This document shows, in pieces, positions 1-64,000 of a DNA stretch of 64,000 nt (its first letter is position 1; each line of letters starts with the position of its first letter). Source of the DNA: Rhodohalobacter mucosus (GTDB lineage Bacteria; Bacteroidota; Rhodothermia; Balneolales; Balneolaceae); the NCBI RefSeq assembly GCF_003150675.1, contig NZ_QGGB01000002.1:434001-498000 (forward strand), in the 5' to 3' direction. The position numbers and the translations under genes are program-made. Below the pieces are notes generated by a model. It worked only from the letters and a program-made list of their open reading frames with translations. It did not search any database and had not been told where the DNA came from.

Positions 1-2012
1 GGCAGCCCGCCGGTCTCGCCATAGGCAACTCTCAGCTTGAACTGGTTAAACGCTTCCGCGGTCCAGAAATCGAAGTTGGTCAGGTTAGCCGCAAGCGATG
101 CCTTGGGATAAAAATAGTACTCGCTTTCGTTCAGGTTGAGTGTCGATTTGTCCCATCGCCCGCCAAATGTGGCAATCAGCTTGTCGGAGAAGTTGATCTC
201 TTCCTGTGCAAACAGTCCGAAATCCGTAATCTCCGTAAAGTTCTGGCTGGCAGATACCTGCGCCGCGTTACCCACATTGGTCTGTCCCGGCAGCAGGCCC
301 TGTCCGCGGATCCTGTCCAGGTTGATGGATTGATCGAACCGGGTGGCACCGACCTGAGTTGAAAAGTCGAACCGCCCGAAATCCGTTTCGAGACCGGTAT
401 TGACCAGAAGTACAGCCTGAAGGTTTGTATTGAGTACTTCCTGCGTGGTATGAATTACATCACCGGGGAAGTTGGCAGCCGTTCGCTGAAACTGCATAAA
501 TTCCGGAAAGTAAATGATGGAGTTCGCATTGGTATAATCAAAACCGCCGTTGGCCGTGAAGCTGACCAGCGTGGAACCCTGCTGATACAGATCGGCAGTA
601 AGATTCACCGACTGCAAATAGCGGTTCACCTTCTGATCATTGGTAGCGACTTCAATCAACCGCAATGGATTTTCTCCGAAGTAAGGAGAGTCATTATAGC
701 TGCCGTCTTCATTTTGCCTGATTATATCGAAAGCATAATTGGGATGAAACGCCAGTGAATATCCGATCGAACCGCCGGTATTATTCTGATTACCGGTAAA
801 GCCGCGCTCACTGTCGGTTCGAATAAAATTGGACGTGCTGCTGACCCGTATACTTTCAGTAATATTATGATCAATATTGGCACGGATGGAGTTTCTGTCA
901 AAACCGGTGTTCTCAATAATTCCATCTTCGACATTGAAAGCACCTGATACAAAGAACCGGGTTTTTTCATTACCACCCGAAACATCAATCTGAGTATTGT
1001 TGATCAGTCCGTTGTTGCCATATATGTAATCTTCAAGATCAACCACATTCCCGGCCGCCTGTGCGTCACTGAGACGCTGTTTTTCAAGAGCTGCACGGGT
1101 TGGATTGGCTGCATAGTAGATGTCGATGCGCTCATCCGTCCATTCAGTGCGGCCCAGCAGATTTAATGCAGAGTTGAAACCCACATCCTGCTGAAAGCTG
1201 ACGCTGGTGCGTCCGGCACGGCCCTGTTTGGTGCGGATAATCACTACACCCGCATTGGCGCGCTGACCATAAATAGCCGCTGCTGATGGCCCCTTCAGCA
1301 CTTCAATACTTTCAATATCATCCGGATTGATGTCTGCAAGGCGGTTGGCGGTATCATCCTGTGTATTCCCGCCCGCACCGCTTACACTCGACCGGCCCGT
1401 TGTAAGGAATTCGTTGTTTACATACACACCGTCGATAATGTACAGCGGCTGTGATCCTCCGGCACCCAGGGTGGCCACACCCCTCAGCTGAACATTAAAA
1501 CCGCCGCCCGGTGCCCCGCTGTATGAGTTGATCTCCACGCCGGGAATCTTACCCCGAAGTGCATTATCAATCGTTTGCGGGTCGTTGTTTTGTGCAATCT
1601 GCTCAGCCGTTATGGAGGAGACGGAATTGGCCAGGTTCGATCGCTTTACCGTACTTGCAAGTCCAGTTACCACGAGCTCCTCCAGGTTGGCAACATCCTG
1701 ACTCATCTCCACATCCAGCGTTACAGTCTCTCCGTCGGAACCGGACACGTCAAGGTTTCGGGTTACGTAGCCTACAAAGGAGAAACGGAGTGTAGCAGTA
1801 CCTGCCGGAAGTTCCACGGAGTATTCTCCGTCAACATTGGTAGTTGTTCCTGCGTTGGTTGCCGGATCAAATATCGATACCCCAACAAGGGACTCTCCGG
1901 TCGCGGCGTCTGTTACCGTACCGGATACGGTAAACTGTGCTGCAGCAATCTGAGCGCTGAATATCAGCACCGCAAAGGCAGACAGTAATTTTAAATAATA
2001 GCGTTTTTTCAT
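1..2012 (-). CDS. SusC/RagA-family TonB-linked outer-membrane receptor, 3' end cut by window edge
   Basis: Reading the minus strand from an ATG at 2010-2012 gives an uninterrupted frame to base 1 (about 670 residues; the family is usually near 1,000). It opens with a signal peptide (MKKRYYLKLLSAFAVLIFSA), then a carboxypeptidase-like beta-sandwich domain (GTVTDAATGESLVGVSI), then the plug with the SusC hallmark LRG.ATL...PLYIIDGVYV and the stretch IESIEVLKGPSAAAIYG. Beta-barrel strands follow. Such proteins pair with a SusD lipoprotein to import oligomers across the outer membrane; a SusD partner would lie to the left of this window. Substrate cannot be read from the sequence. The missing C-terminal barrel is due to the window edge, not to a mutation. 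Confidence 0.93.
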   Translation of the reverse strand, partial: MKKRYYLKLLSAFAVLIFSAQIAAAQFTVSGTVTDAATGESLVGVSIFDPATNAGTTTNVDGEYSVELPAGTATLRFSFVGYVTRNLDVSGSDGETVTLDVEMSQDVANLEELVVTGLASTVKRSNLANSVSSITAEQIAQNNDPQTIDNALRGKIPGVEINSYSGAPGGGFNVQLRGVATLGAGGSQPLYIIDGVYVNNEFLTTGRSSVSGAGGNTQDDTANRLADINPDDIESIEVLKGPSAAAIYGQRANAGVVIIRTKQGRAGRTSVSFQQDVGFNSALNLLGRTEWTDERIDIYYAANPTRAALEKQRLSDAQAAGNVVDLEDYIYGNNGLINNTQIDVSGGNEKTRFFVSGAFNVEDGIIENTGFDRNSIRANIDHNITESIRVSSTSNFIRTDSERGFTGNQNNTGGSIGYSLAFHPNYAFDIIRQNEDGSYNDSPYFGENPLRLIEVATNDQKVNRYLQSVNLTADLYQQGSTLVSFTANGGFDYTNANSIIYFPEFMQFQRTAANFPGDVIHTTQEVLNTNLQAVLLVNTGLETDFGRFDFSTQVGATRFDQSINLDRIRGQGLLPGQTNVGNAAQVSASQNFTEITDFGLFAQEEINFSDKLIATFGGRWDKSTLNLNESEYYFYPKASLAANLTNFDFWTAEAFNQFKLRVAYGETGGL

Positions 2013-2252
2013 AGCGTAGTAGTTAGGATTGTGATTAGGTGTGAACTGAAGGTTATCTCAATATGCCATGCAGGCATTGAGACTCTTTTCATAAATGATC
2101 CTGTGAAAGCGTGCTATCATGTGTTCTGATAAGCGGATCATATACGGAGACGTTTTGCATGTTACTGTTCCCGGATAGGATTGATCGGGAATACAATATA
2201 CCGGCGATATTAAAATCTCCTCAGAGTACCGGATTTACATTCAATACAGGAG

Positions 2253-2298
2253 GGTGCATCAAAGCACCTATCCCGGGTAGCGAGCTTTGAAAACCCGG
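2253..2298 (-). other. Two stacked hairpins in the leader of the SusC-like gene
   Basis: The 451-base gap from 2013 to 2463 has no gene. Within it, on the minus strand upstream of the SusC-like start, are a 6-bp stem CCGGGT/ACCCGG (2293-2298 with 2273-2278) followed by a 5-bp stem GGTGC/GCACC (2264-2268 with 2253-2257). Neither is followed by a T-run, so they are not simple terminators. They may be part of a structured 5' leader. I recognise no known riboswitch here. Confidence 0.25.
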
Positions 2299-2463
2299 CT
2301 GCGTGAACCGGATCTTCAATATCAATCAAATAGGACATATTAAGTTATGCCTATTAACTAACAAAATTATTCACACCCAAACAACAGGATAGAACTGTGT
2401 TTTAGAACTTTAGGTGCATAATCTGATAAAATAGAGACAAAAATCTCCATTTTTACAATCTGA

Positions 2464-4872
2464 TCATTCATTTCGTAATGTGTTCGCGGGGTTCATAAGT
2501 GCCGATTTTACGGCTTGCCAGCCTACGGTTAGCAGTGAAAGCATAATTGCTAATGAACCCGCCACCAGAAAAATACCCGGACCAATTTCAATTCTGTATG
2601 CAAAATCAGTCAACCAGATATTCATAACGTATAATGTTATTGGTATGGCAAGTATTAATCCGAAAATGACCGGTTTGAGAAAATCTGCTGTAAGAAGCTT
2701 CACAATATTTGCCACTGATGCCCCCAGTATTTTCCGTATGCCAATTTCTTTTGATCGGCGTTCAGCTGAAAAAGCTGCCAGTCCAAATAATCCCAGACAA
2801 GCAATGATGATCGCGAGTGAAGTAAATATTTTGAATATACCCGCCAACCTGTCTTCAGCTCTATATAGTGTGTCAAATTGATCATCTACAAATGTATATG
2901 TAAATGGTGTGCCGGGACCCATAATGGACCATACTTCCTCTATAAATGACATGTTTTCTCTTAGATTCTCAGTATTCAACCTTACCAGCACATAATTTAC
3001 CGAATAGTTACCCGGATATATTAACAGCGGGGCAAGACGTTCCTTTAATGAACCGTAATGAAAGTCCTGCACTACGCCGGCAACCCGAAATTCGGGACTG
3101 AAGCCTTCAAATGTTTTACCTAACGGTTCATCCCAACCCCACTCCTTTACGGCCGCTTCGTTCACCAATACTGGTATATAGCCCTCCGAAATGGAGTCCT
3201 CTGCCATACCCGCTCCAGAATCAAACAAATCAAACCCGCTGACCACAGGTACTTCAAGTGTATTCAGAAAGTCTTCTCCCACTGAAATAACATTTACATT
3301 TATTGACTCTTCAAAGCCTTCCGGTTTCAGTGAAAGGTCGTGTTCGGAGGTTGCCGGTAATGATGGATTCAGATATGTAGCCGATTCTATACCGGCTTTA
3401 TTCAGCAATGCATCTTTAAAAGCGGAATAATTCTGCCTGAATTCGACACCCGGACCCGTTGATATGGATACTAAAACATCATCACTGATACCAAGTCTTT
3501 TGTCCCTTAAGTAATCCATTTGACTCATCACGGTGAATGTACTTGCAAGCAGAATGATTGATACCGAGAACTGAAATACAATCAGCGTATTTCTCAGCAT
3601 GGATTTGCTTTTTCCGGAGTCTGCCTCCTTAAAAATCTGTTCGGGCTTTAACCTTGAAGAAACCAATGCCGGATAAAATCCTGCAAGTATCCCGACAAGT
3701 AAAACAATCAAAACCACCATACCTGTGAATTGAATGCTGAACGGATCAAATGTGAGTGGTTTGTTGATCAAACTGTTAAACAATGGAAGCAAAGTTTCAA
3801 TCCACAGGAAAGAAAGGATAATCGCCAGGAGTATATAGACCGCCGATTCGCTCAAAAATTGCTTTATCAGGACGAACTTGTCTGCACCCAATGTTTTTCT
3901 AACCCCTACCTCCTTAGCTCTATCAAAGCTTTTAGCTGTAGCAAGATTTATATAATTGATACTTGCCACCAGCAGGATGATGAATGCAATACTCCCGAAT
4001 ATGTACAAGTATCTGACGTCGCTGTTGGGTTCTATTTCACGTTCAAAGTCGGAATAAAGATGAATGTCAGTAGCCGGTTGAAAATTGTAGCTAAGTATGG
4101 GTCCGGCTCTTTCACCCTGATGCCGTACAACAAAGGCGTTCATTTTATCGCTTAGTTCCTCCGGATTCACACCCTGCTGAAGCAAAACATAGGTATAGCT
4201 TCCAACGTGTCGCCAGCTTTCAAAATTTGTATCCGAATCTGGAGTTTTCGCCCTTAATGTTTCGAATGATGTAAGAAAGTTTACGGATAGATGAGAATTG
4301 TGAGGAGTATTTTCCATTACACCCGTTACTTCATAATCATCAGCACCCCAGGATCCGCGAATAACCAGATTTTCACCCATCGGATCCTCCTCACCAAAGT
4401 ATTTTTTAGCCATCTCTTCTGTAATGACAACCGTAAACGGCCTGTTTAATGCAGTTTCCTTATTCCCATTTAGAAAATTGAAACTGAAAACTTCAAATAT
4501 GGTGGGATCTGAAAAGAAAAACTTTTGCTCATAAAATTTTGCGTTTCCCTTGGCGACCATAACCTCCGGAAACCGTTTACTCAGCCTGACGCTTGCTTCC
4601 ACCTCGGGAAGTTCCTGAACCATGGTGGGTCCGAGAAGATTGGATGTAGCAAGCGTTTGCATGCTGCGATCCTCTGATTGAAACTCTCTGTAAACCCTAA
4701 ATATTCGATCTGAATGATCATGGTATCGATCGTAGCTCAGCTCATCCTGCACATACAGTAGAATCAGTATACAGCTCGCTATCCCAACAGAGAGTCCAAG
4801 GATATTTATAACCGAATAAGCACGATTCCTTAACAGATTTCTGAATGCAAGTTTGAGATGGTTTTTCAGCAT
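2464..4872 (-). CDS. FtsX/MacB-type ABC transporter permease, duplicated-core form
   Basis: This 802-residue protein starts MLKNHLKLAFRNLLRNRAYS, the usual opening of the long Bacteroidota FtsX permeases. It has one membrane segment near residues 20-40, a large periplasmic MacB_PCD-like domain, three membrane segments around residues 285-405, a second start-like segment (SMLRNTLIVFQFSVSIILLA), a second periplasmic domain and three closing membrane segments. The family exports macrolides, peptides or lipids, or transmits force to periplasmic partners; the substrate here is unknown. Its ATPase is probably the gene at 5429-6118 and its adaptor the gene at 6713-7963. It has its own sigma-54-like promoter and upstream site in the gap behind it, matching those of the adaptor. 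Confidence 0.93.
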   Translation of the reverse strand: MLKNHLKLAFRNLLRNRAYSVINILGLSVGIASCILILLYVQDELSYDRYHDHSDRIFRVYREFQSEDRSMQTLATSNLLGPTMVQELPEVEASVRLSKRFPEVMVAKGNAKFYEQKFFFSDPTIFEVFSFNFLNGNKETALNRPFTVVITEEMAKKYFGEEDPMGENLVIRGSWGADDYEVTGVMENTPHNSHLSVNFLTSFETLRAKTPDSDTNFESWRHVGSYTYVLLQQGVNPEELSDKMNAFVVRHQGERAGPILSYNFQPATDIHLYSDFEREIEPNSDVRYLYIFGSIAFIILLVASINYINLATAKSFDRAKEVGVRKTLGADKFVLIKQFLSESAVYILLAIILSFLWIETLLPLFNSLINKPLTFDPFSIQFTGMVVLIVLLVGILAGFYPALVSSRLKPEQIFKEADSGKSKSMLRNTLIVFQFSVSIILLASTFTVMSQMDYLRDKRLGISDDVLVSISTGPGVEFRQNYSAFKDALLNKAGIESATYLNPSLPATSEHDLSLKPEGFEESINVNVISVGEDFLNTLEVPVVSGFDLFDSGAGMAEDSISEGYIPVLVNEAAVKEWGWDEPLGKTFEGFSPEFRVAGVVQDFHYGSLKERLAPLLIYPGNYSVNYVLVRLNTENLRENMSFIEEVWSIMGPGTPFTYTFVDDQFDTLYRAEDRLAGIFKIFTSLAIIIACLGLFGLAAFSAERRSKEIGIRKILGASVANIVKLLTADFLKPVIFGLILAIPITLYVMNIWLTDFAYRIEIGPGIFLVAGSLAIMLSLLTVGWQAVKSALMNPANTLRNE

Positions 4873-4997
4873 AACTTTGATCTTCGTATAAATGGCCCTT
4901 ATTGAGCATCATTCTATGATGATTTACATGTTGACTGTTTCAGTTCCTTAACAATGAACCCTTAAGCATTAAACAGTTAACACTTTGATTCTATAAG

Positions 4998-5018
4998 GTC
5001 AATAAGCATGCCAAAGTC
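4998..5018 (-). promoter_or_regulatory. Sigma-54-like promoter for the FtsX permease
   Basis: Minus strand, 5018 to 4998: the core TTTGGCATGCTTATTGAC resembles the -24/-12 sigma-54 consensus TGGCACG-N4-TTGCA. The TGG and TTG are correctly spaced; the -12 GC is GA here. It is identical at 18 of 21 bases to 8060-8040 in front of the adaptor gene. Predicted start of transcription is about 4987, which leaves a leader of about 115 bases before the permease ATG. Confidence 0.6.
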
Positions 5019-5064
5019 GGGATGTATGTTAAACTTCATTTAATCAATGTTTTATTTCCTAACA

Positions 5065-5107
5065 GATGTGCGGTATGATACATCCCATGTTCGATAGCGG
5101 ACACATT
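5065..5107. promoter_or_regulatory. Candidate enhancer (upstream activating) site, copy 2
   Basis: This holds three half-sites: GATGTGCG direct (5065-5072), CATGTTCG direct (5086-5093) and CGGACACATT inverted (5098-5107). The same order of half-sites occurs at 8105-8145. The near edge is 52 bases from the TGG of the promoter at 4998-5018; the other copy is 50 bases from its promoter. It is a candidate binding site for the NtrC-type regulator at 8259. The remainder of the 4873-5428 gap holds only short word repeats (around 5317-5345, GCTGATTGCTGA type). Confidence 0.5.
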
Positions 5108-5428
5108 TTATATTCAGCTGCCCAACTATAGCTCTTGAATGTATTGAGCAAGAAGATTCTGAATATCAGTGTTTGAACCTGCATGAAGGCTCAAAAATGT
5201 AGTAAAGCAGAAAATAAAAGTGTTTAATAGTAAACAACACTATCAAGCAGATTTAAAATTGAATCCTTAAAGGATTACAGTCATTCAACCCGAACTTTTA
5301 TCCCATTGAAACTGAAAGCTGATTGCTGATTGCTGAAAGCTCTTCTCTAATTAATCTTCAGCTCTAAAACTCCCATTTATTAAATTTACAACTGAAAACA
5401 AACCACTATCCACGATCCGGCCTAAAGC

Positions 5429-6118
5429 CTATACATGAAACCCTTCCTGCATGTTCTCCGTGACAACCTGTCCATCGAACAGATGGATGACGCGCCGTGC
5501 ATAATCGGCGTCGTGGGGTGAGTGGGTTACCATCACGATGGTGGTTCCCTTGTCGTTAAGTTCGGCCAGCAGCTTCATCACCTCATCACCGTGGTCGGAG
5601 TCGAGGTTTCCGGTCGGCTCATCGGCGAGAATCAGTTTGGCGTCGGCAACGGTGGCACGGGCTATAGCAACGCGCTGCTGCTGTCCGCCGGATAACTGCT
5701 GGGGAAAGTGGTTGCGCCGGTGCATCATACCCATTCGGTCGAGAGCGGCCTCCACCTTCTCTTTTCTGGTTTTGGTATCCTCGCCCAGATAAAGCAGCGG
5801 CAGCTCCACATTTTCAAATACGGTAAGTTCGTCAATCAGATTAAAGCTCTGAAAGATAAAGCCGATATTCCCTTTACGCAGCTGTGCCCGTTCCCTTTCA
5901 CTATGATTAGAGATTTCGTGGCCAAGGAAGTGATACTCACCGGAACTTGGATTATCCAACAGACCCATAATATTCAGGAGCGTTGACTTCCCGCACCCGG
6001 ATGGACCCATGATAGCACAAAACTCCCCTTCCTTAATTTCAAGGTTCACATTACTCAGCGCAGTCGTCTCCACCTCTTCGGTGGTGTATATCTTTTTAAG
6101 ATTTTTTGTTTGGATCAT
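5429..6118 (-). CDS. ABC transporter ATP-binding protein, MacB/LolD type
   Basis: This 229-residue ATPase has Walker A GPSGCGKST near residues 39-47, a Q-loop (FIFQSFNLI), the signature LSGGQQQR near 142-149, Walker B LILADEPTG and the switch histidine in MVTHSPHDA. It is the usual size and architecture of the LolD/MacB ATPases that work with FtsX-type permeases. It lies between the adaptor (6713-7963) and the permease (2464-4872) on the same strand, so it probably energises that pump. It has no recognisable sigma-54 site directly in front. It may be read from the adaptor promoter through the antisense four-helix gene, or from an unrecognised promoter. Confidence 0.95.
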   Translation of the reverse strand: MIQTKNLKKIYTTEEVETTALSNVNLEIKEGEFCAIMGPSGCGKSTLLNIMGLLDNPSSGEYHFLGHEISNHSERERAQLRKGNIGFIFQSFNLIDELTVFENVELPLLYLGEDTKTRKEKVEAALDRMGMMHRRNHFPQQLSGGQQQRVAIARATVADAKLILADEPTGNLDSDHGDEVMKLLAELNDKGTTIVMVTHSPHDADYARRVIHLFDGQVVTENMQEGFHV

Positions 6119-6195
6119 AGTGGTGGGGTTGGATTTATCTTTTAAAAAAGTATTGTAAGGAAATCGACCTTATGGGTTCTTAATAATACGAGTTT

Positions 6196-6232
6196 GTGTC
6201 GGTTGTTAGTGGTCAGTTGTTCATTGTTCTTC
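6196..6232. repeat. Left flank of the four-helix insertion, GTTGTCAGT-type words
   Basis: GTCGGTTGTTAGTGGTCAGT and following bases repeat, in opposite orientation, the words found on the right flank at about 6633-6705 (for example AACTGACAGC, CAGCTGACAACTGACA). Such degenerate word repeats around four-helix genes suggest the edges of an inserted unit. Confidence 0.45.
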
Positions 6233-6257
6233 ATAACGAAACTCAAAATTAACTTAT

Positions 6258-6632
6258 ATGAGTAAATCAAATTTTGAAAAACTGGAAGTGTATCAGTTGT
6301 CGGAAAAATTATCGGATTTAATATGGTCAATAATTGTCAGGTGGAATTACTTTGAAAAAGAAACCATAGGCAAACAGTTGGTTAATGCAACCGACAGTAT
6401 AGGAGCCAATATCGCCGAAGGATCCGGACGCGGTACATTCAAAGACAATAAACGCTTTGTTAAAATAGCACGCGGATCCCTTTATGAAACCAAATACTGG
6501 ATTAAAAGAGCCTATAAAAGAAATCTTATTGCAACTAATCATATCGGTGAATTAGATCCAATCATTAAAGAACTTAGCCCAAGATTAAACGCCTATCTCA
6601 ATTCCATCGGCAAAAAACAATCCAAAAATTAA
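6258..6632 (+). CDS. Four-helix bundle protein (23S rRNA intervening-sequence-protein family)
   Basis: This 124-residue protein has the hallmarks of the family known from intervening sequences in 23S rRNA genes and as free-standing genes in Bacteroidota: FEKLEVYQLSEKLSDLI at the N-terminus, then QLVNATDSIGANIAEGSGRG and ARGSLYETKYWIKRA. All-helical, no signal peptide, basic. Its cellular role is unsettled. It stands on the opposite strand in a 594-base gap that separates the adaptor from the ABC ATPase of one export system. It is flanked on both sides by inverted word repeats, which suggests that it was inserted into an older operon. Confidence 0.85.
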   Translation: MSKSNFEKLEVYQLSEKLSDLIWSIIVRWNYFEKETIGKQLVNATDSIGANIAEGSGRGTFKDNKRFVKIARGSLYETKYWIKRAYKRNLIATNHIGELDPIIKELSPRLNAYLNSIGKKQSKN

Positions 6633-6705
6633 GTTCATTACAACACACAACTAACTACTGACGACTGACATTATCAGCTGACAACTGACAGCTTCTAGCC
6701 CTCAG
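6633..6705. repeat. Right flank of the four-helix insertion, ACTGACAAC-type words
   Basis: AACTAACTACTGACGACTGA followed by TATCAGCTGACAACTGACAG repeats the 8-10 base words of the left flank in inverse orientation. It ends within about 10 bases of the adaptor stop codon. Confidence 0.45.
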
Positions 6706-6712
6706 CAACGCG

Positions 6713-7963
6713 CTACTCCAGAACAAGAACCTCATTCTCCCCAAACGTACTATAGCTTGAGGTGATGACCTGTTCTCCGGGTTCGAGGCCGGACTGTACT
6801 TCAAAATAGTCGGGATTCTGGCGGCCCAGGCGTATTTCACGGCGGTAAGCGCGGCCTTCCGCTTCATCCAGCACAAAGATCCAGTTGCCGCCTGTGGTCT
6901 GGTAAAAGCCTCCCCGGGGTATCTGTACCGCTGTTGCCGACTCTCCCAGCTCCAGGCGTATCCGCAGCGTCTGTCCGCGTCGCAGGTTGCCGGGCGACTC
7001 ATTTACAAATTCCATATCCACTTCAAATTGTCCGTTCAAAATCACAGGATATATTTTGGTGATTACAAGTTCGTGGGTTTCACCATCGAACGTAAATGTG
7101 CCTTCCAGGCCGGGGATGATGCGCGACAAATGAAATTCATCGATCGAAACCCGAACCTTGTAATCATCCAGGATATCGACCTGCCCGATCCGTTCTCCGC
7201 GATTAATCGACTGCCCCTGATTTAATTCCACCGTGCTCAGCTGTCCGCCAATCGGAGCGGTAACTACCAGGTTTTCCAGAATCTGCTGTACGGCATTCAA
7301 ATTCTGGTACATCCGCTCCTCCGACTCATTAAGCTGCCGCTCCTGCGTAATGGCCTGCACGGAGTCTTTTTGAAACGACTCGCTGGTCAGATCGTAGCGC
7401 CTTTTCTGGTATTCGTAATTTTCACGGGTCGTCTCAAACTCCTCCTCCGAGATGAGGCTGTCTTTCATCAGCGTTTGCTGCCGTTCAAAGCGCTGCTTCA
7501 GTATTTCCATCTGTGATTTTGCATTGGCGAGCTGTTCCTGCAGCCTGAGGGTATTCTGCTCCAGGTTCAGACGCGAATTCCGCACGTTGTTAATCTGGTC
7601 GTACAAGCCCGAGGTTTGCTGCATTACCTGAAGCTGAAGGCCTGAATTGGCCAGCGTCAGTATGGTATCGCCCTCCTGAACGGTACTGCCCGATTCCCTG
7701 AAAACATTCTGAACCACTCCGCCCTCAATAGCGTCCAGATAAATAGTCTGTATGGGCTGAACCGTGCCGGTTACCTGTATATACTCCTGAAAAGACTCCT
7801 CCGAAACGGTCGCAACCGTGATCCTTTCGCGGTCTACATTCAGTGTGGATCTCACATCCATAAACCAGATAGCATAGATGCTGAATCCGGCAAACACCAG
7901 AATCGCAGCCAGTATGAGCAGCCGTTTTGGAGTCCATGTTTTCTTTTCAATTTTTCGATCCAT
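6713..7963 (-). CDS. HlyD/MacA-type periplasmic adaptor of an ABC efflux system
   Basis: I place the start at MDRKIEKKTW (7963), about 416 residues. An ATG in the same frame at 8056 lies upstream of, and overlaps, the sigma-54-like promoter at 8040-8060, so it cannot be the start of a message from that promoter; 7969 is a close alternative. The protein has an N-terminal membrane anchor (LLILAAILVFAGFSIYAIWF), a lipoyl-like half (VEEG..V..VF), a long coiled-coil hairpin from about residue 95 to 205, the second lipoyl half and a beta-barrel domain. It should bridge the inner-membrane pump to an outer-membrane channel. No TolC-like channel gene is present nearby. Confidence 0.93.
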   Translation of the reverse strand: MDRKIEKKTWTPKRLLILAAILVFAGFSIYAIWFMDVRSTLNVDRERITVATVSEESFQEYIQVTGTVQPIQTIYLDAIEGGVVQNVFRESGSTVQEGDTILTLANSGLQLQVMQQTSGLYDQINNVRNSRLNLEQNTLRLQEQLANAKSQMEILKQRFERQQTLMKDSLISEEEFETTRENYEYQKRRYDLTSESFQKDSVQAITQERQLNESEERMYQNLNAVQQILENLVVTAPIGGQLSTVELNQGQSINRGERIGQVDILDDYKVRVSIDEFHLSRIIPGLEGTFTFDGETHELVITKIYPVILNGQFEVDMEFVNESPGNLRRGQTLRIRLELGESATAVQIPRGGFYQTTGGNWIFVLDEAEGRAYRREIRLGRQNPDYFEVQSGLEPGEQVITSSYSTFGENEVLVLE

Positions 7964-8039
7964 TCCCATAATTCGTAATACTGATACTGAAAAAAATTCG
8001 GATACTGCACTGCAGCCTGCATATTCTATCGGGTATACT

Positions 8040-8060
8040 GACAACAAGCGTGCCAAAGTC
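8040..8060 (-). promoter_or_regulatory. Sigma-54-like promoter for the adaptor gene
   Basis: Minus strand, 8060 to 8040: TTTGGCACGCTTGTTGTC. The -24 element TGGCACG is a perfect match to the sigma-54 consensus and the TTG of the -12 element is at the right distance; the consensus GC is GT. The predicted transcript starts near 8029, about 65 bases before the ATG at 7963. The match to 4998-5018 (18 of 21) supports function. Confidence 0.65.
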
Positions 8061-8104
8061 TTAACCTACCTAAAAATGCCTGCAGGGAGTATATGATATC
8101 ATAA

Positions 8105-8145
8105 AATGTCCGAAATGTAACAGAATGTGTTCGATTTCGTACATT
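8105..8145. promoter_or_regulatory. Candidate enhancer site, copy 1
   Basis: AATGTCCGAAAT (8105-8116) and ATTTCGTACATT (8134-8145) form a 12-bp inverted repeat with one mismatch and a 17-base spacer. A third half-site, AATGTGTTCG, sits between them (8124-8133). The near edge is 50 bases behind the sigma-54-like promoter, in the range used by NtrC-type activators, and lies in the shared gap with the regulator gene. Confidence 0.55.
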
Positions 8146-8258
8146 GATTCCGTGCAATAAGCCGGCAAGAGGTCTGCCCGGAGTCTTTCACTTATACGGT
8201 TATTCACTGTTCCTCTTCAAAATCAAATTCATTTCCATTTTCATAAAAAATTCAAGCC

Positions 8259-9635
8259 ATGGGCCAACCGGAACATAAGCTGCAAATTCTTATCGCCGAC
8301 GATGACAAGGATGTTCTGCAAGCTGCAAAGTTACTCTTAAAACAGTATTCGCAACAGGTTGACACGTTAAGCGACCCCAATCAAATACCACAATATTTTG
8401 AAAAAACCCAATATGACGTGGTGCTGCTGGATATGAATTTTAACAACAATGTAAGCAGCGGCGAGAAAGGATATTACTGGCTGGAAAAGATACAGAAAAT
8501 GAGTCCATCCACCGCCGTCGTTCTGATCACTGCCTATGGTGATGTTGACAAAGCCGTGAAGGCCATCAAGCTGGGTGCAACCGATTTTGTGCTGAAGCCC
8601 TGGCAGAATGAAAAGCTTCTTGCCACGGTTTTTGCCGCCGGAAATCTGAGCTCATCCAGAAAGGAAGTAATTGAGCTGCGTTCCAGGTTCAATACTCTCC
8701 AAAGAGATCTGGAACAACCCTATCAGGATATCATCGGCAGCAGCGCACCCATGCAAAAGGTATTTGAAACTATCGAAAAAGTAGCCAAAACTGATGCCAA
8801 CGTGCTGATTACCGGCGAAAACGGAACCGGCAAGGAGCTTGTGGCCCGCGCGCTCCACCGGCGATCGGAACGCAGTGAACAGACATTTGTAACGATCGAC
8901 ATGGGTGCGCTGACGGAGAATTTATTTGAAAGCGAGCTCTTTGGTCATGAAAAAGGAGCCTTTACCGACGCCAAAGAGGCCCGTGCAGGCCGGTTTGAAG
9001 TGGCATCGGACGGAACCCTTTTTCTGGATGAGATCGGCAACCTGCCGCTTCACCTTCAGCCCAAACTGCTCTCCGCACTGCAAACCCACACTATTTACAG
9101 GATCGGCTCCAATAAGCCTGTGAAGATTGACATTCGGCTGATATGTGCTACCAATGAGTCTCTTCATGCCCTTGTGGATGAGCAAAGGTTCCGGCAGGAT
9201 CTGCTATATCGTATCAACACCATTGAAATCAACATTCCACCGCTTCGGAATCGATTGGAGGATATTGATCTGCTTGCAGAACATTTTCTGGATCGCTACT
9301 CCAAAAAGTACAAGAAAGAGGATATGAGTCTGACAGAAGACGCGCTTTCAGCACTGAAAAGCTACGATTGGCCGGGAAATATCCGTGAACTGGAACACAG
9401 CATTGAACGAGCCGTAATTCTCAGCGACAGCAAACAGATTACCGGCAGTGATTTTATGCTGAAAAACCCCGGCCACGAATCCGCTTCCATGCAGGATCTT
9501 AATCTTGATGATCTGGAAAAGACAGCCGTTCGCAGAGCGCTGGAAAAGCATGAAGGCAATATTTCAAGGGCGGCCGAAGAACTGGGGCTTACCCGGACAT
9601 CTCTCTATCGACGTATGGATAAATATGATCTTTAA
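8259..9635 (+). CDS. NtrC-family sigma-54-dependent response regulator
   Basis: This 458-residue protein has a receiver domain at 1-125 with the phosphorylated aspartate at D58 (VVLLDMN) and Lys in VLKPW. Its AAA+ domain (about 160-395) has Walker A GENGTGKE (186-193) and the sigma-54 contact loop GAFTDA (233-238). The C-terminus carries a Fis-type helix-turn-helix (GNISRAAEELGLTRTSLYRR). The intact GAFTDA loop means that it can be expected to activate sigma-54 promoters. It is divergent from the adaptor gene, whose promoter is sigma-54-like, and is translationally coupled to a kinase. The likely targets are the two modules at 4998-5107 and 8040-8145. Confidence 0.95.
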   Translation: MGQPEHKLQILIADDDKDVLQAAKLLLKQYSQQVDTLSDPNQIPQYFEKTQYDVVLLDMNFNNNVSSGEKGYYWLEKIQKMSPSTAVVLITAYGDVDKAVKAIKLGATDFVLKPWQNEKLLATVFAAGNLSSSRKEVIELRSRFNTLQRDLEQPYQDIIGSSAPMQKVFETIEKVAKTDANVLITGENGTGKELVARALHRRSERSEQTFVTIDMGALTENLFESELFGHEKGAFTDAKEARAGRFEVASDGTLFLDEIGNLPLHLQPKLLSALQTHTIYRIGSNKPVKIDIRLICATNESLHALVDEQRFRQDLLYRINTIEINIPPLRNRLEDIDLLAEHFLDRYSKKYKKEDMSLTEDALSALKSYDWPGNIRELEHSIERAVILSDSKQITGSDFMLKNPGHESASMQDLNLDDLEKTAVRRALEKHEGNISRAAEELGLTRTSLYRRMDKYDL

Positions 9636-10995
9636 AACATTCAGGTTAAAACTCATACTTCGGGTATGTTTGCTTGCACTGACGCTGGCTGTTCTTATCT
9701 ACCTTTGGCTGGAAACGGAATTCTATGTCAGCATGACGCTTCTGGCGGTGGTTGTTTTGATTCAGATTGTATCCCTCATCGGGTTTATTGAAAAAACAAA
9801 CAGGCTGCTGACCCGGTTTCTGGATGCTATACGGTATTCCGATTTTACGGGAAACTTTTCTGACAGCGGACTTGAAAGCAATTTTGGTGAACTTAACAGG
9901 GCGTTTTCTGATGTACTTGAAAAGTTCAGGGAAGAGCGAAGTGAAAAGGAAGAGACTTTACGATACCTGGAAATGGTTGTTCAGCATATCGGAACCGGTC
10001 TTATCTGTTTTAATTCGGATGGGGAGGTAGTGCTCATGAACCGTTCTGCCAAAAAGCTTTTCCCCAACATTCAAATACGCAGCATTCAATCCTTTGTTAA
10101 CGTTTCTGAATCGTTTGCAGGATCACTCGCAGCAATGGGTGATGACGGCAGAACGCTGCAGCGAGTTGAAACCGGAGCAGAGGTACTTGAGCTGGCGCTG
10201 CACTCCGCTGAATTCCGGATTCGCGGAGGAGTTTACAAGCTGATCTCTTTTCAGAATATTCAATCGGAATTGGAGGAGAAAGAGCTTGAATCATGGCAGA
10301 ACATCACAAAAGTTCTCGCACATGAAATTATGAACTCCATAACTCCTATTGCATCCCTCTCTTCAACGGTGCACTCCCTGATTCAGTCTGAGGCCGTTCA
10401 TGACGGAGACCGGTCGTCCATTGACAGGGAAACGCTTCAGGATATTGATGAAGCGCTCCAGACAATCAATAACCGCTGCCACGGTCTGATGCGTTTTGTA
10501 AACTCCTACAGGGATTTCACCCAGATTCCGGAACCGGATGCTGAATCGTTTGAAGTAGAACGGCTGCTTGCCAGGGTGATTCAGCTGATGAAAGGAGAAT
10601 TTGAAAACCGGCGGGTGGAGAGCGAAACCATAACCGAACCGCCGGACCTACAGCTGTTTGCCGACCCCCAGCTGATAGAGCAGGTGATCATCAATATCAC
10701 AAAAAATGCCCTTCAGGTTCTGGAAGGATGTGAGGGTGCCCGGGTTCGGTTCAGGGCCGGAATAAACGATGCCGGAAGAGTTGAAATCAGTATTGAGGAT
10801 AATGGTCCGGGCATGGAGAAGGAAATTCTAAACCGCATTTTTATTCCCTTTTACACCACCCCGTCCGGCAATCAGCCCGTACACGGAAGCGGAATCGGTC
10901 TTAGCCTTTCCAGGCAAATCATGCGAAACCACGGCGGCTCACTGCATGCGGAAAGTGAACCGGGTAAAGGGACTGTGTTTACGATGAGGTTTTGA
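9625..10995 (+). CDS. Membrane sensor histidine kinase partnering the NtrC-type regulator
   Basis: The start at 9625 (MIFKTFRLKLILRV) overlaps the end of the regulator gene by 11 bases and begins with a membrane segment. Earlier ATGs in the frame are inside the regulator gene. The 456-residue protein has two membrane segments (about 8-28 and 36-56) with almost no periplasmic loop, a PAS-like region (about 115-210), an H-box with H233 (LAHEIMNSITP), an N-box (NITKNALQVLEG), G1 (DNGPGME) and G2 (GSGIGLSLS). Layout is like NtrY kinases. The very short loop suggests sensing of the membrane or of a membrane partner rather than a free periplasmic ligand. That is inference. Confidence 0.92.
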   Translation: MIFKTFRLKLILRVCLLALTLAVLIYLWLETEFYVSMTLLAVVVLIQIVSLIGFIEKTNRLLTRFLDAIRYSDFTGNFSDSGLESNFGELNRAFSDVLEKFREERSEKEETLRYLEMVVQHIGTGLICFNSDGEVVLMNRSAKKLFPNIQIRSIQSFVNVSESFAGSLAAMGDDGRTLQRVETGAEVLELALHSAEFRIRGGVYKLISFQNIQSELEEKELESWQNITKVLAHEIMNSITPIASLSSTVHSLIQSEAVHDGDRSSIDRETLQDIDEALQTINNRCHGLMRFVNSYRDFTQIPEPDAESFEVERLLARVIQLMKGEFENRRVESETITEPPDLQLFADPQLIEQVIINITKNALQVLEGCEGARVRFRAGINDAGRVEISIEDNGPGMEKEILNRIFIPFYTTPSGNQPVHGSGIGLSLSRQIMRNHGGSLHAESEPGKGTVFTMRF

Positions 10996-11057
10996 GGATT
11001 TAGTTTGTGGTTAGTTGCTGGCAAATAGTTGTTTTTTGTTGAAGCCTTGTTCAGTAT

Positions 11058-11204
11058 CCAATTGGCAGTTGGCATTTTGCAGTTCGCAACTTTTGACAAG
11101 AGTGAATGAAGCGAACATGATTTAAACTACGTATTTGATACTTCCCGATTCTATTCCTGAGTGAAATGGTAAGAGTTGCCAATTGAAAACTGCCAACTGC
11201 TTGA
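11058..11204. repeat. Imperfect inverted word repeat between kinase and nitrilase genes
   Basis: CCAATTGGCAGTTGGCATTT (from 11058) and, inverted, GTTGCCAATTGAAAACTGCC (from 11175) share the words CAATTGGCA and AGTTGGCA. It lies in a 252-base gap between convergent genes and is probably a small non-coding repeat. No terminator with a clear T-run was seen. Confidence 0.45.
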
Positions 11205-11247
11205 CTATCCTTTGTAAACCACTACTTCACATCGAACCCGGTCTGCT

Positions 11248-12069
11248 TCAAAGCACCCTGTGCCTGAGTGACGGAAGCCGTTTTCGAACCTCATCCAGAG
11301 CCCCACGGTCGAATTCTGCGGTTACAAAACCGGGTTTATCATTGCTATCCAATACGGCGAGCACCTCGCCCCAGGGATCAATGATCATAGAATGACCCCA
11401 CGTTTTTCGATGGGTTCCGTGCAGTCCGCACTGGGCGGGAGCCATCACATAGCAGCTGTTTTCAATGGCTCTTGCCCGAAGCAACACTTCCCAATGTGCT
11501 TCACCGGTTGGCCGGGTGAATGCGGAGGGAACGGCTATCAGGTCTGCACCCTGAATAACCAGACGTCTGTAAAGCTCCGGAAACCGAATGTCATAGCAGA
11601 TTGTGAGACCTGTTGCAGGCATTTGTTCGTTATCAGGCTTATATACCACCGCTTCAGCCTTGCCGGCTTCCACGGTTTCAGACTCCCGCCAGGTCTCCTC
11701 ATCCGAAAGATCCACATCGAACAGGTGAATTTTATCATATGAGGCGACAAAGTCGCCATTTGGATCTACAACAACCGCACGGTTGAATACCTTCCCTTTT
11801 CCGGCAGGCACCGGATAGCCGCCGCCAAGGATTGTCGCACCAAATTCCCTTGACCAGTCAGGCAGTGCTTTTTCCACTTTGCCTGAGATCTCGGCTGCCT
11901 GCTCCAGCTTCTGTTTTTCGTCTCCCAGAAACGCAAAGTTCTCCGGCAGAGAGATAAAGACGGCCCCGGAATCGGCGGCCTGCTTAACCCACCCGTATGC
12001 TTGTTCCAGACTTTGATCGGTGTCGGGCTGACTATTAAGCTGTACCGCCGCTATTTTGACTTTATCCAT
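11248..12069 (-). CDS. Carbon-nitrogen hydrolase (nitrilase superfamily, Nit/omega-amidase-like)
   Basis: Start chosen at MDKVKIAAVQ (12069), the normal N-terminus of the family; the frame is open 28 codons further but with unrelated sequence. The 273-residue protein has the catalytic triad E43 (LPENFAFLG), K113 (YDKIHLFDVD) and C158 (LTICYDIRFPELYR). The motif arrangement is that of Nit1/Nit2, which hydrolyse deaminated glutathione or alpha-keto-acid amides as metabolite repair. The exact substrate is not proven by sequence. It lies just after the NTF2-like gene on the same strand (35 bases). Confidence 0.92.
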   Translation of the reverse strand: MDKVKIAAVQLNSQPDTDQSLEQAYGWVKQAADSGAVFISLPENFAFLGDEKQKLEQAAEISGKVEKALPDWSREFGATILGGGYPVPAGKGKVFNRAVVVDPNGDFVASYDKIHLFDVDLSDEETWRESETVEAGKAEAVVYKPDNEQMPATGLTICYDIRFPELYRRLVIQGADLIAVPSAFTRPTGEAHWEVLLRARAIENSCYVMAPAQCGLHGTHRKTWGHSMIIDPWGEVLAVLDSNDKPGFVTAEFDRGALDEVRKRLPSLRHRVL

Positions 12070-12104
12070 GGTCTGTTCTGTTCCGTTATCAGAAGATATG
12101 CGGT

Positions 12105-12581
12105 TTAATTTACCTGCGGTATTACCGTGGCCTGCCATGCAACGGCTTTCCACTCACCATTCCGTTTCTGAAAGGTTCCAGTATTATAGTAATACCGGGT
12201 TCCTTCCTCTCCCGGAGTATTGAACCGCGCAATCAGTCGGAATGCCACAACGGCCATATCATCATATACATTTATCTGCACCTGATCGGCATCATATTCC
12301 GTTTCAGGCTCCACCGACCTGTCGGGCGTGCCGCTCAGTCCGTTCATAATAACTGCCTTTCCGTTTCGGGTACCGTTTGAACCGGTATAGATAAGGTCTT
12401 CGGCCCAAAAGCGGTTGTGGGTTGCAGGATCATCATAGGATGCGCCCTCCAGAAAATCATAAAGCAGCGTTGAAAGAAGCTCTTTTTCATCCTCATTATC
12501 ATTCGATTGTGCGATGACCAAAGCGGGTACACTGATACATGCACAAAGCAGGAGCAACAGAACAGGTGTCAATCTTTTCAT
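12105..12581 (-). CDS. Exported SnoaL/NTF2-like (DUF4440-type) protein
   Basis: This 158-residue protein has a clear signal peptide (MKRLTPVLLLLLCACISVPA, cleavage near VIAQS). The mature part has the pattern of the cone-shaped NTF2-like fold: LLYDFLEGASYDDPATHNRFW, then ...DLIYTGSNGTRNGK, and a final strand pair GEWKAVAWQATVI. A lipobox reading (LLCACIS) is possible but weaker. These domains bind small hydrophobic ligands or act as minor enzymes; no catalytic set can be asserted. It is probably co-transcribed with the nitrilase-family gene. Confidence 0.8.
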   Translation of the reverse strand: MKRLTPVLLLLLCACISVPALVIAQSNDNEDEKELLSTLLYDFLEGASYDDPATHNRFWAEDLIYTGSNGTRNGKAVIMNGLSGTPDRSVEPETEYDADQVQINVYDDMAVVAFRLIARFNTPGEEGTRYYYNTGTFQKRNGEWKAVAWQATVIPQVN

Positions 12582-12678
12582 CAGAGGTCTGGCGATTTGG
12601 AGTCAGGTTGATTGGAATCATTATGATATGAAAACGGGGCCATTAAACAAATTTCGGGGCAGGAGGGGTGAATCCCCC

Positions 12679-13190
12679 GATCGTGTATGAAGCCCAGCGT
12701 CCGCTGGACTGAGTTCAGAGTGGCGATCCGGGTTGCCCGCCCAAGACCCAATTCCTTTGACAAAAGGACGACACACCCAAGCCGGTGCTTAAGCTCCGGC
12801 GATCAGGTTCGAGAGATGAACCCCAACATCCGCTGGACTGAGTTCAGGGTGGTGATCCTGAGTGCCCGCCCAACATCCAAGTCCTTTGACAAAAGGACGA
12901 CACACCCAAGCCGGTGTTTTAGCTCCGGCGATCAGGTTCGAGAGATGAACCCCATCATCCGCTGGACTGAGTTCAAGCTGGCGATCCGGTTTGCCCTCCC
13001 AACATCCAAGTCCTTCGACAAAGGACGACATACACAAGTCGGTGCTTCAGCTCCGGCGATCAGGTTCAAGGGATAAATCCCATCATCCACTGGACTGAGT
13101 TCAGGGCGGCGATCCGGGTTGCCGGCCCAACATCCAAGTCCTTTGGCAAAAGGACGACACACCCAAGCCGGCGCTTTAGCCCCGGCGCTT
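12679..13190. repeat. Four-copy 129-bp tandem repeat array
   Basis: The word CCGCTGGACTGAGTTCA recurs at 12701, 12830, 12959 and 13087, giving periods of 129, 129 and 128 bases. Each unit carries three potential hairpins: CCTTT-N4-AAAGG, CCGGTGCTTAAGCTCCGG-like and GGTTC-N7-GAACC. Because 129 is a multiple of three, open frames with 43-residue repeats run through it on both strands. I regard these as by-products. It fills the 622-base gap between the NTF2-like and ABC-F genes. Confidence 0.9.
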
Positions 13191-13203
13191 GAGGTGAGGA
13201 AAA

Positions 13204-15105
13204 TCAGCCAGCCCGTTCCGCCATTTCCATCCAAATCATCGTTTTCTCATCAATCTCTTCCGCAAGGGAAGCATAGCGTTCAGAGCTTTCACGAATCTCA
13301 TCCGGATTCAGGCTCCCGCTGCCCAGATTTTTTTCTATATCCGATTTTTCTGCCTCGAGCTCTTCGATCTGCTTTTCAAGTTTTTTGAACTCTTTCTGCT
13401 CACTATATGACAGCTTTGATGGGTTGCTGTTTTTTTCTTCCGGCTGTTTTTTATTCGGAACCTTCACCGACTCTGACTCACGTTTTTCACGCTTTTTAGC
13501 TGCTTCTTCATCCTCTTTCATCTGGCGGTATTCAAGGTAGGTCCCGTGGTGGTCGCGAATCACTCCGTTACCTTCGAAGACAAAGTAGTGATCAGAAAGT
13601 TTATCCATAAAAAAACGATCGTGTGACACCAGAATCAGGCAGCCCCCAAATCCGAGCAAAAATTCCTCCAGTTTCTGGAGGGTGTACAGATCCAGATCAT
13701 TGGTAGGCTCATCCAAAATGAGAAAATTGGGATTTTGAATAAGCACCATCATCAAAGCAAGCCTTCTGCGCTCACCCCCACTCAGCTTCTCAACCGGGGT
13801 GTATTGCAGCGAACCGGGAAACATAAAGTGCTCCAGAAATTGTGTGGCTGAGAGCTGAGTGCCGTCGGCCATCATAATCACGGATGCTACATCCTTAATG
13901 ATATCAATTGCACGTCTGCCCTCCTCAAACGAAGTTTCCTGCTGCCGGTAGTGCCCGAACTGTATGGTTGCACCTGTTTTTACTGTTCCTGCATCGGGCT
14001 CCGCCTCTCCGGTTATGATCTTCAGAAAAGTGCTTTTTCCAACGCCGTTACTCCCGATTATTCCTATCCGCTCCCCTTTGTTGAATGAGTAGCTGAAATC
14101 ACTCAGCAGAACTGTATCACCATAGGCCTTACTGATATGTTCCAGCTCCAGTACCTGGCCGCCTATGCGCTGCATCGACACATCAAGCTCCAGCTCCGTC
14201 GTGTCTTTTGATCGGCCTGCTTTCTCTTTGGTTTCGTAAAATGCGTCGATCCTTGATTTTGACTTGCCTGTTCGCGCTTTAGGCTGTCGCCGCATCCACT
14301 CAAGCTCCTTCTTATAGAGCTGGCCGGCTTTTCTGATTCCCGCCTGTTCAACCTCCTCGCGTTCTGCTTTTTTCCTGAGGTAGTATGCATAGTTACCCTT
14401 GTGATGGTAGAGGTTGCCTGCATCCATCTCAATTATATGATTGCAAACCCTGTCGAGAAAGTAGCGATCATGCGTCACCATCAAGAAAGTAATGTTTGAC
14501 GCTGAAAGATATTCTTCCAGCCACTCGATCATATCGATATCAAGATGGTTGGTGGGTTCATCAAAGATCAGAAGATCCGGGTTGCCGATCAGTGTAAATG
14601 CAAGGGCTACGCGTTTTCTTTCACCACCCGAAAGCGTACTTATAGTGCGTTTAAGATCGTGAATATCCAGCTTGCTTAGGATCTGTTCCATCCGCTGTTC
14701 ATAATCCCATCCGCCGACGCTGTCCATTTCTGCCACAGCATTCATGTAGGCCTTCTGAGTTTTTTCGTTAAAGTCGGCTGCCTGTGCCTCCACAGCTTCC
14801 TCATAGCGCCGCACAGTCTGAGCAATATCCGAATCACCCTGAGTGATATACTGCCTGATAGACATGCCGGGCTCCAGTTCAGGTTCCTGTTCCAGGTAGC
14901 CCAACCGGATATTATTTTGAAGCATCACCTTGCCCGAATCCTGAACCTCCCCGCCGGCGATAATCTTCAAGAGCGTCGATTTACCTGTGCCGTTTGGTGC
15001 TATTAGGGCGGTTTTATCTCCTCTTGAGATTCCAAATGTGATATGTTCAAACAAAACCTTCGTTCCAAAATTCTTGGACAGGTTTTCAACAGTGAGATAT
15101 GTCAT
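13204..15105 (-). CDS. ABC-F family ATPase (Uup-like)
   Basis: This 633-residue soluble protein has two ABC domains in tandem and no membrane segments. First: Walker A APNGTGKST, signature LSGGERKR, Walker B LLIFDEPTNHLD. Second: Walker A GSNGVGKST, signature LSGGERRR, Walker B FLILDEPTNDLD. Between them is the charged linker typical of ABC-F proteins, and the C-terminus is a lysine/glutamate-rich coiled coil (EFKKLEKQIEELEAEK). Members act on ribosomes (EttA, Uup) or on branched DNA structures (Uup). The C-terminal coiled coil favours a Uup-like assignment over EttA. It appears to be a single-gene unit. Confidence 0.94.
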   Translation of the reverse strand: MTYLTVENLSKNFGTKVLFEHITFGISRGDKTALIAPNGTGKSTLLKIIAGGEVQDSGKVMLQNNIRLGYLEQEPELEPGMSIRQYITQGDSDIAQTVRRYEEAVEAQAADFNEKTQKAYMNAVAEMDSVGGWDYEQRMEQILSKLDIHDLKRTISTLSGGERKRVALAFTLIGNPDLLIFDEPTNHLDIDMIEWLEEYLSASNITFLMVTHDRYFLDRVCNHIIEMDAGNLYHHKGNYAYYLRKKAEREEVEQAGIRKAGQLYKKELEWMRRQPKARTGKSKSRIDAFYETKEKAGRSKDTTELELDVSMQRIGGQVLELEHISKAYGDTVLLSDFSYSFNKGERIGIIGSNGVGKSTFLKIITGEAEPDAGTVKTGATIQFGHYRQQETSFEEGRRAIDIIKDVASVIMMADGTQLSATQFLEHFMFPGSLQYTPVEKLSGGERRRLALMMVLIQNPNFLILDEPTNDLDLYTLQKLEEFLLGFGGCLILVSHDRFFMDKLSDHYFVFEGNGVIRDHHGTYLEYRQMKEDEEAAKKREKRESESVKVPNKKQPEEKNSNPSKLSYSEQKEFKKLEKQIEELEAEKSDIEKNLGSGSLNPDEIRESSERYASLAEEIDEKTMIWMEMAERAG

Positions 15106-15210
15106 TCAGCTATATGGGGGCAAAAAATGTTTGATGATCAGTAAACGGTTTTAAAAATAGGATATTTTTGTCAACTCTTTATGCGATCTGTCACGAGGGT
15201 TAAAACCGAC

Positions 15211-15248
15211 CTGACAGCATTTCCTGTGCTTTTCCGGAATTCTGTCAG
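15211..15248. repeat. REP-like hairpin, left outer
   Basis: CTGACAG (15211-15217) and CTGTCAG (15242-15248) are perfect inverted 7-mers around a 24-base loop. They use the same stem as the two REP copies flanking the RAYT gene, in the opposite polarity. The 15106-15428 gap otherwise holds the second REP copy and no gene. Confidence 0.6.
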
Positions 15249-15298
15249 CGTCGGGACGGTCTCGATTCTCGATTTTGCCGAAAACTGCATTCCAAGTC

Positions 15299-15345
15299 CA
15301 AACGGTACCCGACACTGTCAGAACCGGTGGGTGCTGACAGTCCGG
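15299..15345 (+). repeat. REP element left of the RAYT transposase gene
   Basis: AACGGTACCCGACACTGTCA followed by GAACCGGTGGGTGCTGACAG: stem CTGTCAG (15315-15321)/CTGACAG (15334-15340) with a 12-base loop. The same sequence with few changes is found at 16078-16124, on the other side of the transposase gene and in the same orientation. Confidence 0.8.
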
Positions 15346-15428
15346 GGGGAAGTTCCTTGTTGAAAATCACAGTACACTCGATTAGATTTATAGAAATAAA
15401 AATTGAGAGAAAACTATACCAAAATAAT

Positions 15429-16049
15429 ATGGTACCAATCGAAGAGGGGAACTTCTACCATCTGTATAACCGGGGAGCAAATAGATCAAAAATATTTTGG
15501 TCTGATTCGGATTTTAGAAAGTTTATCGAGCTTTATCGCTTTTATTTATACCCTGCTGTTGAGACTTACTCCTGGTGTTTGTTGAGAAATCATTTCCATT
15601 TCCTGGTCAGGGTAAGAACGAAAGAAGATCAAACAGAGCTTTTTAAACGTGACCGCGAACTTTTTAAGGCCGGATTCTTTCATGGAAAATTAAATCCTGC
15701 AACCAGTCCTTACAATGTATCAAGGCAGTTGAGCCACCTCATGAATCGTTACACAAGATTCATCAATAAAAAGAGACAGCGATCCGGAACACTGATCCAG
15801 GGACCGATTAAAAGGAAACATATAGCAAATGAGGCTTATTTTTTAAACTTAATCTGCTATATACATAAAAATCCCATTCATCATGGCATTGTGGATAATT
15901 ATAGCAGCTACCTACACTCATCTTACAAAGACATAATTGGCACCCATCCAACTTTTATGGAAAGAGATAAGATTCATGATCTTTTTGGAGGGATACATGG
16001 CTTTTTATCAGCACATCAGGAATATAAGCTAGATATGGATATCGATTAG
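15429..16049 (+). CDS. REP-associated tyrosine transposase (RAYT, Y1 HUH family)
   Basis: Start at MVPIEEGNFYHLYNRGANRS (15429), the family's N-terminus; the open frame extends left only through the REP sequence. 206 residues. The HUH motif is HFH at 55-57 (LLRNHFHFLV); further family motifs are MNRYTRFIN (105-113) and YIHKNPIHHG (144-153), which includes a conserved tyrosine. These single-copy enzymes cut and join single-stranded REP hairpins. Two near-identical REP hairpins flank this copy, which supports a functional enzyme-element pair. It has no accessory gene. Confidence 0.9.
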   Translation: MVPIEEGNFYHLYNRGANRSKIFWSDSDFRKFIELYRFYLYPAVETYSWCLLRNHFHFLVRVRTKEDQTELFKRDRELFKAGFFHGKLNPATSPYNVSRQLSHLMNRYTRFINKKRQRSGTLIQGPIKRKHIANEAYFLNLICYIHKNPIHHGIVDNYSSYLHSSYKDIIGTHPTFMERDKIHDLFGGIHGFLSAHQEYKLDMDID

Positions 16050-16077
16050 AAATATTACCAGAGCTACATTTCAAGCC

Positions 16078-16124
16078 CTAACGGTGCCCAACGCTGTCAG
16101 ATCCGGTGGGTGCTGACAGGTTGG
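16078..16124 (+). repeat. REP element right of the RAYT transposase gene
   Basis: AACGGTGCCCAACGCTGTCA followed by GATCCGGTGGGTGCTGACAG: stem CTGTCAG (16094-16100)/CTGACAG (16113-16119), 12-base loop as in the left copy. It ends just before the stop codon of the permease gene on the other strand. Confidence 0.8.
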
Positions 16125-16130
16125 GGTTAC

Positions 16131-18572
16131 TTACTCCCCGCGCAAGCTGTCTGTGGGATTGAGCAGGGCGGCTTTGACCGATTGTGAACTGATGGTAAGG
16201 AGGCTGATCGCCATGGTTACTATCAGGCTTGCTATAAACGTGAGAATCAAATAGCGGGCGATACTGATCTGATAGGGAAACAAGTCAAGCCATCTGCTGA
16301 TACCGATCCACACCAGCGGCAGCGCAACCAGGTGCCCGGCCACAACCAGTTTCAGGTAGTCTTTCGACAGCAGCATGAAAACGCCGGGTGCCGAGAGGCC
16401 CAGCGTTTTTCTAATTGCGATCTCTTTTTTGCGCCGGTTCACTGAGTAGGAAATCAGCCCCAAAAGTCCCAGGCATCCGACCAATATGGCGAGTGCCGAG
16501 AAGGTGCCCAGAACTCCGGCCAGTTTCTCCTCACTGCTGTAGATCTGGTTCAGCCGATCGTCCAAAAAGAAGTAGTCAAACGAATGTGTACGATCCACAC
16601 TTCCCCAGATCTCCTGAAGTTCGGCGATGGCATCAGAGGGATCGCCGGGTGCCAGCCTGATTTTCATGTATTCAATATTCGAAACAAACTGGCTCAGATT
16701 TGCAGGCAGCTCCATAATGAGCGGTTCCAGTTCGCGTCGAAGCTGGGTGTGGTGAAAGTTTTCAGTTACACCGATCACGGACATCACCTGCTCCTCAAAG
16801 CGAAAACTTTTGCCGATGGCATCAGCGGGTTCACCCCAGTTCAGATAATCAACCATCTCGCGGTTTATCAGCACCGCCTGAGATTCATCGGTCTGAAATT
16901 CACGGGAAAATGTTCTGCCCGCCAGCAGCGGAATATTCAGCGTTTCCAGAAAGTCGTGCAGCACAAAAATCTTTGCAAATGAGGGTGTGTCATCCGCAGA
17001 GAACCCTTCAGGCGTGATGTTGTAGGTCAGAAAGTCTTCATCGCCCATTACCATTTTTGAACCGGTTACACTAACAACGCCTGAATGCGCCAGTGCACGC
17101 TCCTTGAAGGCATCATAGGACCACACCGCACTGGTCATGGCCATCGGCACCACAAGCACCTGCTCCTTGTCAAATCCCATGTCTTTCTGCTGAAGATAAT
17201 TGTATTGAAACCACGACATGGAAGTGGCAACCAATAGAAACGCGGTTATCGAAAATTGAAATACCACGAGAAACTTCCGGACCCTTTCACCATTCTTACC
17301 GGCTGCAAGCTTGCCCCTGAGGCTTTCAATGGGGCGCAGCGAAGAAAGAACCGTTGACGGATAGAAACCTGATAAGGCCGATACAATCAGAATGAAAATC
17401 AGAAATATGCCAATCCATTGAAAAGCACCAACCCCCGAAAGCGTAATTTCACGTCCCGTAAATACCGAAAATAGCGGTTGAGCAGCTGCAAGCAGTACAG
17501 CTGCCAGGATTACGGCAAACAGGATGTAGATCATCGATTCCAGAATGAACTGAAAGATCAGGGCTCTCCTTTCGGCCCCCAATACTTTTCTCATACCCAC
17601 TTCCCTCGAGCGATACATGGCCCCGGCTGTGGATAAGTTGATGAAATTAATGCATGCGATTACCAGAATAAGAAGCGCGATACCTGAGAACAGCCATACA
17701 TTCGCATAGCTGCTGTTGGGAGCAATTTCAGCCTCAAGGTCCGAGTGAAGCCAGATATCCGTCAGTGCCTGAAGATTGAGTTCAACGGTTTCCGTTTCCG
17801 TGAAAAATTCCGCGTAGTACTGATCTGTAAATTCACCAAAACGCTGCAATAGACCATCAGGTTGCGAACCTTCGGTTAGAAGAATATATGTCCATACCGG
17901 GTTGGATCTCCATCTCGATGTGAGCTCATCGTAATTCCGCCACATTCCCCGTAAGCTTTCGAACGAAGCCAGCATCTCCGGACGAAAATGGCTGTTAACG
18001 GGCCATTCGTCCATCACAGCGGTCACGGTAAGAGCAATCCGGCCTTCCAGTGCCAGCGTCTCTCCCACCGGGTTATCATCCCCGAAATAGAGGCTCGCAA
18101 TTTCTTCGGTTATGATTACCGTGTTGGGCGCATCCAGCCCTCCCTCGGGATCACCGGACAGAATATTAACGTCAAACAGTTTCATAACGGATGCATCTGT
18201 AAAATAGAACCGGTCCTGCCGTACAATTTGTCGGTTTTTGGGATTCGAAATGGAGATTCTATCCTGTCGCAGGTTATAAAACCGTACCCCATCCTCTACC
18301 ATTGCCGGGAAATCATTGATAAGCGCATCTTTCAGAGGAAACGGCGTGGTAGCCGCCTCGCCGGCTTCACCTTCAAATACAATCGATTGGCTCACCCTGT
18401 ACAGCCTGTCTGCATGAGTATATTCACGATCGAAGGATCGTTCATCGACTACATAAAGTGCGATCAGAACGCAACAGGCTATCCCAACTCCAAGACCTAC
18501 CACATTGATCAGGGTATAGACAGGATTCTTCCTGCTGTTTCGGAGTGCAATCTTTAGATAGTTTTTTAACAT
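16131..18572 (-). CDS. FtsX/MacB-type ABC transporter permease without adjacent ATPase
   Basis: This 813-residue protein begins MLKNYLKIALRNSRKNPVYT and has the same layout as the permease at 2464-4872: a first membrane segment, a periplasmic domain, three membrane segments (about 285-400), a second core start (RKFLVVFQFSITAFLLVATS), a second periplasmic domain and three terminal segments ending in QSVKAALLNPTDSLRGE. The two share this closing motif (LMNPANTLRNE in the first), so they are paralogues. No ATPase or adaptor gene adjoins. The 256-base gap upstream lacks the sigma-54/enhancer module seen at the other cluster, so it is probably regulated differently. Confidence 0.92.
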   Translation of the reverse strand: MLKNYLKIALRNSRKNPVYTLINVVGLGVGIACCVLIALYVVDERSFDREYTHADRLYRVSQSIVFEGEAGEAATTPFPLKDALINDFPAMVEDGVRFYNLRQDRISISNPKNRQIVRQDRFYFTDASVMKLFDVNILSGDPEGGLDAPNTVIITEEIASLYFGDDNPVGETLALEGRIALTVTAVMDEWPVNSHFRPEMLASFESLRGMWRNYDELTSRWRSNPVWTYILLTEGSQPDGLLQRFGEFTDQYYAEFFTETETVELNLQALTDIWLHSDLEAEIAPNSSYANVWLFSGIALLILVIACINFINLSTAGAMYRSREVGMRKVLGAERRALIFQFILESMIYILFAVILAAVLLAAAQPLFSVFTGREITLSGVGAFQWIGIFLIFILIVSALSGFYPSTVLSSLRPIESLRGKLAAGKNGERVRKFLVVFQFSITAFLLVATSMSWFQYNYLQQKDMGFDKEQVLVVPMAMTSAVWSYDAFKERALAHSGVVSVTGSKMVMGDEDFLTYNITPEGFSADDTPSFAKIFVLHDFLETLNIPLLAGRTFSREFQTDESQAVLINREMVDYLNWGEPADAIGKSFRFEEQVMSVIGVTENFHHTQLRRELEPLIMELPANLSQFVSNIEYMKIRLAPGDPSDAIAELQEIWGSVDRTHSFDYFFLDDRLNQIYSSEEKLAGVLGTFSALAILVGCLGLLGLISYSVNRRKKEIAIRKTLGLSAPGVFMLLSKDYLKLVVAGHLVALPLVWIGISRWLDLFPYQISIARYLILTFIASLIVTMAISLLTISSQSVKAALLNPTDSLRGE

Positions 18573-18828
18573 GCAATCGGATTATCCCTTCATAACACCT
18601 TTATCTTGACAAGAGAAAATTTCATTCAAAGTGTTACAAGTTTGCCGGCCCAGATTCATTAATAAGAAATTTCTAATGAACCGGCATTGATCAGAGCTCT
18701 TATCCTGATGGTGCGTAGGGGTATAGCTACTCCGGATAAAACCTATTTCACTGTGATCAGATATCCGGCCGGAATACCCGGCTGATCGCGGACGGGAAAA
18801 GATCCATTCGATTCTTACCTTTCAAACC

Positions 18829-19062
18829 ATGTACGACCCGACTTTTATGCTGAAGCTTGTGCAAGCCAGAATGCCCTTCGGAAGGTTCAAGAATCGTTAT
18901 ATTACCGAACTTCCGGTAAGTTACCTGGAGTGGTTTGCAAGAAAGGGATTTCCAAAAGGAGACCTTGGGCAGTATCTCTCAACCATGTACGAGATAAAGA
19001 TTAACGGGCTCGAATCCATTCTCACCCCCATTATCCGTTCCGGGAGAAAAAATACCGAATGA
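18829..19062 (+). CDS. DUF3820 family small protein
   Basis: This 77-residue protein matches the DUF3820 pattern: MPFGRFKNRYITELPVSYLE, then WFARKGFPKGDLGQ, then MYEIKINGLE. Soluble, no signal peptide. Members are widespread and were once labelled as quorum-sensing-regulated; the biochemical role is not established. It precedes the acetate kinase gene by about 90 bases on the same strand and could be read together with it. Confidence 0.85.
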   Translation: MYDPTFMLKLVQARMPFGRFKNRYITELPVSYLEWFARKGFPKGDLGQYLSTMYEIKINGLESILTPIIRSGRKNTE

Positions 19063-19154
19063 CTTCAATCCCTGTTTGGTTTTCACAGTCCCTTAGTATT
19101 ATTTCCTTACTATTCGCGCTATTCCATTTTTCCAAATGCACAAATTAAGACACC

Positions 19155-20378
19155 ATGCTAGTTCTTGTTATCAACTGCGGCAGTTCTTCTGTTAAGTACA
19201 ATCTCATTGAAACATCAGACGAAACAGATATTTGCAAGGGACTGATTGAACGAATTGGTGCCGTTACGTCTATCGTAAAACATGAGCCGACTGACAAAAA
19301 ACACACCAAGCATACGCGCGTCATATCCAACCACGGTGAAGCGCTGCAGGAGATTATGAGTTATCTGCTGAATCCGGATAATGAAATCATCTCTTCTCCG
19401 GCCGATATCAAGGCAGTGGGGCATCGCGTGGTGCACGGAGGCGAAATGTTCAAGGACTCGGTGCTGATTGACGATGATGTAACCGAAGCGATCGAGCACG
19501 CTTTCGACCTGGCGCCGCTTCACAATCCACCGAACCTGAAGGGAATCGAAGCAGCAAAACAGCATCTGCCCGATGTTCCGCACGTTGCCGTTTTTGATAC
19601 GGCTTTTCATCACTCGCTGCCGCCGCACGCGTACCTGTACGGTATTCCGAACCGCCTCTACCGCCGCTATAAAATAAGGCGTTACGGGTTTCACGGAACC
19701 TCCCACTACTACGTAAGCCGCCAATACTACAAGGTAACGGACAAGCCCGTAGCCGATACGAAGGTTATCACCTGTCACCTGGGCAATGGCGCATCCGTTG
19801 CCGCCATAGACGGCGGTAATTCGATTGACACCTCTATGGGTTTTACGCCGCTGTCAGGACTGGTGATGGGCACGCGAAGCGGTGATATCGACCCTTCCAT
19901 TCTTTTCTACATTGTTGAGAAAGAGGAGCTGCCCTTGAACAGCCTGCATGCACTTCTGAATCGACACAGTGGCCTTCTTGGACTCAGCGGATATGCCAGC
20001 GACATGCGCGATCTGATATCGGAAGCGAATAACGGAGACCGCAGATGTCAGCAGGCAATTGATGTGTTTTGTTACCGGATTAAACAGTATATAGGCTCCT
20101 ATATCGCATCCCTGAACGGATGCGATGCCATAATTTTTACTGCCGGAATTGGCGAGAACTCACCGCTGATCCGGAAACAGTCGCTTCAGGATATGGAGTA
20201 CCTGGGAATCAAAATTGATGACAGCCTGAATCAGAATGCAAAGTCGGGTGCGGTTCAGCGAATCAGCGCTTCCGATTCAAAAACTGAAGTTTATGTTGTT
20301 CCCACCAACGAAGAACTTGTAATAGCCATCGACACCGCAAAAATTGCGCAGGCTACCAATCAGTCTCCCTGGCTCTAA
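19155..20378 (+). CDS. ackA: Acetate kinase
   Basis: This 407-residue protein interconverts acetate + ATP and acetyl phosphate + ADP. It has the acetate/sugar kinase (ASKHA) fold with the family signature at the N-terminus (MLVLVINCGSSSVKYNLIE), the second signature VGHRVVHGGE (near 93-102), FDTAFH, HLGNGASVAAI with the phosphate-binding Gly-rich loop and FTAGIGENS at the C-terminal adenine site. Length is normal. A phosphotransacetylase gene, often adjacent in other genomes, is not present within the window. The gene is convergent with the M28 peptidase gene, 11 bases apart. Confidence 0.96.
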   Translation: MLVLVINCGSSSVKYNLIETSDETDICKGLIERIGAVTSIVKHEPTDKKHTKHTRVISNHGEALQEIMSYLLNPDNEIISSPADIKAVGHRVVHGGEMFKDSVLIDDDVTEAIEHAFDLAPLHNPPNLKGIEAAKQHLPDVPHVAVFDTAFHHSLPPHAYLYGIPNRLYRRYKIRRYGFHGTSHYYVSRQYYKVTDKPVADTKVITCHLGNGASVAAIDGGNSIDTSMGFTPLSGLVMGTRSGDIDPSILFYIVEKEELPLNSLHALLNRHSGLLGLSGYASDMRDLISEANNGDRRCQQAIDVFCYRIKQYIGSYIASLNGCDAIIFTAGIGENSPLIRKQSLQDMEYLGIKIDDSLNQNAKSGAVQRISASDSKTEVYVVPTNEELVIAIDTAKIAQATNQSPWL

Positions 20379-20389
20379 CTCCTGACCGG

Positions 20390-22513
20390 TCAGTTCATCA
20401 TGTCGGCAATGGTCTCCAGTTTTTCAGCCAGTCGGCTCACCGCATTCCGGAACCGATCCACTTCCCGGTTAAGCTCTTCGTCGCTGCGGCTGTCCTCAAG
20501 TGTGTAACGGATTCCGGGCAGCATCCATGAAGCATATCCGCTCCACGGATCGGTGGATGAGTAAAGTGACTGCTGCCAGCGGCTGAACGGCAGGCCCTCT
20601 TCTTCCAGAAAAGAACGCTCCAGGCTGATCATCTCCCGGTTGATTTGTTCGAGAAGCTCCTTACCCGGCCCGGAATCCAAAAAGACCTTCATTCCATTCT
20701 CTATCTCTCTGGCCGCTGCCTCCACCCTGCTTAATTCATCTCTTAACTCCGCCGTTTCCACGGCTCGATCGAGCTCTTCCGCTCTATTCAGAATCGACTC
20801 CACATGGCCCGACATATCCGATGCATAGCGATTCAGGTCGTATGGAAGTATACCGGCATTGGCAAATCGAAGGGCCGTAACGCCATAGACTCCTGCAAGG
20901 GTTGGACCATACTGAAACGTGCTGTCAATAAACGATTCATAGAAATGAAACGAATCGTAATTGGAGTGGTAGATGGGCACATTGCCTGAAATAGACAATC
21001 CTGCTGATGGCACTCCGGCGTGCATATACAGGCCAACATGGTCGGAACCGCCGCCCAGGTTTCCAATGCCCGGTTCATCCTGTTGCGGTCTGATCCACGA
21101 TTCATAAACCGTAGAGTCCGTATCGGGATGCGGTACCGCTTTGGATGCCTCCATGATGGCTTTTTTGAGTGATGGAGACGATGACGCCCTGAAATTGGGT
21201 CCCGTTACCGACATGTCTGCATTCAGATAGAGAATGGCATTTTCATGAAGCTCCTGTTTCAGCTCTTCCACCCATTCCGATGAACCGATCAGCATAAACT
21301 CTTCGGCATCCCAGTGGGCGATCATAATGCTTCTTTTTGGCCTGTAGCCGTTATTGACAAGCTCGCCCAGGCTTTCGGCAAGCGTGAGCAGCATGGCGGT
21401 GCCGCTGTTCGGATCAGTTGCACCAAACCCCCATGCATCGTGATGAGATCCCAGAATAATCCATTGATCCGGGTATTCACTGCCCGTTACCGTTCCGGTT
21501 ACATTAGTTATGCGCGTATACTCTTTTGGCTGATCCACGGATACATTTACGGTCAATTCCGGTCCACCCGTCAATCGGTAGGTATAGGGCAGGCCTCCCT
21601 GCCAGCCCGACGGTACCGCCGGCCCTTCCATTCGGGAAAAGATCTCTTTGGCCGCGCCATACCCAATCGGGGCAACCGGTATGGTGTGAAAGGCAACGTC
21701 CTGCGAATCGAGACGCTGAGGGGTGTCATCGTTATCCAGGGGCAGTGCAGGCTCAAAGGGAGTAAGCGGATCACCGTAATAGTCGAGAGTTAGAAGGGAA
21801 CCCCGCTGTATGGTGCTTTCGCTGCTGTGGCGGCCTTCGGGATACGTAAGGCCACTCATGTAACCGCCGTTTTCCGGATCGGTATAAATGATCAGCCCGG
21901 CCGCACCTGCTTCCTCCGCAAACTTTGCCTTGTATCCTCTGAAATTACCGCCATAGCGTGCAATTACAATTTTGCCGGTTACATCAATTCCCAACTCTTT
22001 CAGGCGCATAAAATCTTCCCTTGTTCCGAAATTTGCATACACAATCTCACCGGATGCTTCACCCGAGCCGCTGTAGGCGTTCCATCCGTGCACCAGCTCC
22101 GGGTGATCGGTGTAGGGATCCTCGTCCAGGATATACTCCTGGTTGTTCAGCGGCATTCGTATGGGGCGCACAATGGAAACACTGACATTTCCGGGTTTGG
22201 GCATCCATGCATCATAATCATAGTGATCAACTTTCAGGCCGGCTTCTTCCATTACGCGGCTCATATATTCAATTACATCACGGCTTCCTGCCGTGCCTGC
22301 AATGTGAGGCCTTTGCGTTAGCCGGTACAGATGTTCCCTGTACTTCTCAGGGGTATTCTTTCTGATTAGCATCTGCTCTGCCTCCAGCTGCCATTCGGCA
22401 CGGTCTGTTCGGAATCCTTCCAGGCTGCCGTTTTGAGCCTGAGCCTGCAATGCTGCCGGGAGAAGAGTCAGGATAAGTGAGGATGTAAGTAAAGTGAGGA
22501 TGTAATTTATCAT
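20390..22513 (-). CDS. M28 family exported metallopeptidase (glutamate carboxypeptidase II-like)
   Basis: This 707-residue protein has a signal peptide (MINYILTLLTSSLILTLLPA...QAQ), a protease-associated domain inserted in the catalytic domain (IVYANFGTREDF..., KIVIARYGG) and a C-terminal transferrin-receptor-like dimerisation domain. Zinc-ligand and catalytic positions are visible: HHDAWGFGATDPNSG, WDAEEFMLIGSSEW, YLNADMSV and the late IYHSNYDSFHF. The combination of domains is that of glutamate carboxypeptidase II/PSMA rather than the short aminopeptidases. It should act in the periplasm or outside on small peptides, releasing C-terminal residues. The exact specificity is not readable. Confidence 0.93.
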   Translation of the reverse strand: MINYILTLLTSSLILTLLPAALQAQAQNGSLEGFRTDRAEWQLEAEQMLIRKNTPEKYREHLYRLTQRPHIAGTAGSRDVIEYMSRVMEEAGLKVDHYDYDAWMPKPGNVSVSIVRPIRMPLNNQEYILDEDPYTDHPELVHGWNAYSGSGEASGEIVYANFGTREDFMRLKELGIDVTGKIVIARYGGNFRGYKAKFAEEAGAAGLIIYTDPENGGYMSGLTYPEGRHSSESTIQRGSLLTLDYYGDPLTPFEPALPLDNDDTPQRLDSQDVAFHTIPVAPIGYGAAKEIFSRMEGPAVPSGWQGGLPYTYRLTGGPELTVNVSVDQPKEYTRITNVTGTVTGSEYPDQWIILGSHHDAWGFGATDPNSGTAMLLTLAESLGELVNNGYRPKRSIMIAHWDAEEFMLIGSSEWVEELKQELHENAILYLNADMSVTGPNFRASSSPSLKKAIMEASKAVPHPDTDSTVYESWIRPQQDEPGIGNLGGGSDHVGLYMHAGVPSAGLSISGNVPIYHSNYDSFHFYESFIDSTFQYGPTLAGVYGVTALRFANAGILPYDLNRYASDMSGHVESILNRAEELDRAVETAELRDELSRVEAAAREIENGMKVFLDSGPGKELLEQINREMISLERSFLEEEGLPFSRWQQSLYSSTDPWSGYASWMLPGIRYTLEDSRSDEELNREVDRFRNAVSRLAEKLETIADMMN

Positions 22514-22591
22514 AAGTACTGACTGATGACAGATAATTTAAAATTGTAGGGTGCGCTAAGAGTACTACAGAATCTGCAAAAAAATAATTAA

Positions 22592-23797
22592 TTATCTGTT
22601 TCTGGGTATGAGTGTGGCGCTGATAACCTCATCCTGCCGGGTTCGGATGTTTTGCAGGATCTCTTCTGAGGGTTCAGAAGCAAGCTGAATGGTACAGCAT
22701 GCGGTTTTTTTCCCATCAAAAATCACATTCTCAAGTTCCTGGGCATTGATATCGGCCAGCTTCAGTTCGCTCATTACATTAGCGATTACGCCCGGCTTGT
22801 CGAAGTGGCGGACCACCAGCTGCCAGGGTGCTTCCGTATGCTCGCAGCGGTTCAGCCAGTTTCTCACTTTGCCTTCTTTCATATAGCCCCTGACAATATC
22901 AACGGCATCATTCGCAACCGCCAGCTGGGCTTGTGTTGTGCTGGCTCCGATGTGGTGGGTGATATATACGTTATCAAGTGACTGAAAACGGCTGCTGAAT
23001 TCCCCTTCCTTGAACTCCGGTTCATCCTCGAAAACGTCCAGTCCGGCCCGCAGCCTTCCGTTCTTTAACTCGTCAAAGAGCGCCTCTTCATCCACCACCT
23101 CAGCCCTTGAGGTGTTGATCAGCATACCGCCGTCTTTCAAATTTTCAAGCACCTCTTTTGAAACAGCTCCCCGCGTATCCTTATTGAGGGCCAGGTGAAC
23201 GCTCAGAATGTCACAAGTGTCCGCAACGGTGGAGATGCTGTCTGCATACATGATGTCCATCTGTTCCGCCTCATCCGGCGTAAGGGATCTGGACCAGGCC
23301 ACAACGGGCATTCCAAATGATTTGGCCCGTTTAATTACTTCACGACCTATCCGGCCGGTTCCCACAATGCCCAGAGTTTTTCCAAACAGCCCGTCGGCCT
23401 TGCTGTACGACGCTTTGTTCCATTGACCCTTTCTGAAATCCGATACATTATCCGGTATGGATCGGTCCAGTGAGAGGATCAGCCCCAAAGTGAGCTCCGC
23501 CACAGCAATGGCATTTTTACCCGGGCAATTTGCCACATAAATACCCTTGTCGCTGGCGGCAGACATGTCAATATTGTTTACGCCGGCGCCGGCCCTTACG
23601 ATCAGGCTCAATTCCGGACTGTTGTCAATGCATTTCTTACTGACCACAGTTGATCTTACAATCAACACCTGAATATCTTTTAAGCCCTTATCAAGCTGTT
23701 CCGCAGTTGCCCCGGGCTCATCGGTGACCCCCAGGCCCAGATTTTTAAGCTCATCAACCGCTTCCCCGGGAAGTTTATCTGCTACGAATACATTCAT
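22592..23797 (-). CDS. serA: D-3-phosphoglycerate dehydrogenase-like 2-hydroxyacid dehydrogenase with ACT domain
   Basis: This 401-residue protein has the NAD-binding motif VGTGRIGREV (near 145-154), the catalytic arginine in INTSRAEVVDEE, glutamate in DVFEDEPEF and histidine in ITHHIGASTTQAQ. The last 75 residues (PWQLVVRHFDKPGVIANVMSELKLADINAQ...) form an ACT-type regulatory domain. It catalyses the first step of serine synthesis, 3-phosphoglycerate to phosphohydroxypyruvate, probably with serine feedback at the ACT domain. The serine transaminase and phosphatase are not adjacent. Symbol given on motif grounds; a different hydroxyacid substrate cannot be ruled out. Confidence 0.88.
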   Translation of the reverse strand: MNVFVADKLPGEAVDELKNLGLGVTDEPGATAEQLDKGLKDIQVLIVRSTVVSKKCIDNSPELSLIVRAGAGVNNIDMSAASDKGIYVANCPGKNAIAVAELTLGLILSLDRSIPDNVSDFRKGQWNKASYSKADGLFGKTLGIVGTGRIGREVIKRAKSFGMPVVAWSRSLTPDEAEQMDIMYADSISTVADTCDILSVHLALNKDTRGAVSKEVLENLKDGGMLINTSRAEVVDEEALFDELKNGRLRAGLDVFEDEPEFKEGEFSSRFQSLDNVYITHHIGASTTQAQLAVANDAVDIVRGYMKEGKVRNWLNRCEHTEAPWQLVVRHFDKPGVIANVMSELKLADINAQELENVIFDGKKTACCTIQLASEPSEEILQNIRTRQDEVISATLIPRNR

Positions 23798-23929
23798 CTG
23801 AGTCTCCTGTTATGGTACATGTTATGGTTTTGGAGTAATGTAGTGAAACACCGACGTTTCCTGAAAGAAACTTATGTTAACTCTTGCATGGGTCCCGGGG
23901 CAGGCTTATTTTGATACTAAAAATTTAGT

Positions 23930-24700
23930 ATGAGTATTAAATCGCTGCTTTCAATACCCCTGCTGCTCATTTTTATGAGCGGATGCACGCTCTTCAGGCC
24001 ATCCATCCAATCTCAACTGACCCCCATGGAAATGACTCGTATTCAGGGAGGCACCTTTACTATGGGAGATGTTTTCGAGGAGGGCAATGATGACTCACTG
24101 CCGCTTCATGAAGTGATCTTAAACGATTTCTATATCGGTACTTTTGAGGTAACCTATCAGCAATTCGATACTTTTGCGGATGTCACCAACCGGTCCCGGC
24201 CGCGCGATGACGGTCGGGGAAGAGGGAGCCGTGCTGTCGTTTATGTTGACTGGTACGATGCAGTTGACTTTTGCAAAACCTACGGATACCGTCTGCCGAC
24301 CGAGCAGGAGTGGGAATACGCGGCGAGGTCCGGTGGTCTGAATCATCTCTATTCAGGCACGAGCAATCCCGACAGCCTCACGCATTATGCACGCTACTCC
24401 GACAACAGCGGAGCCTACACATTTGATGTGGGGACCAAGAGGCCCAACGATCTGGGGCTTTACGATATGAGCGGAAATGTATCGGAATTTGTAGGCGATT
24501 ATTATCCATTCTTCAAAACCGATCCCGATTCCATTGAGTACTATCCGCTGGACGAAAGGGGCATGAGGGTAATACGCGGAGGAAGCTTTAACAGCTCACC
24601 CGAAAATGTTCTCAGAACCTACTGGAGAGTCGGGGTGCTGGCGGAACTGGGAGATCACACGCTTGGGTTCCGATGTGCCGTCTCAGCCGATGAGCGCTGA
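23930..24700 (+). CDS. SUMF1/FGE-domain lipoprotein, probably not a true formylglycine enzyme
   Basis: This 256-residue protein has a lipoprotein signal (FMSGCTLF, cysteine near residue 19). The rest is an FGE-sulfatase-type domain: IQGGTFTMGDVFEEG, EVTYQQFDTFAD, YRLPTEQEWEYAARSG, YDMSGNVSEFV, IRGGSFNSSP and the closing LGFRCAV. The paired active-site cysteines of real formylglycine-generating enzymes, in the region after GGS, are absent. It is therefore more likely a binding or structural member, as in gliding-motility GldK/J-like or NirV-like proteins. It is divergent from serA and tail-to-tail with the DksA-like gene. Confidence 0.85.
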   Translation: MSIKSLLSIPLLLIFMSGCTLFRPSIQSQLTPMEMTRIQGGTFTMGDVFEEGNDDSLPLHEVILNDFYIGTFEVTYQQFDTFADVTNRSRPRDDGRGRGSRAVVYVDWYDAVDFCKTYGYRLPTEQEWEYAARSGGLNHLYSGTSNPDSLTHYARYSDNSGAYTFDVGTKRPNDLGLYDMSGNVSEFVGDYYPFFKTDPDSIEYYPLDERGMRVIRGGSFNSSPENVLRTYWRVGVLAELGDHTLGFRCAVSADER

Positions 24701-24728
24701 ATAGCGTGAGACGGATTGTGCAAATTAT

Positions 24729-25115
24729 CTAATTTTCTTTTACACCCACAGCCCTGATTGCATACGGCATTGCTTCCAGCCGCTCTTTCTGAATCGGCTG
24801 GCCTGTTTCCACGCAAATACCGTAGTTACCGCTGCCGATACGGTCGAGTGCTACAATGATCTGATCAAGTTTCTCTCTGTTCCTTTCGATAGACAGCATC
24901 ACCTGCTCCTTATTCACTTCTCGCGTCGCCAGATCCCCCTGATGGTGGTCCTGAGAAGACTGCAGATCATCCGCATCTCCGCTGTAATCCTCATATCGTT
25001 CTTCCAGGGTTTGAATCTCTTTTTCGGTTTCCTCTTTCATTTTCAACAGTCGCTGTTCAAAATGAGCAAGTTCTTTTTCGGTAAGTGGTGAATTATCGGC
25101 TACTGATTGATTCAT
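24729..25115 (-). CDS. TraR/DksA-family protein lacking the zinc-finger cysteines
   Basis: This 128-residue protein has a long charged helix pair (ELAHFEQRLLKMKEETEKEI, then NKEQVMLSIERNREKLDQII) followed by the DksA/TraR C-terminal motif GNYGICVETGQPIQKERLEA and MPYAIRAVGV. In DksA the motif holds C-x2-C near the front and a second C-x2-C after the helix. Here only one cysteine remains (GIC). DksA binds the RNA polymerase secondary channel with ppGpp. Zinc-poor variants are known, so the protein may still work. The acidic residues between the helices (SGDADD) are compatible with a channel tip. Tail-to-tail with the SUMF1-domain gene. Confidence 0.85.
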   Translation of the reverse strand: MNQSVADNSPLTEKELAHFEQRLLKMKEETEKEIQTLEERYEDYSGDADDLQSSQDHHQGDLATREVNKEQVMLSIERNREKLDQIIVALDRIGSGNYGICVETGQPIQKERLEAMPYAIRAVGVKEN

Positions 25116-25252
25116 ATCAAAAATATTGTGTTCTAAGTTATATGCCCCTATTAAATCAATGAACCTCAGATAGATATCGTTTCATCAAGCCATTGTCCTT
25201 TTTGCTTCTACCTATTACAGTATGCGCTCCTCACAGACCAAATCCACATAAA

Positions 25253-25275
25253 GAAAAGCCCGGCGGGGCTTATTT
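25253..25275 (-). terminator. Second hairpin terminator downstream of the SusC/SusD operon
   Basis: On the minus strand AAGCCC-CGCC-GGGCTT is followed by TTCTTT. It lies about 80 bases past the SusD stop codon, after the stronger terminator at 25286-25325. Confidence 0.55.
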
Positions 25276-25285
25276 ATCCATTCAT

Positions 25286-25325
25286 AAAAAAAGCACCGAA
25301 GATTTCTCCCCGGTGCTCTTTTTGC
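25286..25325 (-). terminator. Rho-independent terminator of the SusC/SusD operon
   Basis: Minus strand: GCACCG (25316-25311) ... CGGTGC (25298-25293) followed by seven Ts (25292-25286). It lies 30 bases after the SusD stop codon. Confidence 0.85.
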
Positions 25326-25353
25326 ACTATACTGTTGTACCAAAATCAGCTTC

Positions 25354-26733
25354 TCAGCACTGTGGCCCCGTATAGGTAGGATTCTGGCACATATTTGGGT
25401 TTACGTCAATTTCGCGACGCGGTATCGGCAGCACCAGCTTGGGATCATCATATGGCCTTGCACCGACGTTTCTCTGTGTGCGCTTGATGTCGTGGAGCAG
25501 GTTGCCTTCAAACATCAGTTCGAGTTTGCGCTCAAGAAGAATCGCATCCAGATCCAGATCTGCCGGAGCCAGAGGTGCCAGATTTACGCGATCGCGGATC
25601 AGGTTGATGTCGTCCAGCGGCTCATCGCCTACGGCTTCACCAAGACGGAAGTTACCCTCCGCACGGGTCAGATACATCTCAGCAAGCCTGATGATATTTA
25701 CATTATCATCCACGGCCCTGTTCCACTTGCCTGATCGAATGGTAACGCCATCGTCAGGATCGATGTAGAAAAGGTTAAGCCTGTCGTCTGCCGCCTCATA
25801 CTCATCCAGATGCTGCTGGTTCACCGCAATGTCTCCGCGGCTGGCTGAGCTGTAAAAGGTAAAGAGACTGTTCACGCCATCCTGTGCACTGTTCTGCATG
25901 GCAAAGATATCTTCGGATGTATTTTCCGGCTGGTTGAACACGTCCGCAAAAGTCGGCCGCAGTGAGTACAGGCCGGAACCAATCACCCGGTCGGCTTCAT
26001 CGCGTGCAGGACCGTATTCACCCCTCTGCAGATGAACCCGTGAAAGCACCGCACTTGCAACCATGGAGTTTACGTAGAAGCTTCGCTCAGGGTTTACGTC
26101 ATCCAGAAGGTTTTTCGCATCCGTCAGGTCCGCAATGATCTGATTGTAAACCTCATCAACGGTCGACCTGGATACGTTGGCCTCTTCACCGATCTCGGTC
26201 GTTGGTTCCAGGACCAGCGGCACACCGGCCTGGCCGTTCGCCTGACCCGCCTCGTAGGGGTCTGCATAGAGCCGAACCAGTTCGAAGTAAACCATTGCAC
26301 GGATCAGCTTGGCTTCACCCTCAACGCGATCACGCTCTGCGCCTTCCAGCAGATCAAGTGCGGAAAGCACGTTGTTTGTGATATTGATGGCATCGTAGGA
26401 AGCATTCCATGTTGCCGTCAGCTGTCCGTTATCATAGAGCTGATTTTTGGACCATATCTCACGAGGAGCAAAGAAAGTTCCCGTAAAGTCGAACTCACCT
26501 GCAGCTGCAAGAAAATCGGCCGTCATCATGTACCAGCCTCCGTAGAGGTCATCATCACCTATAGCGTCATAGGCTCCCACCAATACGGATTTTACGTTGG
26601 TTGCGTTTGTCAGCGCCTGTTCGGAAGCAATGGACTGGTTAGGGTCCACATCCAGCAGGCTGTCACAACCCTGAAAAAAGAGCAGGGCTGTTGCAAGTAC
26701 AAATAATATTGATTTGATGTTCTTCATAGTCAT
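25354..26733 (-). CDS. RagB/SusD-family outer-membrane lipoprotein
   Basis: This 459-residue protein has a lipoprotein signal (LFFQGCDSLLD, Cys near residue 23), then the SusD pattern: NATNVKSVLVGAYDAIGDDD, helical TPR-like segments (AKLIRAMVYFELVRLYADPY), and the C-terminal RNVGARPYDDPKLVLPIPRREIDVNPNMCQNP, the usual closing motif. It caps the SusC barrel and binds the substrate outside the cell. The partner gene is immediately upstream (26764-29841, 30-base gap). No glycoside hydrolase or peptidase is in the operon, so the substrate class is unknown. Confidence 0.95.
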   Translation of the reverse strand: MTMKNIKSILFVLATALLFFQGCDSLLDVDPNQSIASEQALTNATNVKSVLVGAYDAIGDDDLYGGWYMMTADFLAAAGEFDFTGTFFAPREIWSKNQLYDNGQLTATWNASYDAINITNNVLSALDLLEGAERDRVEGEAKLIRAMVYFELVRLYADPYEAGQANGQAGVPLVLEPTTEIGEEANVSRSTVDEVYNQIIADLTDAKNLLDDVNPERSFYVNSMVASAVLSRVHLQRGEYGPARDEADRVIGSGLYSLRPTFADVFNQPENTSEDIFAMQNSAQDGVNSLFTFYSSASRGDIAVNQQHLDEYEAADDRLNLFYIDPDDGVTIRSGKWNRAVDDNVNIIRLAEMYLTRAEGNFRLGEAVGDEPLDDINLIRDRVNLAPLAPADLDLDAILLERKLELMFEGNLLHDIKRTQRNVGARPYDDPKLVLPIPRREIDVNPNMCQNPTYTGPQC

Positions 26734-26763
26734 AGACCTTAAAAATGTTTTAAAGGATATCCG

Positions 26764-29700
26764 TTAAAATCCGATGTTGACACCGAAAGAAATGGTTCTG
26801 GCCTGCGGTGCAGAGTAGAAATCATTTCCGATGTTCAGGTTATCCGACTGATCGTACAGGTCAGTGTTAACCTCCGGATCCCATCCTTCATAATCGGTGA
26901 AGGTCAGCAGATTCAGTCCGGTTACGTAGAAACGCACCCGTCTCAGATTCATCCGATTCAGTACGCTCTGAGGCAGGGTATAACCCAGAACTACATTTTT
27001 GAGCCTCAGGTAAGAACCGTCGGAAATGTATCGTGATGACGGATTTGAACCGTTTGATCCAAAGAGCCTTGCTTCGGGCACATCCGTGATATCACCCGGA
27101 TTTTGCCATCTGTTCAGCTGATCGACGGTCTGATTATCAAAGAAATCACCGTTGGCCGACTGATAGCGTCCGCCACCGTTGTAGATATCATTCCCGTAAA
27201 CGAACTGTAACAGCACATTGAGGTCAAAGTTTCTGAAGTTGAACCGGTTGCCAAGTCCACCGATAAAGTCAGGATTCGGATCACCGATTACCACATCATT
27301 TGCATCCCCATAGGAGTTCGTGGTGCCGGCGCTGTAGTCTTTTCCGTCGGGTGAGTGCAGATAGTAGAGAGCATCACCGTTATCAGGATCCACACCTGCA
27401 TACTCTTTGCCGAACATGACGGCAATCGGCTGTCCTTCAACGGCGCGGTTCAGGAAACCTCCTTCAATAATTTGTCCATCAAGATCTGTAATCTTATTCT
27501 CGTTGAACGCAATGTTGAAGCTGGTTGTCCACTGGAATTCACCCACCAGGTTGTGCGTGTTCAGAACGAACTCAAAACCGTTATTTTCAAGCTCACCCAC
27601 GTTTCGCAGCTGGCTTGTGAAACCGGTCGTTGCCGGCACATTCACGTTCAGGAGAAGGTCGTCGGTTTTCTTAATGTAGTAATCGATCTCACCGCTTACC
27701 CGGTCGCCAAGCATCTCGTAATCCAGGCCGAAGTTATACTGGGTGGTACGCTCCCATTGAAGGTCCGGATTTGGCGTCTGGCTTGGTACCAGACCAGATG
27801 TACCGGCATATCCTGACCCGGCGTAAAGGCCAAGTGACGGGAAGTTACCGATGTTGGCGTTTCCTGTAATACCGTAGCTTGCACGCAATTTCAGGAATGT
27901 CAGAAAACCGATGTCATTCAGAAAATCCTCCCTGGTCAGAATCCAGCCGGCTGAAAAAGCCGGGAAGAAACCATAACGGGAATTTTCACCAAACCGCGAC
28001 GAACCGTCAACCCTTGCACTTGCCGAGAAGAGATATCTGTCTTTAAAGGTATAGTTACCTCTTGAGAAGTACGACAGGAAACGGAAGGTTGTCAGTGAAG
28101 ATGAACCGCCCGTAATTTCAGCGGCACTTGCCAGTTTTCGGAAACTGTCGGTAGGGAAGTTGGTTCCGGATACGAACGTCAGATACCGGTCGGAGTTCTG
28201 GTAGCTCATACCCGCAACAGCCGTCAGGTCGTGATTTTCACCAAACTGTGCATTCCATGTGAGATAGTTATTGGTTGTGTAGTTCACGATGTTAACAATT
28301 CGTGAATCACCGTAACCGCTCGTATTTTCACCCACGTTTGTATTGCTGTCTGCGAAATAGTCCTCATTCTGGAAAAGAAGGTCCAGCCCCAGATCACTTC
28401 TGAACTGGAGGTTAGGCAGAATGTTATATTCGGCATAGAGGTTACCCACATTTCGAAATACGGTCTGGTTGTTGTCAACTCCCACCACATGGCGAACGAA
28501 GTTATAGTAGAGCGTATTCTCATTGGGAACATCCGTGAAGCCAATCAGGGCGCCGCCGCTGCCGAACTCAGGAGTATACACCGGAGATATCGGTGGCTGA
28601 GCAATCGCCTGCAGGGGAGTAGAAAAGGCATTGTCGTTAGAAACCCGAATATTTTCAGTTCTTGTTACACCCAGGTTCATTCCCACATTCAGTTTTTCGG
28701 AAGCAGTATGATCCAGGTTGATACGTGCATTGAGTCTGTTAAACTCGTCGCCGCGCACAATTCCTATCTGGTCACTAATACCACCTGAAATAAAGAAGCG
28801 GGTATCTTCCGTACCGCCGCTCACCTGAACACTCAGGTCTGTATTGCTGGCATCCTGAAACGATTCATCCTGCCAGTCTATGTCGACTTCACGGTTTTGC
28901 CAGTCGGTTCCCTGTGCAAAAAAGTCGAACCAAACCGGTTCCAGATAGCCCGGACCCGACAGGTCACCAAAAGGAGATCTTTCTGCAGCTTCAGTAAAGA
29001 GTTCGATATACTCATCCGCATTCAGGAATTCCACCCTGTTTGTGGGAGAACTGACGCCACGTTCAAAAGAGACATTAACCTGCGTTCTGCCGGCCTGGCC
29101 ACGTTTTGTAGTCACCAGAACCACTCCGTTTGCGGCCCGTGAGCCGTAAATTGCGGCAGCAGCTGCATCTTTAAGAATCTCAATGGAGGCAATATCATCC
29201 ACGTTCAGGTCACTGAGCGGGTTGGTATCGGCTGTTGTGGACTGGCTTTCCGAGGTTACCGGAATACCATCAATAACATACAGCGGCTGGCTGCTTGCCG
29301 ACACGGATGATGTACCCCTGACACGTATATTGATTGCCTGTCCCAGCTTACCGTTGCCTTTCTGAATAAACACACCGGGCGCCTGTCCCTGAATGGCAGA
29401 CTCAAAGCTGTTTACCGGAACTTCCTCAATCTCTCGTGCAGAGATGCTGCTGATGTTACCGGTCATTTGCTCCCTGACGATGGAACCATACCCTGTAACT
29501 ACCACTTCCGACAGACTTTGCTGATCCATAGAAAGTGTCAGGTTCAGATTCAGGTCCCCGTCAACGTTTAATGTTCTGTTCAGCTGAACATATCCTACGT
29601 AGCTGACTCTTAGCGTATATGTTCCTGAGGGAACATCTTCAAACTCAAAATACCCGTCAACATCCGTAGCGGTTCCGAAATTGGTATCGACCAGCAGTAC

Positions 29701-29841
29701 TGTCGCTCCGGGAAGCGGAGTATTCGTACTTTGGTCATACACGGTACCTTCAACGGTGTACTGGGCCTGGGCAACCTGACTGAACGCAAGAACAACAGCC
29801 AGAGCACCCAATGCAGAAAGTAACTTTTTTAACATAATCAC
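26764..29841 (-). CDS. SusC/RagA-family TonB-linked outer-membrane transporter
   Basis: This 1,025-residue full-length receptor has a signal peptide (MIMLKKLLSALGALAVVLAF...AQA), a carboxypeptidase-like domain (GTVYDQSTNTPLPGATVLLV), a TonB-dependent plug with SLSEVVVTGYG, then INIRVRGTSSVSASSQPLYV and IEILKDAAAAAIYGSRAANG, and a 22-strand barrel ending in SFGVNIGF with the terminal Phe. It forms the import channel with the SusD partner 30 bases downstream. The 292-base region upstream carries AAAGCGCTTT palindromes and another dyad that may be operators. The first-gene paralogue at 1-2012 differs clearly in sequence. Confidence 0.96.
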   Translation of the reverse strand: MIMLKKLLSALGALAVVLAFSQVAQAQYTVEGTVYDQSTNTPLPGATVLLVDTNFGTATDVDGYFEFEDVPSGTYTLRVSYVGYVQLNRTLNVDGDLNLNLTLSMDQQSLSEVVVTGYGSIVREQMTGNISSISAREIEEVPVNSFESAIQGQAPGVFIQKGNGKLGQAINIRVRGTSSVSASSQPLYVIDGIPVTSESQSTTADTNPLSDLNVDDIASIEILKDAAAAAIYGSRAANGVVLVTTKRGQAGRTQVNVSFERGVSSPTNRVEFLNADEYIELFTEAAERSPFGDLSGPGYLEPVWFDFFAQGTDWQNREVDIDWQDESFQDASNTDLSVQVSGGTEDTRFFISGGISDQIGIVRGDEFNRLNARINLDHTASEKLNVGMNLGVTRTENIRVSNDNAFSTPLQAIAQPPISPVYTPEFGSGGALIGFTDVPNENTLYYNFVRHVVGVDNNQTVFRNVGNLYAEYNILPNLQFRSDLGLDLLFQNEDYFADSNTNVGENTSGYGDSRIVNIVNYTTNNYLTWNAQFGENHDLTAVAGMSYQNSDRYLTFVSGTNFPTDSFRKLASAAEITGGSSSLTTFRFLSYFSRGNYTFKDRYLFSASARVDGSSRFGENSRYGFFPAFSAGWILTREDFLNDIGFLTFLKLRASYGITGNANIGNFPSLGLYAGSGYAGTSGLVPSQTPNPDLQWERTTQYNFGLDYEMLGDRVSGEIDYYIKKTDDLLLNVNVPATTGFTSQLRNVGELENNGFEFVLNTHNLVGEFQWTTSFNIAFNENKITDLDGQIIEGGFLNRAVEGQPIAVMFGKEYAGVDPDNGDALYYLHSPDGKDYSAGTTNSYGDANDVVIGDPNPDFIGGLGNRFNFRNFDLNVLLQFVYGNDIYNGGGRYQSANGDFFDNQTVDQLNRWQNPGDITDVPEARLFGSNGSNPSSRYISDGSYLRLKNVVLGYTLPQSVLNRMNLRRVRFYVTGLNLLTFTDYEGWDPEVNTDLYDQSDNLNIGNDFYSAPQARTISFGVNIGF

Positions 29842-29877
29842 CTCTTATTGGTTAATGAAATGGACATAGAAAAGACA

Positions 29878-29902
29878 TCATAATGTTACGATATTGTTAT
29901 GA
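29878..29902. promoter_or_regulatory. Dyad upstream of the SusC gene
   Basis: TCATAA and TTATGA are perfect inverted 6-mers with a 13-base spacer, 37 bases from the SusC start codon. Position fits an operator or a leader hairpin; identity unknown. Confidence 0.35.
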
Positions 29903-29986
29903 AGTCTATTGAATACTACGCCGACAATCACTCAAAGTCAATTATTGAGATAAGCTGAACCGGGTTTTAATTGCGAGGGGATTCCT

Positions 29987-30000
29987 AAAAAGCGCTTTTT
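29987..30000. promoter_or_regulatory. Palindromic operator-like site AAAAAGCGCTTTTT
   Basis: This perfect 14-bp palindrome lies 146 bases upstream of the SusC start. The core AAAGCGCTTT resembles operators of LacI/GalR-family regulators. A second copy of the 10-bp core is at 30066-30075. No LacI-type regulator gene is in the window. Confidence 0.5.
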
Positions 30001-30064
30001 AATAATCATAAATTACAATTACTTACAACGAGGAAAGGTTTTACATTTCAGTCTTCACGGATCT

Positions 30065-30076
30065 AAAAGCGCTTTC
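30065..30076. promoter_or_regulatory. Second palindromic site, AAAGCGCTTT core
   Basis: AAAAGCGCTTTC has the same 10-bp palindromic core as 29987-30000, 79 bases away, about 7.5 helical turns. It lies just past the argH stop codon. Confidence 0.45.
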
Positions 30077-30133
30077 CTTGATCAGGAATTATCTCATTCC
30101 CGGGATGAGTACGAGTTTCGGCCCTCGTATTGA

Positions 30134-31438
30134 TCACATTCTGAGAAGCCTTTTTCTTAGCAGCGCAAGTCCCGGATTGCCCGGAGCTCCCAGGTGGCTG
30201 TACTGTTCTAAGCGAATATCCCGGGGTACTGCATCCTCATGTTTGAGCTCAGCGGCAACCCTGCGGTAGGCTTCCCTGAAAGACAGTCCCTCGTCGCGCA
30301 CCATGGCATTGGCTTTCTCAGCTGCAAATATTTCGTATGAGCAGGCCTTTCTACATGCTTCCCTGTCGGGCCTTACAGAACGAATCAACAGTTTTGCAGC
30401 TTCAAGCAACTCTGAGGTTTTATCTATTGCTTTCAGCACCGGTTCTTTTGTGAGTTGCAAATCGCGGTGATAACCGCTGATAAGATTGGCGGAAACCGTT
30501 TGCAGCGTTGATGCGCAGCCAACCACAACAGAATGCCCGCCCCTGATCAGCTCTGCAACGTCCGGATTTTTCTTCTGAGGCATGATTGACGAGCCGGTGC
30601 AAACACTAACGTCCAGATCAAAAAAGCCGTAGGCCTCGCTCGAATACTGGATTATATCGGATGCGAGCCTGTTAAGCACGGATGTGATTCCTGCCAGAAA
30701 CTGAACAAGCTGAAGCTCCACCCACCCCCTCGAAAGCTGTGCCGTGGTGGCGCAAATCAGCGGCCCTTCAAAACCCAGAAGTTCCGATTCGTAAACCCGG
30801 TCAATATCAAATGTTGTTCCAAATCCCGCTGCGGTGCCCAGGGGAGACCTGTTAATCAGTTTCTGTATGCCGGCTGCCGATTCGGCCTGCATTATAAGCA
30901 TTTCAGCAAAACCTCCGGCCCAAAGCCCGATTGTGCTTAACATTGCCTTTCGGGTGTGGGTATATCCGGGCAAAAGAACCTCCCTGTTTTCTTCAGCAAG
31001 GCCAAGCAATTCATCTGCACAGCCTTTAACCATTTCCAGTATGTCTCCCAACGTCTCTTTTTCATAGAGCCTCATGGCGGTGAGCACCTGGTCGTTTCTG
31101 GATCGCCCTGCATGGATCTTACGCCCCAGCTCCCCCAGCTGTTCGGACAGATGATTTTCGATGGCGGTATGCATATCCTCATCCTCAATCCGGATGACAA
31201 ATTCACCCTTTTCCCAGATGTTAAGTATCCTGTTTAGTGCTTTTTCCAGTCGCTTATTTTCATCTGCGGTGATGACTTTTGCTTTCAGCAGTGCTTTTGC
31301 GTGGGCAACAGATCCCTTAACATCGCAGGGAACCAGTCTTTGATCCAATTCATAATCATTGCCAACAGTAAAAGCCTCCACTTTTTTTGCTGCATCCGAA
31401 TCAGTGTCCGTGGTTTTTTTTTGCCAAAGCTTTGACAT
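30134..31438 (-). CDS. argH: Argininosuccinate lyase
   Basis: This 434-residue protein catalyses the last step of arginine synthesis, argininosuccinate to arginine + fumarate. It carries the superfamily signature GSSIMPQKKNPDVAEL with the catalytic serine (near residue 280), GRSRNDQVLTAMRLY, and GYTHTRKAMLSTIGLWAGGF (usually GYTHLQ.AQP...). The TH in this motif matches the general-acid region. The C-terminus is the normal short helical domain. It is the most distal gene of the argF-argG-(S9 peptidase)-argH series, all on the minus strand, with a 178-base gap before it that contains short word repeats at 31456-31493. Confidence 0.94.
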   Translation of the reverse strand: MSKLWQKKTTDTDSDAAKKVEAFTVGNDYELDQRLVPCDVKGSVAHAKALLKAKVITADENKRLEKALNRILNIWEKGEFVIRIEDEDMHTAIENHLSEQLGELGRKIHAGRSRNDQVLTAMRLYEKETLGDILEMVKGCADELLGLAEENREVLLPGYTHTRKAMLSTIGLWAGGFAEMLIMQAESAAGIQKLINRSPLGTAAGFGTTFDIDRVYESELLGFEGPLICATTAQLSRGWVELQLVQFLAGITSVLNRLASDIIQYSSEAYGFFDLDVSVCTGSSIMPQKKNPDVAELIRGGHSVVVGCASTLQTVSANLISGYHRDLQLTKEPVLKAIDKTSELLEAAKLLIRSVRPDREACRKACSYEIFAAEKANAMVRDEGLSFREAYRRVAAELKHEDAVPRDIRLEQYSHLGAPGNPGLALLRKRLLRM

Positions 31439-31455
31439 GGATTGTCCGGTTATAT

Positions 31456-31493
31456 GGTTTTAGGTTCAAGGTTAGAGGTTAAAAGTTCAAGAC
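31456..31493. repeat. Short GGTTCAAGGTTAGAGGTT-type word repeat
   Basis: The sequence around TAGGTTCAAGGTTAGAGGTT repeats a 7-8 base word several times in the argH-peptidase gap. It resembles the word repeats at 5317-5345 and around the four-helix gene in style but not in sequence. Confidence 0.4.
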
Positions 31494-31616
31494 AATCAAA
31501 GAAACAGGTCTCTGGCCTGCATGCCGTTCCGGTTCCCGGTAGTGATGAACATCCTCCTCTTATCATATTGTGCAGCCCACAGAACTTATCACCGAAAATT
31601 CAAAATCATACAGAAA

Positions 31617-33644
31617 CTAATTCGCCATCGACGGATCCAATCCATCCTGACCCTTCACGTATTTGCCAAACCACTGCAGATATCGTTCATACCGGTCTTT
31701 CTGAAACGCCGGCCGCCTTATGCCGTGATGCTCACCGGGATAAACTACAAGAAGCGTTTCCCTGCCCAGCCGTTTCATGGCCTGATACATCTGTTCCGAA
31801 CCCAGAATCGGTACATTCCAGTCTTCGGCTCCTCCAATCCATAGCGTAGGCGTTGTGATATTTGCGACATCATTGAATGGTGAAATGCGTTCCCACTTTT
31901 CGGGTGTTTCCCATGGAAGCCCAAGCTCCATCTCCCAGTGAAGCTGATAGTGATCATGGCCGTAATTGGACCGGTACAGCGTTTCGCTGGCACCGGAAAT
32001 GGCTCCCTCAAAACGATCTGTTTTGGTTATCACATAGTTGGTAAGGATACCTCCGTACGACCATCCCCCAACGCCCAGACGTTCAGGATCCGCAATTCCG
32101 CGTTCAACAGCATAATCAACGGCTGCCATCACGTCTTCATAATCCTTGTTTCCCCAATCCGCAAAAAGCACTTCAGAGAATGCCTGTCCATATCCGGATG
32201 ATCCGCGCGGATTTACCATCAGTACCGCATAGCCGTTGGATGCAAAGAGATGGGGTTCAAATCTGAAACTATGCTCGAACTGTGCTACGGGACCGCCATG
32301 AATCCAAAGCAGTGTCGGCACACGGCTGCCCTCGCGGTATTCAACCGGTTTGACCAGGAATCCATGAATTTCCGTGCCGTCTGCGCTATTGAACGTGATC
32401 TCTTCCACGTCGGGCATTTTAAGTCCGGAAAAAAGCTCTTCGTTGGCTGACGTAAGCCGGTTCAGTTCTCCGTTTTCGTATGTATAAATATCTTCCGGGC
32501 TGCTGAAGTGCGCAATCGTGAGGGCAGTTACAGGTCCTTGCTGGTCAAAAGCTCCCACACTCAGGTCCCCCTGCACCTCGCGGCGAAGATCACTTCCGTT
32601 TACGCTAACCGAAGCGAGCTGGCTCTCCCCTGCGTCCTCAAGAACAAACCGGATTCTTGAGCCATCTTCCATAAACTCCGGGCTGCTGATATTTCTGTCG
32701 ATATATTCAGTAAGTACACGCTCCCCGCCTGATCCGTCAGCAGATGCAATCGCAAGATGGTTGGTGGCATACCAGATCTTGTCGGGTTCGATACTGCTTA
32801 CATACGCAATCCGGTCTCCTGAGGGGCTCCAGGACGGTGAGTGATCACTGCCCGGATTTTTTGAAACCTGAACCAGCCCGCCATCTTTTTCACCCGTTCC
32901 GGCATCAACCACCCAGATATCCGTATTGAAATTTCCATCCGGATTTTCGGTTCTGTTGCTTGAAAATAAAATCCGTGTACCGTCGGGACTCCATTTTGGA
33001 GATGAGTGGTCATAATCGCCGTAGGTAAGCTGAACCGCCGAAGTATCGCCGGGAGTAAACGCATATATATGAGTTCTGCGACGGTCGAGATATCCGGTGT
33101 AATCTCTCTTGAATTGCCGGCGGTCAATTACATATGGTTCCGGGTCGCCCGACTCGTTTTCATCCTTATCCTTTATTAAGAGAAGCAGCCGGCTTCCGTC
33201 AGGGCTCCATTGGTACCCTGACACTCCCTGTTCAATATCCGTCAGCTGCTGTGCCTCTCCTCCGCGCCGGTCCAGCACCCAGACCTGGGTTTTTTCTTCC
33301 TCACCCCGCGAAGCGGTAAATGAAAGATATGATCCGCCGGGACTCCATTGGGGATCGCCGGCCGAATACCCTTTTGCTGTCATTGGCAGCGGCTCTCCGC
33401 CATCTACCGATACCATCCAGATTCTCGTTTCCGTTTCATCCTTCTCAAAGTCGGTGGTTCTCATTGTATAGGCAATCCACTCTCCATCCGGACTAATTAC
33501 AGGATTTCCAACATCTTTCAATTGAAAATAGTTATCGATCGAAAGAAGTTTTTGCGAGCCACTTTGAGCAGATACCTGCGGTAAAAAGAGAAAAAAGCTA
33601 ACGAAAAACAGGACTGCTGCACGGGCTTTCAGCGGCATATTCAT
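31617..33644 (-). CDS. Exported S9 family serine peptidase (dipeptidyl/acylaminoacyl peptidase type)
   Basis: This 675-residue protein has a signal peptide (MNMPLKARAAVLFFVSFFLFLP...SAQS), a beta-propeller of WD40-like/TolB-like repeats (IWMVSVDGGEPLPM, SPDGTRILFSSNR) from about 35 to 400, and a C-terminal alpha/beta hydrolase. The catalytic triad is visible as GGWSYGG (Ser), GAEDWNVP (Asp) and PGEHHGI (His). It degrades short peptides in the periplasm. It lies between argG and argH on the same strand. The peptides could feed amino acids into the cell, but a functional link with arginine is not shown. Confidence 0.94.
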   Translation of the reverse strand: MNMPLKARAAVLFFVSFFLFLPQVSAQSGSQKLLSIDNYFQLKDVGNPVISPDGEWIAYTMRTTDFEKDETETRIWMVSVDGGEPLPMTAKGYSAGDPQWSPGGSYLSFTASRGEEEKTQVWVLDRRGGEAQQLTDIEQGVSGYQWSPDGSRLLLLIKDKDENESGDPEPYVIDRRQFKRDYTGYLDRRRTHIYAFTPGDTSAVQLTYGDYDHSSPKWSPDGTRILFSSNRTENPDGNFNTDIWVVDAGTGEKDGGLVQVSKNPGSDHSPSWSPSGDRIAYVSSIEPDKIWYATNHLAIASADGSGGERVLTEYIDRNISSPEFMEDGSRIRFVLEDAGESQLASVSVNGSDLRREVQGDLSVGAFDQQGPVTALTIAHFSSPEDIYTYENGELNRLTSANEELFSGLKMPDVEEITFNSADGTEIHGFLVKPVEYREGSRVPTLLWIHGGPVAQFEHSFRFEPHLFASNGYAVLMVNPRGSSGYGQAFSEVLFADWGNKDYEDVMAAVDYAVERGIADPERLGVGGWSYGGILTNYVITKTDRFEGAISGASETLYRSNYGHDHYQLHWEMELGLPWETPEKWERISPFNDVANITTPTLWIGGAEDWNVPILGSEQMYQAMKRLGRETLLVVYPGEHHGIRRPAFQKDRYERYLQWFGKYVKGQDGLDPSMAN

Positions 33645-33813
33645 GGTGCTTGAGTTTTAGGTTACAGGGCAAAATCAAACATTACGCAATGGAATCGAGA
33701 AGCCAAAGAAATATTGTAAAATGCGCTGCAATGATACGGTAATTCATACACTGCATGGCATACTTTCAAGATCTACCCTGGTTGCTCAAAGGTGATTTTT
33801 ACCTGCCCTGTGT

Positions 33814-35100
33814 CTAAACTTCTGCTGTTTTCATAGAATCCTGCTTCTGAACATCCTTCTTCAGCTGATAGGCTGTTTTCTGGGGTAGATTCCAAAGTTC
33901 AATAAATCCTGCAGACGCATTCTGATTGAACGCTGCTGATTTATTAAAGGTAGCAAGGTTCTCATCAAACAGAGAGTAGGGTGATGTAAGAGCCACCACA
34001 CCACAGTTGCCTTTATAGAGTTTCAGCGTCACTTCACCTGTCACCTTTTTATTCTGTTCGTTGATGAATGCGCGTATGTTGTCCATCACCGGCTCAAAGT
34101 ATTTTGCGCCATATGTAAGGTAAGCCCATTTCTGGTCCATGAATCCTTTCAGCTCGTTCTCTTCGCGGGTTGAAACCAGCTGCTCCAGGTTTTTATGGGC
34201 CTGAATCAGTATTGTGGCGGCAGGGTTTTCGTAGACGCCCCGCACCTTCAGTCCAACCACACGGTCTTCGATGAGGTGAAAAACGCCAACGGCATGTTTC
34301 CCTCCGATTTCATTCAGCAGCAGAATCAGGTCTTTTCTGCTGTATTCAGCGCCGTTGAGGGAGACCGGTACGCCCTGATCGAATCCGATTTTTACCAGTT
34401 CGGACTCATCGGGTGCCTGTTCGGGAGTATTGGCCCATTTCAGAATATTCTCAAGGGGCGGAATTAGCTCCGGATTTTCAATTTCTCCACCTTCACCGGT
34501 ATTGGCCCACATGTTCTCATCGTATGAGTAGGGGCTTTTCTGGGTTTGGGAAACGGGGATTCCGTTCTTAATTGCGTATTCGATTTGCTCGTCCCGTCCC
34601 ATGCTCCACTCTCTGACAGGAGCAATGATCTTCAGATTCGGATTGAGCGTGGTAATATAGCCCTCAAACCGCACCTGGTCATTACCTTTTCCGGTGCAGC
34701 CATGGGCTATCACCTCACAATCATATTCCCCTGCAAACCGGACGGCCAGCTGCGAGATCATCACCCGTCCCAATGGACAGCCCAGTGCATATCCGCCCTG
34801 GTAGTCTGCATTTGCTTTGACGGCTTCGGTGCAGAGTTCTGCAAACTCCTGCTTTGCGTCATATACAATGGCATCCTTAGCGCCGAGATTGATCGCTTTC
34901 TGTTTGATGGCTTCAAGATCATCAGCTGTCTGGCCGATGTTGACGGTCAGTGCAATCACATCGCATTCGTACTCTTCCCGGATCCATTTCAGCATCATGC
35001 TTGTGTCCAGTCCGCCCGAGTAGAGCAGCAGACAGGTGCTGAATGTTCCTTTTTCCGCTTCGTGTGAGGCTACTTTTTTGTATGTGGTTAGATTTTTCAT
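33814..35100 (-). CDS. argG: Argininosuccinate synthase
   Basis: I start the gene at MKNLTTYKKV (35100), 428 residues. The frame is open 26 codons further back, but that part lies in palindrome-rich intergenic sequence and is not family-like. The enzyme joins citrulline and aspartate with ATP. It has the pyrophosphatase P-loop LLLYSGGLDTSMM (near 27-36), TVNIGQ, the citrulline/aspartate-binding GCTGKGNDQVRFE and QKSPYSYDENMWANT, the latter being the usual SIDENLWGRS-like region. The N-terminus is about 20 residues longer than in many homologues. Transcribed after argF, with a 262-base repeat-rich gap between. Confidence 0.94.
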   Translation of the reverse strand: MKNLTTYKKVASHEAEKGTFSTCLLLYSGGLDTSMMLKWIREEYECDVIALTVNIGQTADDLEAIKQKAINLGAKDAIVYDAKQEFAELCTEAVKANADYQGGYALGCPLGRVMISQLAVRFAGEYDCEVIAHGCTGKGNDQVRFEGYITTLNPNLKIIAPVREWSMGRDEQIEYAIKNGIPVSQTQKSPYSYDENMWANTGEGGEIENPELIPPLENILKWANTPEQAPDESELVKIGFDQGVPVSLNGAEYSRKDLILLLNEIGGKHAVGVFHLIEDRVVGLKVRGVYENPAATILIQAHKNLEQLVSTREENELKGFMDQKWAYLTYGAKYFEPVMDNIRAFINEQNKKVTGEVTLKLYKGNCGVVALTSPYSLFDENLATFNKSAAFNQNASAGFIELWNLPQKTAYQLKKDVQKQDSMKTAEV

Positions 35101-35116
35101 GGTTTTGGACTCACCC

Positions 35117-35158
35117 CCTGCCTGCAGGCAGGTCTGTTCCCCTTCCGCCAGCTGGCGG
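35117..35158. repeat. Two perfect palindromes in the argF-argG gap
   Basis: CCTGCCTGCAGGCAGG (35117-35132) and CCGCCAGCTGGCGG (35145-35158) stand 12 bases apart, just upstream of argG on its strand. They could fold into hairpins in the argF-argG message. Confidence 0.7.
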
Positions 35159-35231
35159 ATAGAGAGGGAGGACTTCATTGCAAAGCCGGAGGTTGGTTTA
35201 TGGTTTTGGATTATTTTGGAATTTGGTTGTA

Positions 35232-35394
35232 GAAAATCCCCTCTGGAGAGGGGATAGATTGCGGAGCGTTCAGCGGAGCAATCAGGGGTGTGTTCGCGGT
35301 TGGCTCAAAGCCCGGCGCTTGACACACCCCTCGCTAACCGAATCGCGCTTTGCGCTTTCGTTTTAGCTTTCCCCTCTCAAGAGGGGGATTTCAA
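35232..35394. mobile_element. Fold-back MITE-like element overlapping the 3' end of argF
   Basis: The ends are inverted copies: left AATCCCCTCTGGAGAGGGGA (about 35235-35254), right inverted AATCCCCCTCTTGAGAGGGG (about 35370-35390). Inside are a perfect 10-bp stem AGGGGTGTGT/ACACACCCCT and GATTGC/GCAATC. Everything nests into one long imperfect hairpin of about 160 bases with no coding capacity. The right end supplies the last codons of argF (FEIPLLRGES). Confidence 0.65.
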
Positions 35395-36349
35395 ATGCTC
35401 CTTTTGTTTCAATTTCCTTGGTCTCCCCCGCCAGAATCGTTGCGAAAACTCCTTTCGAGACTATCATCCGGTTCTGGGCCTGGCTGTACACCCACGAATT
35501 GGGATGGTCGATCACCTCGTCCGTCACTTCCACCCCCCGGTGTGCGGGAAGGCAGTGCATGAATCCCGTACTGCTTTTTGCTTTAGAAAAAAGCGCCCCG
35601 TTCACCTGATAAGGCTGGAAGTGCTTTATCTTTTCGTCGAACAAGTGCTCTTCACCCATCGAAATAAACGTGTCTGTGTAGATCACATCCGATTCAAAGA
35701 CTGCTTCAACGGGATCAGCCGTCTGCAAAAACGTACCCCCGTGTTCTGCAGCAAGAAACGAGAAGTATTCCAGCTGGCCTTCATTCCATGAATATTCGGG
35801 CGGGCCTGCAAATTTGAGCGTATGACCGAACTTCAATCCGATTTCGATAAGCGAGAACGCCACATTGTTGGCATCACCCACATAGCTTATGACCAGACTT
35901 TGCTCTTTACCGTATTTCTGTTGAAGGGTGTAAAGGTCAGCCAGCGCCTGCATAGGATGATGCTGGTCGCAAAGTGCATTTACGACGGGTATCGTCCCGT
36001 ATCCTGCAAGTTTTTTCAGTGTGGCATGGTTATAGACCCGTGCAAAAATAGCATCGCACCACTGAGAGACATTCATCATGGCATCTTTCAGTGATTCCCG
36101 GCTTGTAAACGGCACGGCCATGCTGCTTGAAAAAATGAGATCCGGGTTGATTTCAATCACCCGCCCACCCAGATGATTTATGGCTGCTTCGGTACCGACT
36201 CTTGTTCTGAGGGACGGCTTTTCGAAGACGAATGCAATATTTTTTCCTTGCATTACGGGCTCAGGGCTTTGGTGCAATTTATCACTCAGGTCGAGTATGT
36301 TTTGTATCTGACCCGGTTCAAGGTCGCCTATGGTTAACAAATGGTTCAT
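35363..36349 (-). CDS. argF: Ornithine carbamoyltransferase
   Basis: This 328-residue enzyme makes citrulline from ornithine and carbamoyl phosphate. The carbamoyl-phosphate site is FEKPSLRTRV (normally STRTR; Thr is Leu here), followed by HHPMQALADLYT and GDANNVAFSLIEIG. The ornithine side is YTDTFISMGEE and the catalytic loop FMHCLPAHRGVEVTDEV. It lacks the proline-rich insert of the succinyl/acetylornithine transcarbamylases of some Bacteroidota, so I call it the ornithine enzyme. The C-terminal tail after ILAGE (about 18 residues) is encoded partly by the end of a fold-back repeat. It lies about 100 bases after a leader-peptide attenuator. Confidence 0.93.
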   Translation of the reverse strand: MNHLLTIGDLEPGQIQNILDLSDKLHQSPEPVMQGKNIAFVFEKPSLRTRVGTEAAINHLGGRVIEINPDLIFSSSMAVPFTSRESLKDAMMNVSQWCDAIFARVYNHATLKKLAGYGTIPVVNALCDQHHPMQALADLYTLQQKYGKEQSLVISYVGDANNVAFSLIEIGLKFGHTLKFAGPPEYSWNEGQLEYFSFLAAEHGGTFLQTADPVEAVFESDVIYTDTFISMGEEHLFDEKIKHFQPYQVNGALFSKAKSSTGFMHCLPAHRGVEVTDEVIDHPNSWVYSQAQNRMIVSKGVFATILAGETKEIETKGAFEIPLLRGES

Positions 36350-36451
36350 TGTTTTATATCTGTTCTGTTCTAAGTATAAAAGTTGGGAAAAGGGATCGGA
36401 TAACGGGATTCAGGAGAGCCGGACCGTCAGATTTGTTAAAAAAGACAGCAC

Positions 36452-36487
36452 AAAAAAAGCCCACTCAGTTTTAAATTGAGTGGGCTT
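36452..36487 (-). terminator. Attenuator terminator in front of argF
   Basis: Minus strand: AAGCCCACTCA (36487-36477), 9-base loop, TGAGTGGGCTT (36467-36457), continuing into a run of seven Ts (36458-36452). The 11-bp stem is perfect. It lies between the leader-peptide stop and argF and nothing else is transcribed into it on this strand, so its purpose must be to stop argF transcription. Confidence 0.9.
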
Positions 36488-36534
36488 GTGATAAATCCCG
36501 GTAGTTTACACTACACACACTGTATCACACGCCC
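36482..36534 (-). promoter_or_regulatory. Antiterminator pairing of the arg attenuator
   Basis: GGGCGTGTGATA (36534-36523, including the leader stop codon) is complementary at 11 of 12 positions to TATCACAAGCCC (36493-36482). The last six bases of the latter are the 5' arm of the terminator. The two structures exclude each other. A ribosome at the leader stop codon would cover the first arm and favour termination; one stalled at the first Arg codons would leave it free. Confidence 0.75.
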
Positions 36535-36587
36535 CAGGGGCGGCGACGGCGAAGAGAAAGAGTCGGTGTGTGTGTATTTAATTTCAT
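36525..36587 (-). CDS. Arginine leader peptide (20 residues, RRRR)
   Basis: Start codon at 36587-36585, stop TGA at 36527-36525. The peptide reads MKLNTHTPTLSL, then four arginines in a row (codons CGC CGT CGC CGC), then PWGV. It sits 175 bases upstream of the argF coding region with a strong terminator and an antiterminator pairing in between. This is the design of amino-acid leader peptides such as those of trp, his and leu operons, here with arginine as the sensed residue, which fits the genes behind it. No clear Shine-Dalgarno sequence is visible, as is common in this phylum. A longer frame runs through it from the right (to 37082), but that is antisense to the HsdR-N-like gene. Confidence 0.8.
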   Translation of the reverse strand: MKLNTHTPTLSLRRRRPWGV

Positions 36588-36671
36588 GGCTTGTAAATTG
36601 CACCTTTGAAAAAAAAGATCCAAATCTTTTTTTAGCGCTTTTTGAGCCGCCATTTTTTGTATTTTTTGAAG

Positions 36672-37595
36672 ATGAAAAGTGTCGTAACTCCCCATTTTCC
36701 CCGCATCGTCTTCGAGAAGAATGAAAAACTTCTCTACAACCCTGTCCTCAAGAAACGATTTGTCAACCGTCCCGAGGAGCGCGTGCGCCTGCGCTGGGTT
36801 GAATATATTCTCAACCAGACTGATCATCTTAAATCGCGTATAGGCTTTGAACTTCCTGTTGCGCTCCCGCAAAAAGAGAATCAGCTTCGCGCCGATCTTA
36901 TTCTGTATACTCGTGACATGAAACCTCTGGCCCTGATTGAGTGCAAGGCTCCCTCTGTACGCCTGTCGCAGTCGGTGGCTGAACAGGCAGCCCGTTACAA
37001 TACGGCCGTCGGAGCGCCCTATATCTGCCTGACCAACGGCATTACCGACTTTTGGTTCAAAACAGACAGTGAAAAGCAGCATTCATCCGAATCGCCTCTG
37101 AACGAAATCGCATCACCAGACGAATTGAACATTCTGCGCGACAGTGCATGGTGGGCATCCCGTGGTTTTCTGTCCGATGAATCCGCCACACCGCTTAACA
37201 AGCGTTTGGTTGAGATTATGAATTATGCCATGTCCCTGGATGAAGAGCTAGATATTCGATATCTCAATTTTAAAGATTCACCCCTGCCCTACGGTTTGAA
37301 TCACTACTTTGCCCTTTTAAGAATGGACGCCGAATACAAGCTGGCCATTACAATCATGGGGAAAGAGGGAGAAGACCCCATTCTTGCAGCGATACTGAAC
37401 CGCGCGGGGAAAAATGAGGGACTGCTGATCATCAACCTTACAAAATGTTCGATGCAAGAGGCTGACTCAGGCCATCTGCTTGTGGCAGGTGATGAGAGTG
37501 TTTTTCCGGCCCACAACAAGCTTCCGATATTTACACATCGCTTCAATCCCAGCATTGTTGATAACCTTCCGGCTTTTCTGATGCGGTTTTTTTGA
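36672..37595 (+). CDS. Protein with type I restriction enzyme HsdR N-terminal nuclease-like domain
   Basis: Start at MKSVVTPHFP (36672), 307 residues; an ATG 10 codons earlier adds an unlikely hydrophobic stretch. The N-terminal half is a PD-(D/E)xK-type domain of the HSDR_N_2 group: RPEERVRLRWVEYIL, then QLRADLILY and LALIECKAPSVRLSQS, where D, E and K of the D-x(n)-ExK motif are visible. ICLTNGITDFWF follows. There is no helicase part and no methylase or specificity gene near, so this is a free-standing member, common in Bacteroidota, with unknown role. The C-terminal half is not recognised. It is divergent from the arg leader with only 84 bases between the two starts. Confidence 0.85.
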   Translation: MKSVVTPHFPRIVFEKNEKLLYNPVLKKRFVNRPEERVRLRWVEYILNQTDHLKSRIGFELPVALPQKENQLRADLILYTRDMKPLALIECKAPSVRLSQSVAEQAARYNTAVGAPYICLTNGITDFWFKTDSEKQHSSESPLNEIASPDELNILRDSAWWASRGFLSDESATPLNKRLVEIMNYAMSLDEELDIRYLNFKDSPLPYGLNHYFALLRMDAEYKLAITIMGKEGEDPILAAILNRAGKNEGLLIINLTKCSMQEADSGHLLVAGDESVFPAHNKLPIFTHRFNPSIVDNLPAFLMRFF

Positions 37596-37786
37596 TAACC
37601 AGCGTCAGTTTCCCGAGGGGATCCCACACATTAACTATATTTCGCCGCCTTAAAAAATCAATCCCTCCACAGGTAAGCTCTTTTTCTATTTTACCGGCTT
37701 ACATTCGCTGCGGATTTTACTATTATTGATGCTGATATTGAATGTTTTAACGATACCCAAAGAACCTTAAGTCAGAATCTGAATCT

Positions 37787-39124
37787 ATGTCTGCAGCCAC
37801 TCACCGTGAAAAATTACTCTCACTTTTTGACGACAACCAGGACGGCGTCATTTTTTTGAAAGGTGCCGATGTAATGTACAGGTACGGAACCGACTACGAA
37901 TTTCCATTCCGGCAGGAGAGTAATTTTTGGTACCTCGCCGGAGTGAATGAGCCAGAATATCAAATGGTGCTTGATCTTAAAACCGGTGAATTTCATCTCT
38001 TCCACCCGAAGCGTGATGCTCAGTTTGCAGTATGGCATGGCCGCGTGAAGACTGAAGATCAGATTCGCGATCTCTACTCACCGGATCATCTTCACGAACT
38101 GAATGATCTTCTGAAAGTATTGAAGGCCCTGAAGCCTTCGCTGATTTACTGCCTGAATGAAGAACAAGCCGAATTTATTGAGGATGTGGACCACGGTTTT
38201 ACCGTGGAAACCGAAACACTCCAGGATGCCATCACCTATTGCCGGTGCATTAAAACGGACGAAGAACTGGAGCTGATGAGGGAAGCAGCCCGCATCAACA
38301 ATATTGCTCATCTGGAGGTAATGAAAGCCATCAAGCCGGGAATGTACGAATATGAGGCCAAAGCCATTTTCGACTATCACCAGTTAAAAAACGGATTGCT
38401 TCAGCCGGCCTACAATGGCATTCACGCAGGTGGAACCAACAGCGCCATTCTGCACTATGTGGAGAACAATCATCAGATACACGATGGTGAGCTCTACCTG
38501 ATTGATGCAGGATATGAAAAAGAGGGCTACGCTTCGGATGTAACCCGCACCTATCCGGTAAACGGCACTTTTACGGGCGATCAAGCCGCTATTTACCAGG
38601 TTGTGCTTGATGCACTCAACAAAAGTATCGAACGGACCCGCCCCGGCGTGAAAATGGAAGACCTGCATATGGGCGCCTGCCGCATCATTTTACAGGGGCT
38701 GAAAGATGCAGGAGTGGTTAAAGGCGATCTGGATGAGATGATGGAAAAGAATATTTTCGCACTCTTCTTTCCCCACGGACTGGGTCACTTTCTGGGCCTC
38801 GACACGCACGACGTAGGCGGATATCCGAAGGGCGTTGAGCGCATCGACAGGCCCGGTATCCGATTCCTGCGTGTGCGCCGTGAACTCATGCCCGGCATGG
38901 TGATCACCATCGAACCCGGCATCTATTTTATTCCCGCTCTGCTTAAACCCGCACTTGAAAACAGCGAACAGTCAAAGTTTCTGAATGCAGAGCGAATTCA
39001 GAAACTATTCGGTTTCGGAGGCGTACGCATTGAAGATAACCTTGTGATTACCGAAGATGGAAACGAAAACCTGACGGACGTACCCAAAGAGATTAAGGAA
39101 ATCGAAGCCATGATGAAATCCTAA
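37787..39124 (+). CDS. pepP: Xaa-Pro aminopeptidase (aminopeptidase P, M24B)
   Basis: This 445-residue cytosolic enzyme removes an N-terminal residue before proline. The N-terminal creatinase-like domain (QESNFWYLAGVNEPEYQM) is followed by the pita-bread domain with metal ligands visible as D in LIDAGYEKEGYASDVTRTYP (two Asp), H in FFPHGLGHFLGLDTHDVGG, E in TIEPGIYF and E in GGVRIEDNLVIT. NGIHAGGTNSAILHY gives the substrate-binding histidine. Length is typical of E. coli PepP. It precedes a small membrane-protein gene by 16 bases, so the two are likely co-transcribed. Confidence 0.95.
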   Translation: MSAATHREKLLSLFDDNQDGVIFLKGADVMYRYGTDYEFPFRQESNFWYLAGVNEPEYQMVLDLKTGEFHLFHPKRDAQFAVWHGRVKTEDQIRDLYSPDHLHELNDLLKVLKALKPSLIYCLNEEQAEFIEDVDHGFTVETETLQDAITYCRCIKTDEELELMREAARINNIAHLEVMKAIKPGMYEYEAKAIFDYHQLKNGLLQPAYNGIHAGGTNSAILHYVENNHQIHDGELYLIDAGYEKEGYASDVTRTYPVNGTFTGDQAAIYQVVLDALNKSIERTRPGVKMEDLHMGACRIILQGLKDAGVVKGDLDEMMEKNIFALFFPHGLGHFLGLDTHDVGGYPKGVERIDRPGIRFLRVRRELMPGMVITIEPGIYFIPALLKPALENSEQSKFLNAERIQKLFGFGGVRIEDNLVITEDGNENLTDVPKEIKEIEAMMKS

Positions 39125-39140
39125 AAACCACTGCCGGCTT

Positions 39141-39662
39141 ATGCAATTTTTCCAGATATCCATCCAGCAAACCCCGAAAGAGCGCCGCATTCTGAATGCA
39201 CTACTAGCTTTAGCTACGGGAGTACTTACGCTTTCTTACCCCAGCTTTCTCTATCTGATCGCGGGAGGTTACCTGGTGGCACTGGGACTTTTATTTATAT
39301 GGCTGAAGACACCTGCACCCATCGCCGCCCTGCCCATTATAACCGGCGTCATCATCTTTCTGTTTCCGGAACTGATACCCATTACTATTGCAATCTTCCT
39401 GGGATTTTTTGGATTGATTCTCCTCCTCGCTTTTCAGTTTTCGATCATGGGCTTTCTGACGCTGATCATTGCCGTTCTGATTGCCATGAATCCGGATTCG
39501 GTAGCCTATTTTGTGGCGGCATTTCTGCTTCTATACGGACTGTCCGGCCTGATTCGGCTTTTTCGTGAAAAAAACGATGGCGGAGGATCCGGCCGGGTGG
39601 GACAACGAAGTCGATCACAGGGCAGAGACGATGATATAGAGGATGCAGAAATCATTGGGTGA
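39141..39662 (+). CDS. Small multi-pass membrane protein, DUF308/HdeD-like
   Basis: This 173-residue protein has about six hydrophobic segments between residues 18 and 140 (for example ILNALLALATGVLTLSYPSF and LPIITGVIIFLFPELIPITI), arranged as short paired helices as in DUF308/HdeD proteins. The C-terminal 35 residues are hydrophilic with a Gly/Arg/Asp-rich tail. The role is unknown; HdeD itself is linked to acid stress. It closely follows pepP. Confidence 0.75.
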   Translation: MQFFQISIQQTPKERRILNALLALATGVLTLSYPSFLYLIAGGYLVALGLLFIWLKTPAPIAALPIITGVIIFLFPELIPITIAIFLGFFGLILLLAFQFSIMGFLTLIIAVLIAMNPDSVAYFVAAFLLLYGLSGLIRLFREKNDGGGSGRVGQRSRSQGRDDDIEDAEIIG

Positions 39663-39715
39663 TCAGGATCAGTTTTACTATTTACAGCAACAGAATAGAC
39701 CCGCTGCTGTAACTT

Positions 39716-40498
39716 CTATGAAAGGTTTCGAAGCATCTCCTCCGCCTCTTCGAGCAGCTTTTCGTCACCCTTCATTTGCGGTTCAAGGCTGAGAAGTTCG
39801 TTAAGCACCTCTTTTGCATCGTTACCGCGGTCTGTTTTCAGGTAGTGTTTGGCGAGGTCCATACGGAAGAGAATATTATCACTGTTAAGTGATATAGCCC
39901 GTTTCAGGAACGCCTCCGCCTTCTCATTGCTGGCATCGGGCAACCCTTCGCCAAAAAGGCCGGCAGCCGCTCTTCCAAGGCCGCTTACATTGGCAACATC
40001 AGAGTGCCATACCCCATAGAGGTGCCAGACGGGAGCAAACCGGGGCAGCTTGTCCGTTGCCTGCTGCAAATGATCTTTAATTTCATTCGATGTCTCAATT
40101 CTTTCACCCGTATCGAGAACCTCGGTCATCCGGCCTTTTGCAACCGCCATGGCATAGTGTGCATATCCGGATTCAGGATGATACCTCAGGGCTTTTTGTG
40201 CAGCTTCCAGGGATTTGTCATAATACTCTTTTTGGTCCGCTTCACCGGCCTGACGGTATCCCATCCTTGCATAGATCACCGCAGTATTCCAGAGTGCTTC
40301 AAGATTTTGAGGGTGCTCTTCCAGTATGTTCTGATAGAGTTGCAGACCCTCCTCCTCATTGCCTGTCCTGAATAGTTCACCCGCTTTTTCAAGAGAGGTG
40401 TTCAGCGGTCCCGATTGCTGTGAGCAGGCCCGGCCGATCGATATAGCACTAATAAGAACGGCGAGAAGTGTTATTCGAAATAAATACCGGGTAATCAT
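39716..40498 (-). CDS. Exported TPR-repeat protein
   Basis: This 260-residue protein has a signal peptide (MITRYLFRITLLAVLISAIS, cut near RACS) and at least three TPR-like repeats: KAGELFRTGNEEEGLQLYQN, NLEALWNTAVIYARMGY and SLEAAQKALRYHPESGYAHY, plus a terminal pair around AISLNSDNILFRMDLAKHYL. TPRs bind partner proteins. The nearest neighbours are hemN (upstream on the same strand, 60 bases) and the DUF308-like gene (convergent). No specific partner can be named. Confidence 0.85.
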   Translation of the reverse strand: MITRYLFRITLLAVLISAISIGRACSQQSGPLNTSLEKAGELFRTGNEEEGLQLYQNILEEHPQNLEALWNTAVIYARMGYRQAGEADQKEYYDKSLEAAQKALRYHPESGYAHYAMAVAKGRMTEVLDTGERIETSNEIKDHLQQATDKLPRFAPVWHLYGVWHSDVANVSGLGRAAAGLFGEGLPDASNEKAEAFLKRAISLNSDNILFRMDLAKHYLKTDRGNDAKEVLNELLSLEPQMKGDEKLLEEAEEMLRNLS

Positions 40499-40558
40499 TT
40501 AAACCTCAAAACGTTTTAGGGTTCAGGCATCAGTCATGAAATGTGACCGTATCCGGTT

Positions 40559-41944
40559 TCACACGGTTTTTGAATAACGGATGCCTGACTGGGACATGTC
40601 GCTGTGTATATAACCATCGAAAAGCATGGCAACGTTTCGTAAAAACAACCGGCCCCGATCCGTTACAAGTATTCTCTCCCCGGTTTGCAGAATGAGTCCG
40701 TCACGTGAAAGCTCTTCAAACGCATCCCTGTTCCCGTCCATAATCGACATCAAAACTTTGTCGGAACGGTTCAGATAATCATCATATATCAGTTCTCCCC
40801 TGCACATGATGTCCATGATCATCTCTTTACGGACTTTATCTTCCTCGCTGAGCCTGAGTACTTTTGCAACAGGCAGCAGGCCTTCATCAAGTGCCTTGTA
40901 GTAGCGCCCGAGATCTTTTTCATTCTGATAATAGAGAGCCTCCCCCTGTGAAATCCCCGACATTCCCAGCGCAATCATCTCCAGCTCGGCCTTGGTGCTG
41001 TAGCCCTGAAAATTTCTGTGCAGGGAACCCTCGTCCAGTGCACGGCTCAGTTCATCCGTTTCCAGCGCAAAGTGATCCATTCCTATAAATCTGTACCCCA
41101 TTTCAGGGAGCGATTGAATGGCATGAACCAGCATATTGAGTTTTTCGTCTGCCGATGGAAACTCATTCTCATTCAGCAGTTTCTGCGCAGGCATAACGGA
41201 TGGAATATGCGCATAACTGTACACCGCAAAACGATCGGGACTCAATGCAACCACATCATCAATGGTCTGGCTGAATGTATCCGCCGTCTGCCGCGGCAAA
41301 CCATAAATCAGATCATAGTTTATACCTGTAACCCCTGCATCCCTCAGCCAGCCGGTAACCTCCGCAGTCTGCTCCAGGGGCTGTATCCGGTGAATTGCTT
41401 TTTGCACATCCTCATTCGTGTCCTGCACACCCAGTGATGCCCTGTTCATGCCAATCAGGGCCAGTGCATCAATATGATCCCGCGTACATCTTCGCGGATC
41501 AATCTCGACGCTGAATTCCGCCGTATCAGAAAGCTGGAAATAGCGCCTGATTATTCCCCCCAGTTTTTTAAGCTGATCCGGGTTCAGGAATGTGGGCGTA
41601 CCACCGCCGAAGTGTATCTGTTCAACCACCGAATCGGGGTGAAGGGTCGCTGAAACGAGCAGGGCTTCCTTTTCAAGATAATCCAGATACACGTCGCCGC
41701 GGTCCTGGTCACGGGTAATGACCTTAGTGCAACCGCAATACCAGCAAAGGGAAAAGCAGAACGGAATATGAAAATAGAGCGACAGCTTCCTTTTTCGGGA
41801 TACCCTTTCCAGCAGCAAGCCCTCAAATGAAGTACGGCTGAAACGATCCGTAAACTGAAGCGCCGTGGGATAGGATGTGTAGCGGGGCCCCGGCACATTG
41901 TACCTTGCAATCAGCGCCGCAAGAGAATTCTCTCTGGTATTCAT
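40559..41944 (-). CDS. hemN: Oxygen-independent coproporphyrinogen III oxidase
   Basis: This 461-residue radical-SAM enzyme decarboxylates coproporphyrinogen III without oxygen. The 4Fe-4S binding motif is CFSLCWYCGC (C-x3-C-x2-C, near 62-69), after YTSYPTALQF and YFHIPF as in true HemN rather than HemW. FGGGTPTFLNPDQL and the later GYSTKAELEMIALGMSGIS, the CPO-type C-terminal domain, support this. The gene lies 18 bases after an Rrf2-regulator gene with an operator-like site in front. Anaerobic heme synthesis fits the supply of heme for the nitrogen-oxide respiration genes nearby. Confidence 0.95.
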   Translation of the reverse strand: MNTRENSLAALIARYNVPGPRYTSYPTALQFTDRFSRTSFEGLLLERVSRKRKLSLYFHIPFCFSLCWYCGCTKVITRDQDRGDVYLDYLEKEALLVSATLHPDSVVEQIHFGGGTPTFLNPDQLKKLGGIIRRYFQLSDTAEFSVEIDPRRCTRDHIDALALIGMNRASLGVQDTNEDVQKAIHRIQPLEQTAEVTGWLRDAGVTGINYDLIYGLPRQTADTFSQTIDDVVALSPDRFAVYSYAHIPSVMPAQKLLNENEFPSADEKLNMLVHAIQSLPEMGYRFIGMDHFALETDELSRALDEGSLHRNFQGYSTKAELEMIALGMSGISQGEALYYQNEKDLGRYYKALDEGLLPVAKVLRLSEEDKVRKEMIMDIMCRGELIYDDYLNRSDKVLMSIMDGNRDAFEELSRDGLILQTGERILVTDRGRLFLRNVAMLFDGYIHSDMSQSGIRYSKTV

Positions 41945-41962
41945 ACTATTTACTCTTAAAAT

Positions 41963-42427
41963 TTATTGGTCTCTCAGAAGTTCCTCGAAATCTCCGTCTT
42001 CGGTAAGACGGAGGTTTTCCAGCTTTCCTTTCTCAGCCAAATCCTTCAATGTTGTATTCTGCAGCATTACCCGGATCGAATCGCGGGTTACCGCCCATTT
42101 ATCATGAAGCGGACAGGGATTTTTAAGCCCGCAGCCCGGCAGGCCCAATACGCACTCTGTGAGCAAGCGGGGCCCGTCGATTGCCAATACTACATCAATA
42201 AGGGCGATTTTACTCCCCGGCTTGGTCAGTTTCACTCCCCCTTTGGGTCCTTTAAATGATTCCAAAAGGCCGTCGGCCGTAAGCTGCTGCAGAATCTTCG
42301 TGAGAAAGTGAAACGAGATCTCCAGCTTTTCACTCATTATCTTGATCGGGGTAAATTCATCCTCATCTTTTGAAGCCAGATAGAGAGATGCTCGCAAACC
42401 GTATACACAGGATTTTGACAACAACAT
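41963..42427 (-). CDS. Rrf2-family transcriptional regulator with three-cysteine motif (copy 1)
   Basis: This 154-residue protein has the Rrf2 winged helix at the N-terminus (SKSCVYGLRASLYLASKDED, LEISFHFLTKILQQLTADGL, SFKGPKGGVKL) and a three-cysteine cluster site CVLGLPGCGLKNPC (C-x6-C-x5-C) as in NsrR/IscR. Such sites carry Fe-S clusters that react with NO or report cluster status. It is the first gene of an operon with hemN. A site matching AAGAGT-N6-TCTT lies 19-34 bases before its start, so autoregulation is likely. It is a paralogue of 51302-51751. Confidence 0.92.
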   Translation of the reverse strand: MLLSKSCVYGLRASLYLASKDEDEFTPIKIMSEKLEISFHFLTKILQQLTADGLLESFKGPKGGVKLTKPGSKIALIDVVLAIDGPRLLTECVLGLPGCGLKNPCPLHDKWAVTRDSIRVMLQNTTLKDLAEKGKLENLRLTEDGDFEELLRDQ

Positions 42428-42445
42428 GGTTTGGAAGGGTTAATG

Positions 42446-42461
42446 AAGAGTTTATTATCTT
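42446..42461. promoter_or_regulatory. Operator-like site AAGAGTTTATTATCTT before the Rrf2-hemN operon
   Basis: It shares AAGAGT-N6-TCTT with sites at 51264, 56528 and 56721. The distance from the Rrf2 start codon is 19 bases, in promoter or leader position. Confidence 0.5.
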
Positions 42462-42502
42462 AAAATAGTCTATTTACCGCAAGACCTCAACCGCGTGCTC
42501 AT

Positions 42503-43738
42503 CTAATCTTTCTTTTCTACCTGTTCGGACAAATTGAATGTGCCTGCTAGCAGCACACCCGCAGGAATCACAGGCAGCGCCGCAGCTGCGACCACCCAAT
42601 AGATGAGTCCATTTGGGGTTAGCCCTGCAGGCCAGTGCCCGCTGATCATTGAAAGGGTTACAAGGATTAAACATACACTGAGAATAAAAAGAGTTTTGGC
42701 CGCAGCCTGCCGTTTCCTGCTGAAGGATTCAATTATGACAGCGGACGCCAGGCCAAGAAGCAGCGTGTGAAGATACAGAACACGAACCCCATGCTCTCCC
42801 GGCCAGATACCGTGCGGCATCAGCGCTGCGAGCAAAAACATTACTTTGAGAGAAAAAAAGGCCACAATGGCTTTTCCGGTAAACCCGGAACGGACAGCAG
42901 TTTTCCAAATGAACAGCATAAATATCAGTAAACCCGCTGCGGCAAGCGTCAGTCCGAGATAGGATGCAAACACCATTCCTCCGGTAAGCATCGGCCGGCT
43001 CAGTGATAAAGGAAAAAGCAGCATTGACCCGAACAGGACAGGTACATAATACCAGCCGCTGCGTAGCTTAATTTCAGGCAATTTATCCTCGGAGAGCATA
43101 ACCAGAATACCCATAGCCGCCAGAACGACCCAGCCCTCCGTAAACACGCTCAAAAAAAACCCGGTCAATGCGGTTGGTATCAGGGATCCCGGTGCAGCTG
43201 TAAACTGAGCCACCGTCACCCCCCACGCGCCCAGTGAACTTAAAATCAATGCAAGCAATGCGGTGTCAAACAACAGAAGGCTTAACCGGTCATCCCTCTC
43301 TTTTCTGTATCTGTAATAGAGCCATGCAAACCAGTACCATGTAACCATAATCAGGCCGGATACGGCCGCTGCCAGGGGTATCTCCGCACGTCCAACTGCC
43401 ACCGGTTGATAGCCGTACATGAGAAACAGCGGGTAGGTTAAAAATCCAAGAACAATCATCGTGATCATGCACGGCCTGAATGGCTTCAGCCCGCTCGCCT
43501 CAGGATCACGGAAAACGGATCCTGCCATCAAAATCATCAGCGGAGGGCAGATCCAGTTGAAGAACATCAGGTGTGAATGGGCGTGCCTGAGATTGGCAAA
43601 TTCAATTCCCTCCGGCAAATTTGTGATCAGGCCCAATCGGTAAATAAATCCGGTAAGGCCGGCGAGAATAAAGCTTAACAAGGCCAGCCTCCACACCATC
43701 AGGAATGTTGAAGAATCGTTCTGCCTGCTCAACTCCAT
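42503..43738 (-). CDS. Polytopic membrane protein at the end of the nos operon, possibly heme-binding
   Basis: I start at MELSRQNDSS (43738), 10 bases after the ctaA stop; a start at 43849 would run into ctaA. The 411-residue protein has about 12 membrane segments. Histidines stand at membrane-helix positions: LRHAHSHLMFFNW (helix 2), LMPHGIWPGEHGVRVLYLHT (late pair) and SGHWPAG. The HAHSHLMFFNW segment recalls the helix-2 heme ligand region of heme-copper oxidase-like and NnrS-like proteins. I do not recognise the family with certainty. Position after ctaA suggests heme or copper biology in N2O/NO respiration. Confidence 0.75.
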   Translation of the reverse strand: MELSRQNDSSTFLMVWRLALLSFILAGLTGFIYRLGLITNLPEGIEFANLRHAHSHLMFFNWICPPLMILMAGSVFRDPEASGLKPFRPCMITMIVLGFLTYPLFLMYGYQPVAVGRAEIPLAAAVSGLIMVTWYWFAWLYYRYRKERDDRLSLLLFDTALLALILSSLGAWGVTVAQFTAAPGSLIPTALTGFFLSVFTEGWVVLAAMGILVMLSEDKLPEIKLRSGWYYVPVLFGSMLLFPLSLSRPMLTGGMVFASYLGLTLAAAGLLIFMLFIWKTAVRSGFTGKAIVAFFSLKVMFLLAALMPHGIWPGEHGVRVLYLHTLLLGLASAVIIESFSRKRQAAAKTLFILSVCLILVTLSMISGHWPAGLTPNGLIYWVVAAAALPVIPAGVLLAGTFNLSEQVEKKD

Positions 43739-43748
43739 CTCAGCTCCG

Positions 43749-44807
43749 CTAATCGGTAAGTATCTGCGCTTTTCCTCTCCCAAGCAGGTGGATATAGGAT
43801 ACCACCACTCCAACAAGCAGAAGTGCGGCTCCCTGGTGGAAAACACCAAGCCAGACAGGTACGTGGTAAATCAGCGTATATACGCCAATGAGGTATTGAA
43901 ACAGTACAGCTGCTGTCACGGCCAGCGTATGAAACATCACTCGCGTCCCCGCCTTTACAATGAACGCGCGAACAAGCATCCAGATACTGACCAGGCCAAT
44001 CAGCGTACCAATCACCCTGTGCATCCATTGTACGGTAACCATATTTTGGAGAAAGTTCATCCAGAGTGGCTCGGATATCCAGAGTTCCGGCGGCATCCAG
44101 TATCCAAACATAGTCGGAAAGGTATTGTAAACATGGCCTGCGTGCAGTCCGGCCGTAAATGCTCCGTACACAACCTGCAGGGATATCAGTACTAGAAGTA
44201 AAACGCCCCAGCCAAAAAGTCGTCCCGTATCTTTTAAAGCGGCATTGCGCGATTCACTCAGGTCGAGTGCAAACCACACGCATAGACCGAAAATGACAAA
44301 AGCGATGAACAGGTGAGCGGCCAGCCTGTAGTGGCTCACTGCGGGAACGTCCACAAGACCGCTTTGAACCATGTACCAGCCCATCAGGCCCTGCAGGGTT
44401 CCAATGCCCAAAAGCACCAGCGCTCTGGAGGTCTGTTTGCGGTCGAGCTTTTTTCGGATGAGAAACCAACCGAAAGGAATCAGGAAAACGAGGCCCAGCA
44501 GCCTTCCCAGCATCCGGTGCAGGTATTCCCAGAAAAAAATGACCTTGAACTCGCCCAGGGTCATGTCACTGTTCACCTGGTAGTACTCCGGATAGAGTTT
44601 ATACTGGTCGAACGCTTCGTTCCAGTCGGCCTCGCTGAGCGGTGGTATCGCCCCCATGATGGGTTCCCAGTCTGTCATGGACAGCCCGGAGCCGGTAAGG
44701 CGGGTTATACCGCCAATAATAAGGATGATAAAAACCAGAGTGGCGCCGCTCCAGTACCAGGCTTGTATGCTTTTTCTGTCCGCTGAATTTTTTGTTTGCA
44801 CTTCCAT
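43749..44807 (-). CDS. ctaA: Heme A synthase (COX15/CtaA family)
   Basis: This 352-residue (from 44807) integral membrane protein converts heme O to heme A. It shows the family motif IGGITRLTGSGLSMTDWEPI (near 27-46), then PEYYQVNSDMTLGEFKVIFF and WEYLHRMLGR with a heme-ligand histidine, HYRLAAHLFIAF, VQWMHRVIG and VPVWLGVFHQGAALLL: four helices repeated twice, each with conserved histidines. A start at 44840 is also possible; it would lie 3 bases after nosY. Cytochrome oxidase genes, its usual neighbours, are absent; it is in the nos operon instead. Confidence 0.92.
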   Translation of the reverse strand: MEVQTKNSADRKSIQAWYWSGATLVFIILIIGGITRLTGSGLSMTDWEPIMGAIPPLSEADWNEAFDQYKLYPEYYQVNSDMTLGEFKVIFFWEYLHRMLGRLLGLVFLIPFGWFLIRKKLDRKQTSRALVLLGIGTLQGLMGWYMVQSGLVDVPAVSHYRLAAHLFIAFVIFGLCVWFALDLSESRNAALKDTGRLFGWGVLLLVLISLQVVYGAFTAGLHAGHVYNTFPTMFGYWMPPELWISEPLWMNFLQNMVTVQWMHRVIGTLIGLVSIWMLVRAFIVKAGTRVMFHTLAVTAAVLFQYLIGVYTLIYHVPVWLGVFHQGAALLLVGVVVSYIHLLGRGKAQILTD

Positions 44808-44843
44808 CTGTTTGGTAATCCTGAAATTTATCAGGATCAATGT

Positions 44844-45641
44844 CTAAAAATCTTTCCTGCTAAACAATCTCAAACCGGTCCATGAGGGCACAATCAGCCA
44901 CAGTGAAAGCATCGTTACTGAAAGAACCGATGCCATCGCCGTTCCAAAAAACCGGTTGAATACGGCTCCCGTATATCCCATCAATGCAGAAATATCAAAT
45001 TCGATTAATATCATAATTCTGGCAAGGTCCATCGGGTTTAACATCGTGATGGCAATAATTCCTGTCTCGAGGGGGTAATCTCCCAAAAGAAAAATGATTA
45101 CCATAATTAAACCATCATAAATAACGGCCATAAAAAGCCAGATAATGATAGAGAAACCAAACCCCTTAATTTTATCATCATAAAACCAGAGTCCCATCAC
45201 AAAACCCAAGCCCACAAAAATAAAGGTAAGCAGCGATCCAAGGCCCAAAACAAGAAACAGCGGCGACCCGGTGCCTTCAGTTAACCCACCATGCCAGGCA
45301 AGAGGTAATATGGAACCAACCAGGAAAGCGACCGTAAGAGGTGCGGAAATGCCCGTGTATAAACCCCAGAAAAGTGCTGACCTGCTAACCGGCTGCGTAA
45401 GAAGAAGTTCAAGATAATCACGGGATTGATATATATAGAGAATACCATAGATCAAACTGATCATCGGAATGAGCAGCAGCATGATATTACTGACGCTTAC
45501 CCATACCTCAGTACCGTCGCCGGCGAAACGAAAAAGTGAATCGGTAAGAAGTAGAAAAATCAGCCCGTAGCCAATCACCCACTTTGCCCTCAGCAGGGTT
45601 TTAAATTCATTGCGTAATATTTTTAAATAGATACTCATCAT
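44844..45641 (-). CDS. nosY: NosY-like ABC transporter permease
   Basis: This 265-residue protein has six membrane segments (SLIYGILYIYQSRDYLELLL... in the first half). LLLTQPVSRSALFWGLYTGI is the typical NosY/ABC2 stretch. It forms with NosF the inner-membrane ABC complex required to mature the CuZ site of N2O reductase, supplying a sulfur species to NosD. The start overlaps the nosF stop by 4 bases, a sign of translational coupling. Gene order nosD-nosF-nosY is as in known clusters. Confidence 0.92.
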   Translation of the reverse strand: MMSIYLKILRNEFKTLLRAKWVIGYGLIFLLLTDSLFRFAGDGTEVWVSVSNIMLLLIPMISLIYGILYIYQSRDYLELLLTQPVSRSALFWGLYTGISAPLTVAFLVGSILPLAWHGGLTEGTGSPLFLVLGLGSLLTFIFVGLGFVMGLWFYDDKIKGFGFSIIIWLFMAVIYDGLIMVIIFLLGDYPLETGIIAITMLNPMDLARIMILIEFDISALMGYTGAVFNRFFGTAMASVLSVTMLSLWLIVPSWTGLRLFSRKDF

Positions 45642-46348
45642 GAACCGGGTTCCTCCATCAGTTTTGCAATAGCTCCTTCCAGCCGCTCCTGACGATTTTC
45701 TTTCAGCAGATCATCAATTCGGCCGTAATATTTAATTTCACCCTCCAGAATGAACACCACATGATCTACAAGCTGCTCCAGCTCACTCATGATATGAGAT
45801 GTAATCAGCACGGTTTTACCCGACTCTTTCTCTTTCTGAATCCGTTCTTTAAAAATGTAGCTGGATCGAGGATCCAAGCCTGCCGTGGGCTCATCAAAAA
45901 ACAGAATGGAAGGATTAAACATCATGGCAATCGCGGCACCCACTTTTTGCCTGTTGCCTCCTGAGAGCGCCCTCAAGGATTTCTGAAGTTCTTTATTCAG
46001 GTCGAACTCTTCAATCAGTTCATCCAAATATACCGGGTCTTCGCCCCTCAGGTGCTGCATGAGACCGAAAAGATCGTTTACTGCCATTTGTTCCGGATAT
46101 CGTGCTTGCTGGGGCATGTACCCGATATTCCTTCGGTATTCATAATTTCCGTTCAACCGGATATTGTTTATGGTAATATCCCCGGAATCGGCCTTTACCA
46201 GTCCCAGCATTGTTTTAATCAGCGTTGTTTTTCCGGCTCCGTTTGGGCCAACAATGCCTGTAGACTGGCCTTCAGGTATGGTCAGATTCAGCCCTTTCAA
46301 AACCTGTTGAGAGCCGAAAGCTTTTTTTAAGTTATTTACGTAAATCAT
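45638..46348 (-). CDS. nosF: NosF-like ABC ATPase
   Basis: This 236-residue ATPase has Walker A GPNGAGKTT (near 34-42), Q-loop GYMPQQARYPEQM, signature LSGGNRQKVG, Walker B ILFFDEPTAGLDP and switch histidine TSHIMSELEQL. It belongs to the DrrA/NosF subclass. It overlaps nosD and nosY by 4 bases on each side (ATGA). It powers the NosFY complex in copper-sulfide cluster assembly. Confidence 0.94.
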   Translation of the reverse strand: MIYVNNLKKAFGSQQVLKGLNLTIPEGQSTGIVGPNGAGKTTLIKTMLGLVKADSGDITINNIRLNGNYEYRRNIGYMPQQARYPEQMAVNDLFGLMQHLRGEDPVYLDELIEEFDLNKELQKSLRALSGGNRQKVGAAIAMMFNPSILFFDEPTAGLDPRSSYIFKERIQKEKESGKTVLITSHIMSELEQLVDHVVFILEGEIKYYGRIDDLLKENRQERLEGAIAKLMEEPGS

Positions 46349-47613
46349 TGAACAGGCTCCATAGACGGTTTAGGGTCAGTCAGGTTTTTTGGCGTTAATA
46401 CAGGAAAGATTCTTTCGGCCGTATCAAGCAGGCCGGCCATCAAACTCCTGAGCATAATCAGCGATAGAGGCTGACGCTCAGCAAAAAGTGAAAACAGGCG
46501 AACCGGCCGGTACTCCACGTCTCCGATACCGTCCCGGTCAAGGTCGTATCCTTCGTACTGGCTCCAGTAATTGCCTTCATAGTGATTAGGATTTGAACGA
46601 CTGTTCGTTGATACTTCAAACACATTGCCAAAAAAATTATTCCTGACGATTCGGTTATCCACTCCATTAGCCATCATTCGGATGGCGGTACCGTTTTCCG
46701 TGAAGTTGTTTTGTTCGATCTGAACACGATTGGAAGCTTCACTGTAGATACCTACCGAATTGGATTCAAAACGGTTGTTTTCAACCACGCTGTCGTTGAT
46801 CTCCTTTAGCAGAAGCCCGTAACGGTTTGCTCCCCAGTTTTGTACAAATAGGTTACGCTGCATAACAACGTTCCTGGTGTACATTACGGCTACTCCGGAG
46901 ACGTTGTCTCTGAACTCATTATCGATGTAGCTGCAATGGTCAGAGTACATAAAATGAAGGCCATATCTGATATTGCTGTACACTCTGTTTCCCGTCATTG
47001 TGCCGCCCTCAACAAATTCAAGGTAGATGCCGTCACGGTGGCCGGTAATTTCGTTCTGATGCACCTCCACATCTTTGCTGTACCACATGTGGATACCATT
47101 ACCGGATGTGGTTTGCCGGTCTGCGTTCGAAATAATTGTATTACCGGTTACCTCTACATTTTCACTTTTGGCTATAAAAACCCCGAAAAAATTATTCGTA
47201 AGCGTCAGGTTTTGTATCAGGATGTTATTGCTCTCCTCTATAAGAATGGCCGCAAAGTCATCCATGAAACCGGAACCTGAATTTTTGATTTCAAAATTTT
47301 TAAGAGTGATGTTCTCTCCTTTCAGAATGAGGCCGTAACCTTCTCCTCCGATATCCAGAACGGCGCTGTTTTGTCCGTCAATCGTTACTGCTTTCTCAAT
47401 AAGCAGTTCCCGAACATTGTAGGTTCCAGGCCCTATCCGTATGGTTGAGCCGGAGTCTGCTTGCTGAATCAACGCTTCAAGCCTGTTCTCTGACTCAGGA
47501 AGTTCTGCCGTTTGTGCGGCAGACATCAGGGGTATCATGCTCAGGCAGAAACCGGACAGAAGATATTTAAGATGCGTGGTCCTAAATATTGATAAAAAGG
47601 GGGTGGCTGTCAT
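46345..47613 (-). CDS. nosD: NosD, periplasmic maturation protein of N2O reductase
   Basis: I start at the ATG (47613) that overlaps the nosL stop in an ATGA; a start at 47628 would add five residues. About 422 residues. Signal peptide (LSGFCLSMIPLMSAAQT), then right-handed parallel beta-helix repeats of the CASH/NosD type: NITLKNFEIKNSGSGFMDD, NNILIQNLTLTNNFFGVFIA, GNGIHMWYSKDVEVHQNEIT, DGIYLEFVEGG, then YGLHFMYSDHCSYIDNEF. The block GLHFMYSD is a NosD hallmark. It closes with a membrane-proximal hydrophobic segment. It works with NosFY to build CuZ in NosZ. Confidence 0.95.
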   Translation of the reverse strand: MTATPFLSIFRTTHLKYLLSGFCLSMIPLMSAAQTAELPESENRLEALIQQADSGSTIRIGPGTYNVRELLIEKAVTIDGQNSAVLDIGGEGYGLILKGENITLKNFEIKNSGSGFMDDFAAILIEESNNILIQNLTLTNNFFGVFIAKSENVEVTGNTIISNADRQTTSGNGIHMWYSKDVEVHQNEITGHRDGIYLEFVEGGTMTGNRVYSNIRYGLHFMYSDHCSYIDNEFRDNVSGVAVMYTRNVVMQRNLFVQNWGANRYGLLLKEINDSVVENNRFESNSVGIYSEASNRVQIEQNNFTENGTAIRMMANGVDNRIVRNNFFGNVFEVSTNSRSNPNHYEGNYWSQYEGYDLDRDGIGDVEYRPVRLFSLFAERQPLSLIMLRSLMAGLLDTAERIFPVLTPKNLTDPKPSMEPVQ

Positions 47614-48062
47614 CGTTGTAAGTCCCATTTATCGACTACATAATTTACGGTTACATTCCAGTTCATTAATTCTGCATCCCCAATATCTGAAGGCAGAGGT
47701 ACATGACCCGGCATTGCAAAGAGCGAGAGGCCCATGGGGCTTTGAATTGTTTCTGCATGATAAATATTCGCATTATCGATCAGTATCCACTGTTTTTGTC
47801 GCGTGTAATCCGAAACATACATTTTTGATTTGCCAGCGTGATCCGGGTTCTGATAGTGATAAGCTGCCATGCACTCGATACTGTCGAAGGTGTATGATTT
47901 TCCTTTATCGCTAACCATCTGGGATGCAAATTGCATATCAGATACCACCATTTTACAATACACACATTCATCCGTGTGCAGGTGCACCTCTTTGGGATCC
48001 TGGGATATGCAGGCAGTAAGCAGCAGAATAAGCAGAGTGGACAGAACGATACTTTTTTTCAT
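47610..48062 (-). CDS. nosL: NosL-like copper lipoprotein
   Basis: Start at MKKSIVLSTLLI (48062), about 150 residues; an ATG at 48077 directly follows the preceding stop and is an alternative. The lipobox is LLTACIS. The NosL copper motif is DECVYCKMVVSDMQFASQMV, with later YTFDSIECMAAYHYQNPDHA. NosL binds Cu(I) and delivers copper to NosZ. It overlaps nosD by 4 bases and follows the nosB-like gene. Confidence 0.93.
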   Translation of the reverse strand: MKKSIVLSTLLILLLTACISQDPKEVHLHTDECVYCKMVVSDMQFASQMVSDKGKSYTFDSIECMAAYHYQNPDHAGKSKMYVSDYTRQKQWILIDNANIYHAETIQSPMGLSLFAMPGHVPLPSDIGDAELMNWNVTVNYVVDKWDLQR

Positions 48063-48077
48063 GATGGTTCTCCGCAT

Positions 48078-48659
48078 TTAATTTTCTTTTGAGGATGACT
48101 TGCCTGACCAAAATGCATACGAAGCAAGACCCATGCTGATCAATGAAATGTAGAATCCGGGTCCCGGCCAGGATGAAGCGGTAATATTGAGCAACTGTTT
48201 TGTGCCAATCAGCGGCGGCTGATACGTCATGCCAGGCACTTTTATAGCGGCATCATCGCTCAGATTGTGTCCGTAATCGTAACCCCAAAGGTAGAAATCG
48301 ACCAGGCCTGCAATTGCAAGGAGTACAAAAAGAAGGATCCAGATCAGCAGTGCATTACGGTTTCCCCACAAGGCAATGACCAGTCCTGACGTAATCAGGA
48401 AGGCAAAGATCCAGGGCATAATTTTGAGTTCAGGTATTGATTCCGGCGTAATCTCTTTCATGCCGATATAATGGTTCAGACCGTTAATATTCAGAAGGTC
48501 ATTCTTTTTCTGTCCTTCAATTTTATTGATTGAAATCTCCATTCCTATCCCTTCCGGGTACTGAGGTGCATCCATGTCAATAGTCCAGATTGGAACAAAA
48601 AATACGAGTCCCAGAAGCAGTGCGGCGACTGCAGTCAATGATTTTTCTTTGGTGCCCAT
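48078..48659 (-). CDS. nosB: NosB-like four-helix membrane protein of clade II nos clusters
   Basis: This 193-residue protein has four or five membrane segments (TAVAALLLGLVFFVPIWTID, IMPWIFAFLITSGLVIALWG, ALLIWILLFVLLAIAGLVDF and a last near 165-183) and a periplasmic segment with MDAPQYPEGIGMEISINKIE and LNGLNHYIGMKEI. Its place directly after nosZ and before nosL is that of nosB in clade II (Sec-type) clusters such as that of Wolinella. NosB is needed for N2O reduction but its role is not settled. Assignment rests on position, size and topology. Confidence 0.75.
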   Translation of the reverse strand: MGTKEKSLTAVAALLLGLVFFVPIWTIDMDAPQYPEGIGMEISINKIEGQKKNDLLNINGLNHYIGMKEITPESIPELKIMPWIFAFLITSGLVIALWGNRNALLIWILLFVLLAIAGLVDFYLWGYDYGHNLSDDAAIKVPGMTYQPPLIGTKQLLNITASSWPGPGFYISLISMGLASYAFWSGKSSSKEN

Positions 48660-48690
48660 TTATACCTCATTTTCCTTTTGAGTTTGTTAA

Positions 48691-48721
48691 GAAGAGAAAA
48701 GGGCCGGTCAAAGCCCTCTTC
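48691..48721 (-). promoter_or_regulatory. Intercistronic hairpin between nosZ and nosB
   Basis: Minus strand: GAAGAGGGC (48721-48713) pairs with GCCC-TTTT-CTCTTC (ending 48691). A stretch rich in T follows the inner stem. It may act as a partial terminator or an mRNA processing barrier that lets nosZ be made in excess of the maturation proteins. Confidence 0.5.
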
Positions 48722-48752
48722 AAGGTCTGAATATTAGATCATCTCCATTTTT

Positions 48753-50732
48753 TTAATTTCCTGTACCATAGCTAATCGGAACATTTGATCCTGCCGGAGA
48801 CACCCGTGCATATCCCTGCATCTCCTGGTGAAGAGCTGAGCAGAAGTCGGTGCAGTAGAAAGGATAAACACCCGGTTTTTGCGGTTCCCAGACAAGTGTC
48901 CTGGTCTCGCCCGGCATAATCAGCAACTCAGCTGTTCGGGCACCAAGCATGGCAAATCCGTGAGGCACATCCCAGTCCTGCTCAAGGTTGGTTACATGGA
49001 AATAGACCTTATCACCCACTTTAATACCTTCAATATTGTCTGGTGCAAAGTGGCTGCGAATTGTGGTCATATATACATGAACATTGTTGCCATCACGCTC
49101 CACCCTGGTATCGGCTTCTGTTTTGGTTGCTGCAGGGTGATTGTTCTCTTCGAGCTGATAAAACCTGATTTGTCTCTCTTTTACGATATCCGCTGCGATA
49201 CCCTGAGCATAATGAGGTTCACCGTCTGTCGGAAAATCAAGAAGCAGCTCCATTTTATCGCCGCTGATGTCGATAAGCTGCGCTGAGTGAAACAGTTCGG
49301 GACCGGTTGGCAGATAGCGGTCTTTGGTGATTTTATTCAGTGCCACCAAGTATTTTCCTTCCGGTTGCATGCTGTCTCCGCCGGGTATCATCAGGTGACC
49401 GGGAGAATAGTAGGTATCGATCCGGTCAACGACCTCGAAAGTTTCCAGGCTCCATTTCACAACCTCGGATGAGATAAATGCCGTGGTGTAGGCGTAGCCT
49501 TTACCATCGAATTCCGTATGAAGAGTACCAATACCTGCATTTTCCACTTCCGCGTGAATTACGGAATCATAATTCAATACCGGAATGCCATCGACTTCGC
49601 CTTCGAAATCTTCATTTTCTATAGCCTCAATCATTTTTTCAAAAGAGTGCACTGGCAGAACGGATGAGAGTTTTCCACCGCCAATTATGTAACGACCGCT
49701 GGGATCCACATCCACGCCGTGCGGAGATTTGGGTGTTGGCAGGTAGTAGATAATACCCGGGTTTTCGATCGGATCGATCACCGTCACCGTTTCAACCAGT
49801 TCAGATTTTGCACGCTGTTCATTGTGATCCATATAATTGCGATAGTGGGGGGCCGGAATTTCCCTGCCTTCACCATTTGCCACCAGTTCGGCAGCTTTTC
49901 GCCAGTTAACAGCTGCAATAAAGTCCTTGTCATTTCTGGACGCATTTCTTTCAAGCAGGGTGTGAGCCTCTTCCGTATTGTAGCTCGTAAAGAACGACCA
50001 GTCGGCCGATGGACCCTTACCTGCATGAGAAAGGTCATAGTTAAAACCGGGTACCAGAATCTGGAAATCAATATTCATCTCACCCTCTTCGCCCACTTTA
50101 ATAAATGAGAGTGTTCCCTTGAAGTTTTCTGCATACGAAGAGATGCTGACATCCTGATTTTCCAGAGTCTCCTCATCCATTGGAATGCTAAACCGGGTAG
50201 CAGCTGAGATATACTCGGTATTGGTCGTAACAAATGGAGAGGCGTGATTGCCGGCTGCATTGGGAATCTCAATGATCTCCGCGGTCTGGAAGTTGGCAAA
50301 GTCAATCCGGGCTACCCTCGGTGTATTGTTTGCATTTATAAATATCCATCGACCGTCAGGCACACCGTCAGTTTGCGACATCTCAGGGTGATGGGCATCA
50401 TCCCAGGGAATAAATCCATGAGTGGTCTGAAGCATCGGCTTGGTCTCTTCAGAATAGCCGTAACCGCTCACCGGGGCCTGCGAAAAGACCGGTATAGTAT
50501 AGAGATGACGGCCTGATGGCAAACCGTAAACGGTCATCTGACCACTATAACCGCCCGAAAACATGCCATAGAATTCATCGTGTTCTCCGGGGGCTACATA
50601 AACCTTTTGGGCCGCGTCAGATGAACCCGCCAAATTTTGCTGTGATGGACAGCCATAAAGTGTTAATCCGATTATCGCAATAAAAGGCACTGCCCACCAT
50701 GTACGCCTTTTTTTGTTATCTATTGGTTTCAT
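48753..50732 (-). CDS. nosZ: Nitrous oxide reductase, Sec-type lipoprotein (clade II-like)
   Basis: This 659-residue enzyme reduces N2O to N2. The N-terminus is a Sec lipoprotein signal (IIGLTLYGCPSQQ, Cys near 28), with no twin-arginine motif. The beta-propeller holds histidines of the CuZ site, for example DDAHHPEMSQ and SPHGVDVDPSGRY. The C-terminal cupredoxin has the full CuA site: DWDVPHGFAM and YPFYCTDFCSALHQEMQGY (C-x3-C-x3-H-x2-M). Sec export and the neighbour nosB match clade II. It follows the cytochrome c gene by 33 bases and heads the nosBLDFY series. Confidence 0.97.
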   Translation of the reverse strand: MKPIDNKKRRTWWAVPFIAIIGLTLYGCPSQQNLAGSSDAAQKVYVAPGEHDEFYGMFSGGYSGQMTVYGLPSGRHLYTIPVFSQAPVSGYGYSEETKPMLQTTHGFIPWDDAHHPEMSQTDGVPDGRWIFINANNTPRVARIDFANFQTAEIIEIPNAAGNHASPFVTTNTEYISAATRFSIPMDEETLENQDVSISSYAENFKGTLSFIKVGEEGEMNIDFQILVPGFNYDLSHAGKGPSADWSFFTSYNTEEAHTLLERNASRNDKDFIAAVNWRKAAELVANGEGREIPAPHYRNYMDHNEQRAKSELVETVTVIDPIENPGIIYYLPTPKSPHGVDVDPSGRYIIGGGKLSSVLPVHSFEKMIEAIENEDFEGEVDGIPVLNYDSVIHAEVENAGIGTLHTEFDGKGYAYTTAFISSEVVKWSLETFEVVDRIDTYYSPGHLMIPGGDSMQPEGKYLVALNKITKDRYLPTGPELFHSAQLIDISGDKMELLLDFPTDGEPHYAQGIAADIVKERQIRFYQLEENNHPAATKTEADTRVERDGNNVHVYMTTIRSHFAPDNIEGIKVGDKVYFHVTNLEQDWDVPHGFAMLGARTAELLIMPGETRTLVWEPQKPGVYPFYCTDFCSALHQEMQGYARVSPAGSNVPISYGTGN

Positions 50733-50765
50733 AATTGTATTGATTTATTGATTAGTAGAGGTTTT

Positions 50766-51248
50766 TTAATTTTCCTTTTCGGGCATTTCGATTGTTCTGA
50801 AGTACTCAACTATTGCCCTCGCTTCTTCTATGGTTACATTCTGATAGGGCATTGGCGACATGTATTCCTGCATCATTTTCCTGCCTTCAGGATGCTTTTT
50901 GGTCATTTCGTCAGGATTCATGATCATGTTCATTGTGTATGTGGCTGATCTTCTTTCAAGCACTTCACCAACCGCAGGACCGATATATCTTTCTGTAGGC
51001 TTGTGGCATGCCGTACATTTGGCATTAAATATGGCTTTGCCTTCCTCTGCCAGGCTGGTGTCCAGCTCACCAAGTTCCACCACTTCGTTGACTGGGCCTA
51101 TGCCGTGCTCCATTTCAAAATCAGTTAGTCCGCTTGTGCTTTGGTTTGCTGTACTATCACCTCTATCGCTGCTTTCATCAGCCCCTCCGCAGGCAGTAAA
51201 TGCGAGGATGGCGATGATTGATAGTGCTGTCATCACGTAAGTTTTCAT
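50766..51248 (-). CDS. Monoheme cytochrome c lipoprotein of the nos operon
   Basis: Start at MKTYVMTALS (51248), 160 residues; the upstream ATG at 51305 would span the candidate operator at 51264-51279. The signal is lipoprotein type (LAFTACGGADES). One heme site, CTACHK, is followed by YIGPAVGEV and a Met-rich C-terminus (EYMSPMPYQNVTIEEARAIV) with the probable axial methionine. It most likely passes electrons to NosZ. First gene of the nos operon. Confidence 0.93.
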   Translation of the reverse strand: MKTYVMTALSIIAILAFTACGGADESSDRGDSTANQSTSGLTDFEMEHGIGPVNEVVELGELDTSLAEEGKAIFNAKCTACHKPTERYIGPAVGEVLERRSATYTMNMIMNPDEMTKKHPEGRKMMQEYMSPMPYQNVTIEEARAIVEYFRTIEMPEKEN

Positions 51249-51263
51249 AGTAAAAAAAGAATT

Positions 51264-51279
51264 AAGAGTGCTTTGTCTG
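51264..51279. promoter_or_regulatory. Operator-like site AAGAGTGCTTTGTCTG before the nos operon
   Basis: It matches the AAGAGT-N2-TTTGTCT core of the sites at 56528 and 56721. It lies 16-31 bases before the cytochrome c start codon, so in the promoter/leader of the entire nos operon. Confidence 0.55.
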
Positions 51280-51301
51280 TTATATGGTAAAATTTTTCTG
51301 T

Positions 51302-51751
51302 TCATTTTCTTATAAGGTCTGCTACTGTTTTAGCATCAGGAATTTCCCTACCCGTCTTGTAGGTATTTATAAGTCTGGTTTCTCTGAGCAGTTCAAGAAT
51401 CTCTTTCTTTAAACCGCTCCACTTTCCGTGAAACCTGCAGGGGCTAAGATCTCCGCAATTGCTCAGCCCCAGCAGGCATTCATTCAGGTCCAGATCCCCC
51501 TCGATGGCAACAATAATATCCATGAATGAAATGTCACCCGGATTTCCCTTTAACCTGACTCCTCCCTTTGGCCCTTTGCAGGATTCTACGATTCCCGCAG
51601 CCGTAAGCCGCTGAAGCACCTTGGTAAGGAAGTAGAATGAGAGGCCCAGATCATCACTGAGTTCCCTGATGTTTGTGTAGCCGCTCTCTCCCCTCCCAGC
51701 CAGTAAAACCGAAGCCCGGAGTCCGTAGATGCTCGACTTGGATAAAATCAT
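51302..51751 (-). CDS. Rrf2-family transcriptional regulator with three-cysteine motif (copy 2)
   Basis: This 149-residue protein is clearly paralogous to 41963-42427: SKSSIYGLRASVLLAGRGES, LGLSFYFLTKVLQRLTAAGI, SCKGPKGGVRL and cysteines CLLGLSNCGDLSPC (same C-x6-C-x5-C spacing). It should hold an Fe-S cluster and sense NO or redox state, like NsrR. It is directly upstream of the cytochrome c-nosZ operon on the same strand, with the operator-like motif in the 53-base gap. It is the best candidate to control that operon. Confidence 0.92.
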   Translation of the reverse strand: MILSKSSIYGLRASVLLAGRGESGYTNIRELSDDLGLSFYFLTKVLQRLTAAGIVESCKGPKGGVRLKGNPGDISFMDIIVAIEGDLDLNECLLGLSNCGDLSPCRFHGKWSGLKKEILELLRETRLINTYKTGREIPDAKTVADLIRK

Positions 51752-51969
51752 ACTATGCCTCCCATTTTAAGTGATTATGATAAGTATCGACACGGAAAGA
51801 GCACTCCTCCCGACAGCCCAACACCCCTGAAAGAACATCCTTCATCCCTGCAAGGGTCACACCGGTGGCCAGATAGATACCTCCGGTCCTTATCATGCAT
51901 CTCGTTACTTTCGGCATTTGAGATTTAAGGTTTTGTGGTTGTCGTTATTTTTGATCACTGTGGATGTAT

Positions 51970-52704
51970 TTATTGACAAAAATGTTGCCCAAGCAGCCCC
52001 TCTGCTTTTCTGAATAGTATGTTGTTCTCCAGGTGTACGTGCTTGTGAAGATCGTTCTCAAAACCCTCCAGGTTTTTATAGAGAATGCGGTACGTAGTAC
52101 AGGCATCCTGCGGAGGTGTGAACCCATTGCTAAGATTACGAATTTGCCTCATAGCCTCACCAGCCGCTTCGTGCTCCTCTTCCATCTTATTCAGTTCCAG
52201 CTTCAGGTCCTTTAACATACCTGCAGGTACAGCATTTCCGTTTTCCATTGCTTCCGATACAGATCTGATCAGCGGAAAAACGGTCGATTCCTCGCTCCCA
52301 AGATGCTCCATCAATTTATTTGCAAGCCTTGTAAAGATCTCAAAGATCTCCCTGTTTTCAGGATGTTTCTCCCCATGCACCCTGGACACCTTGGCTGCGT
52401 AGACGGCTATTTCCGGAGTTTTATTCCGTACAAAGGTGTGATGCCTGTTTATGATGTAGTCGATCAAAAAAGATGGAGACCAGTCGCTGTAATTTTCACT
52501 TCCACAATCCTCCTTGCCGTACACGCTTTCCAGTTCTTCCTGAACCGTCTCAAGGCTTACTCCCTTCTTTTCGCAAATGGCCGACAACAGCTGACCGCCG
52601 CCACAGCAGAAATCAATTCCGTACTGCCGGAATACGCCGGCTGCGTGATAGTTTTCCGCTACAATGTCTCCTACGGATCTGTTTGTAAAATTCATTTTCT
52701 TCAA
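51970..52704 (-). CDS. Di-iron protein for repair of iron-sulfur centres (RIC/ScdA/YtfE)
   Basis: This 244-residue protein starts with the ScdA-N (DUF542) domain NRSVGDIVAENYHAAGVFRQ and DFCCGGGQLL, then a hemerythrin-like domain with ligands in YIINRHHTFVRNKTP, VHGEKHPENREIF, LMEHLGSEESTVFP, EEHEAAGEAMRQI and HKHVHLENNILF. RIC proteins repair Fe-S clusters after nitrosative stress and release NO-bound iron. Position between NO-related genes fits. It follows a good terminator, so it has its own promoter. The 218-base gap on its other side (51752-51969) shows no gene or clear signal. Confidence 0.94.
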   Translation of the reverse strand: MKKMNFTNRSVGDIVAENYHAAGVFRQYGIDFCCGGGQLLSAICEKKGVSLETVQEELESVYGKEDCGSENYSDWSPSFLIDYIINRHHTFVRNKTPEIAVYAAKVSRVHGEKHPENREIFEIFTRLANKLMEHLGSEESTVFPLIRSVSEAMENGNAVPAGMLKDLKLELNKMEEEHEAAGEAMRQIRNLSNGFTPPQDACTTYRILYKNLEGFENDLHKHVHLENNILFRKAEGLLGQHFCQ

Positions 52705-52732
52705 TCGTTTAATAACTGTTCGGGTTTTGTTT

Positions 52733-52774
52733 TTTTAAAAAGGTACGGCCGGGTTAGATACCTCCGGCCGTACC
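52733..52774 (-). terminator. Rho-independent terminator after the azurin gene
   Basis: Minus strand: GGTACGGCCGG (52774-52764) pairs perfectly with CCGGCCGTACC (52752-52742), then TTTTT. It ends the nirK-nirV-SCO-azurin operon and separates it from the RIC gene. Confidence 0.9.
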
Positions 52775-52802
52775 TGCCGATGGGTCTTGCGAAGGTGATT
52801 AC

Positions 52803-53282
52803 CTATGCCGGGTTTGTAACCCTGAGAATTCCCTTCATGCCGCCAAAGTAGTGGCCCGGAAATGTGCAGACGTATTCGTACTCACCGGGAGTATCCGGCA
52901 CGGTAAATTCAATCGTATCCGTTTCACCGCCGCCGATCATTTTGGTAAAAGCGATCACCTGATCCTGAAAGGCCGGAGCAATGTATTCGTTATCCTTTGC
53001 CGTCATGGATGCAAAGACGAAATCGTCCATATTTACGCCCTGATCCACAATTGCAATGTTGTGACCCATGGCCGCCTTAGGCAGGTTGCTTTCCACAACC
53101 AGTGTAACTCTGAGCTTTTCACCGGGTTCGGCCTCGATCAGAGTCACGTCAAACTTCATGTTGTCGGTGCCTTTCACGGTAATTTCACGTACGTTTTCGG
53201 TTTCACCTGCGGCTGCAAAAATCTGTGCTGCCATCAGGCCTGTCAACAGTATCGATAATGTGAGTTTAATGAGTGTTTTCAT
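52803..53282 (-). CDS. Azurin-type blue copper protein
   Basis: This 159-residue protein has a signal peptide (MKTLIKLTLSILLTGLMAAQ...FAAA) and the azurin fold. Copper ligands are visible: GHN (MGHNIAIVD) for the first His, and the C-terminal loop YVCTFPGHYFGGMKG with Cys, His and Met. It is a periplasmic electron carrier and natural donor to copper nitrite reductase. Last gene of the nirK operon, followed by a strong terminator. Confidence 0.96.
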   Translation of the reverse strand: MKTLIKLTLSILLTGLMAAQIFAAAGETENVREITVKGTDNMKFDVTLIEAEPGEKLRVTLVVESNLPKAAMGHNIAIVDQGVNMDDFVFASMTAKDNEYIAPAFQDQVIAFTKMIGGGETDTIEFTVPDTPGEYEYVCTFPGHYFGGMKGILRVTNPA

Positions 53283-53305
53283 GGTTTTATCCTTTATTAA
53301 AATGT

Positions 53306-53971
53306 TTATCTGTGATTGTGTTGATTTGTAAATTCGTTTGATGTGGTCATCTCTTTTCGGAGCCTGCTCTCGATAGATGTCACCGCAGCATCCACAGGCT
53401 GATTCAGGCCGATCATTCGTTCTGCGATTGCGCCCTTCTCATCCAGTATGGATACCAGGTTGGAGTGTGCAAAGTGTCCGTCCGATTTCCGGATGTATTC
53501 CACGCCCAGCAGCATGGCCAGTTCACGAATGTGAGCCTGACTGCCGGTTAAAAAGTGCCATTGGGGAATATTCAGTTCATATTGTTCCGCGTACTCCATC
53601 CATCTTTCAGGGGTATCGTTTTCGGGATCAAATGTGACCACCGCGACGCGAACCTCACTTTGAAGCTCTTCATCCACGCCTTCGAATACGCGTTTTGCGT
53701 CCCGTACAAGAATCGGACACACCTGTGTGCAGTTTCCGTACACCATTACCACGATCACCGGCTTTCCGGCAAATTCCGACAGACGGATCTCCTCGTTTCT
53801 ATGGCTGGTCCACACAGCGGTACTGTGATAAACGGAGTAATCTGTCTGAATGTCCATCGCGTCCAGCGCATTGCTGTTTGAATGATTGCCGTGATGATGC
53901 TGGGTATAAGCCAGTGATGGAAGCATCGCCAGTAACAGCAGCGCAGTGAATATTTTGATCATTGTTTTCAT
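53306..53971 (-). CDS. SCO1/SenC family copper chaperone
   Basis: This 221-residue protein has a signal peptide (MKTMIKIFTALLLLAMLPSL), a thioredoxin fold with GNCTQVCPILVRDAKRVF (C-x3-C copper/redox site) and a conserved histidine downstream (SDGHFAHSNLVSILDEKG). A His-rich stretch, QHHHGNHSN, follows the signal peptide. SCO proteins load CuA and related copper sites. Here it is between nirV and azurin and may serve NirK, azurin or the CuA site of NosZ. Confidence 0.93.
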   Translation of the reverse strand: MKTMIKIFTALLLLAMLPSLAYTQHHHGNHSNSNALDAMDIQTDYSVYHSTAVWTSHRNEEIRLSEFAGKPVIVVMVYGNCTQVCPILVRDAKRVFEGVDEELQSEVRVAVVTFDPENDTPERWMEYAEQYELNIPQWHFLTGSQAHIRELAMLLGVEYIRKSDGHFAHSNLVSILDEKGAIAERMIGLNQPVDAAVTSIESRLRKEMTTSNEFTNQHNHR

Positions 53972-53983
53972 GATTCCTCCTTT

Positions 53984-54760
53984 TCAGTTGACGGGCGGCA
54001 GCGGATCGTAGGCACATCTGAATCCCAGCATGCCGGTAGTGCTTGCCGGGTCGAAACTCATTCTTGTGATAAACCGGATCGACATGGCGTAGCTGTAGAT
54101 GCTGCTGTCGCCCTTCATGCGTCCCACGGTTCCGCAGTCGAGTGAGATGTCCTCCCCCACCGGGGGCTTGAAATCCTCCACCCACTCCATTACCAGGCCG
54201 AACAGATCCTTCACACCATACCGGTTTTCGATACCGGTTGAACCCGTGAGGCCCGTTTTTTCGGCATCCACTGCGGAATACCAACCGATCAGCTCATAGC
54301 TGAACCGGTCGGCTTCCTTAGCGGAGGTAAAATCCATGGCCTGTGCGGCATATTCCCATTCATGCAGGGTGGGCAGGCGTCCGCCTTTCCAGCCGCAATA
54401 GGCATTCGCCGCAAACCAGGAGACTCTCGTTACGGGCTCGTTTCCGTTCCTGTCATCCTGCAGCTGCAGGTCGTCCTGCCACTGCTCCAGATAGGAGCTG
54501 CCCGCAAATACGGGCGGTATTTCAGACCGTGTCCATTCGGGATTTACTTTCAGGAACTCCAGAAACTCCGCGTTGGTAACGGCCGTCTCATCGAGACGAA
54601 ACGCAGCTACCTGAACCGGCTCACCGACAACCTCCGGAAGCACCGAGTGGTAGCTTCCGGCGGGGATCTCTATGATACCCCGGTTCTGCGCCGTTCCCGC
54701 TGCCGCAGCAGACAGGGAAGCGGCACAGATCAGGATGATATGGATGATATTTCGCAACAT
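53984..54760 (-). CDS. nirV: NirV-like SUMF1-domain protein next to nirK
   Basis: This 258-residue exported protein (signal MLRNIIHIILICAASLSAAA) has the FGE/SUMF1-domain pattern: IIEIPAGSYHSVLPEVVGEP, AVTNAEFLEFLKV, VTRVSWFAANAYCGWKGGRL and PTLHEWEYAAQ, then LFGLVMEWVED and the closing LGFRCAYD. The double-cysteine active site of formylglycine enzymes is lacking. NirV proteins of this type accompany nirK in denitrifiers; their role is unproven, perhaps in nitrite reductase maturation. It follows nirK by 20 bases. Confidence 0.88.
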   Translation of the reverse strand: MLRNIIHIILICAASLSAAAAGTAQNRGIIEIPAGSYHSVLPEVVGEPVQVAAFRLDETAVTNAEFLEFLKVNPEWTRSEIPPVFAGSSYLEQWQDDLQLQDDRNGNEPVTRVSWFAANAYCGWKGGRLPTLHEWEYAAQAMDFTSAKEADRFSYELIGWYSAVDAEKTGLTGSTGIENRYGVKDLFGLVMEWVEDFKPPVGEDISLDCGTVGRMKGDSSIYSYAMSIRFITRMSFDPASTTGMLGFRCAYDPLPPVN

Positions 54761-54780
54761 GATTCGTCTCTGTAATTCGC

Positions 54781-55980
54781 CTACTGTCTGGGTCCTGCGC
54801 TCAGCGTACCGGTTGCGCCTTTTTCGGCATCGGCAAACTCGTGGTCAATCAGGATGTATTTGCCTTCTTCAGGCACGATGAACTCCACCGTGGCCGAGTT
54901 GGATGCGCCCAGCAGCACGGTTTGCATACCTTTCATTTCATTGTCGGGGTGACCCTCCATCCATACGCGATCAAAAATGGCACCGATCACGTGAAAGCTG
55001 GATGTCTGGCTGGGGCCGTTGTTTGAAAAGTGAATCCGTACGCGTTCTCCCGCATTGGCCTTCAGCGGCTGATCGTGCAGTATGGTTTGATGGCCGTTAA
55101 ACACTACGTGCGAGGGATTAATATTCTGAGCGGCTTCAAAATCATACTGATAGATATCACCGGCACCTTTTTTCAGGTAATATTCAGATTGAACCACCAC
55201 ATATTCATGGTCTATGCGGTCATCGGTTTCGTAGCCCTCTTTGGGTGAAACCACCACCACGCCGTGCTGACCCATTGCAGTGTGCATCAGAACACTTGGT
55301 GTTCCGCAGTGATAGATGTAGGTGCCCGGATAATTGGCCACCCAGTCGAACTGAATGGTTTCACCGGGAGCAATGGTTCTCCATTTGTCATCCTTGGCAA
55401 CGGTGCCGGAGTGAAAGTCCATCGAGTGCGGCATCGGCATAATCGATGGCTGCGTATTCATGTAGTTATTCTCGCGGATCTGCTTCAGATAGGGAGAAGC
55501 AAACTCTTCCTCATTCACCTCATAGGAGATGTCGAGGCCGGACGGTCCGCCCGTGTTTTCACCGTTCATAAGCAGTTCGCTTACCGGCTCATTGATCTGA
55601 ACCATTTCATCCGACCGGTTCTTCATGGTAAAGGTAATGCGGTCGCCTTCACGCACGTGAATGACCGGGCCCGGCACCATACCGCCGAACGTCCATGCGC
55701 GATATCGCACACCCTCGGCTACCTCTATCTCCTGGACAAATGTATCCAGCCGAACCTGGTGATGCCTGTTTCCTTCATAATCGAGCTTAGCCAGTTTGGG
55801 AAGCATGGTTACGTAATCGCCCACTACCGGCGGGCCGTCATAATCGTCTGTAAAGACGGTGGCTTCAGGCATGCCAAAAATCATGCCGTCGATGGTGTAT
55901 TCCTGTGTTTGAGCTTGTACCGTTGTAAGGCCCGTCGCAATAAACAGCATCACGGCGAGGTAATTCATAAAACGTTTCAT
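54781..55980 (-). CDS. nirK: Copper-containing nitrite reductase
   Basis: This 399-residue enzyme reduces nitrite to NO in the periplasm. Signal peptide MKRFMNYLAVMLFIATGLTT...AQA, then two cupredoxin domains. Type 1 and type 2 copper ligands are visible: PHSMDFHSGT (His and, with the catalytic Asp, His), YHCGTPSVLMHTAMGQHG (His-Cys ... His ... Met), VFNGHQTIL (catalytic His region) and SSFHVIGAIFDRVW (last His). No cytochrome or extra cupredoxin is fused. First gene of nirK-nirV-SCO-azurin. A weak operator-like motif lies 49 bases before its start. Confidence 0.95.
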   Translation of the reverse strand: MKRFMNYLAVMLFIATGLTTVQAQTQEYTIDGMIFGMPEATVFTDDYDGPPVVGDYVTMLPKLAKLDYEGNRHHQVRLDTFVQEIEVAEGVRYRAWTFGGMVPGPVIHVREGDRITFTMKNRSDEMVQINEPVSELLMNGENTGGPSGLDISYEVNEEEFASPYLKQIRENNYMNTQPSIMPMPHSMDFHSGTVAKDDKWRTIAPGETIQFDWVANYPGTYIYHCGTPSVLMHTAMGQHGVVVVSPKEGYETDDRIDHEYVVVQSEYYLKKGAGDIYQYDFEAAQNINPSHVVFNGHQTILHDQPLKANAGERVRIHFSNNGPSQTSSFHVIGAIFDRVWMEGHPDNEMKGMQTVLLGASNSATVEFIVPEEGKYILIDHEFADAEKGATGTLSAGPRQ

Positions 55981-56028
55981 AATGTTCTCCGCTTTGTGTT
56001 CAGGGTTGCAGCAACCCCTTGTTTGGTA

Positions 56029-56044
56029 AAAAGTATTTTGAGTG
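56029..56044. promoter_or_regulatory. Weak operator-like site AAAAGTATTTTGAGTG before nirK
   Basis: 12 of 16 bases agree with AAGAGTATTTTGTCTT at 56528. The left half and centre are conserved; the right half is degenerate. A GGGTT-N5-AACCC hairpin lies between it and nirK at 56003-56018. Confidence 0.35.
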
Positions 56045-56108
56045 TGTAAGTGTGTTCAGGCAGCAAATGTATCCTGCATCTTGCCCGTGTCGGGTTAAAC
56101 AGCAGGGT

Positions 56109-56465
56109 TTACCGGGGAGGCGGAAGGTCGGTCTGGTAGTGAAGTGCAAGCGTCTGCTCATCTCCGGAGCAGCAAAGACCGGTTTTTTGATTAATTCCGA
56201 GAGGCGACGGCTGTTCACCCATATGCAGGGGAACCGGGTAATAATCGATATCCAGGAGCTGATCACTCTCTCCCTGATGATGATCGCAGGAGCAGGCAGC
56301 TATATCCATATCACATTTTCCCTCTGTGCACATCTCTCCCGCAGGCTCCGTGAGAAGCTCTGTCAGGCTGCCTTCATACATGAGGTGCTGCACCATCGGG
56401 GTAACCGGCTGCAGGGCTCCGACCATGAAAGCGATTAAGAGGATATGTGAATAAAGAGTTTTCAC
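56109..56465 (-). CDS. Small exported cysteine-rich protein of unknown function
   Basis: This 118-residue protein has a signal peptide (MKTLYSHILLIAFMVGALQP). The mature part has seven cysteines, mostly in EMCTEGKCDMDIAACSCDHHQGE and TGLCCSGDE, plus histidines and acidic residues, a composition suggestive of metal binding. No family recognised; DUF2946-type exported Cys-rich proteins are similar in style. It lies between nirK and a divergent flavoprotein gene. An operator-like motif is 63 bases before its start, so it may belong to the same regulon. Confidence 0.65.
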   Translation of the reverse strand: MKTLYSHILLIAFMVGALQPVTPMVQHLMYEGSLTELLTEPAGEMCTEGKCDMDIAACSCDHHQGESDQLLDIDYYPVPLHMGEQPSPLGINQKTGLCCSGDEQTLALHYQTDLPPPR

Positions 56466-56527
56466 CTGGATTTCTGTTTGGTTTGTTTCTCTCTGGAACC
56501 ATGATAGAAGTTTTATTTAAAAGATAC

Positions 56528-56543
56528 AAGAGTATTTTGTCTT
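56528..56543. promoter_or_regulatory. Operator-like site AAGAGTATTTTGTCTT before the Cys-rich gene
   Basis: It is the best match to the 16-bp consensus, with dyad ends AAGA/TCTT. It lies in the 293-base gap between divergent genes, 63 bases from the 56465 start. Confidence 0.55.
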
Positions 56544-56720
56544 AAATAGAAAGTTTGCTTCTTTCCACCTTTGCCGGCAGCTGATACCTTCTGCTTTTCC
56601 TGTCGGATTTTTCAGGTTCTATTTCCAAAATCATGTATTTTATTGCTTTTAATGGTATTTTTCCTTGCTCAGGTTTCCTGGCAAAGGCATAACAGAAAAA
56701 CCTTTCGCCTTACAATAATA

Positions 56721-56736
56721 AAGAGTAATTTGTCTT
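56721..56736. promoter_or_regulatory. Operator-like site AAGAGTAATTTGTCTT before the flavoprotein gene
   Basis: It differs from the site at 56528 at only two positions. It lies 23 bases before the ATG at 56759. A -7-like TAATTTTG (56744-56751) follows it, so the motif would overlap the promoter and act as a repressor site. Confidence 0.6.
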
Positions 56737-56758
56737 TTTATTTTAATTTTGCATAACC

Positions 56759-58567
56759 ATGATCCAAAACCAACACACCTTCCACATTCCGGTAATGGGT
56801 ACCGGTCATTCTATCGACAGCCCTGTTCGGGTAGCACACCTGGGTATCAACTCGGTTATTTCCGTAGTTGACGATTTGCTGTGTGAAAAAATCCGCAAGT
56901 ACTACTGCGGTGAATTCAACATCCCCTATCAGAATATTCCGCGCTCAAGCAAAGACGGGCGGGCGGATAGAATTGCGGCCTATCTGGAAACCGTTCAGCA
57001 AATTGTTCACACAAAATTTGAAGAGCTGAAGAATCTGCCGCTTTTTGCCGATTCTGAAAAAGACCGTTATTTCAGGCTTCTCCCCTCTTCAAATTCATTG
57101 CGCAAAACATACGATTATATAGCAACGCTCTCCGATCCGGATGAGCGTAGACGATTGACTGACGACCTTACTGAAAGAATGACCCCGGGCTTTATCGATG
57201 TGAACATCATGGCCAAAGTTGACGCCCTCGGCACGGCCGGGGATGGCAAACCGTTGAGCTCCGAGTATTCTGACGCAAGCGCAGCTCTCAGGGGATACGC
57301 GAACAGCAGTTTATCCTCCTCTCTCGTCCTCTCTGCGGGTTTTAATCCACGGCTCTACAGCTATCTGTCTGAGTTCGGAGACTTTTACCGGGATAAGGCG
57401 GGAGAGATCAGGAAGAAAATTGTGCTCAAGGTCAGTGATTTCCGTTCGGCACTGATTCAGGGAAAATTTCTTGCCAAAAAAGGCCTGGAGGTGGCTGAGT
57501 TTCGAATTGAATCGGGTTTGAACTGCGGTGGGCACGCCTTCGCCTCAGACGGGCACCTGATGCCGGTGCTTCTGAGGGAATTCCGCGAGAAAAAGAATGA
57601 ACTCGTGGAAACCTTTCAGCCCATGGTGCAAAGTTTTTATGAATCGATGGGCTGGGATTATCCGGATCTTGAAATCGACGACATCACTCCCAAAATTACT
57701 GTACAGGGCGGCATTGGCACTTATGGCGAGATGCAGCGGCTGATGAATGATTTTGGCATGGACGGTACAGGCTGGGGCAGCCCGTTTCTGCTGGTGCCCG
57801 AAGCCACCTGCGTTGATGACGTCACCACAAAATTACTGGCAAATGCCGGCGAGAAGGACCTCTACCTGAGCAATGTTTCTCCGCTGGGTGTCCCTTTTAA
57901 TAACATCCGGGGTTCCGGATCCGAAATATATACCAAAAAGCTGGTCGACGCCGGCAAACCGGGTTCCAAATGTCCCAAGGGGTTTCTCGTTTCCAATACA
58001 GAATTTACCGAAAATCCGATCTGTACGGCCTCTGCCCAGTATCAGCTGCTCAAAATCAATCAGATCAAGGAGCGGGCAGACCTCAGCGAAAATGAGAAAG
58101 ACAGGCAGGCATCACGGGTGATGGAAAAGACCTGCCTCTGTACAAACCTCGGTACGGGCTCGCTGATCCGGCTGGGTATCATGAAACCGTCGTACGGCAG
58201 GCAGGAAATCTGTCCCGGCCCAAATGTGGCCTGGTTTAACAGGGAATATCTGCTGGATGAAATGGTGGATCACATATATGGGCGAACTGAATCACTGGTT
58301 TCTGCCGAACGGCCCCATATGTTTGCAAAAGAGCTGTGCATGTATGTGGATTATCTCACGGAATTGACTGAGCAAACGGATCCGGAAGACAAGAGTGGTT
58401 TGAACCGCCTGAAAAAAATGCGCAAAAACCTTCATGAGGGCATGGATCTTTGCCTCGAAATCGCTGACTCTGCCGCATACCCGGATGAAAACCTGGGTTC
58501 TCTCCGATCAACGGTTCTTGAACAGAGAAAACGGCTTGATATGCTTTTTAAGGCAGATGTAGCCTGA
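56759..58567 (+). CDS. Large nitronate-monooxygenase-like (2-nitropropane dioxygenase) FMN protein with cysteine-rich insert
   Basis: This 602-residue cytosolic protein resembles the 2-nitropropane dioxygenase TIM barrel: IPVMGTGHSIDSPVRVAHLG (barrel start, near 10-29), SGLNCGGHAFASDG (near 252, the GGH region) and the FMN phosphate site VQGGIGTYGEMQRLMNDFGM followed by DGTGWGSPFLLVPEA. It is nearly twice as long as normal members (about 320-360). A C-terminal segment follows with cysteines in SKCPKGF, NPICTASAQ, KTCLCTNLG and EICPGPN, which could hold an Fe-S cluster, and a helical end. The nirK/nos surroundings and the operator-like site suggest a role in nitrogen-oxide metabolism. The reaction is unknown. 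Confidence 0.75.
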   Translation: MIQNQHTFHIPVMGTGHSIDSPVRVAHLGINSVISVVDDLLCEKIRKYYCGEFNIPYQNIPRSSKDGRADRIAAYLETVQQIVHTKFEELKNLPLFADSEKDRYFRLLPSSNSLRKTYDYIATLSDPDERRRLTDDLTERMTPGFIDVNIMAKVDALGTAGDGKPLSSEYSDASAALRGYANSSLSSSLVLSAGFNPRLYSYLSEFGDFYRDKAGEIRKKIVLKVSDFRSALIQGKFLAKKGLEVAEFRIESGLNCGGHAFASDGHLMPVLLREFREKKNELVETFQPMVQSFYESMGWDYPDLEIDDITPKITVQGGIGTYGEMQRLMNDFGMDGTGWGSPFLLVPEATCVDDVTTKLLANAGEKDLYLSNVSPLGVPFNNIRGSGSEIYTKKLVDAGKPGSKCPKGFLVSNTEFTENPICTASAQYQLLKINQIKERADLSENEKDRQASRVMEKTCLCTNLGTGSLIRLGIMKPSYGRQEICPGPNVAWFNREYLLDEMVDHIYGRTESLVSAERPHMFAKELCMYVDYLTELTEQTDPEDKSGLNRLKKMRKNLHEGMDLCLEIADSAAYPDENLGSLRSTVLEQRKRLDMLFKADVA

Positions 58568-58614
58568 AGCATGGGCATCCGGAATAAACCGGGACTTTTG
58601 CAAGCACCCAGGGT

Positions 58615-58692
58615 TCAGGCAAAATCCTCTACCGTGATCTGGTTTTCGGGACGAACAGCAGATACATTCATGCGATCATTCAATTGTCTCAG
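58615..58692 (-). pseudogene. Remnant of a PII-like gene 3' end
   Basis: In frame on the minus strand are about 25 codons ending RPENQITVEDFA-stop, bounded upstream by an in-frame TAG. The last codons match the end of the intact gene at 59760 (QVAVEDFA), with 14 identical bases, AAAATCCTCTACCG on the plus strand. It looks like the tail of a lost duplicate. The 252-base gap 58568-58819 holds nothing else recognised. Confidence 0.35.
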
Positions 58693-58819
58693 CTAAATCA
58701 GCACTCCGCTCCGAAGGGTTTCCGATGGGGCGGGGCATCGCCCTTATCCCCGACCGCCGCCGGGACTCTTCCCCCTTCCCATGTTGTGATTCCCTCCGGA
58801 AAAGGGTGACTTTTTCGGT

Positions 58820-59563
58820 TCAATCCCTTTTATCGAATTCAGCTTGGTGTGGCAGGTAAAGAATCAGATTTTCGGCTTTGGCCAGTCCATCCACATGGCC
58901 CGCGAGGGATTCATCATCCGTAACAAAATGCATATGCAGGTTTGTTGTATGATGAGTAAAAACTCCGTGGTGAGAGTCAGACCAAAACCCGAGCAGTTTG
59001 GCTGATCGGTTTTCCAATACCCCGTGAGGACCTGATGTTCGGTGCTTTTGATGAGTGTGAACAGGGTCGTCTTCCGGCCAGTCGATAACGTGCCAGCTTA
59101 ATTCGCCGAACTTTCCTTCAAGTAAAAACGGAAATGGCCGACCCATATCCAGACCATGCTCCCCTGCTTTGGTTTCAATGATCTTCTGAAGCTCTTCCAG
59201 CGTTTCAATATCACCGGGCAGGTCGATTGGGTCCCATCTTTCAACAGAGGCAAGAATCAGCAGATTGGCCTTTTCTTCAAATGCATCAATAAACTGTGCC
59301 TTATCATCACCGCCATTCCGGGTTGAGTAAGATGTTCCATCTAAAATCAGGATTTCTCCCTTGAGATTTTCAAACGCACCCAGGGCATAGAGATGATCCC
59401 GCTTCTTATAGTCTGCAAGATTCGCATTTGCGGAGATATCTCCCTGCTGAATAGTAGCGCGAAGTGCGCCGAAATACTCCACGGAATAGGCAGATTGCGC
59501 CAGCGAGGACTGAGACTGTAAACAGAGACCCAGCAGGACAAAAAGAATCAGGGTTCGCATCAT
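58820..59563 (-). CDS. Alpha-acetolactate decarboxylase with signal peptide
   Basis: This 247-residue protein has a signal peptide (MMRTLILFVLLGLCLQSQSS, cleavage near LAQSA), followed by the BudA-type domain: YALGAFENLKGEILILDGTS, GRPFPFLLEGKF, SAKLLGFWSDSHHGVFTHHT and NLHMHFVTDDESLAGHVDGL, where the metal-binding histidines are (H-x-H and the later H). The known enzyme turns acetolactate into acetoin in the cytosol of fermenters. Here the signal implies periplasmic location, and no acetolactate synthase or butanediol gene adjoins. A changed substrate is possible. About 190 bases of gap separate it from the PII-like gene. Confidence 0.88.
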   Translation of the reverse strand: MMRTLILFVLLGLCLQSQSSLAQSAYSVEYFGALRATIQQGDISANANLADYKKRDHLYALGAFENLKGEILILDGTSYSTRNGGDDKAQFIDAFEEKANLLILASVERWDPIDLPGDIETLEELQKIIETKAGEHGLDMGRPFPFLLEGKFGELSWHVIDWPEDDPVHTHQKHRTSGPHGVLENRSAKLLGFWSDSHHGVFTHHTTNLHMHFVTDDESLAGHVDGLAKAENLILYLPHQAEFDKRD

Positions 59564-59759
59564 TTAATTATAAATTCACGATTGTCTTAGATATTCATTC
59601 CGCAAAAAGATAACCAAATCGCTAGAACCGATAGGTGAAATCTATTCGTTTCAGGGATACCATTGCCGGCCATGTGTTTCCGCACTAAAAAAAACGTGAC
59701 GATGGGTATATGAAGAAAAAAACACTTAGCATCTTTAGCATCAACCGCGGTGAACAACT

Positions 59760-60071
59760 TTAAGCAAAATCCTCTACCGCCACCTGGTATGCGTGAATGG
59801 GATTATCGCGGTCGCCTTCGTACTCTTCATTGTAGTGAGAGACCTCTTCCAGTATTTTCTTTACCGTCTCCTCACTCTGAAATGAAAAAAACAGTGTGGA
59901 GTAAATCCCTTTATCGGGCTGGGAAAACCATGTCCGGATATCCGGTTTATGCTTTTCCGTACGGAAACCATACATCTCGGTTTCGCTGTAAACGGGCACG
60001 TTATTGCGGGTCATCATTTTGCGTACTTCATCCGAAAACTCCGCAATGCTTAATATGATCAGAAGTTTCAT
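59760..60071 (-). CDS. Small PII-like (ferredoxin-fold) protein of the RND operon
   Basis: This 103-residue soluble protein begins MKLLIILSIAEFSDEVRKMM and ends NPIHAYQVAVEDFA. The beta-alpha-beta order and VEDF end resemble PII-like proteins found at the tail of RND efflux operons (DUF3240-type). It follows the RND pump gene by 58 bases on the same strand, so it is probably the last gene of the operon. It may sense a nucleotide or a metal for the pump; this is inference. A tail fragment of a duplicate lies at 58615-58692. Confidence 0.7.
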   Translation of the reverse strand: MKLLIILSIAEFSDEVRKMMTRNNVPVYSETEMYGFRTEKHKPDIRTWFSQPDKGIYSTLFFSFQSEETVKKILEEVSHYNEEYEGDRDNPIHAYQVAVEDFA

Positions 60072-60129
60072 TGGAATTGTGGTTTTGTGTTTTTGACATG
60101 AGACCCTGTGGATCTTTCTGTCTTTGCTA

Positions 60130-63100
60130 TCAATCTCGAAGGATCTCTTCCGGCTTCAGACGGTTTTTCACCATGAAGTAAATTAACGGTACCGTAATCA
60201 GGGTAAGGGCGGTGGAAGCTATTGCTCCGCCCATCAGTGAGATCGCCAATCCCTGGAAAATGGGATCGAACAGAATCACAATGGCACCGATCACAACCGT
60301 TCCTGCGGTAAGCAGTATCGGCATGGTGCGTACAGCCCCGGCTTCCACTACGGCATCCTGCAGCGTATTTCCCTGCCGCAGGCTGATTTGAATAAAGTCG
60401 ATCAGCAGTACGGAATTCCGAACCATAATTCCCGCAAGGGCGATCAAGCCGATCATGGAGGTAGCGGTAAAAAATGCTCCCGCAAACCAATGGCCGATCA
60501 GAATCCCGATCAGCGAAAGCGGAATGGCAATCATCATGATAATGGGAACACCAAAATCCTGGAACCATCCCACAATAAGGATGTAGATAATCACCAGCAC
60601 CACCGCAAATGCAATGCCGAGGTCCCTGAATACCTCGAGGGTAATCTGCCACTCTCCGTCCCACTTTACGGTTACATCTTCGCTGCTGAACGGCTGCCCT
60701 GCATACTGCTGCTCCAGGCTGTATCCTGCAGGCAGCATGATGTTGTCCAGCTGATCACGTGCATCCAGAATGGCATAGACCGGACTTTCTATCTCCCCGG
60801 CTACTTCTGCCGTTACATACACCACGCGCCGCTGATTTTTTCTGTGGATGCTTTTTTCAAGAACCTTCTCTTCGAGCTCAACCAGATCCGTTACAGGGAT
60901 CATGGCACCGGTTTGCGATTGCACGTGAAGCCCGCCCAGCTCTTGCACTCCGGCACGATCGGCCTCATCCAGCTTCATTTTAATAGGCACCTGTGAGGCT
61001 TCATTTTCACTGTAGAGCGAACTCACCGGTCGCTGCCCCAGAATCATACCGAGAGATTCGGTTACCTGATTCGGCATCACGCCCGTCACACCTGCTTTTT
61101 CGCGCTGTACCGCGAACCGGTACTCCGTTTGTTCATCCTCTACCATCCAGTCCGTATCCACGATTCCGGGCGTTGCATAAAAAATCTCTTTGATCTCCTG
61201 ACCAATCGCGCGCTGCATGCTGATATCCGGACCATACACTTCCGCAACAAGCGTGGAGAGTACGGGCGGGCCCGGTGGAACCTCAACCACTTTAATGTTC
61301 GCATTGTATTTCCGGCCAACTTCCTGTACCAGCGGCCTCATGCGCTTGGCAATGTCATGGCTTTGATCGGACCGCAGGCTTTTATCCACCAGGTTTACCT
61401 GAATATCAGCCACGTTTGCTGACTGCCTTAAATCATAGCTGCGTACCAGTCCGTTGAAATTGATCGGTGCATTTGTGCCTGAGTAGATCTGATAGTCGTA
61501 CACCTCGGGTATATCCAGTAAAACAAGACCCGTTTCCTGCGCAATGGCCTCGGTGCGTTCGAGGGTTGTGCCTTCGGGCATGTCAATAATGAGCTGAATC
61601 TCATTCTTATTGTCGAACGGAAGCATTTTCACTTCCACCCAACGAACATAGAAGAGCATCATGGTAGCAAATAATACGGCCGTTGTACCCAGTAAAAACA
61701 CCCACCTTTTCCAGCTGCTCTCCATAAGCGGGCGCATTGTTTTGTCATACATTTTGTAGATCAGGGTATCCTCAAGCCTGTATTGTTTTCCTGACCCCTT
61801 TCTTGACTGCACACGTACCGCACGAAGCAGCCGGTAACCGAGCCACGGAGTTGCAATCAATGAAATGATGAGTGAAAGGATCATCGCTACGGTTGCACCT
61901 ATTGCGATCGGACTCATATATGGCCCCATCAAACCTGAAACAAATGCCATCGGGATGACTGCGGCAATCACCGTAAAGGTTGCCAGGATGGTTGGATTTC
62001 CAACCTCATTGATTGCATAGATCGCAGCCTGCTTAAACGGCAGATTTCTCATCTTGAAATGCCGGTGCATATTCTCTGCCACAATGATGGAATTATCCAC
62101 CACGATACCCGTCACAAAAACAAGGGCAAAAAGGGTAATCCGGTTCAGCGTATAATCGTACATATAGTAGAAGAAAAGCGTCAGCGCAAATGTTATCGGC
62201 ACGGAAATAAATACAACCAGAGCACCGCGCCACCCCATAGCCAGGAATACGACGAACGAAACGGCAAGTACGGCAACCACAAGGTGAATCAACAGTGTAT
62301 TCACTTTCTCTGTTGCCGTCTCGCCATAGTTTCGCGTCGTTTCTACCTTAATATCTGATGTAATCACCGGGCCGCTCAGCTGTTCAACCATCGCATCGAT
62401 CTGGCTGGCTATAGCCATGGCATCCGCGCCCTGTCTTTTGGCTACCGATATGGATACTGCAGGATAGGAACGGCCCGCTTCTAGACTCTGCTCCAGGGCA
62501 GATACCGGGCCTGGCACATACGAGACGTACCTGGCAGGCTCACCCGGCCCGTCTTTGATCTCGGCAATATCGCTTAGCATAATCGGGTCTCCCTGTCGAA
62601 CATCAATCACCAGAGACCCTACATCCCCGGCCGTTTCAAGAAAGTTGCCGGTCTGAACCCTGAACTGCCGGTCGTTTGCTGCAAACGAACCTGAACTGAA
62701 TTCACTGTTCGACGCCCGGATAATTTGTGCAACCCGAAGCGGATCGATCCTGAACGAGGCCATTTTGGTTTTATCCAGAATAATTTCCACCGTTCTTGAG
62801 CGTCCGCCGTGAATTTTTGTCTCTGCAACATCTACAATCGACTTTATTTCGTTATCCAGCTCCTGTGCTACCCGCCGAAGCTGATAGTCGTCGTGCACAT
62901 CGCTCCAAAGTGTCAGCGTTACAATAGGGACATCATTTATAGACCTCGTCTTGATAAGCGGCATGGTTACCATGTCCGGTTTGGTATCCATGAACTTCAT
63001 TATTTCATTATAAAGCCTCACCAGGCTTTGTTCTACATTCTGGCCGACATAAAACCGTGCTGAAACCATCGCCTGTTCAGGCATCGACGTGGAATAAACA

Positions 63101-63351
63101 TATTCTACACCCGAAATATTTGATAGTATTTTCTCCAGCGGAATCGCAATCCGGTTTTCAACTTCAAGGGGTGATGCACCAGGATATCCAACAAAGATAT
63201 CGGCCATGGGCACATCGATCTGCGGTTCCTCTTCACTTGGTGTCAGCCAAACCCCATACACACCAATCGCTATAAAGGCGATCATCAATAGCAGCGTCAG
63301 TTTTGAGTCAATAAATGACTGGGCAATTTTACCCGCTAATCCGGTTTTCAT
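60130..63351 (-). CDS. RND efflux pump, inner-membrane transporter
   Basis: This 1,073-residue transporter of the AcrB/MdtB class has the usual two six-helix halves. The first helix (LTLLLMIAFIAIGVYGVWLT) is followed by the porter domain (SEEEPQIDVPMADIFVGYPG, GASPLEVENRIAIPLEKIL). The proton-relay region shows ALVFVTGIVVDNSIIVAENM in helix 4 with two Asp/Asn-type positions; FSSGSFAANDRQF and the second-half LIALAGIMVRNSVLLIDFI are standard. HAE-type features dominate; a metal pump (CusA) is less likely. The adaptor gene is directly upstream. Substrate unknown; no outer-membrane channel gene within the window. Confidence 0.94.
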   Translation of the reverse strand: MKTGLAGKIAQSFIDSKLTLLLMIAFIAIGVYGVWLTPSEEEPQIDVPMADIFVGYPGASPLEVENRIAIPLEKILSNISGVEYVYSTSMPEQAMVSARFYVGQNVEQSLVRLYNEIMKFMDTKPDMVTMPLIKTRSINDVPIVTLTLWSDVHDDYQLRRVAQELDNEIKSIVDVAETKIHGGRSRTVEIILDKTKMASFRIDPLRVAQIIRASNSEFSSGSFAANDRQFRVQTGNFLETAGDVGSLVIDVRQGDPIMLSDIAEIKDGPGEPARYVSYVPGPVSALEQSLEAGRSYPAVSISVAKRQGADAMAIASQIDAMVEQLSGPVITSDIKVETTRNYGETATEKVNTLLIHLVVAVLAVSFVVFLAMGWRGALVVFISVPITFALTLFFYYMYDYTLNRITLFALVFVTGIVVDNSIIVAENMHRHFKMRNLPFKQAAIYAINEVGNPTILATFTVIAAVIPMAFVSGLMGPYMSPIAIGATVAMILSLIISLIATPWLGYRLLRAVRVQSRKGSGKQYRLEDTLIYKMYDKTMRPLMESSWKRWVFLLGTTAVLFATMMLFYVRWVEVKMLPFDNKNEIQLIIDMPEGTTLERTEAIAQETGLVLLDIPEVYDYQIYSGTNAPINFNGLVRSYDLRQSANVADIQVNLVDKSLRSDQSHDIAKRMRPLVQEVGRKYNANIKVVEVPPGPPVLSTLVAEVYGPDISMQRAIGQEIKEIFYATPGIVDTDWMVEDEQTEYRFAVQREKAGVTGVMPNQVTESLGMILGQRPVSSLYSENEASQVPIKMKLDEADRAGVQELGGLHVQSQTGAMIPVTDLVELEEKVLEKSIHRKNQRRVVYVTAEVAGEIESPVYAILDARDQLDNIMLPAGYSLEQQYAGQPFSSEDVTVKWDGEWQITLEVFRDLGIAFAVVLVIIYILIVGWFQDFGVPIIMMIAIPLSLIGILIGHWFAGAFFTATSMIGLIALAGIMVRNSVLLIDFIQISLRQGNTLQDAVVEAGAVRTMPILLTAGTVVIGAIVILFDPIFQGLAISLMGGAIASTALTLITVPLIYFMVKNRLKPEEILRD

Positions 63352-63407
63352 TTCTATGCGTTATTCAATGTTAGATTTCTTTGCTGATTTATCTATTCTG
63401 ATCCTTT

Positions 63408-64000
63408 TCATCTTACTCTCAGCGCCTGCCCCTGGCGAATTAAATCCGTGGGACCCAATACATACTTTTCACCCGGTTTTAAGCCTGTAAGCACCTCGAC
63501 CTGTTCTCCGCTCCTTTTTCCGAGACGAACCCATCGTAATACGGCGCGGTTATTGTCGGTAATTGAGTAGATACCCGTTAGCTGTCCTCTCTCCACTACA
63601 GCTTGTATGGGTATGTAGAGGGCTTCCGACGGGTTAATGCTTACATGAATTTCTGCAAACATTCCCACTTTCAGCCTGCTGATCTCTTCTTCATCTTCCA
63701 GGGCAGCTTCAATGGCGTATTGCCGGCTCATGGGATCGCCCGCACTGCTCACAGCTGTCAGCCTCGCAGGAACACCGGCTAAGCCTGCAGATGATATTGT
63801 AACGCTTACCTCTGAACCCTCTTCAATCTGACCAATTTCACTTTCAGCGACCGACGCGGTAATTTTCACATTTGAGGGATCCGAAACGGCAACAAGCGGA
63901 TGTCCGGGAGCAGCCATATCACCTTCTGAAACAAATTTCCGGCTCACAATTCCATCGAATGGTGCACGTATCACTGTGTAAGCCAGCATTTCGTTTACCT
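63408..64000 (-). CDS. RND periplasmic adaptor, N-terminal part beyond the window
   Basis: The minus-strand frame is open to base 64000. The visible 196 residues are the second half of a membrane fusion protein: the lipoyl/hairpin return VIRAPFDGIVSRKFVSEGDM, the beta-barrel (VKITASVAESEIGQIEEGSE) and the membrane-proximal domain (VLTGLKPGEKYVLGPTDLIR). An internal ATG at 63989 is not the true start, because the frame goes on in a family-like way (VNEMLAYT). It works with the RND pump 56 bases downstream. Confidence 0.92.
   Translation of the reverse strand, partial: VNEMLAYTVIRAPFDGIVSRKFVSEGDMAAPGHPLVAVSDPSNVKITASVAESEIGQIEEGSEVSVTISSAGLAGVPARLTAVSSAGDPMSRQYAIEAALEDEEEISRLKVGMFAEIHVSINPSEALYIPIQAVVERGQLTGIYSITDNNRAVLRWVRLGKRSGEQVEVLTGLKPGEKYVLGPTDLIRQGQALRVR

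Follow-up and report, generated by a model that had tools for sequence, protein, structure and literature searches.

The argF gene in the window (the whole 64,000-nucleotide stretch of Rhodohalobacter mucosus DNA analysed here) is preceded on the minus strand, at 36452-36587, by what we read as a classical ribosome-mediated transcription attenuator, one that senses charged tRNA-Arg and controls argF, argG, a peptidase gene and argH. We put the probability of this reading at roughly 0.88. The kind is known, attenuation of the trp and his type; the arginine specificity appears new, the distribution is broad, and a response to arginine is what the architecture predicts. Three of the downstream genes, argF, argG and argH, make the amino acid that would be sensed. 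The gene order argF, argG, peptidase, argH given by the first-pass annotation is borne out by NCBIfam matches, in which these three of the four genes pass the equivalog cut-offs, and the four genes are probably co-transcribed. The genes around the leader are:

35363..36349, minus strand: argF, ornithine carbamoyltransferase (TIGR00658, 303.5 bits, cut-off 280.85)
33814..35178, minus strand: argG, argininosuccinate synthase (TIGR00032, 453.3 bits, cut-off 268.2; NF001770 also passed)
31617..33644, minus strand: peptidase, Dpp5-like (258.2 bits, far under the cut-off of 900)
30134..31438, minus strand: argH, argininosuccinate lyase (TIGR00838, 300.7 bits, cut-off 279.5)
36642-37595, plus strand: HSDR_N gene (restriction-like N terminus), divergent from the leader (HSDR_N match)

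The leader region holds a short ORF followed by a series of pairing segments:

36525..36587, minus strand: leader peptide ORF of 20 codons, MKLNTHTPTLSLRRRRPWGV (from the sequence; start position kept in relatives)
36568..36576, minus strand: outer helix segment A, TACACACAC, near the start of the ORF (MFE, family covariation)
36540..36551, minus strand: four Arg codons in a row, CGC CGT CGC CGC (codons 13-16), the proposed stall site (from the sequence)
36538..36547, minus strand: arm 1 of the proposed protector hairpin 1:2, in the Arg and Pro codons (MFE fold)
36523..36534, minus strand: arm 2, GGGCGTGTGATA, beginning at the third base of the Trp codon and running past the stop codon (MFE fold, duplex permutations)
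36512..36520, minus strand: outer helix segment D, GTGTGTGTA, past the stop codon (MFE, family covariation)
36482..36493, minus strand: arm 3, TATCACAAGCCC, the antiterminator partner (2:3 duplex permutations)
36457..36487, minus strand: intrinsic terminator hairpin 3:4, 11 bp and perfect, with a loop of 9 (sequence, covariation)
36452..36458, minus strand: seven consecutive Ts, of which two are also stem bases (from the sequence)

Read from 36587 downward, codons 1-12 of the leader ORF are ATG AAA TTA AAT ACA CAC ACA CCG ACT CTT TCT CTT, and codons 13 to the stop are CGC CGT CGC CGC CCC TGG GGC GTG TGA. The first-pass annotation had described a 20-codon ORF with four successive Arg codons, complementarity of 36534-36523 to 36493-36482 at 11 of 12 bases, and a terminator of 11 perfect base pairs and seven Ts that shares six bases with the antiterminator partner; all three descriptions are exact, base by base. 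The six bases at which arm 3 and the terminator 5' arm overlap are 36487-36482; the 5' arm, AAGCCCACTCA, runs from 36487 to 36477, the loop from 36476 to 36468 and the 3' arm, TGAGTGGGCTT, from 36467 to 36457. Two further elements of the MFE fold had gone unnoticed: 36547-36538, in the Arg and Pro codons, pairs with 36534-36524 as a protector hairpin, and the outer helix A:D closes around that hairpin. Arm 2 can pair alternatively with arm 1 or with arm 3. A sequence of the form CGC CCN NNG GGC G makes the hairpin CGCCC-NNN-GGGCG, which offers a reason for the Pro codon after the Arg run.

Both the structure and the codon run stand out from background. The minimum free energy of the 161-nt stretch is -49.4 kcal/mol (z -3.68), which is equalled by 0 of 200 dinucleotide shuffles. 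A search of both strands of the 64-kb window for short ORFs with four identical residues running and a terminator-like site after them (17 such sites) gave this one alone. Upstream of the leader the reading frame stays open, with no in-frame stop in the upstream sequence examined; in the other 24 of the 25 distinct leaders of the family (Balneolaceae), an in-frame stop lies 11 to 93 codons ahead of the Arg run. A 185-aa ORF in the leader frame (36525-37082) was discarded; it lies antisense to the HSDR_N gene.

In the mechanism that we propose, RNA polymerase would transcribe the leader with a ribosome trailing behind it. When tRNA-Arg is charged, the ribosome would clear the four Arg codons, arrive at the stop codon and mask arm 2; arm 3 would then join arm 4 as the terminator, and transcription would end ∼100 nt ahead of argF. 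When arginine is scarce, the ribosome would halt once Arg codon 1 or 2 of the run is in its A site and mask arm 1, leaving arm 2 free to form 2:3 before arm 4 exists, with readthrough as the predicted result. If the leader is not translated, arm 1, aided by the outer A:D helix, would sequester arm 2, and termination would win.

The leader recurs ahead of argF in relatives. Within the family, 28 of 92 genomes encode ArgF, at 29 places, of which 26 are readable (at least 500 nt upstream), and all 26 readable upstreams (25 distinct sequences) have an RRRR-containing leader and a terminator. The other three places are cut by contig ends; two of them (L007, L016) still show the terminator, and the third (L027) has 4 nt. 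Every one of the 25 distinct family leaders has a run of 4-5 Arg codons, all of them CGN, and 24 have an in-frame ATG 11-13 codons before the run, with GTG instead in L022. A class-wide search with the ArgF profile matched 41 of 244 genomes; the match is strong in 37 (38 places) and weak in four. Nine genomes with strong matches lie outside the family, in two other families of the order, and an Arg leader with terminator is present in all eight readable upstreams (G094 is cut at 46 nt), with Arg runs of 4 in three, 3 in four and 2 in one (G099). Order-wide, then, all 34 readable upstreams (33 distinct) combine the Arg run with a terminator that has a T-run and with a potential 2:3 pairing (-11 kcal/mol or better). 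Conservation of the Arg codons and of the alternative stems was the check that had been proposed with the original annotation; it gives a positive answer in these 34 argF upstreams, with both 2:3 and 3:4 covarying.

The leader does not precede every carbamoyltransferase gene. No Arg leader with terminator was found ahead of the four weak matches (G103, G104, G106 and G114, at L185-L188, one cut at 330 nt), nor ahead of an ArgF 55% identical to that of the window on contig CALIGR010000030.1 (L047), labelled Gracilibacteria. Genome G038 has the leader-argF-argG cassette twice, at L026 and L029 (G038:C2 and G038:C17), and the two copies score equally; record LKNA01000003.1 (L030), labelled Chitinophagaceae, is probably mislabelled. 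A relict was found in G043, in which there is no ArgF or argG match: at the corresponding place (L079, G043:C17:50647-50787) the leader MKFYGNILLMHTRRRRCLLGM and its terminator are kept. Upstream of this relict lie the window's neighbours, pepP (81% identical), the hsdR-like gene and the next ORF (69%), and the gene directly after it, for a TonB receptor, is 42% identical to its counterpart behind the window's argH. It looks as if the operon was lost from this genome and the leader left behind.

Pairing between the arms is maintained across these leaders. Since the MAFFT alignment A1 misplaces some arms, we used alignment-free duplex permutations, on 34 leaders: 25 from the family, eight from the other families of the order and the relict L079, with L029 omitted as a duplicate of the L026 leader. 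For 2:3, the duplex energy is -17.16 kcal/mol for a leader's own arms versus -14.22 kcal/mol for cross-species combinations, and 0 of 20000 permutations are as good (6/20000 for the nine non-family leaders alone). The terminator arms give -19.28 versus -11.87 and the outer A:D helix -11.14 versus -8.55, again with 0/20000 across all 34 leaders in each case. The A:D result also holds in the family (0/20000); in the nine non-family leaders, where 7354/20000 permutations are as good, the helix is unsupported.

We also scored the arms on an alignment, A4 (33 rows), which replaced A3 (40 rows), seven of whose rows were antisense terminators. A4 had been fitted to the pairings 1:2 and 3:4 without regard to 2:3. 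On it the terminator has 93.1% of cells paired versus 77.0% after shuffling, and 55 double-change cells versus 13.4 (0/500). The 1:2 core CGCCC:GGGCG, which is nearly invariant, is paired in 92.5% versus 87.9% (0/500; 33 leaders). For 2:3, 80.6% of cells are paired versus 73.8% shuffled (0/500) and at most 58.6% when the arms are slid, and there are 19 double-change cells versus 8.6 (0/500); two of the five covariation measures are not above shuffles, as pairs with a double change number 4 versus 4.3 and further pair types 15 versus 13.4 (128/500). Sequence conservation centres on the Arg codons and the arms.

The annotation had argued that the geometry works, in that a ribosome at the first Arg codons leaves the antiterminator arm free and one at the stop codon covers it. 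We simulated folding of 33 leaders (the relict was left out) masking a ribosome footprint of 30 nt and ending the RNA before arm 4, and scored 2:3 as formed at 4 or more expected pairs. The folds agree with the proposed geometry: 2:3 forms in 33/33 leaders with the first Arg codon (R1) in the A site, in 32/33 at the second, 22/33 at the third, 9/33 at the fourth and 0/33 at the stop codon, this last figure being largely an outcome of masking arm 2. In the simulation without a ribosome, 2:3 still forms in 10/33 leaders. A stall nine codons ahead of R1 frees 2:3 in 30/33; specificity thus depends on the scarce codon being that for Arg. For the window's leader folded at full length to equilibrium with the ribosome at R1, the terminator probability remains 0.85; antitermination would therefore have to be kinetic.

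Arginine leaders also occur ahead of argG, a wider distribution that had not been noticed before. The argG gene is present in 194 of 244 class genomes, and we read 40 class argG upstreams, hand-picked across families, for a short ORF with three Arg in at most 5 residues followed by a terminator-like hairpin. Such an Arg leader with terminator is found in 24/40 (the two finders, taken separately, give 20 and 14). The argG-type leaders differ from the argF type, with peptides such as NRRRRFRRRL, SRRLRRVRRL and TRRRARRVRRL. In 25 argG-type leaders (the 24 plus L091), duplex tests support pairing of the segment before the Arg codons with that after them (1:2; -27.16 versus -19.95, 0/20000) and of the latter with the 5' side of the terminator (2:3; -23.83 versus -17.83, 0/20000). 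The control pairing 1:3 shows no effect (-11.86 versus -11.83, 9421/20000), so base composition is an unlikely cause.

These results bear on whether the window's structure could be a mere terminator of upstream transcription or a small RNA, with the ORF incidental. The terminator is the strongest feature of the leader, and seven weak model matches elsewhere (L085, L087, L089, L092-L095), which we rejected as leaders, look like chance plain terminators. The covarying 2:3 arms and the Arg specificity of the ORF speak against this explanation, as does the count ahead of argG, where 24/40 compares with 3/40 or fewer for each other residue and 4/40 for Arg on the reverse strand; we give it hardly any credence.

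In the remaining 16 of the 40 class argG upstreams there is no Arg leader with terminator. Two of these are contig ends (L099, L100), L112 has a terminator without an Arg run, L122 has an Arg-rich ORF for which no terminator was called, and L138 has argR; in most of L101-L104 and L107-L110 there is another long ORF ahead of argG, and L130, L136 and L137 also belong here. The proposal to search upstream of argF, argG and argC thus succeeds for argF and for argG of the class and fails for argC of the window's genome, where no Arg leader of this type is found in the upstream region. The window's genome also has a Trp leader, MRKNNVNRIWWWPGLT, with a terminator directly before an anthranilate synthase I gene (Pfam) at L078 (G000:C3:270696-270842), and WWW leaders resembling it occur in G100 and G101. 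The class has two groups of ArgG, one at ∼E 1e-130 that is mostly with the argF cassette and a weaker one (∼1e-106 and above) elsewhere; the two groups suggest that the argFGH cassette was acquired separately.

Outside the class, we examined argG upstreams in 46 hand-picked genomes of the phylum. An Arg leader with terminator was found in 2/46, which is at noise (Leu, 3/46), and these two matches (L140, L175), at the same level as other residues, were set aside. When a terminator was not required, in a set of 38 loci (eight from the class and 30 from the phylum, mostly with another long ORF ahead of argG), an ATG-initiated short ORF with clustered Arg codons ended 20-350 nt before the long ORF at 13/38; the residue with the next highest count is Ala, at 4/38. 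Examples are L107-L109, which end in RRR and a stop codon, and L150 and L151, which end in RRRP and a stop codon. The long ORF matches a GNAT acetyltransferase model in two of the four cases tested (L108 and L151, not L109 and L149). Arg-run short ORFs for which no terminator was called are seen at L104 (only the end lies in the stretch), L107-L109, L142, L143, L147, L150, L151 and L164, and L147, L150 and L151 have a common hairpin with the loop TAGGTGAGTCC.

The peptides themselves raise a different explanation, in which the nascent RRRRPxG, or free arginine or ornithine, arrests the ribosome in the manner of the fungal AAP or TnaC, rather than a shortage of charged tRNA-Arg. The fungal AAP is a eukaryotic upstream peptide at which free arginine causes a peptide-dependent stall and translational repression of an arginine gene; it is like the window's leader in being an upstream peptide on an arginine gene, and differs in being eukaryotic and translational. 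RRRRPxG is indeed kept in most argF-type family leaders, but Ser replaces Pro in one genus (RRRRRSGV; L005, L008, L012, L013), where the bases still allow CGCC:GGCG, and with the hairpin bases kept despite Ser, conservation of Pro can follow from RNA pairing. Moreover, the argG-type leaders have Arg runs in common (RRRRFRRR, RRLRRVRR, RRRARRVRR) and no obvious shared peptide, and a ribosome stalled late in the peptide would mask arm 2 and favour termination. An arrest peptide is thus quite improbable here.

Leader-peptide attenuators of the trp, his, leu, thr, ilv and phe operons are established in Proteobacteria (the trpL type). The window's attenuator is like them in its run of end-product codons in a short ORF, its 2:3 and 3:4 hairpins with a putative 1:2, its T-run terminator and its biosynthetic operon. 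It is unlike them in being specific for arginine, in having no Rfam match and in its occurrence in the Balneolaceae and in a class nearly without ArgR; family leaders also have the outer A:D helix, which spans most of the ORF. Neither the locus nor any of 16 related loci scores above threshold with an Rfam 15 covariance model, each set having one unrelated match below threshold. This bears on whether the stretch is a metabolite riboswitch, a T-box or a protein-bound attenuator, with no role for the short ORF. It is strongly structured, as such an element would be, but the absence of any Rfam family above threshold and the centring of conservation on Arg codons and arms, which counts against an ORF-free riboswitch or T-box, leave this explanation with very little weight.

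An arginine leader had been described in the annotation as little known or not described. There is no Rfam family, and in the open-access literature that the search covered we found no leader peptide for arginine biosynthesis. The nearest cases are related in part. In the Salmonella speF leader, a run of Arg codons in orf34 is reported to sense arginine and ribosome pausing to alter the mRNA fold, with Rho-dependent termination, RNase G decay and occlusion of the RBS, and with no intrinsic terminator found by its authors (PMC6386406). Like the window's leader it has consecutive Arg codons in an upstream ORF; unlike it, orf34 governs ornithine decarboxylase, not arginine synthesis. For the arginine- and pyrimidine-related carAB/carA operon of Pseudomonas, PMC4997734 proposes attenuation at a stem-loop leader; unlike the window's case, it ties attenuation of car in P. 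aeruginosa to pyrimidines with ArgR involved, and reports that P. syringae carA showed no start codon from which a small leader peptide could be made. PMC1262725 mentions arginine T-boxes; they and ArgR/AhrC do the same physiological job, but the window's genome is without ArgR domains and the locus without a T-box match. Flavobacterium psychrophilum, of the Bacteroidetes, is said to give 'strong clues' for leader peptides before amino-acid biosynthesis operons, and in the section excerpted the conserved 5' elements named include pheA and hisG and do not include arginine (PMC9723704). A statement from 2010 held that leader-peptide systems, ermC apart, were unshown outside Proteobacteria and Actinobacteria (PMC2965389), and the excerpts of PMC8632094 and PMC4833913 hold nothing on arginine synthesis past a carA motif.

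Bacterial arginine control is usually described as repression by ArgR/AhrC. The window's genome (assembly 97% complete) has neither the C- nor the N-domain of ArgR (PF02863, PF01316), and PF02863 is found in 1/244 class genomes (1/162 among those at least 90% complete); the same search is positive in 8/14 control genomes. The single exception, G152, encodes a protein with both domains just upstream of argG, and in the 1.15 kb upstream of its argG (L138, G152:C181:2713-2880) there is no Arg leader with terminator. Among the 46 phylum genomes outside the class, ArgR is present in 18, and in 17 of these it lies within 1 kb upstream of argG; those 17 genomes, with argR just upstream of argG, have no such leader. 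The Arg leader apparently stands in for ArgR. An unrecognised protein regulator might still dominate, with the leader serving for fine-tuning: our search for regulators covered ArgR domains, and in E. coli trp a repressor and an attenuator are combined. Given that the ArgR C-domain is missing from 243/244 class genomes and that the one exception has argR beside argG and no Arg leader with terminator in the 1.15 kb examined, we consider this unlikely.

Taken more widely, leader-peptide attenuation may be the general arginine control of the whole class (Balneolota plus, by inference, Rhodothermota) and of part of the wider Bacteroidota, reciprocal to ArgR and in at least three architectures, a view for and against which we see the chances as evenly balanced. 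The three would be the argF type; the argG type, in which the Arg codons lie between segments 1 and 2; and a type lacking a terminator, found ahead of argG operons whose first gene is acetyltransferase-like. This last type would have to be read out in some other way.

For this class of bacteria, in which the ArgR C-domain occurs once among 244 genomes, arginine is apparently sensed by ribosome stalling instead. The leader, the exceptional genome with argR beside argG and the argR cases of the phylum form a natural series for the replacement of one regulatory logic by another. The finding offers an annotation for short ORFs that gene finders often drop, and it would extend the amino acids sensed by biosynthetic leader-peptide attenuators to arginine, for which there is as yet no Rfam model.
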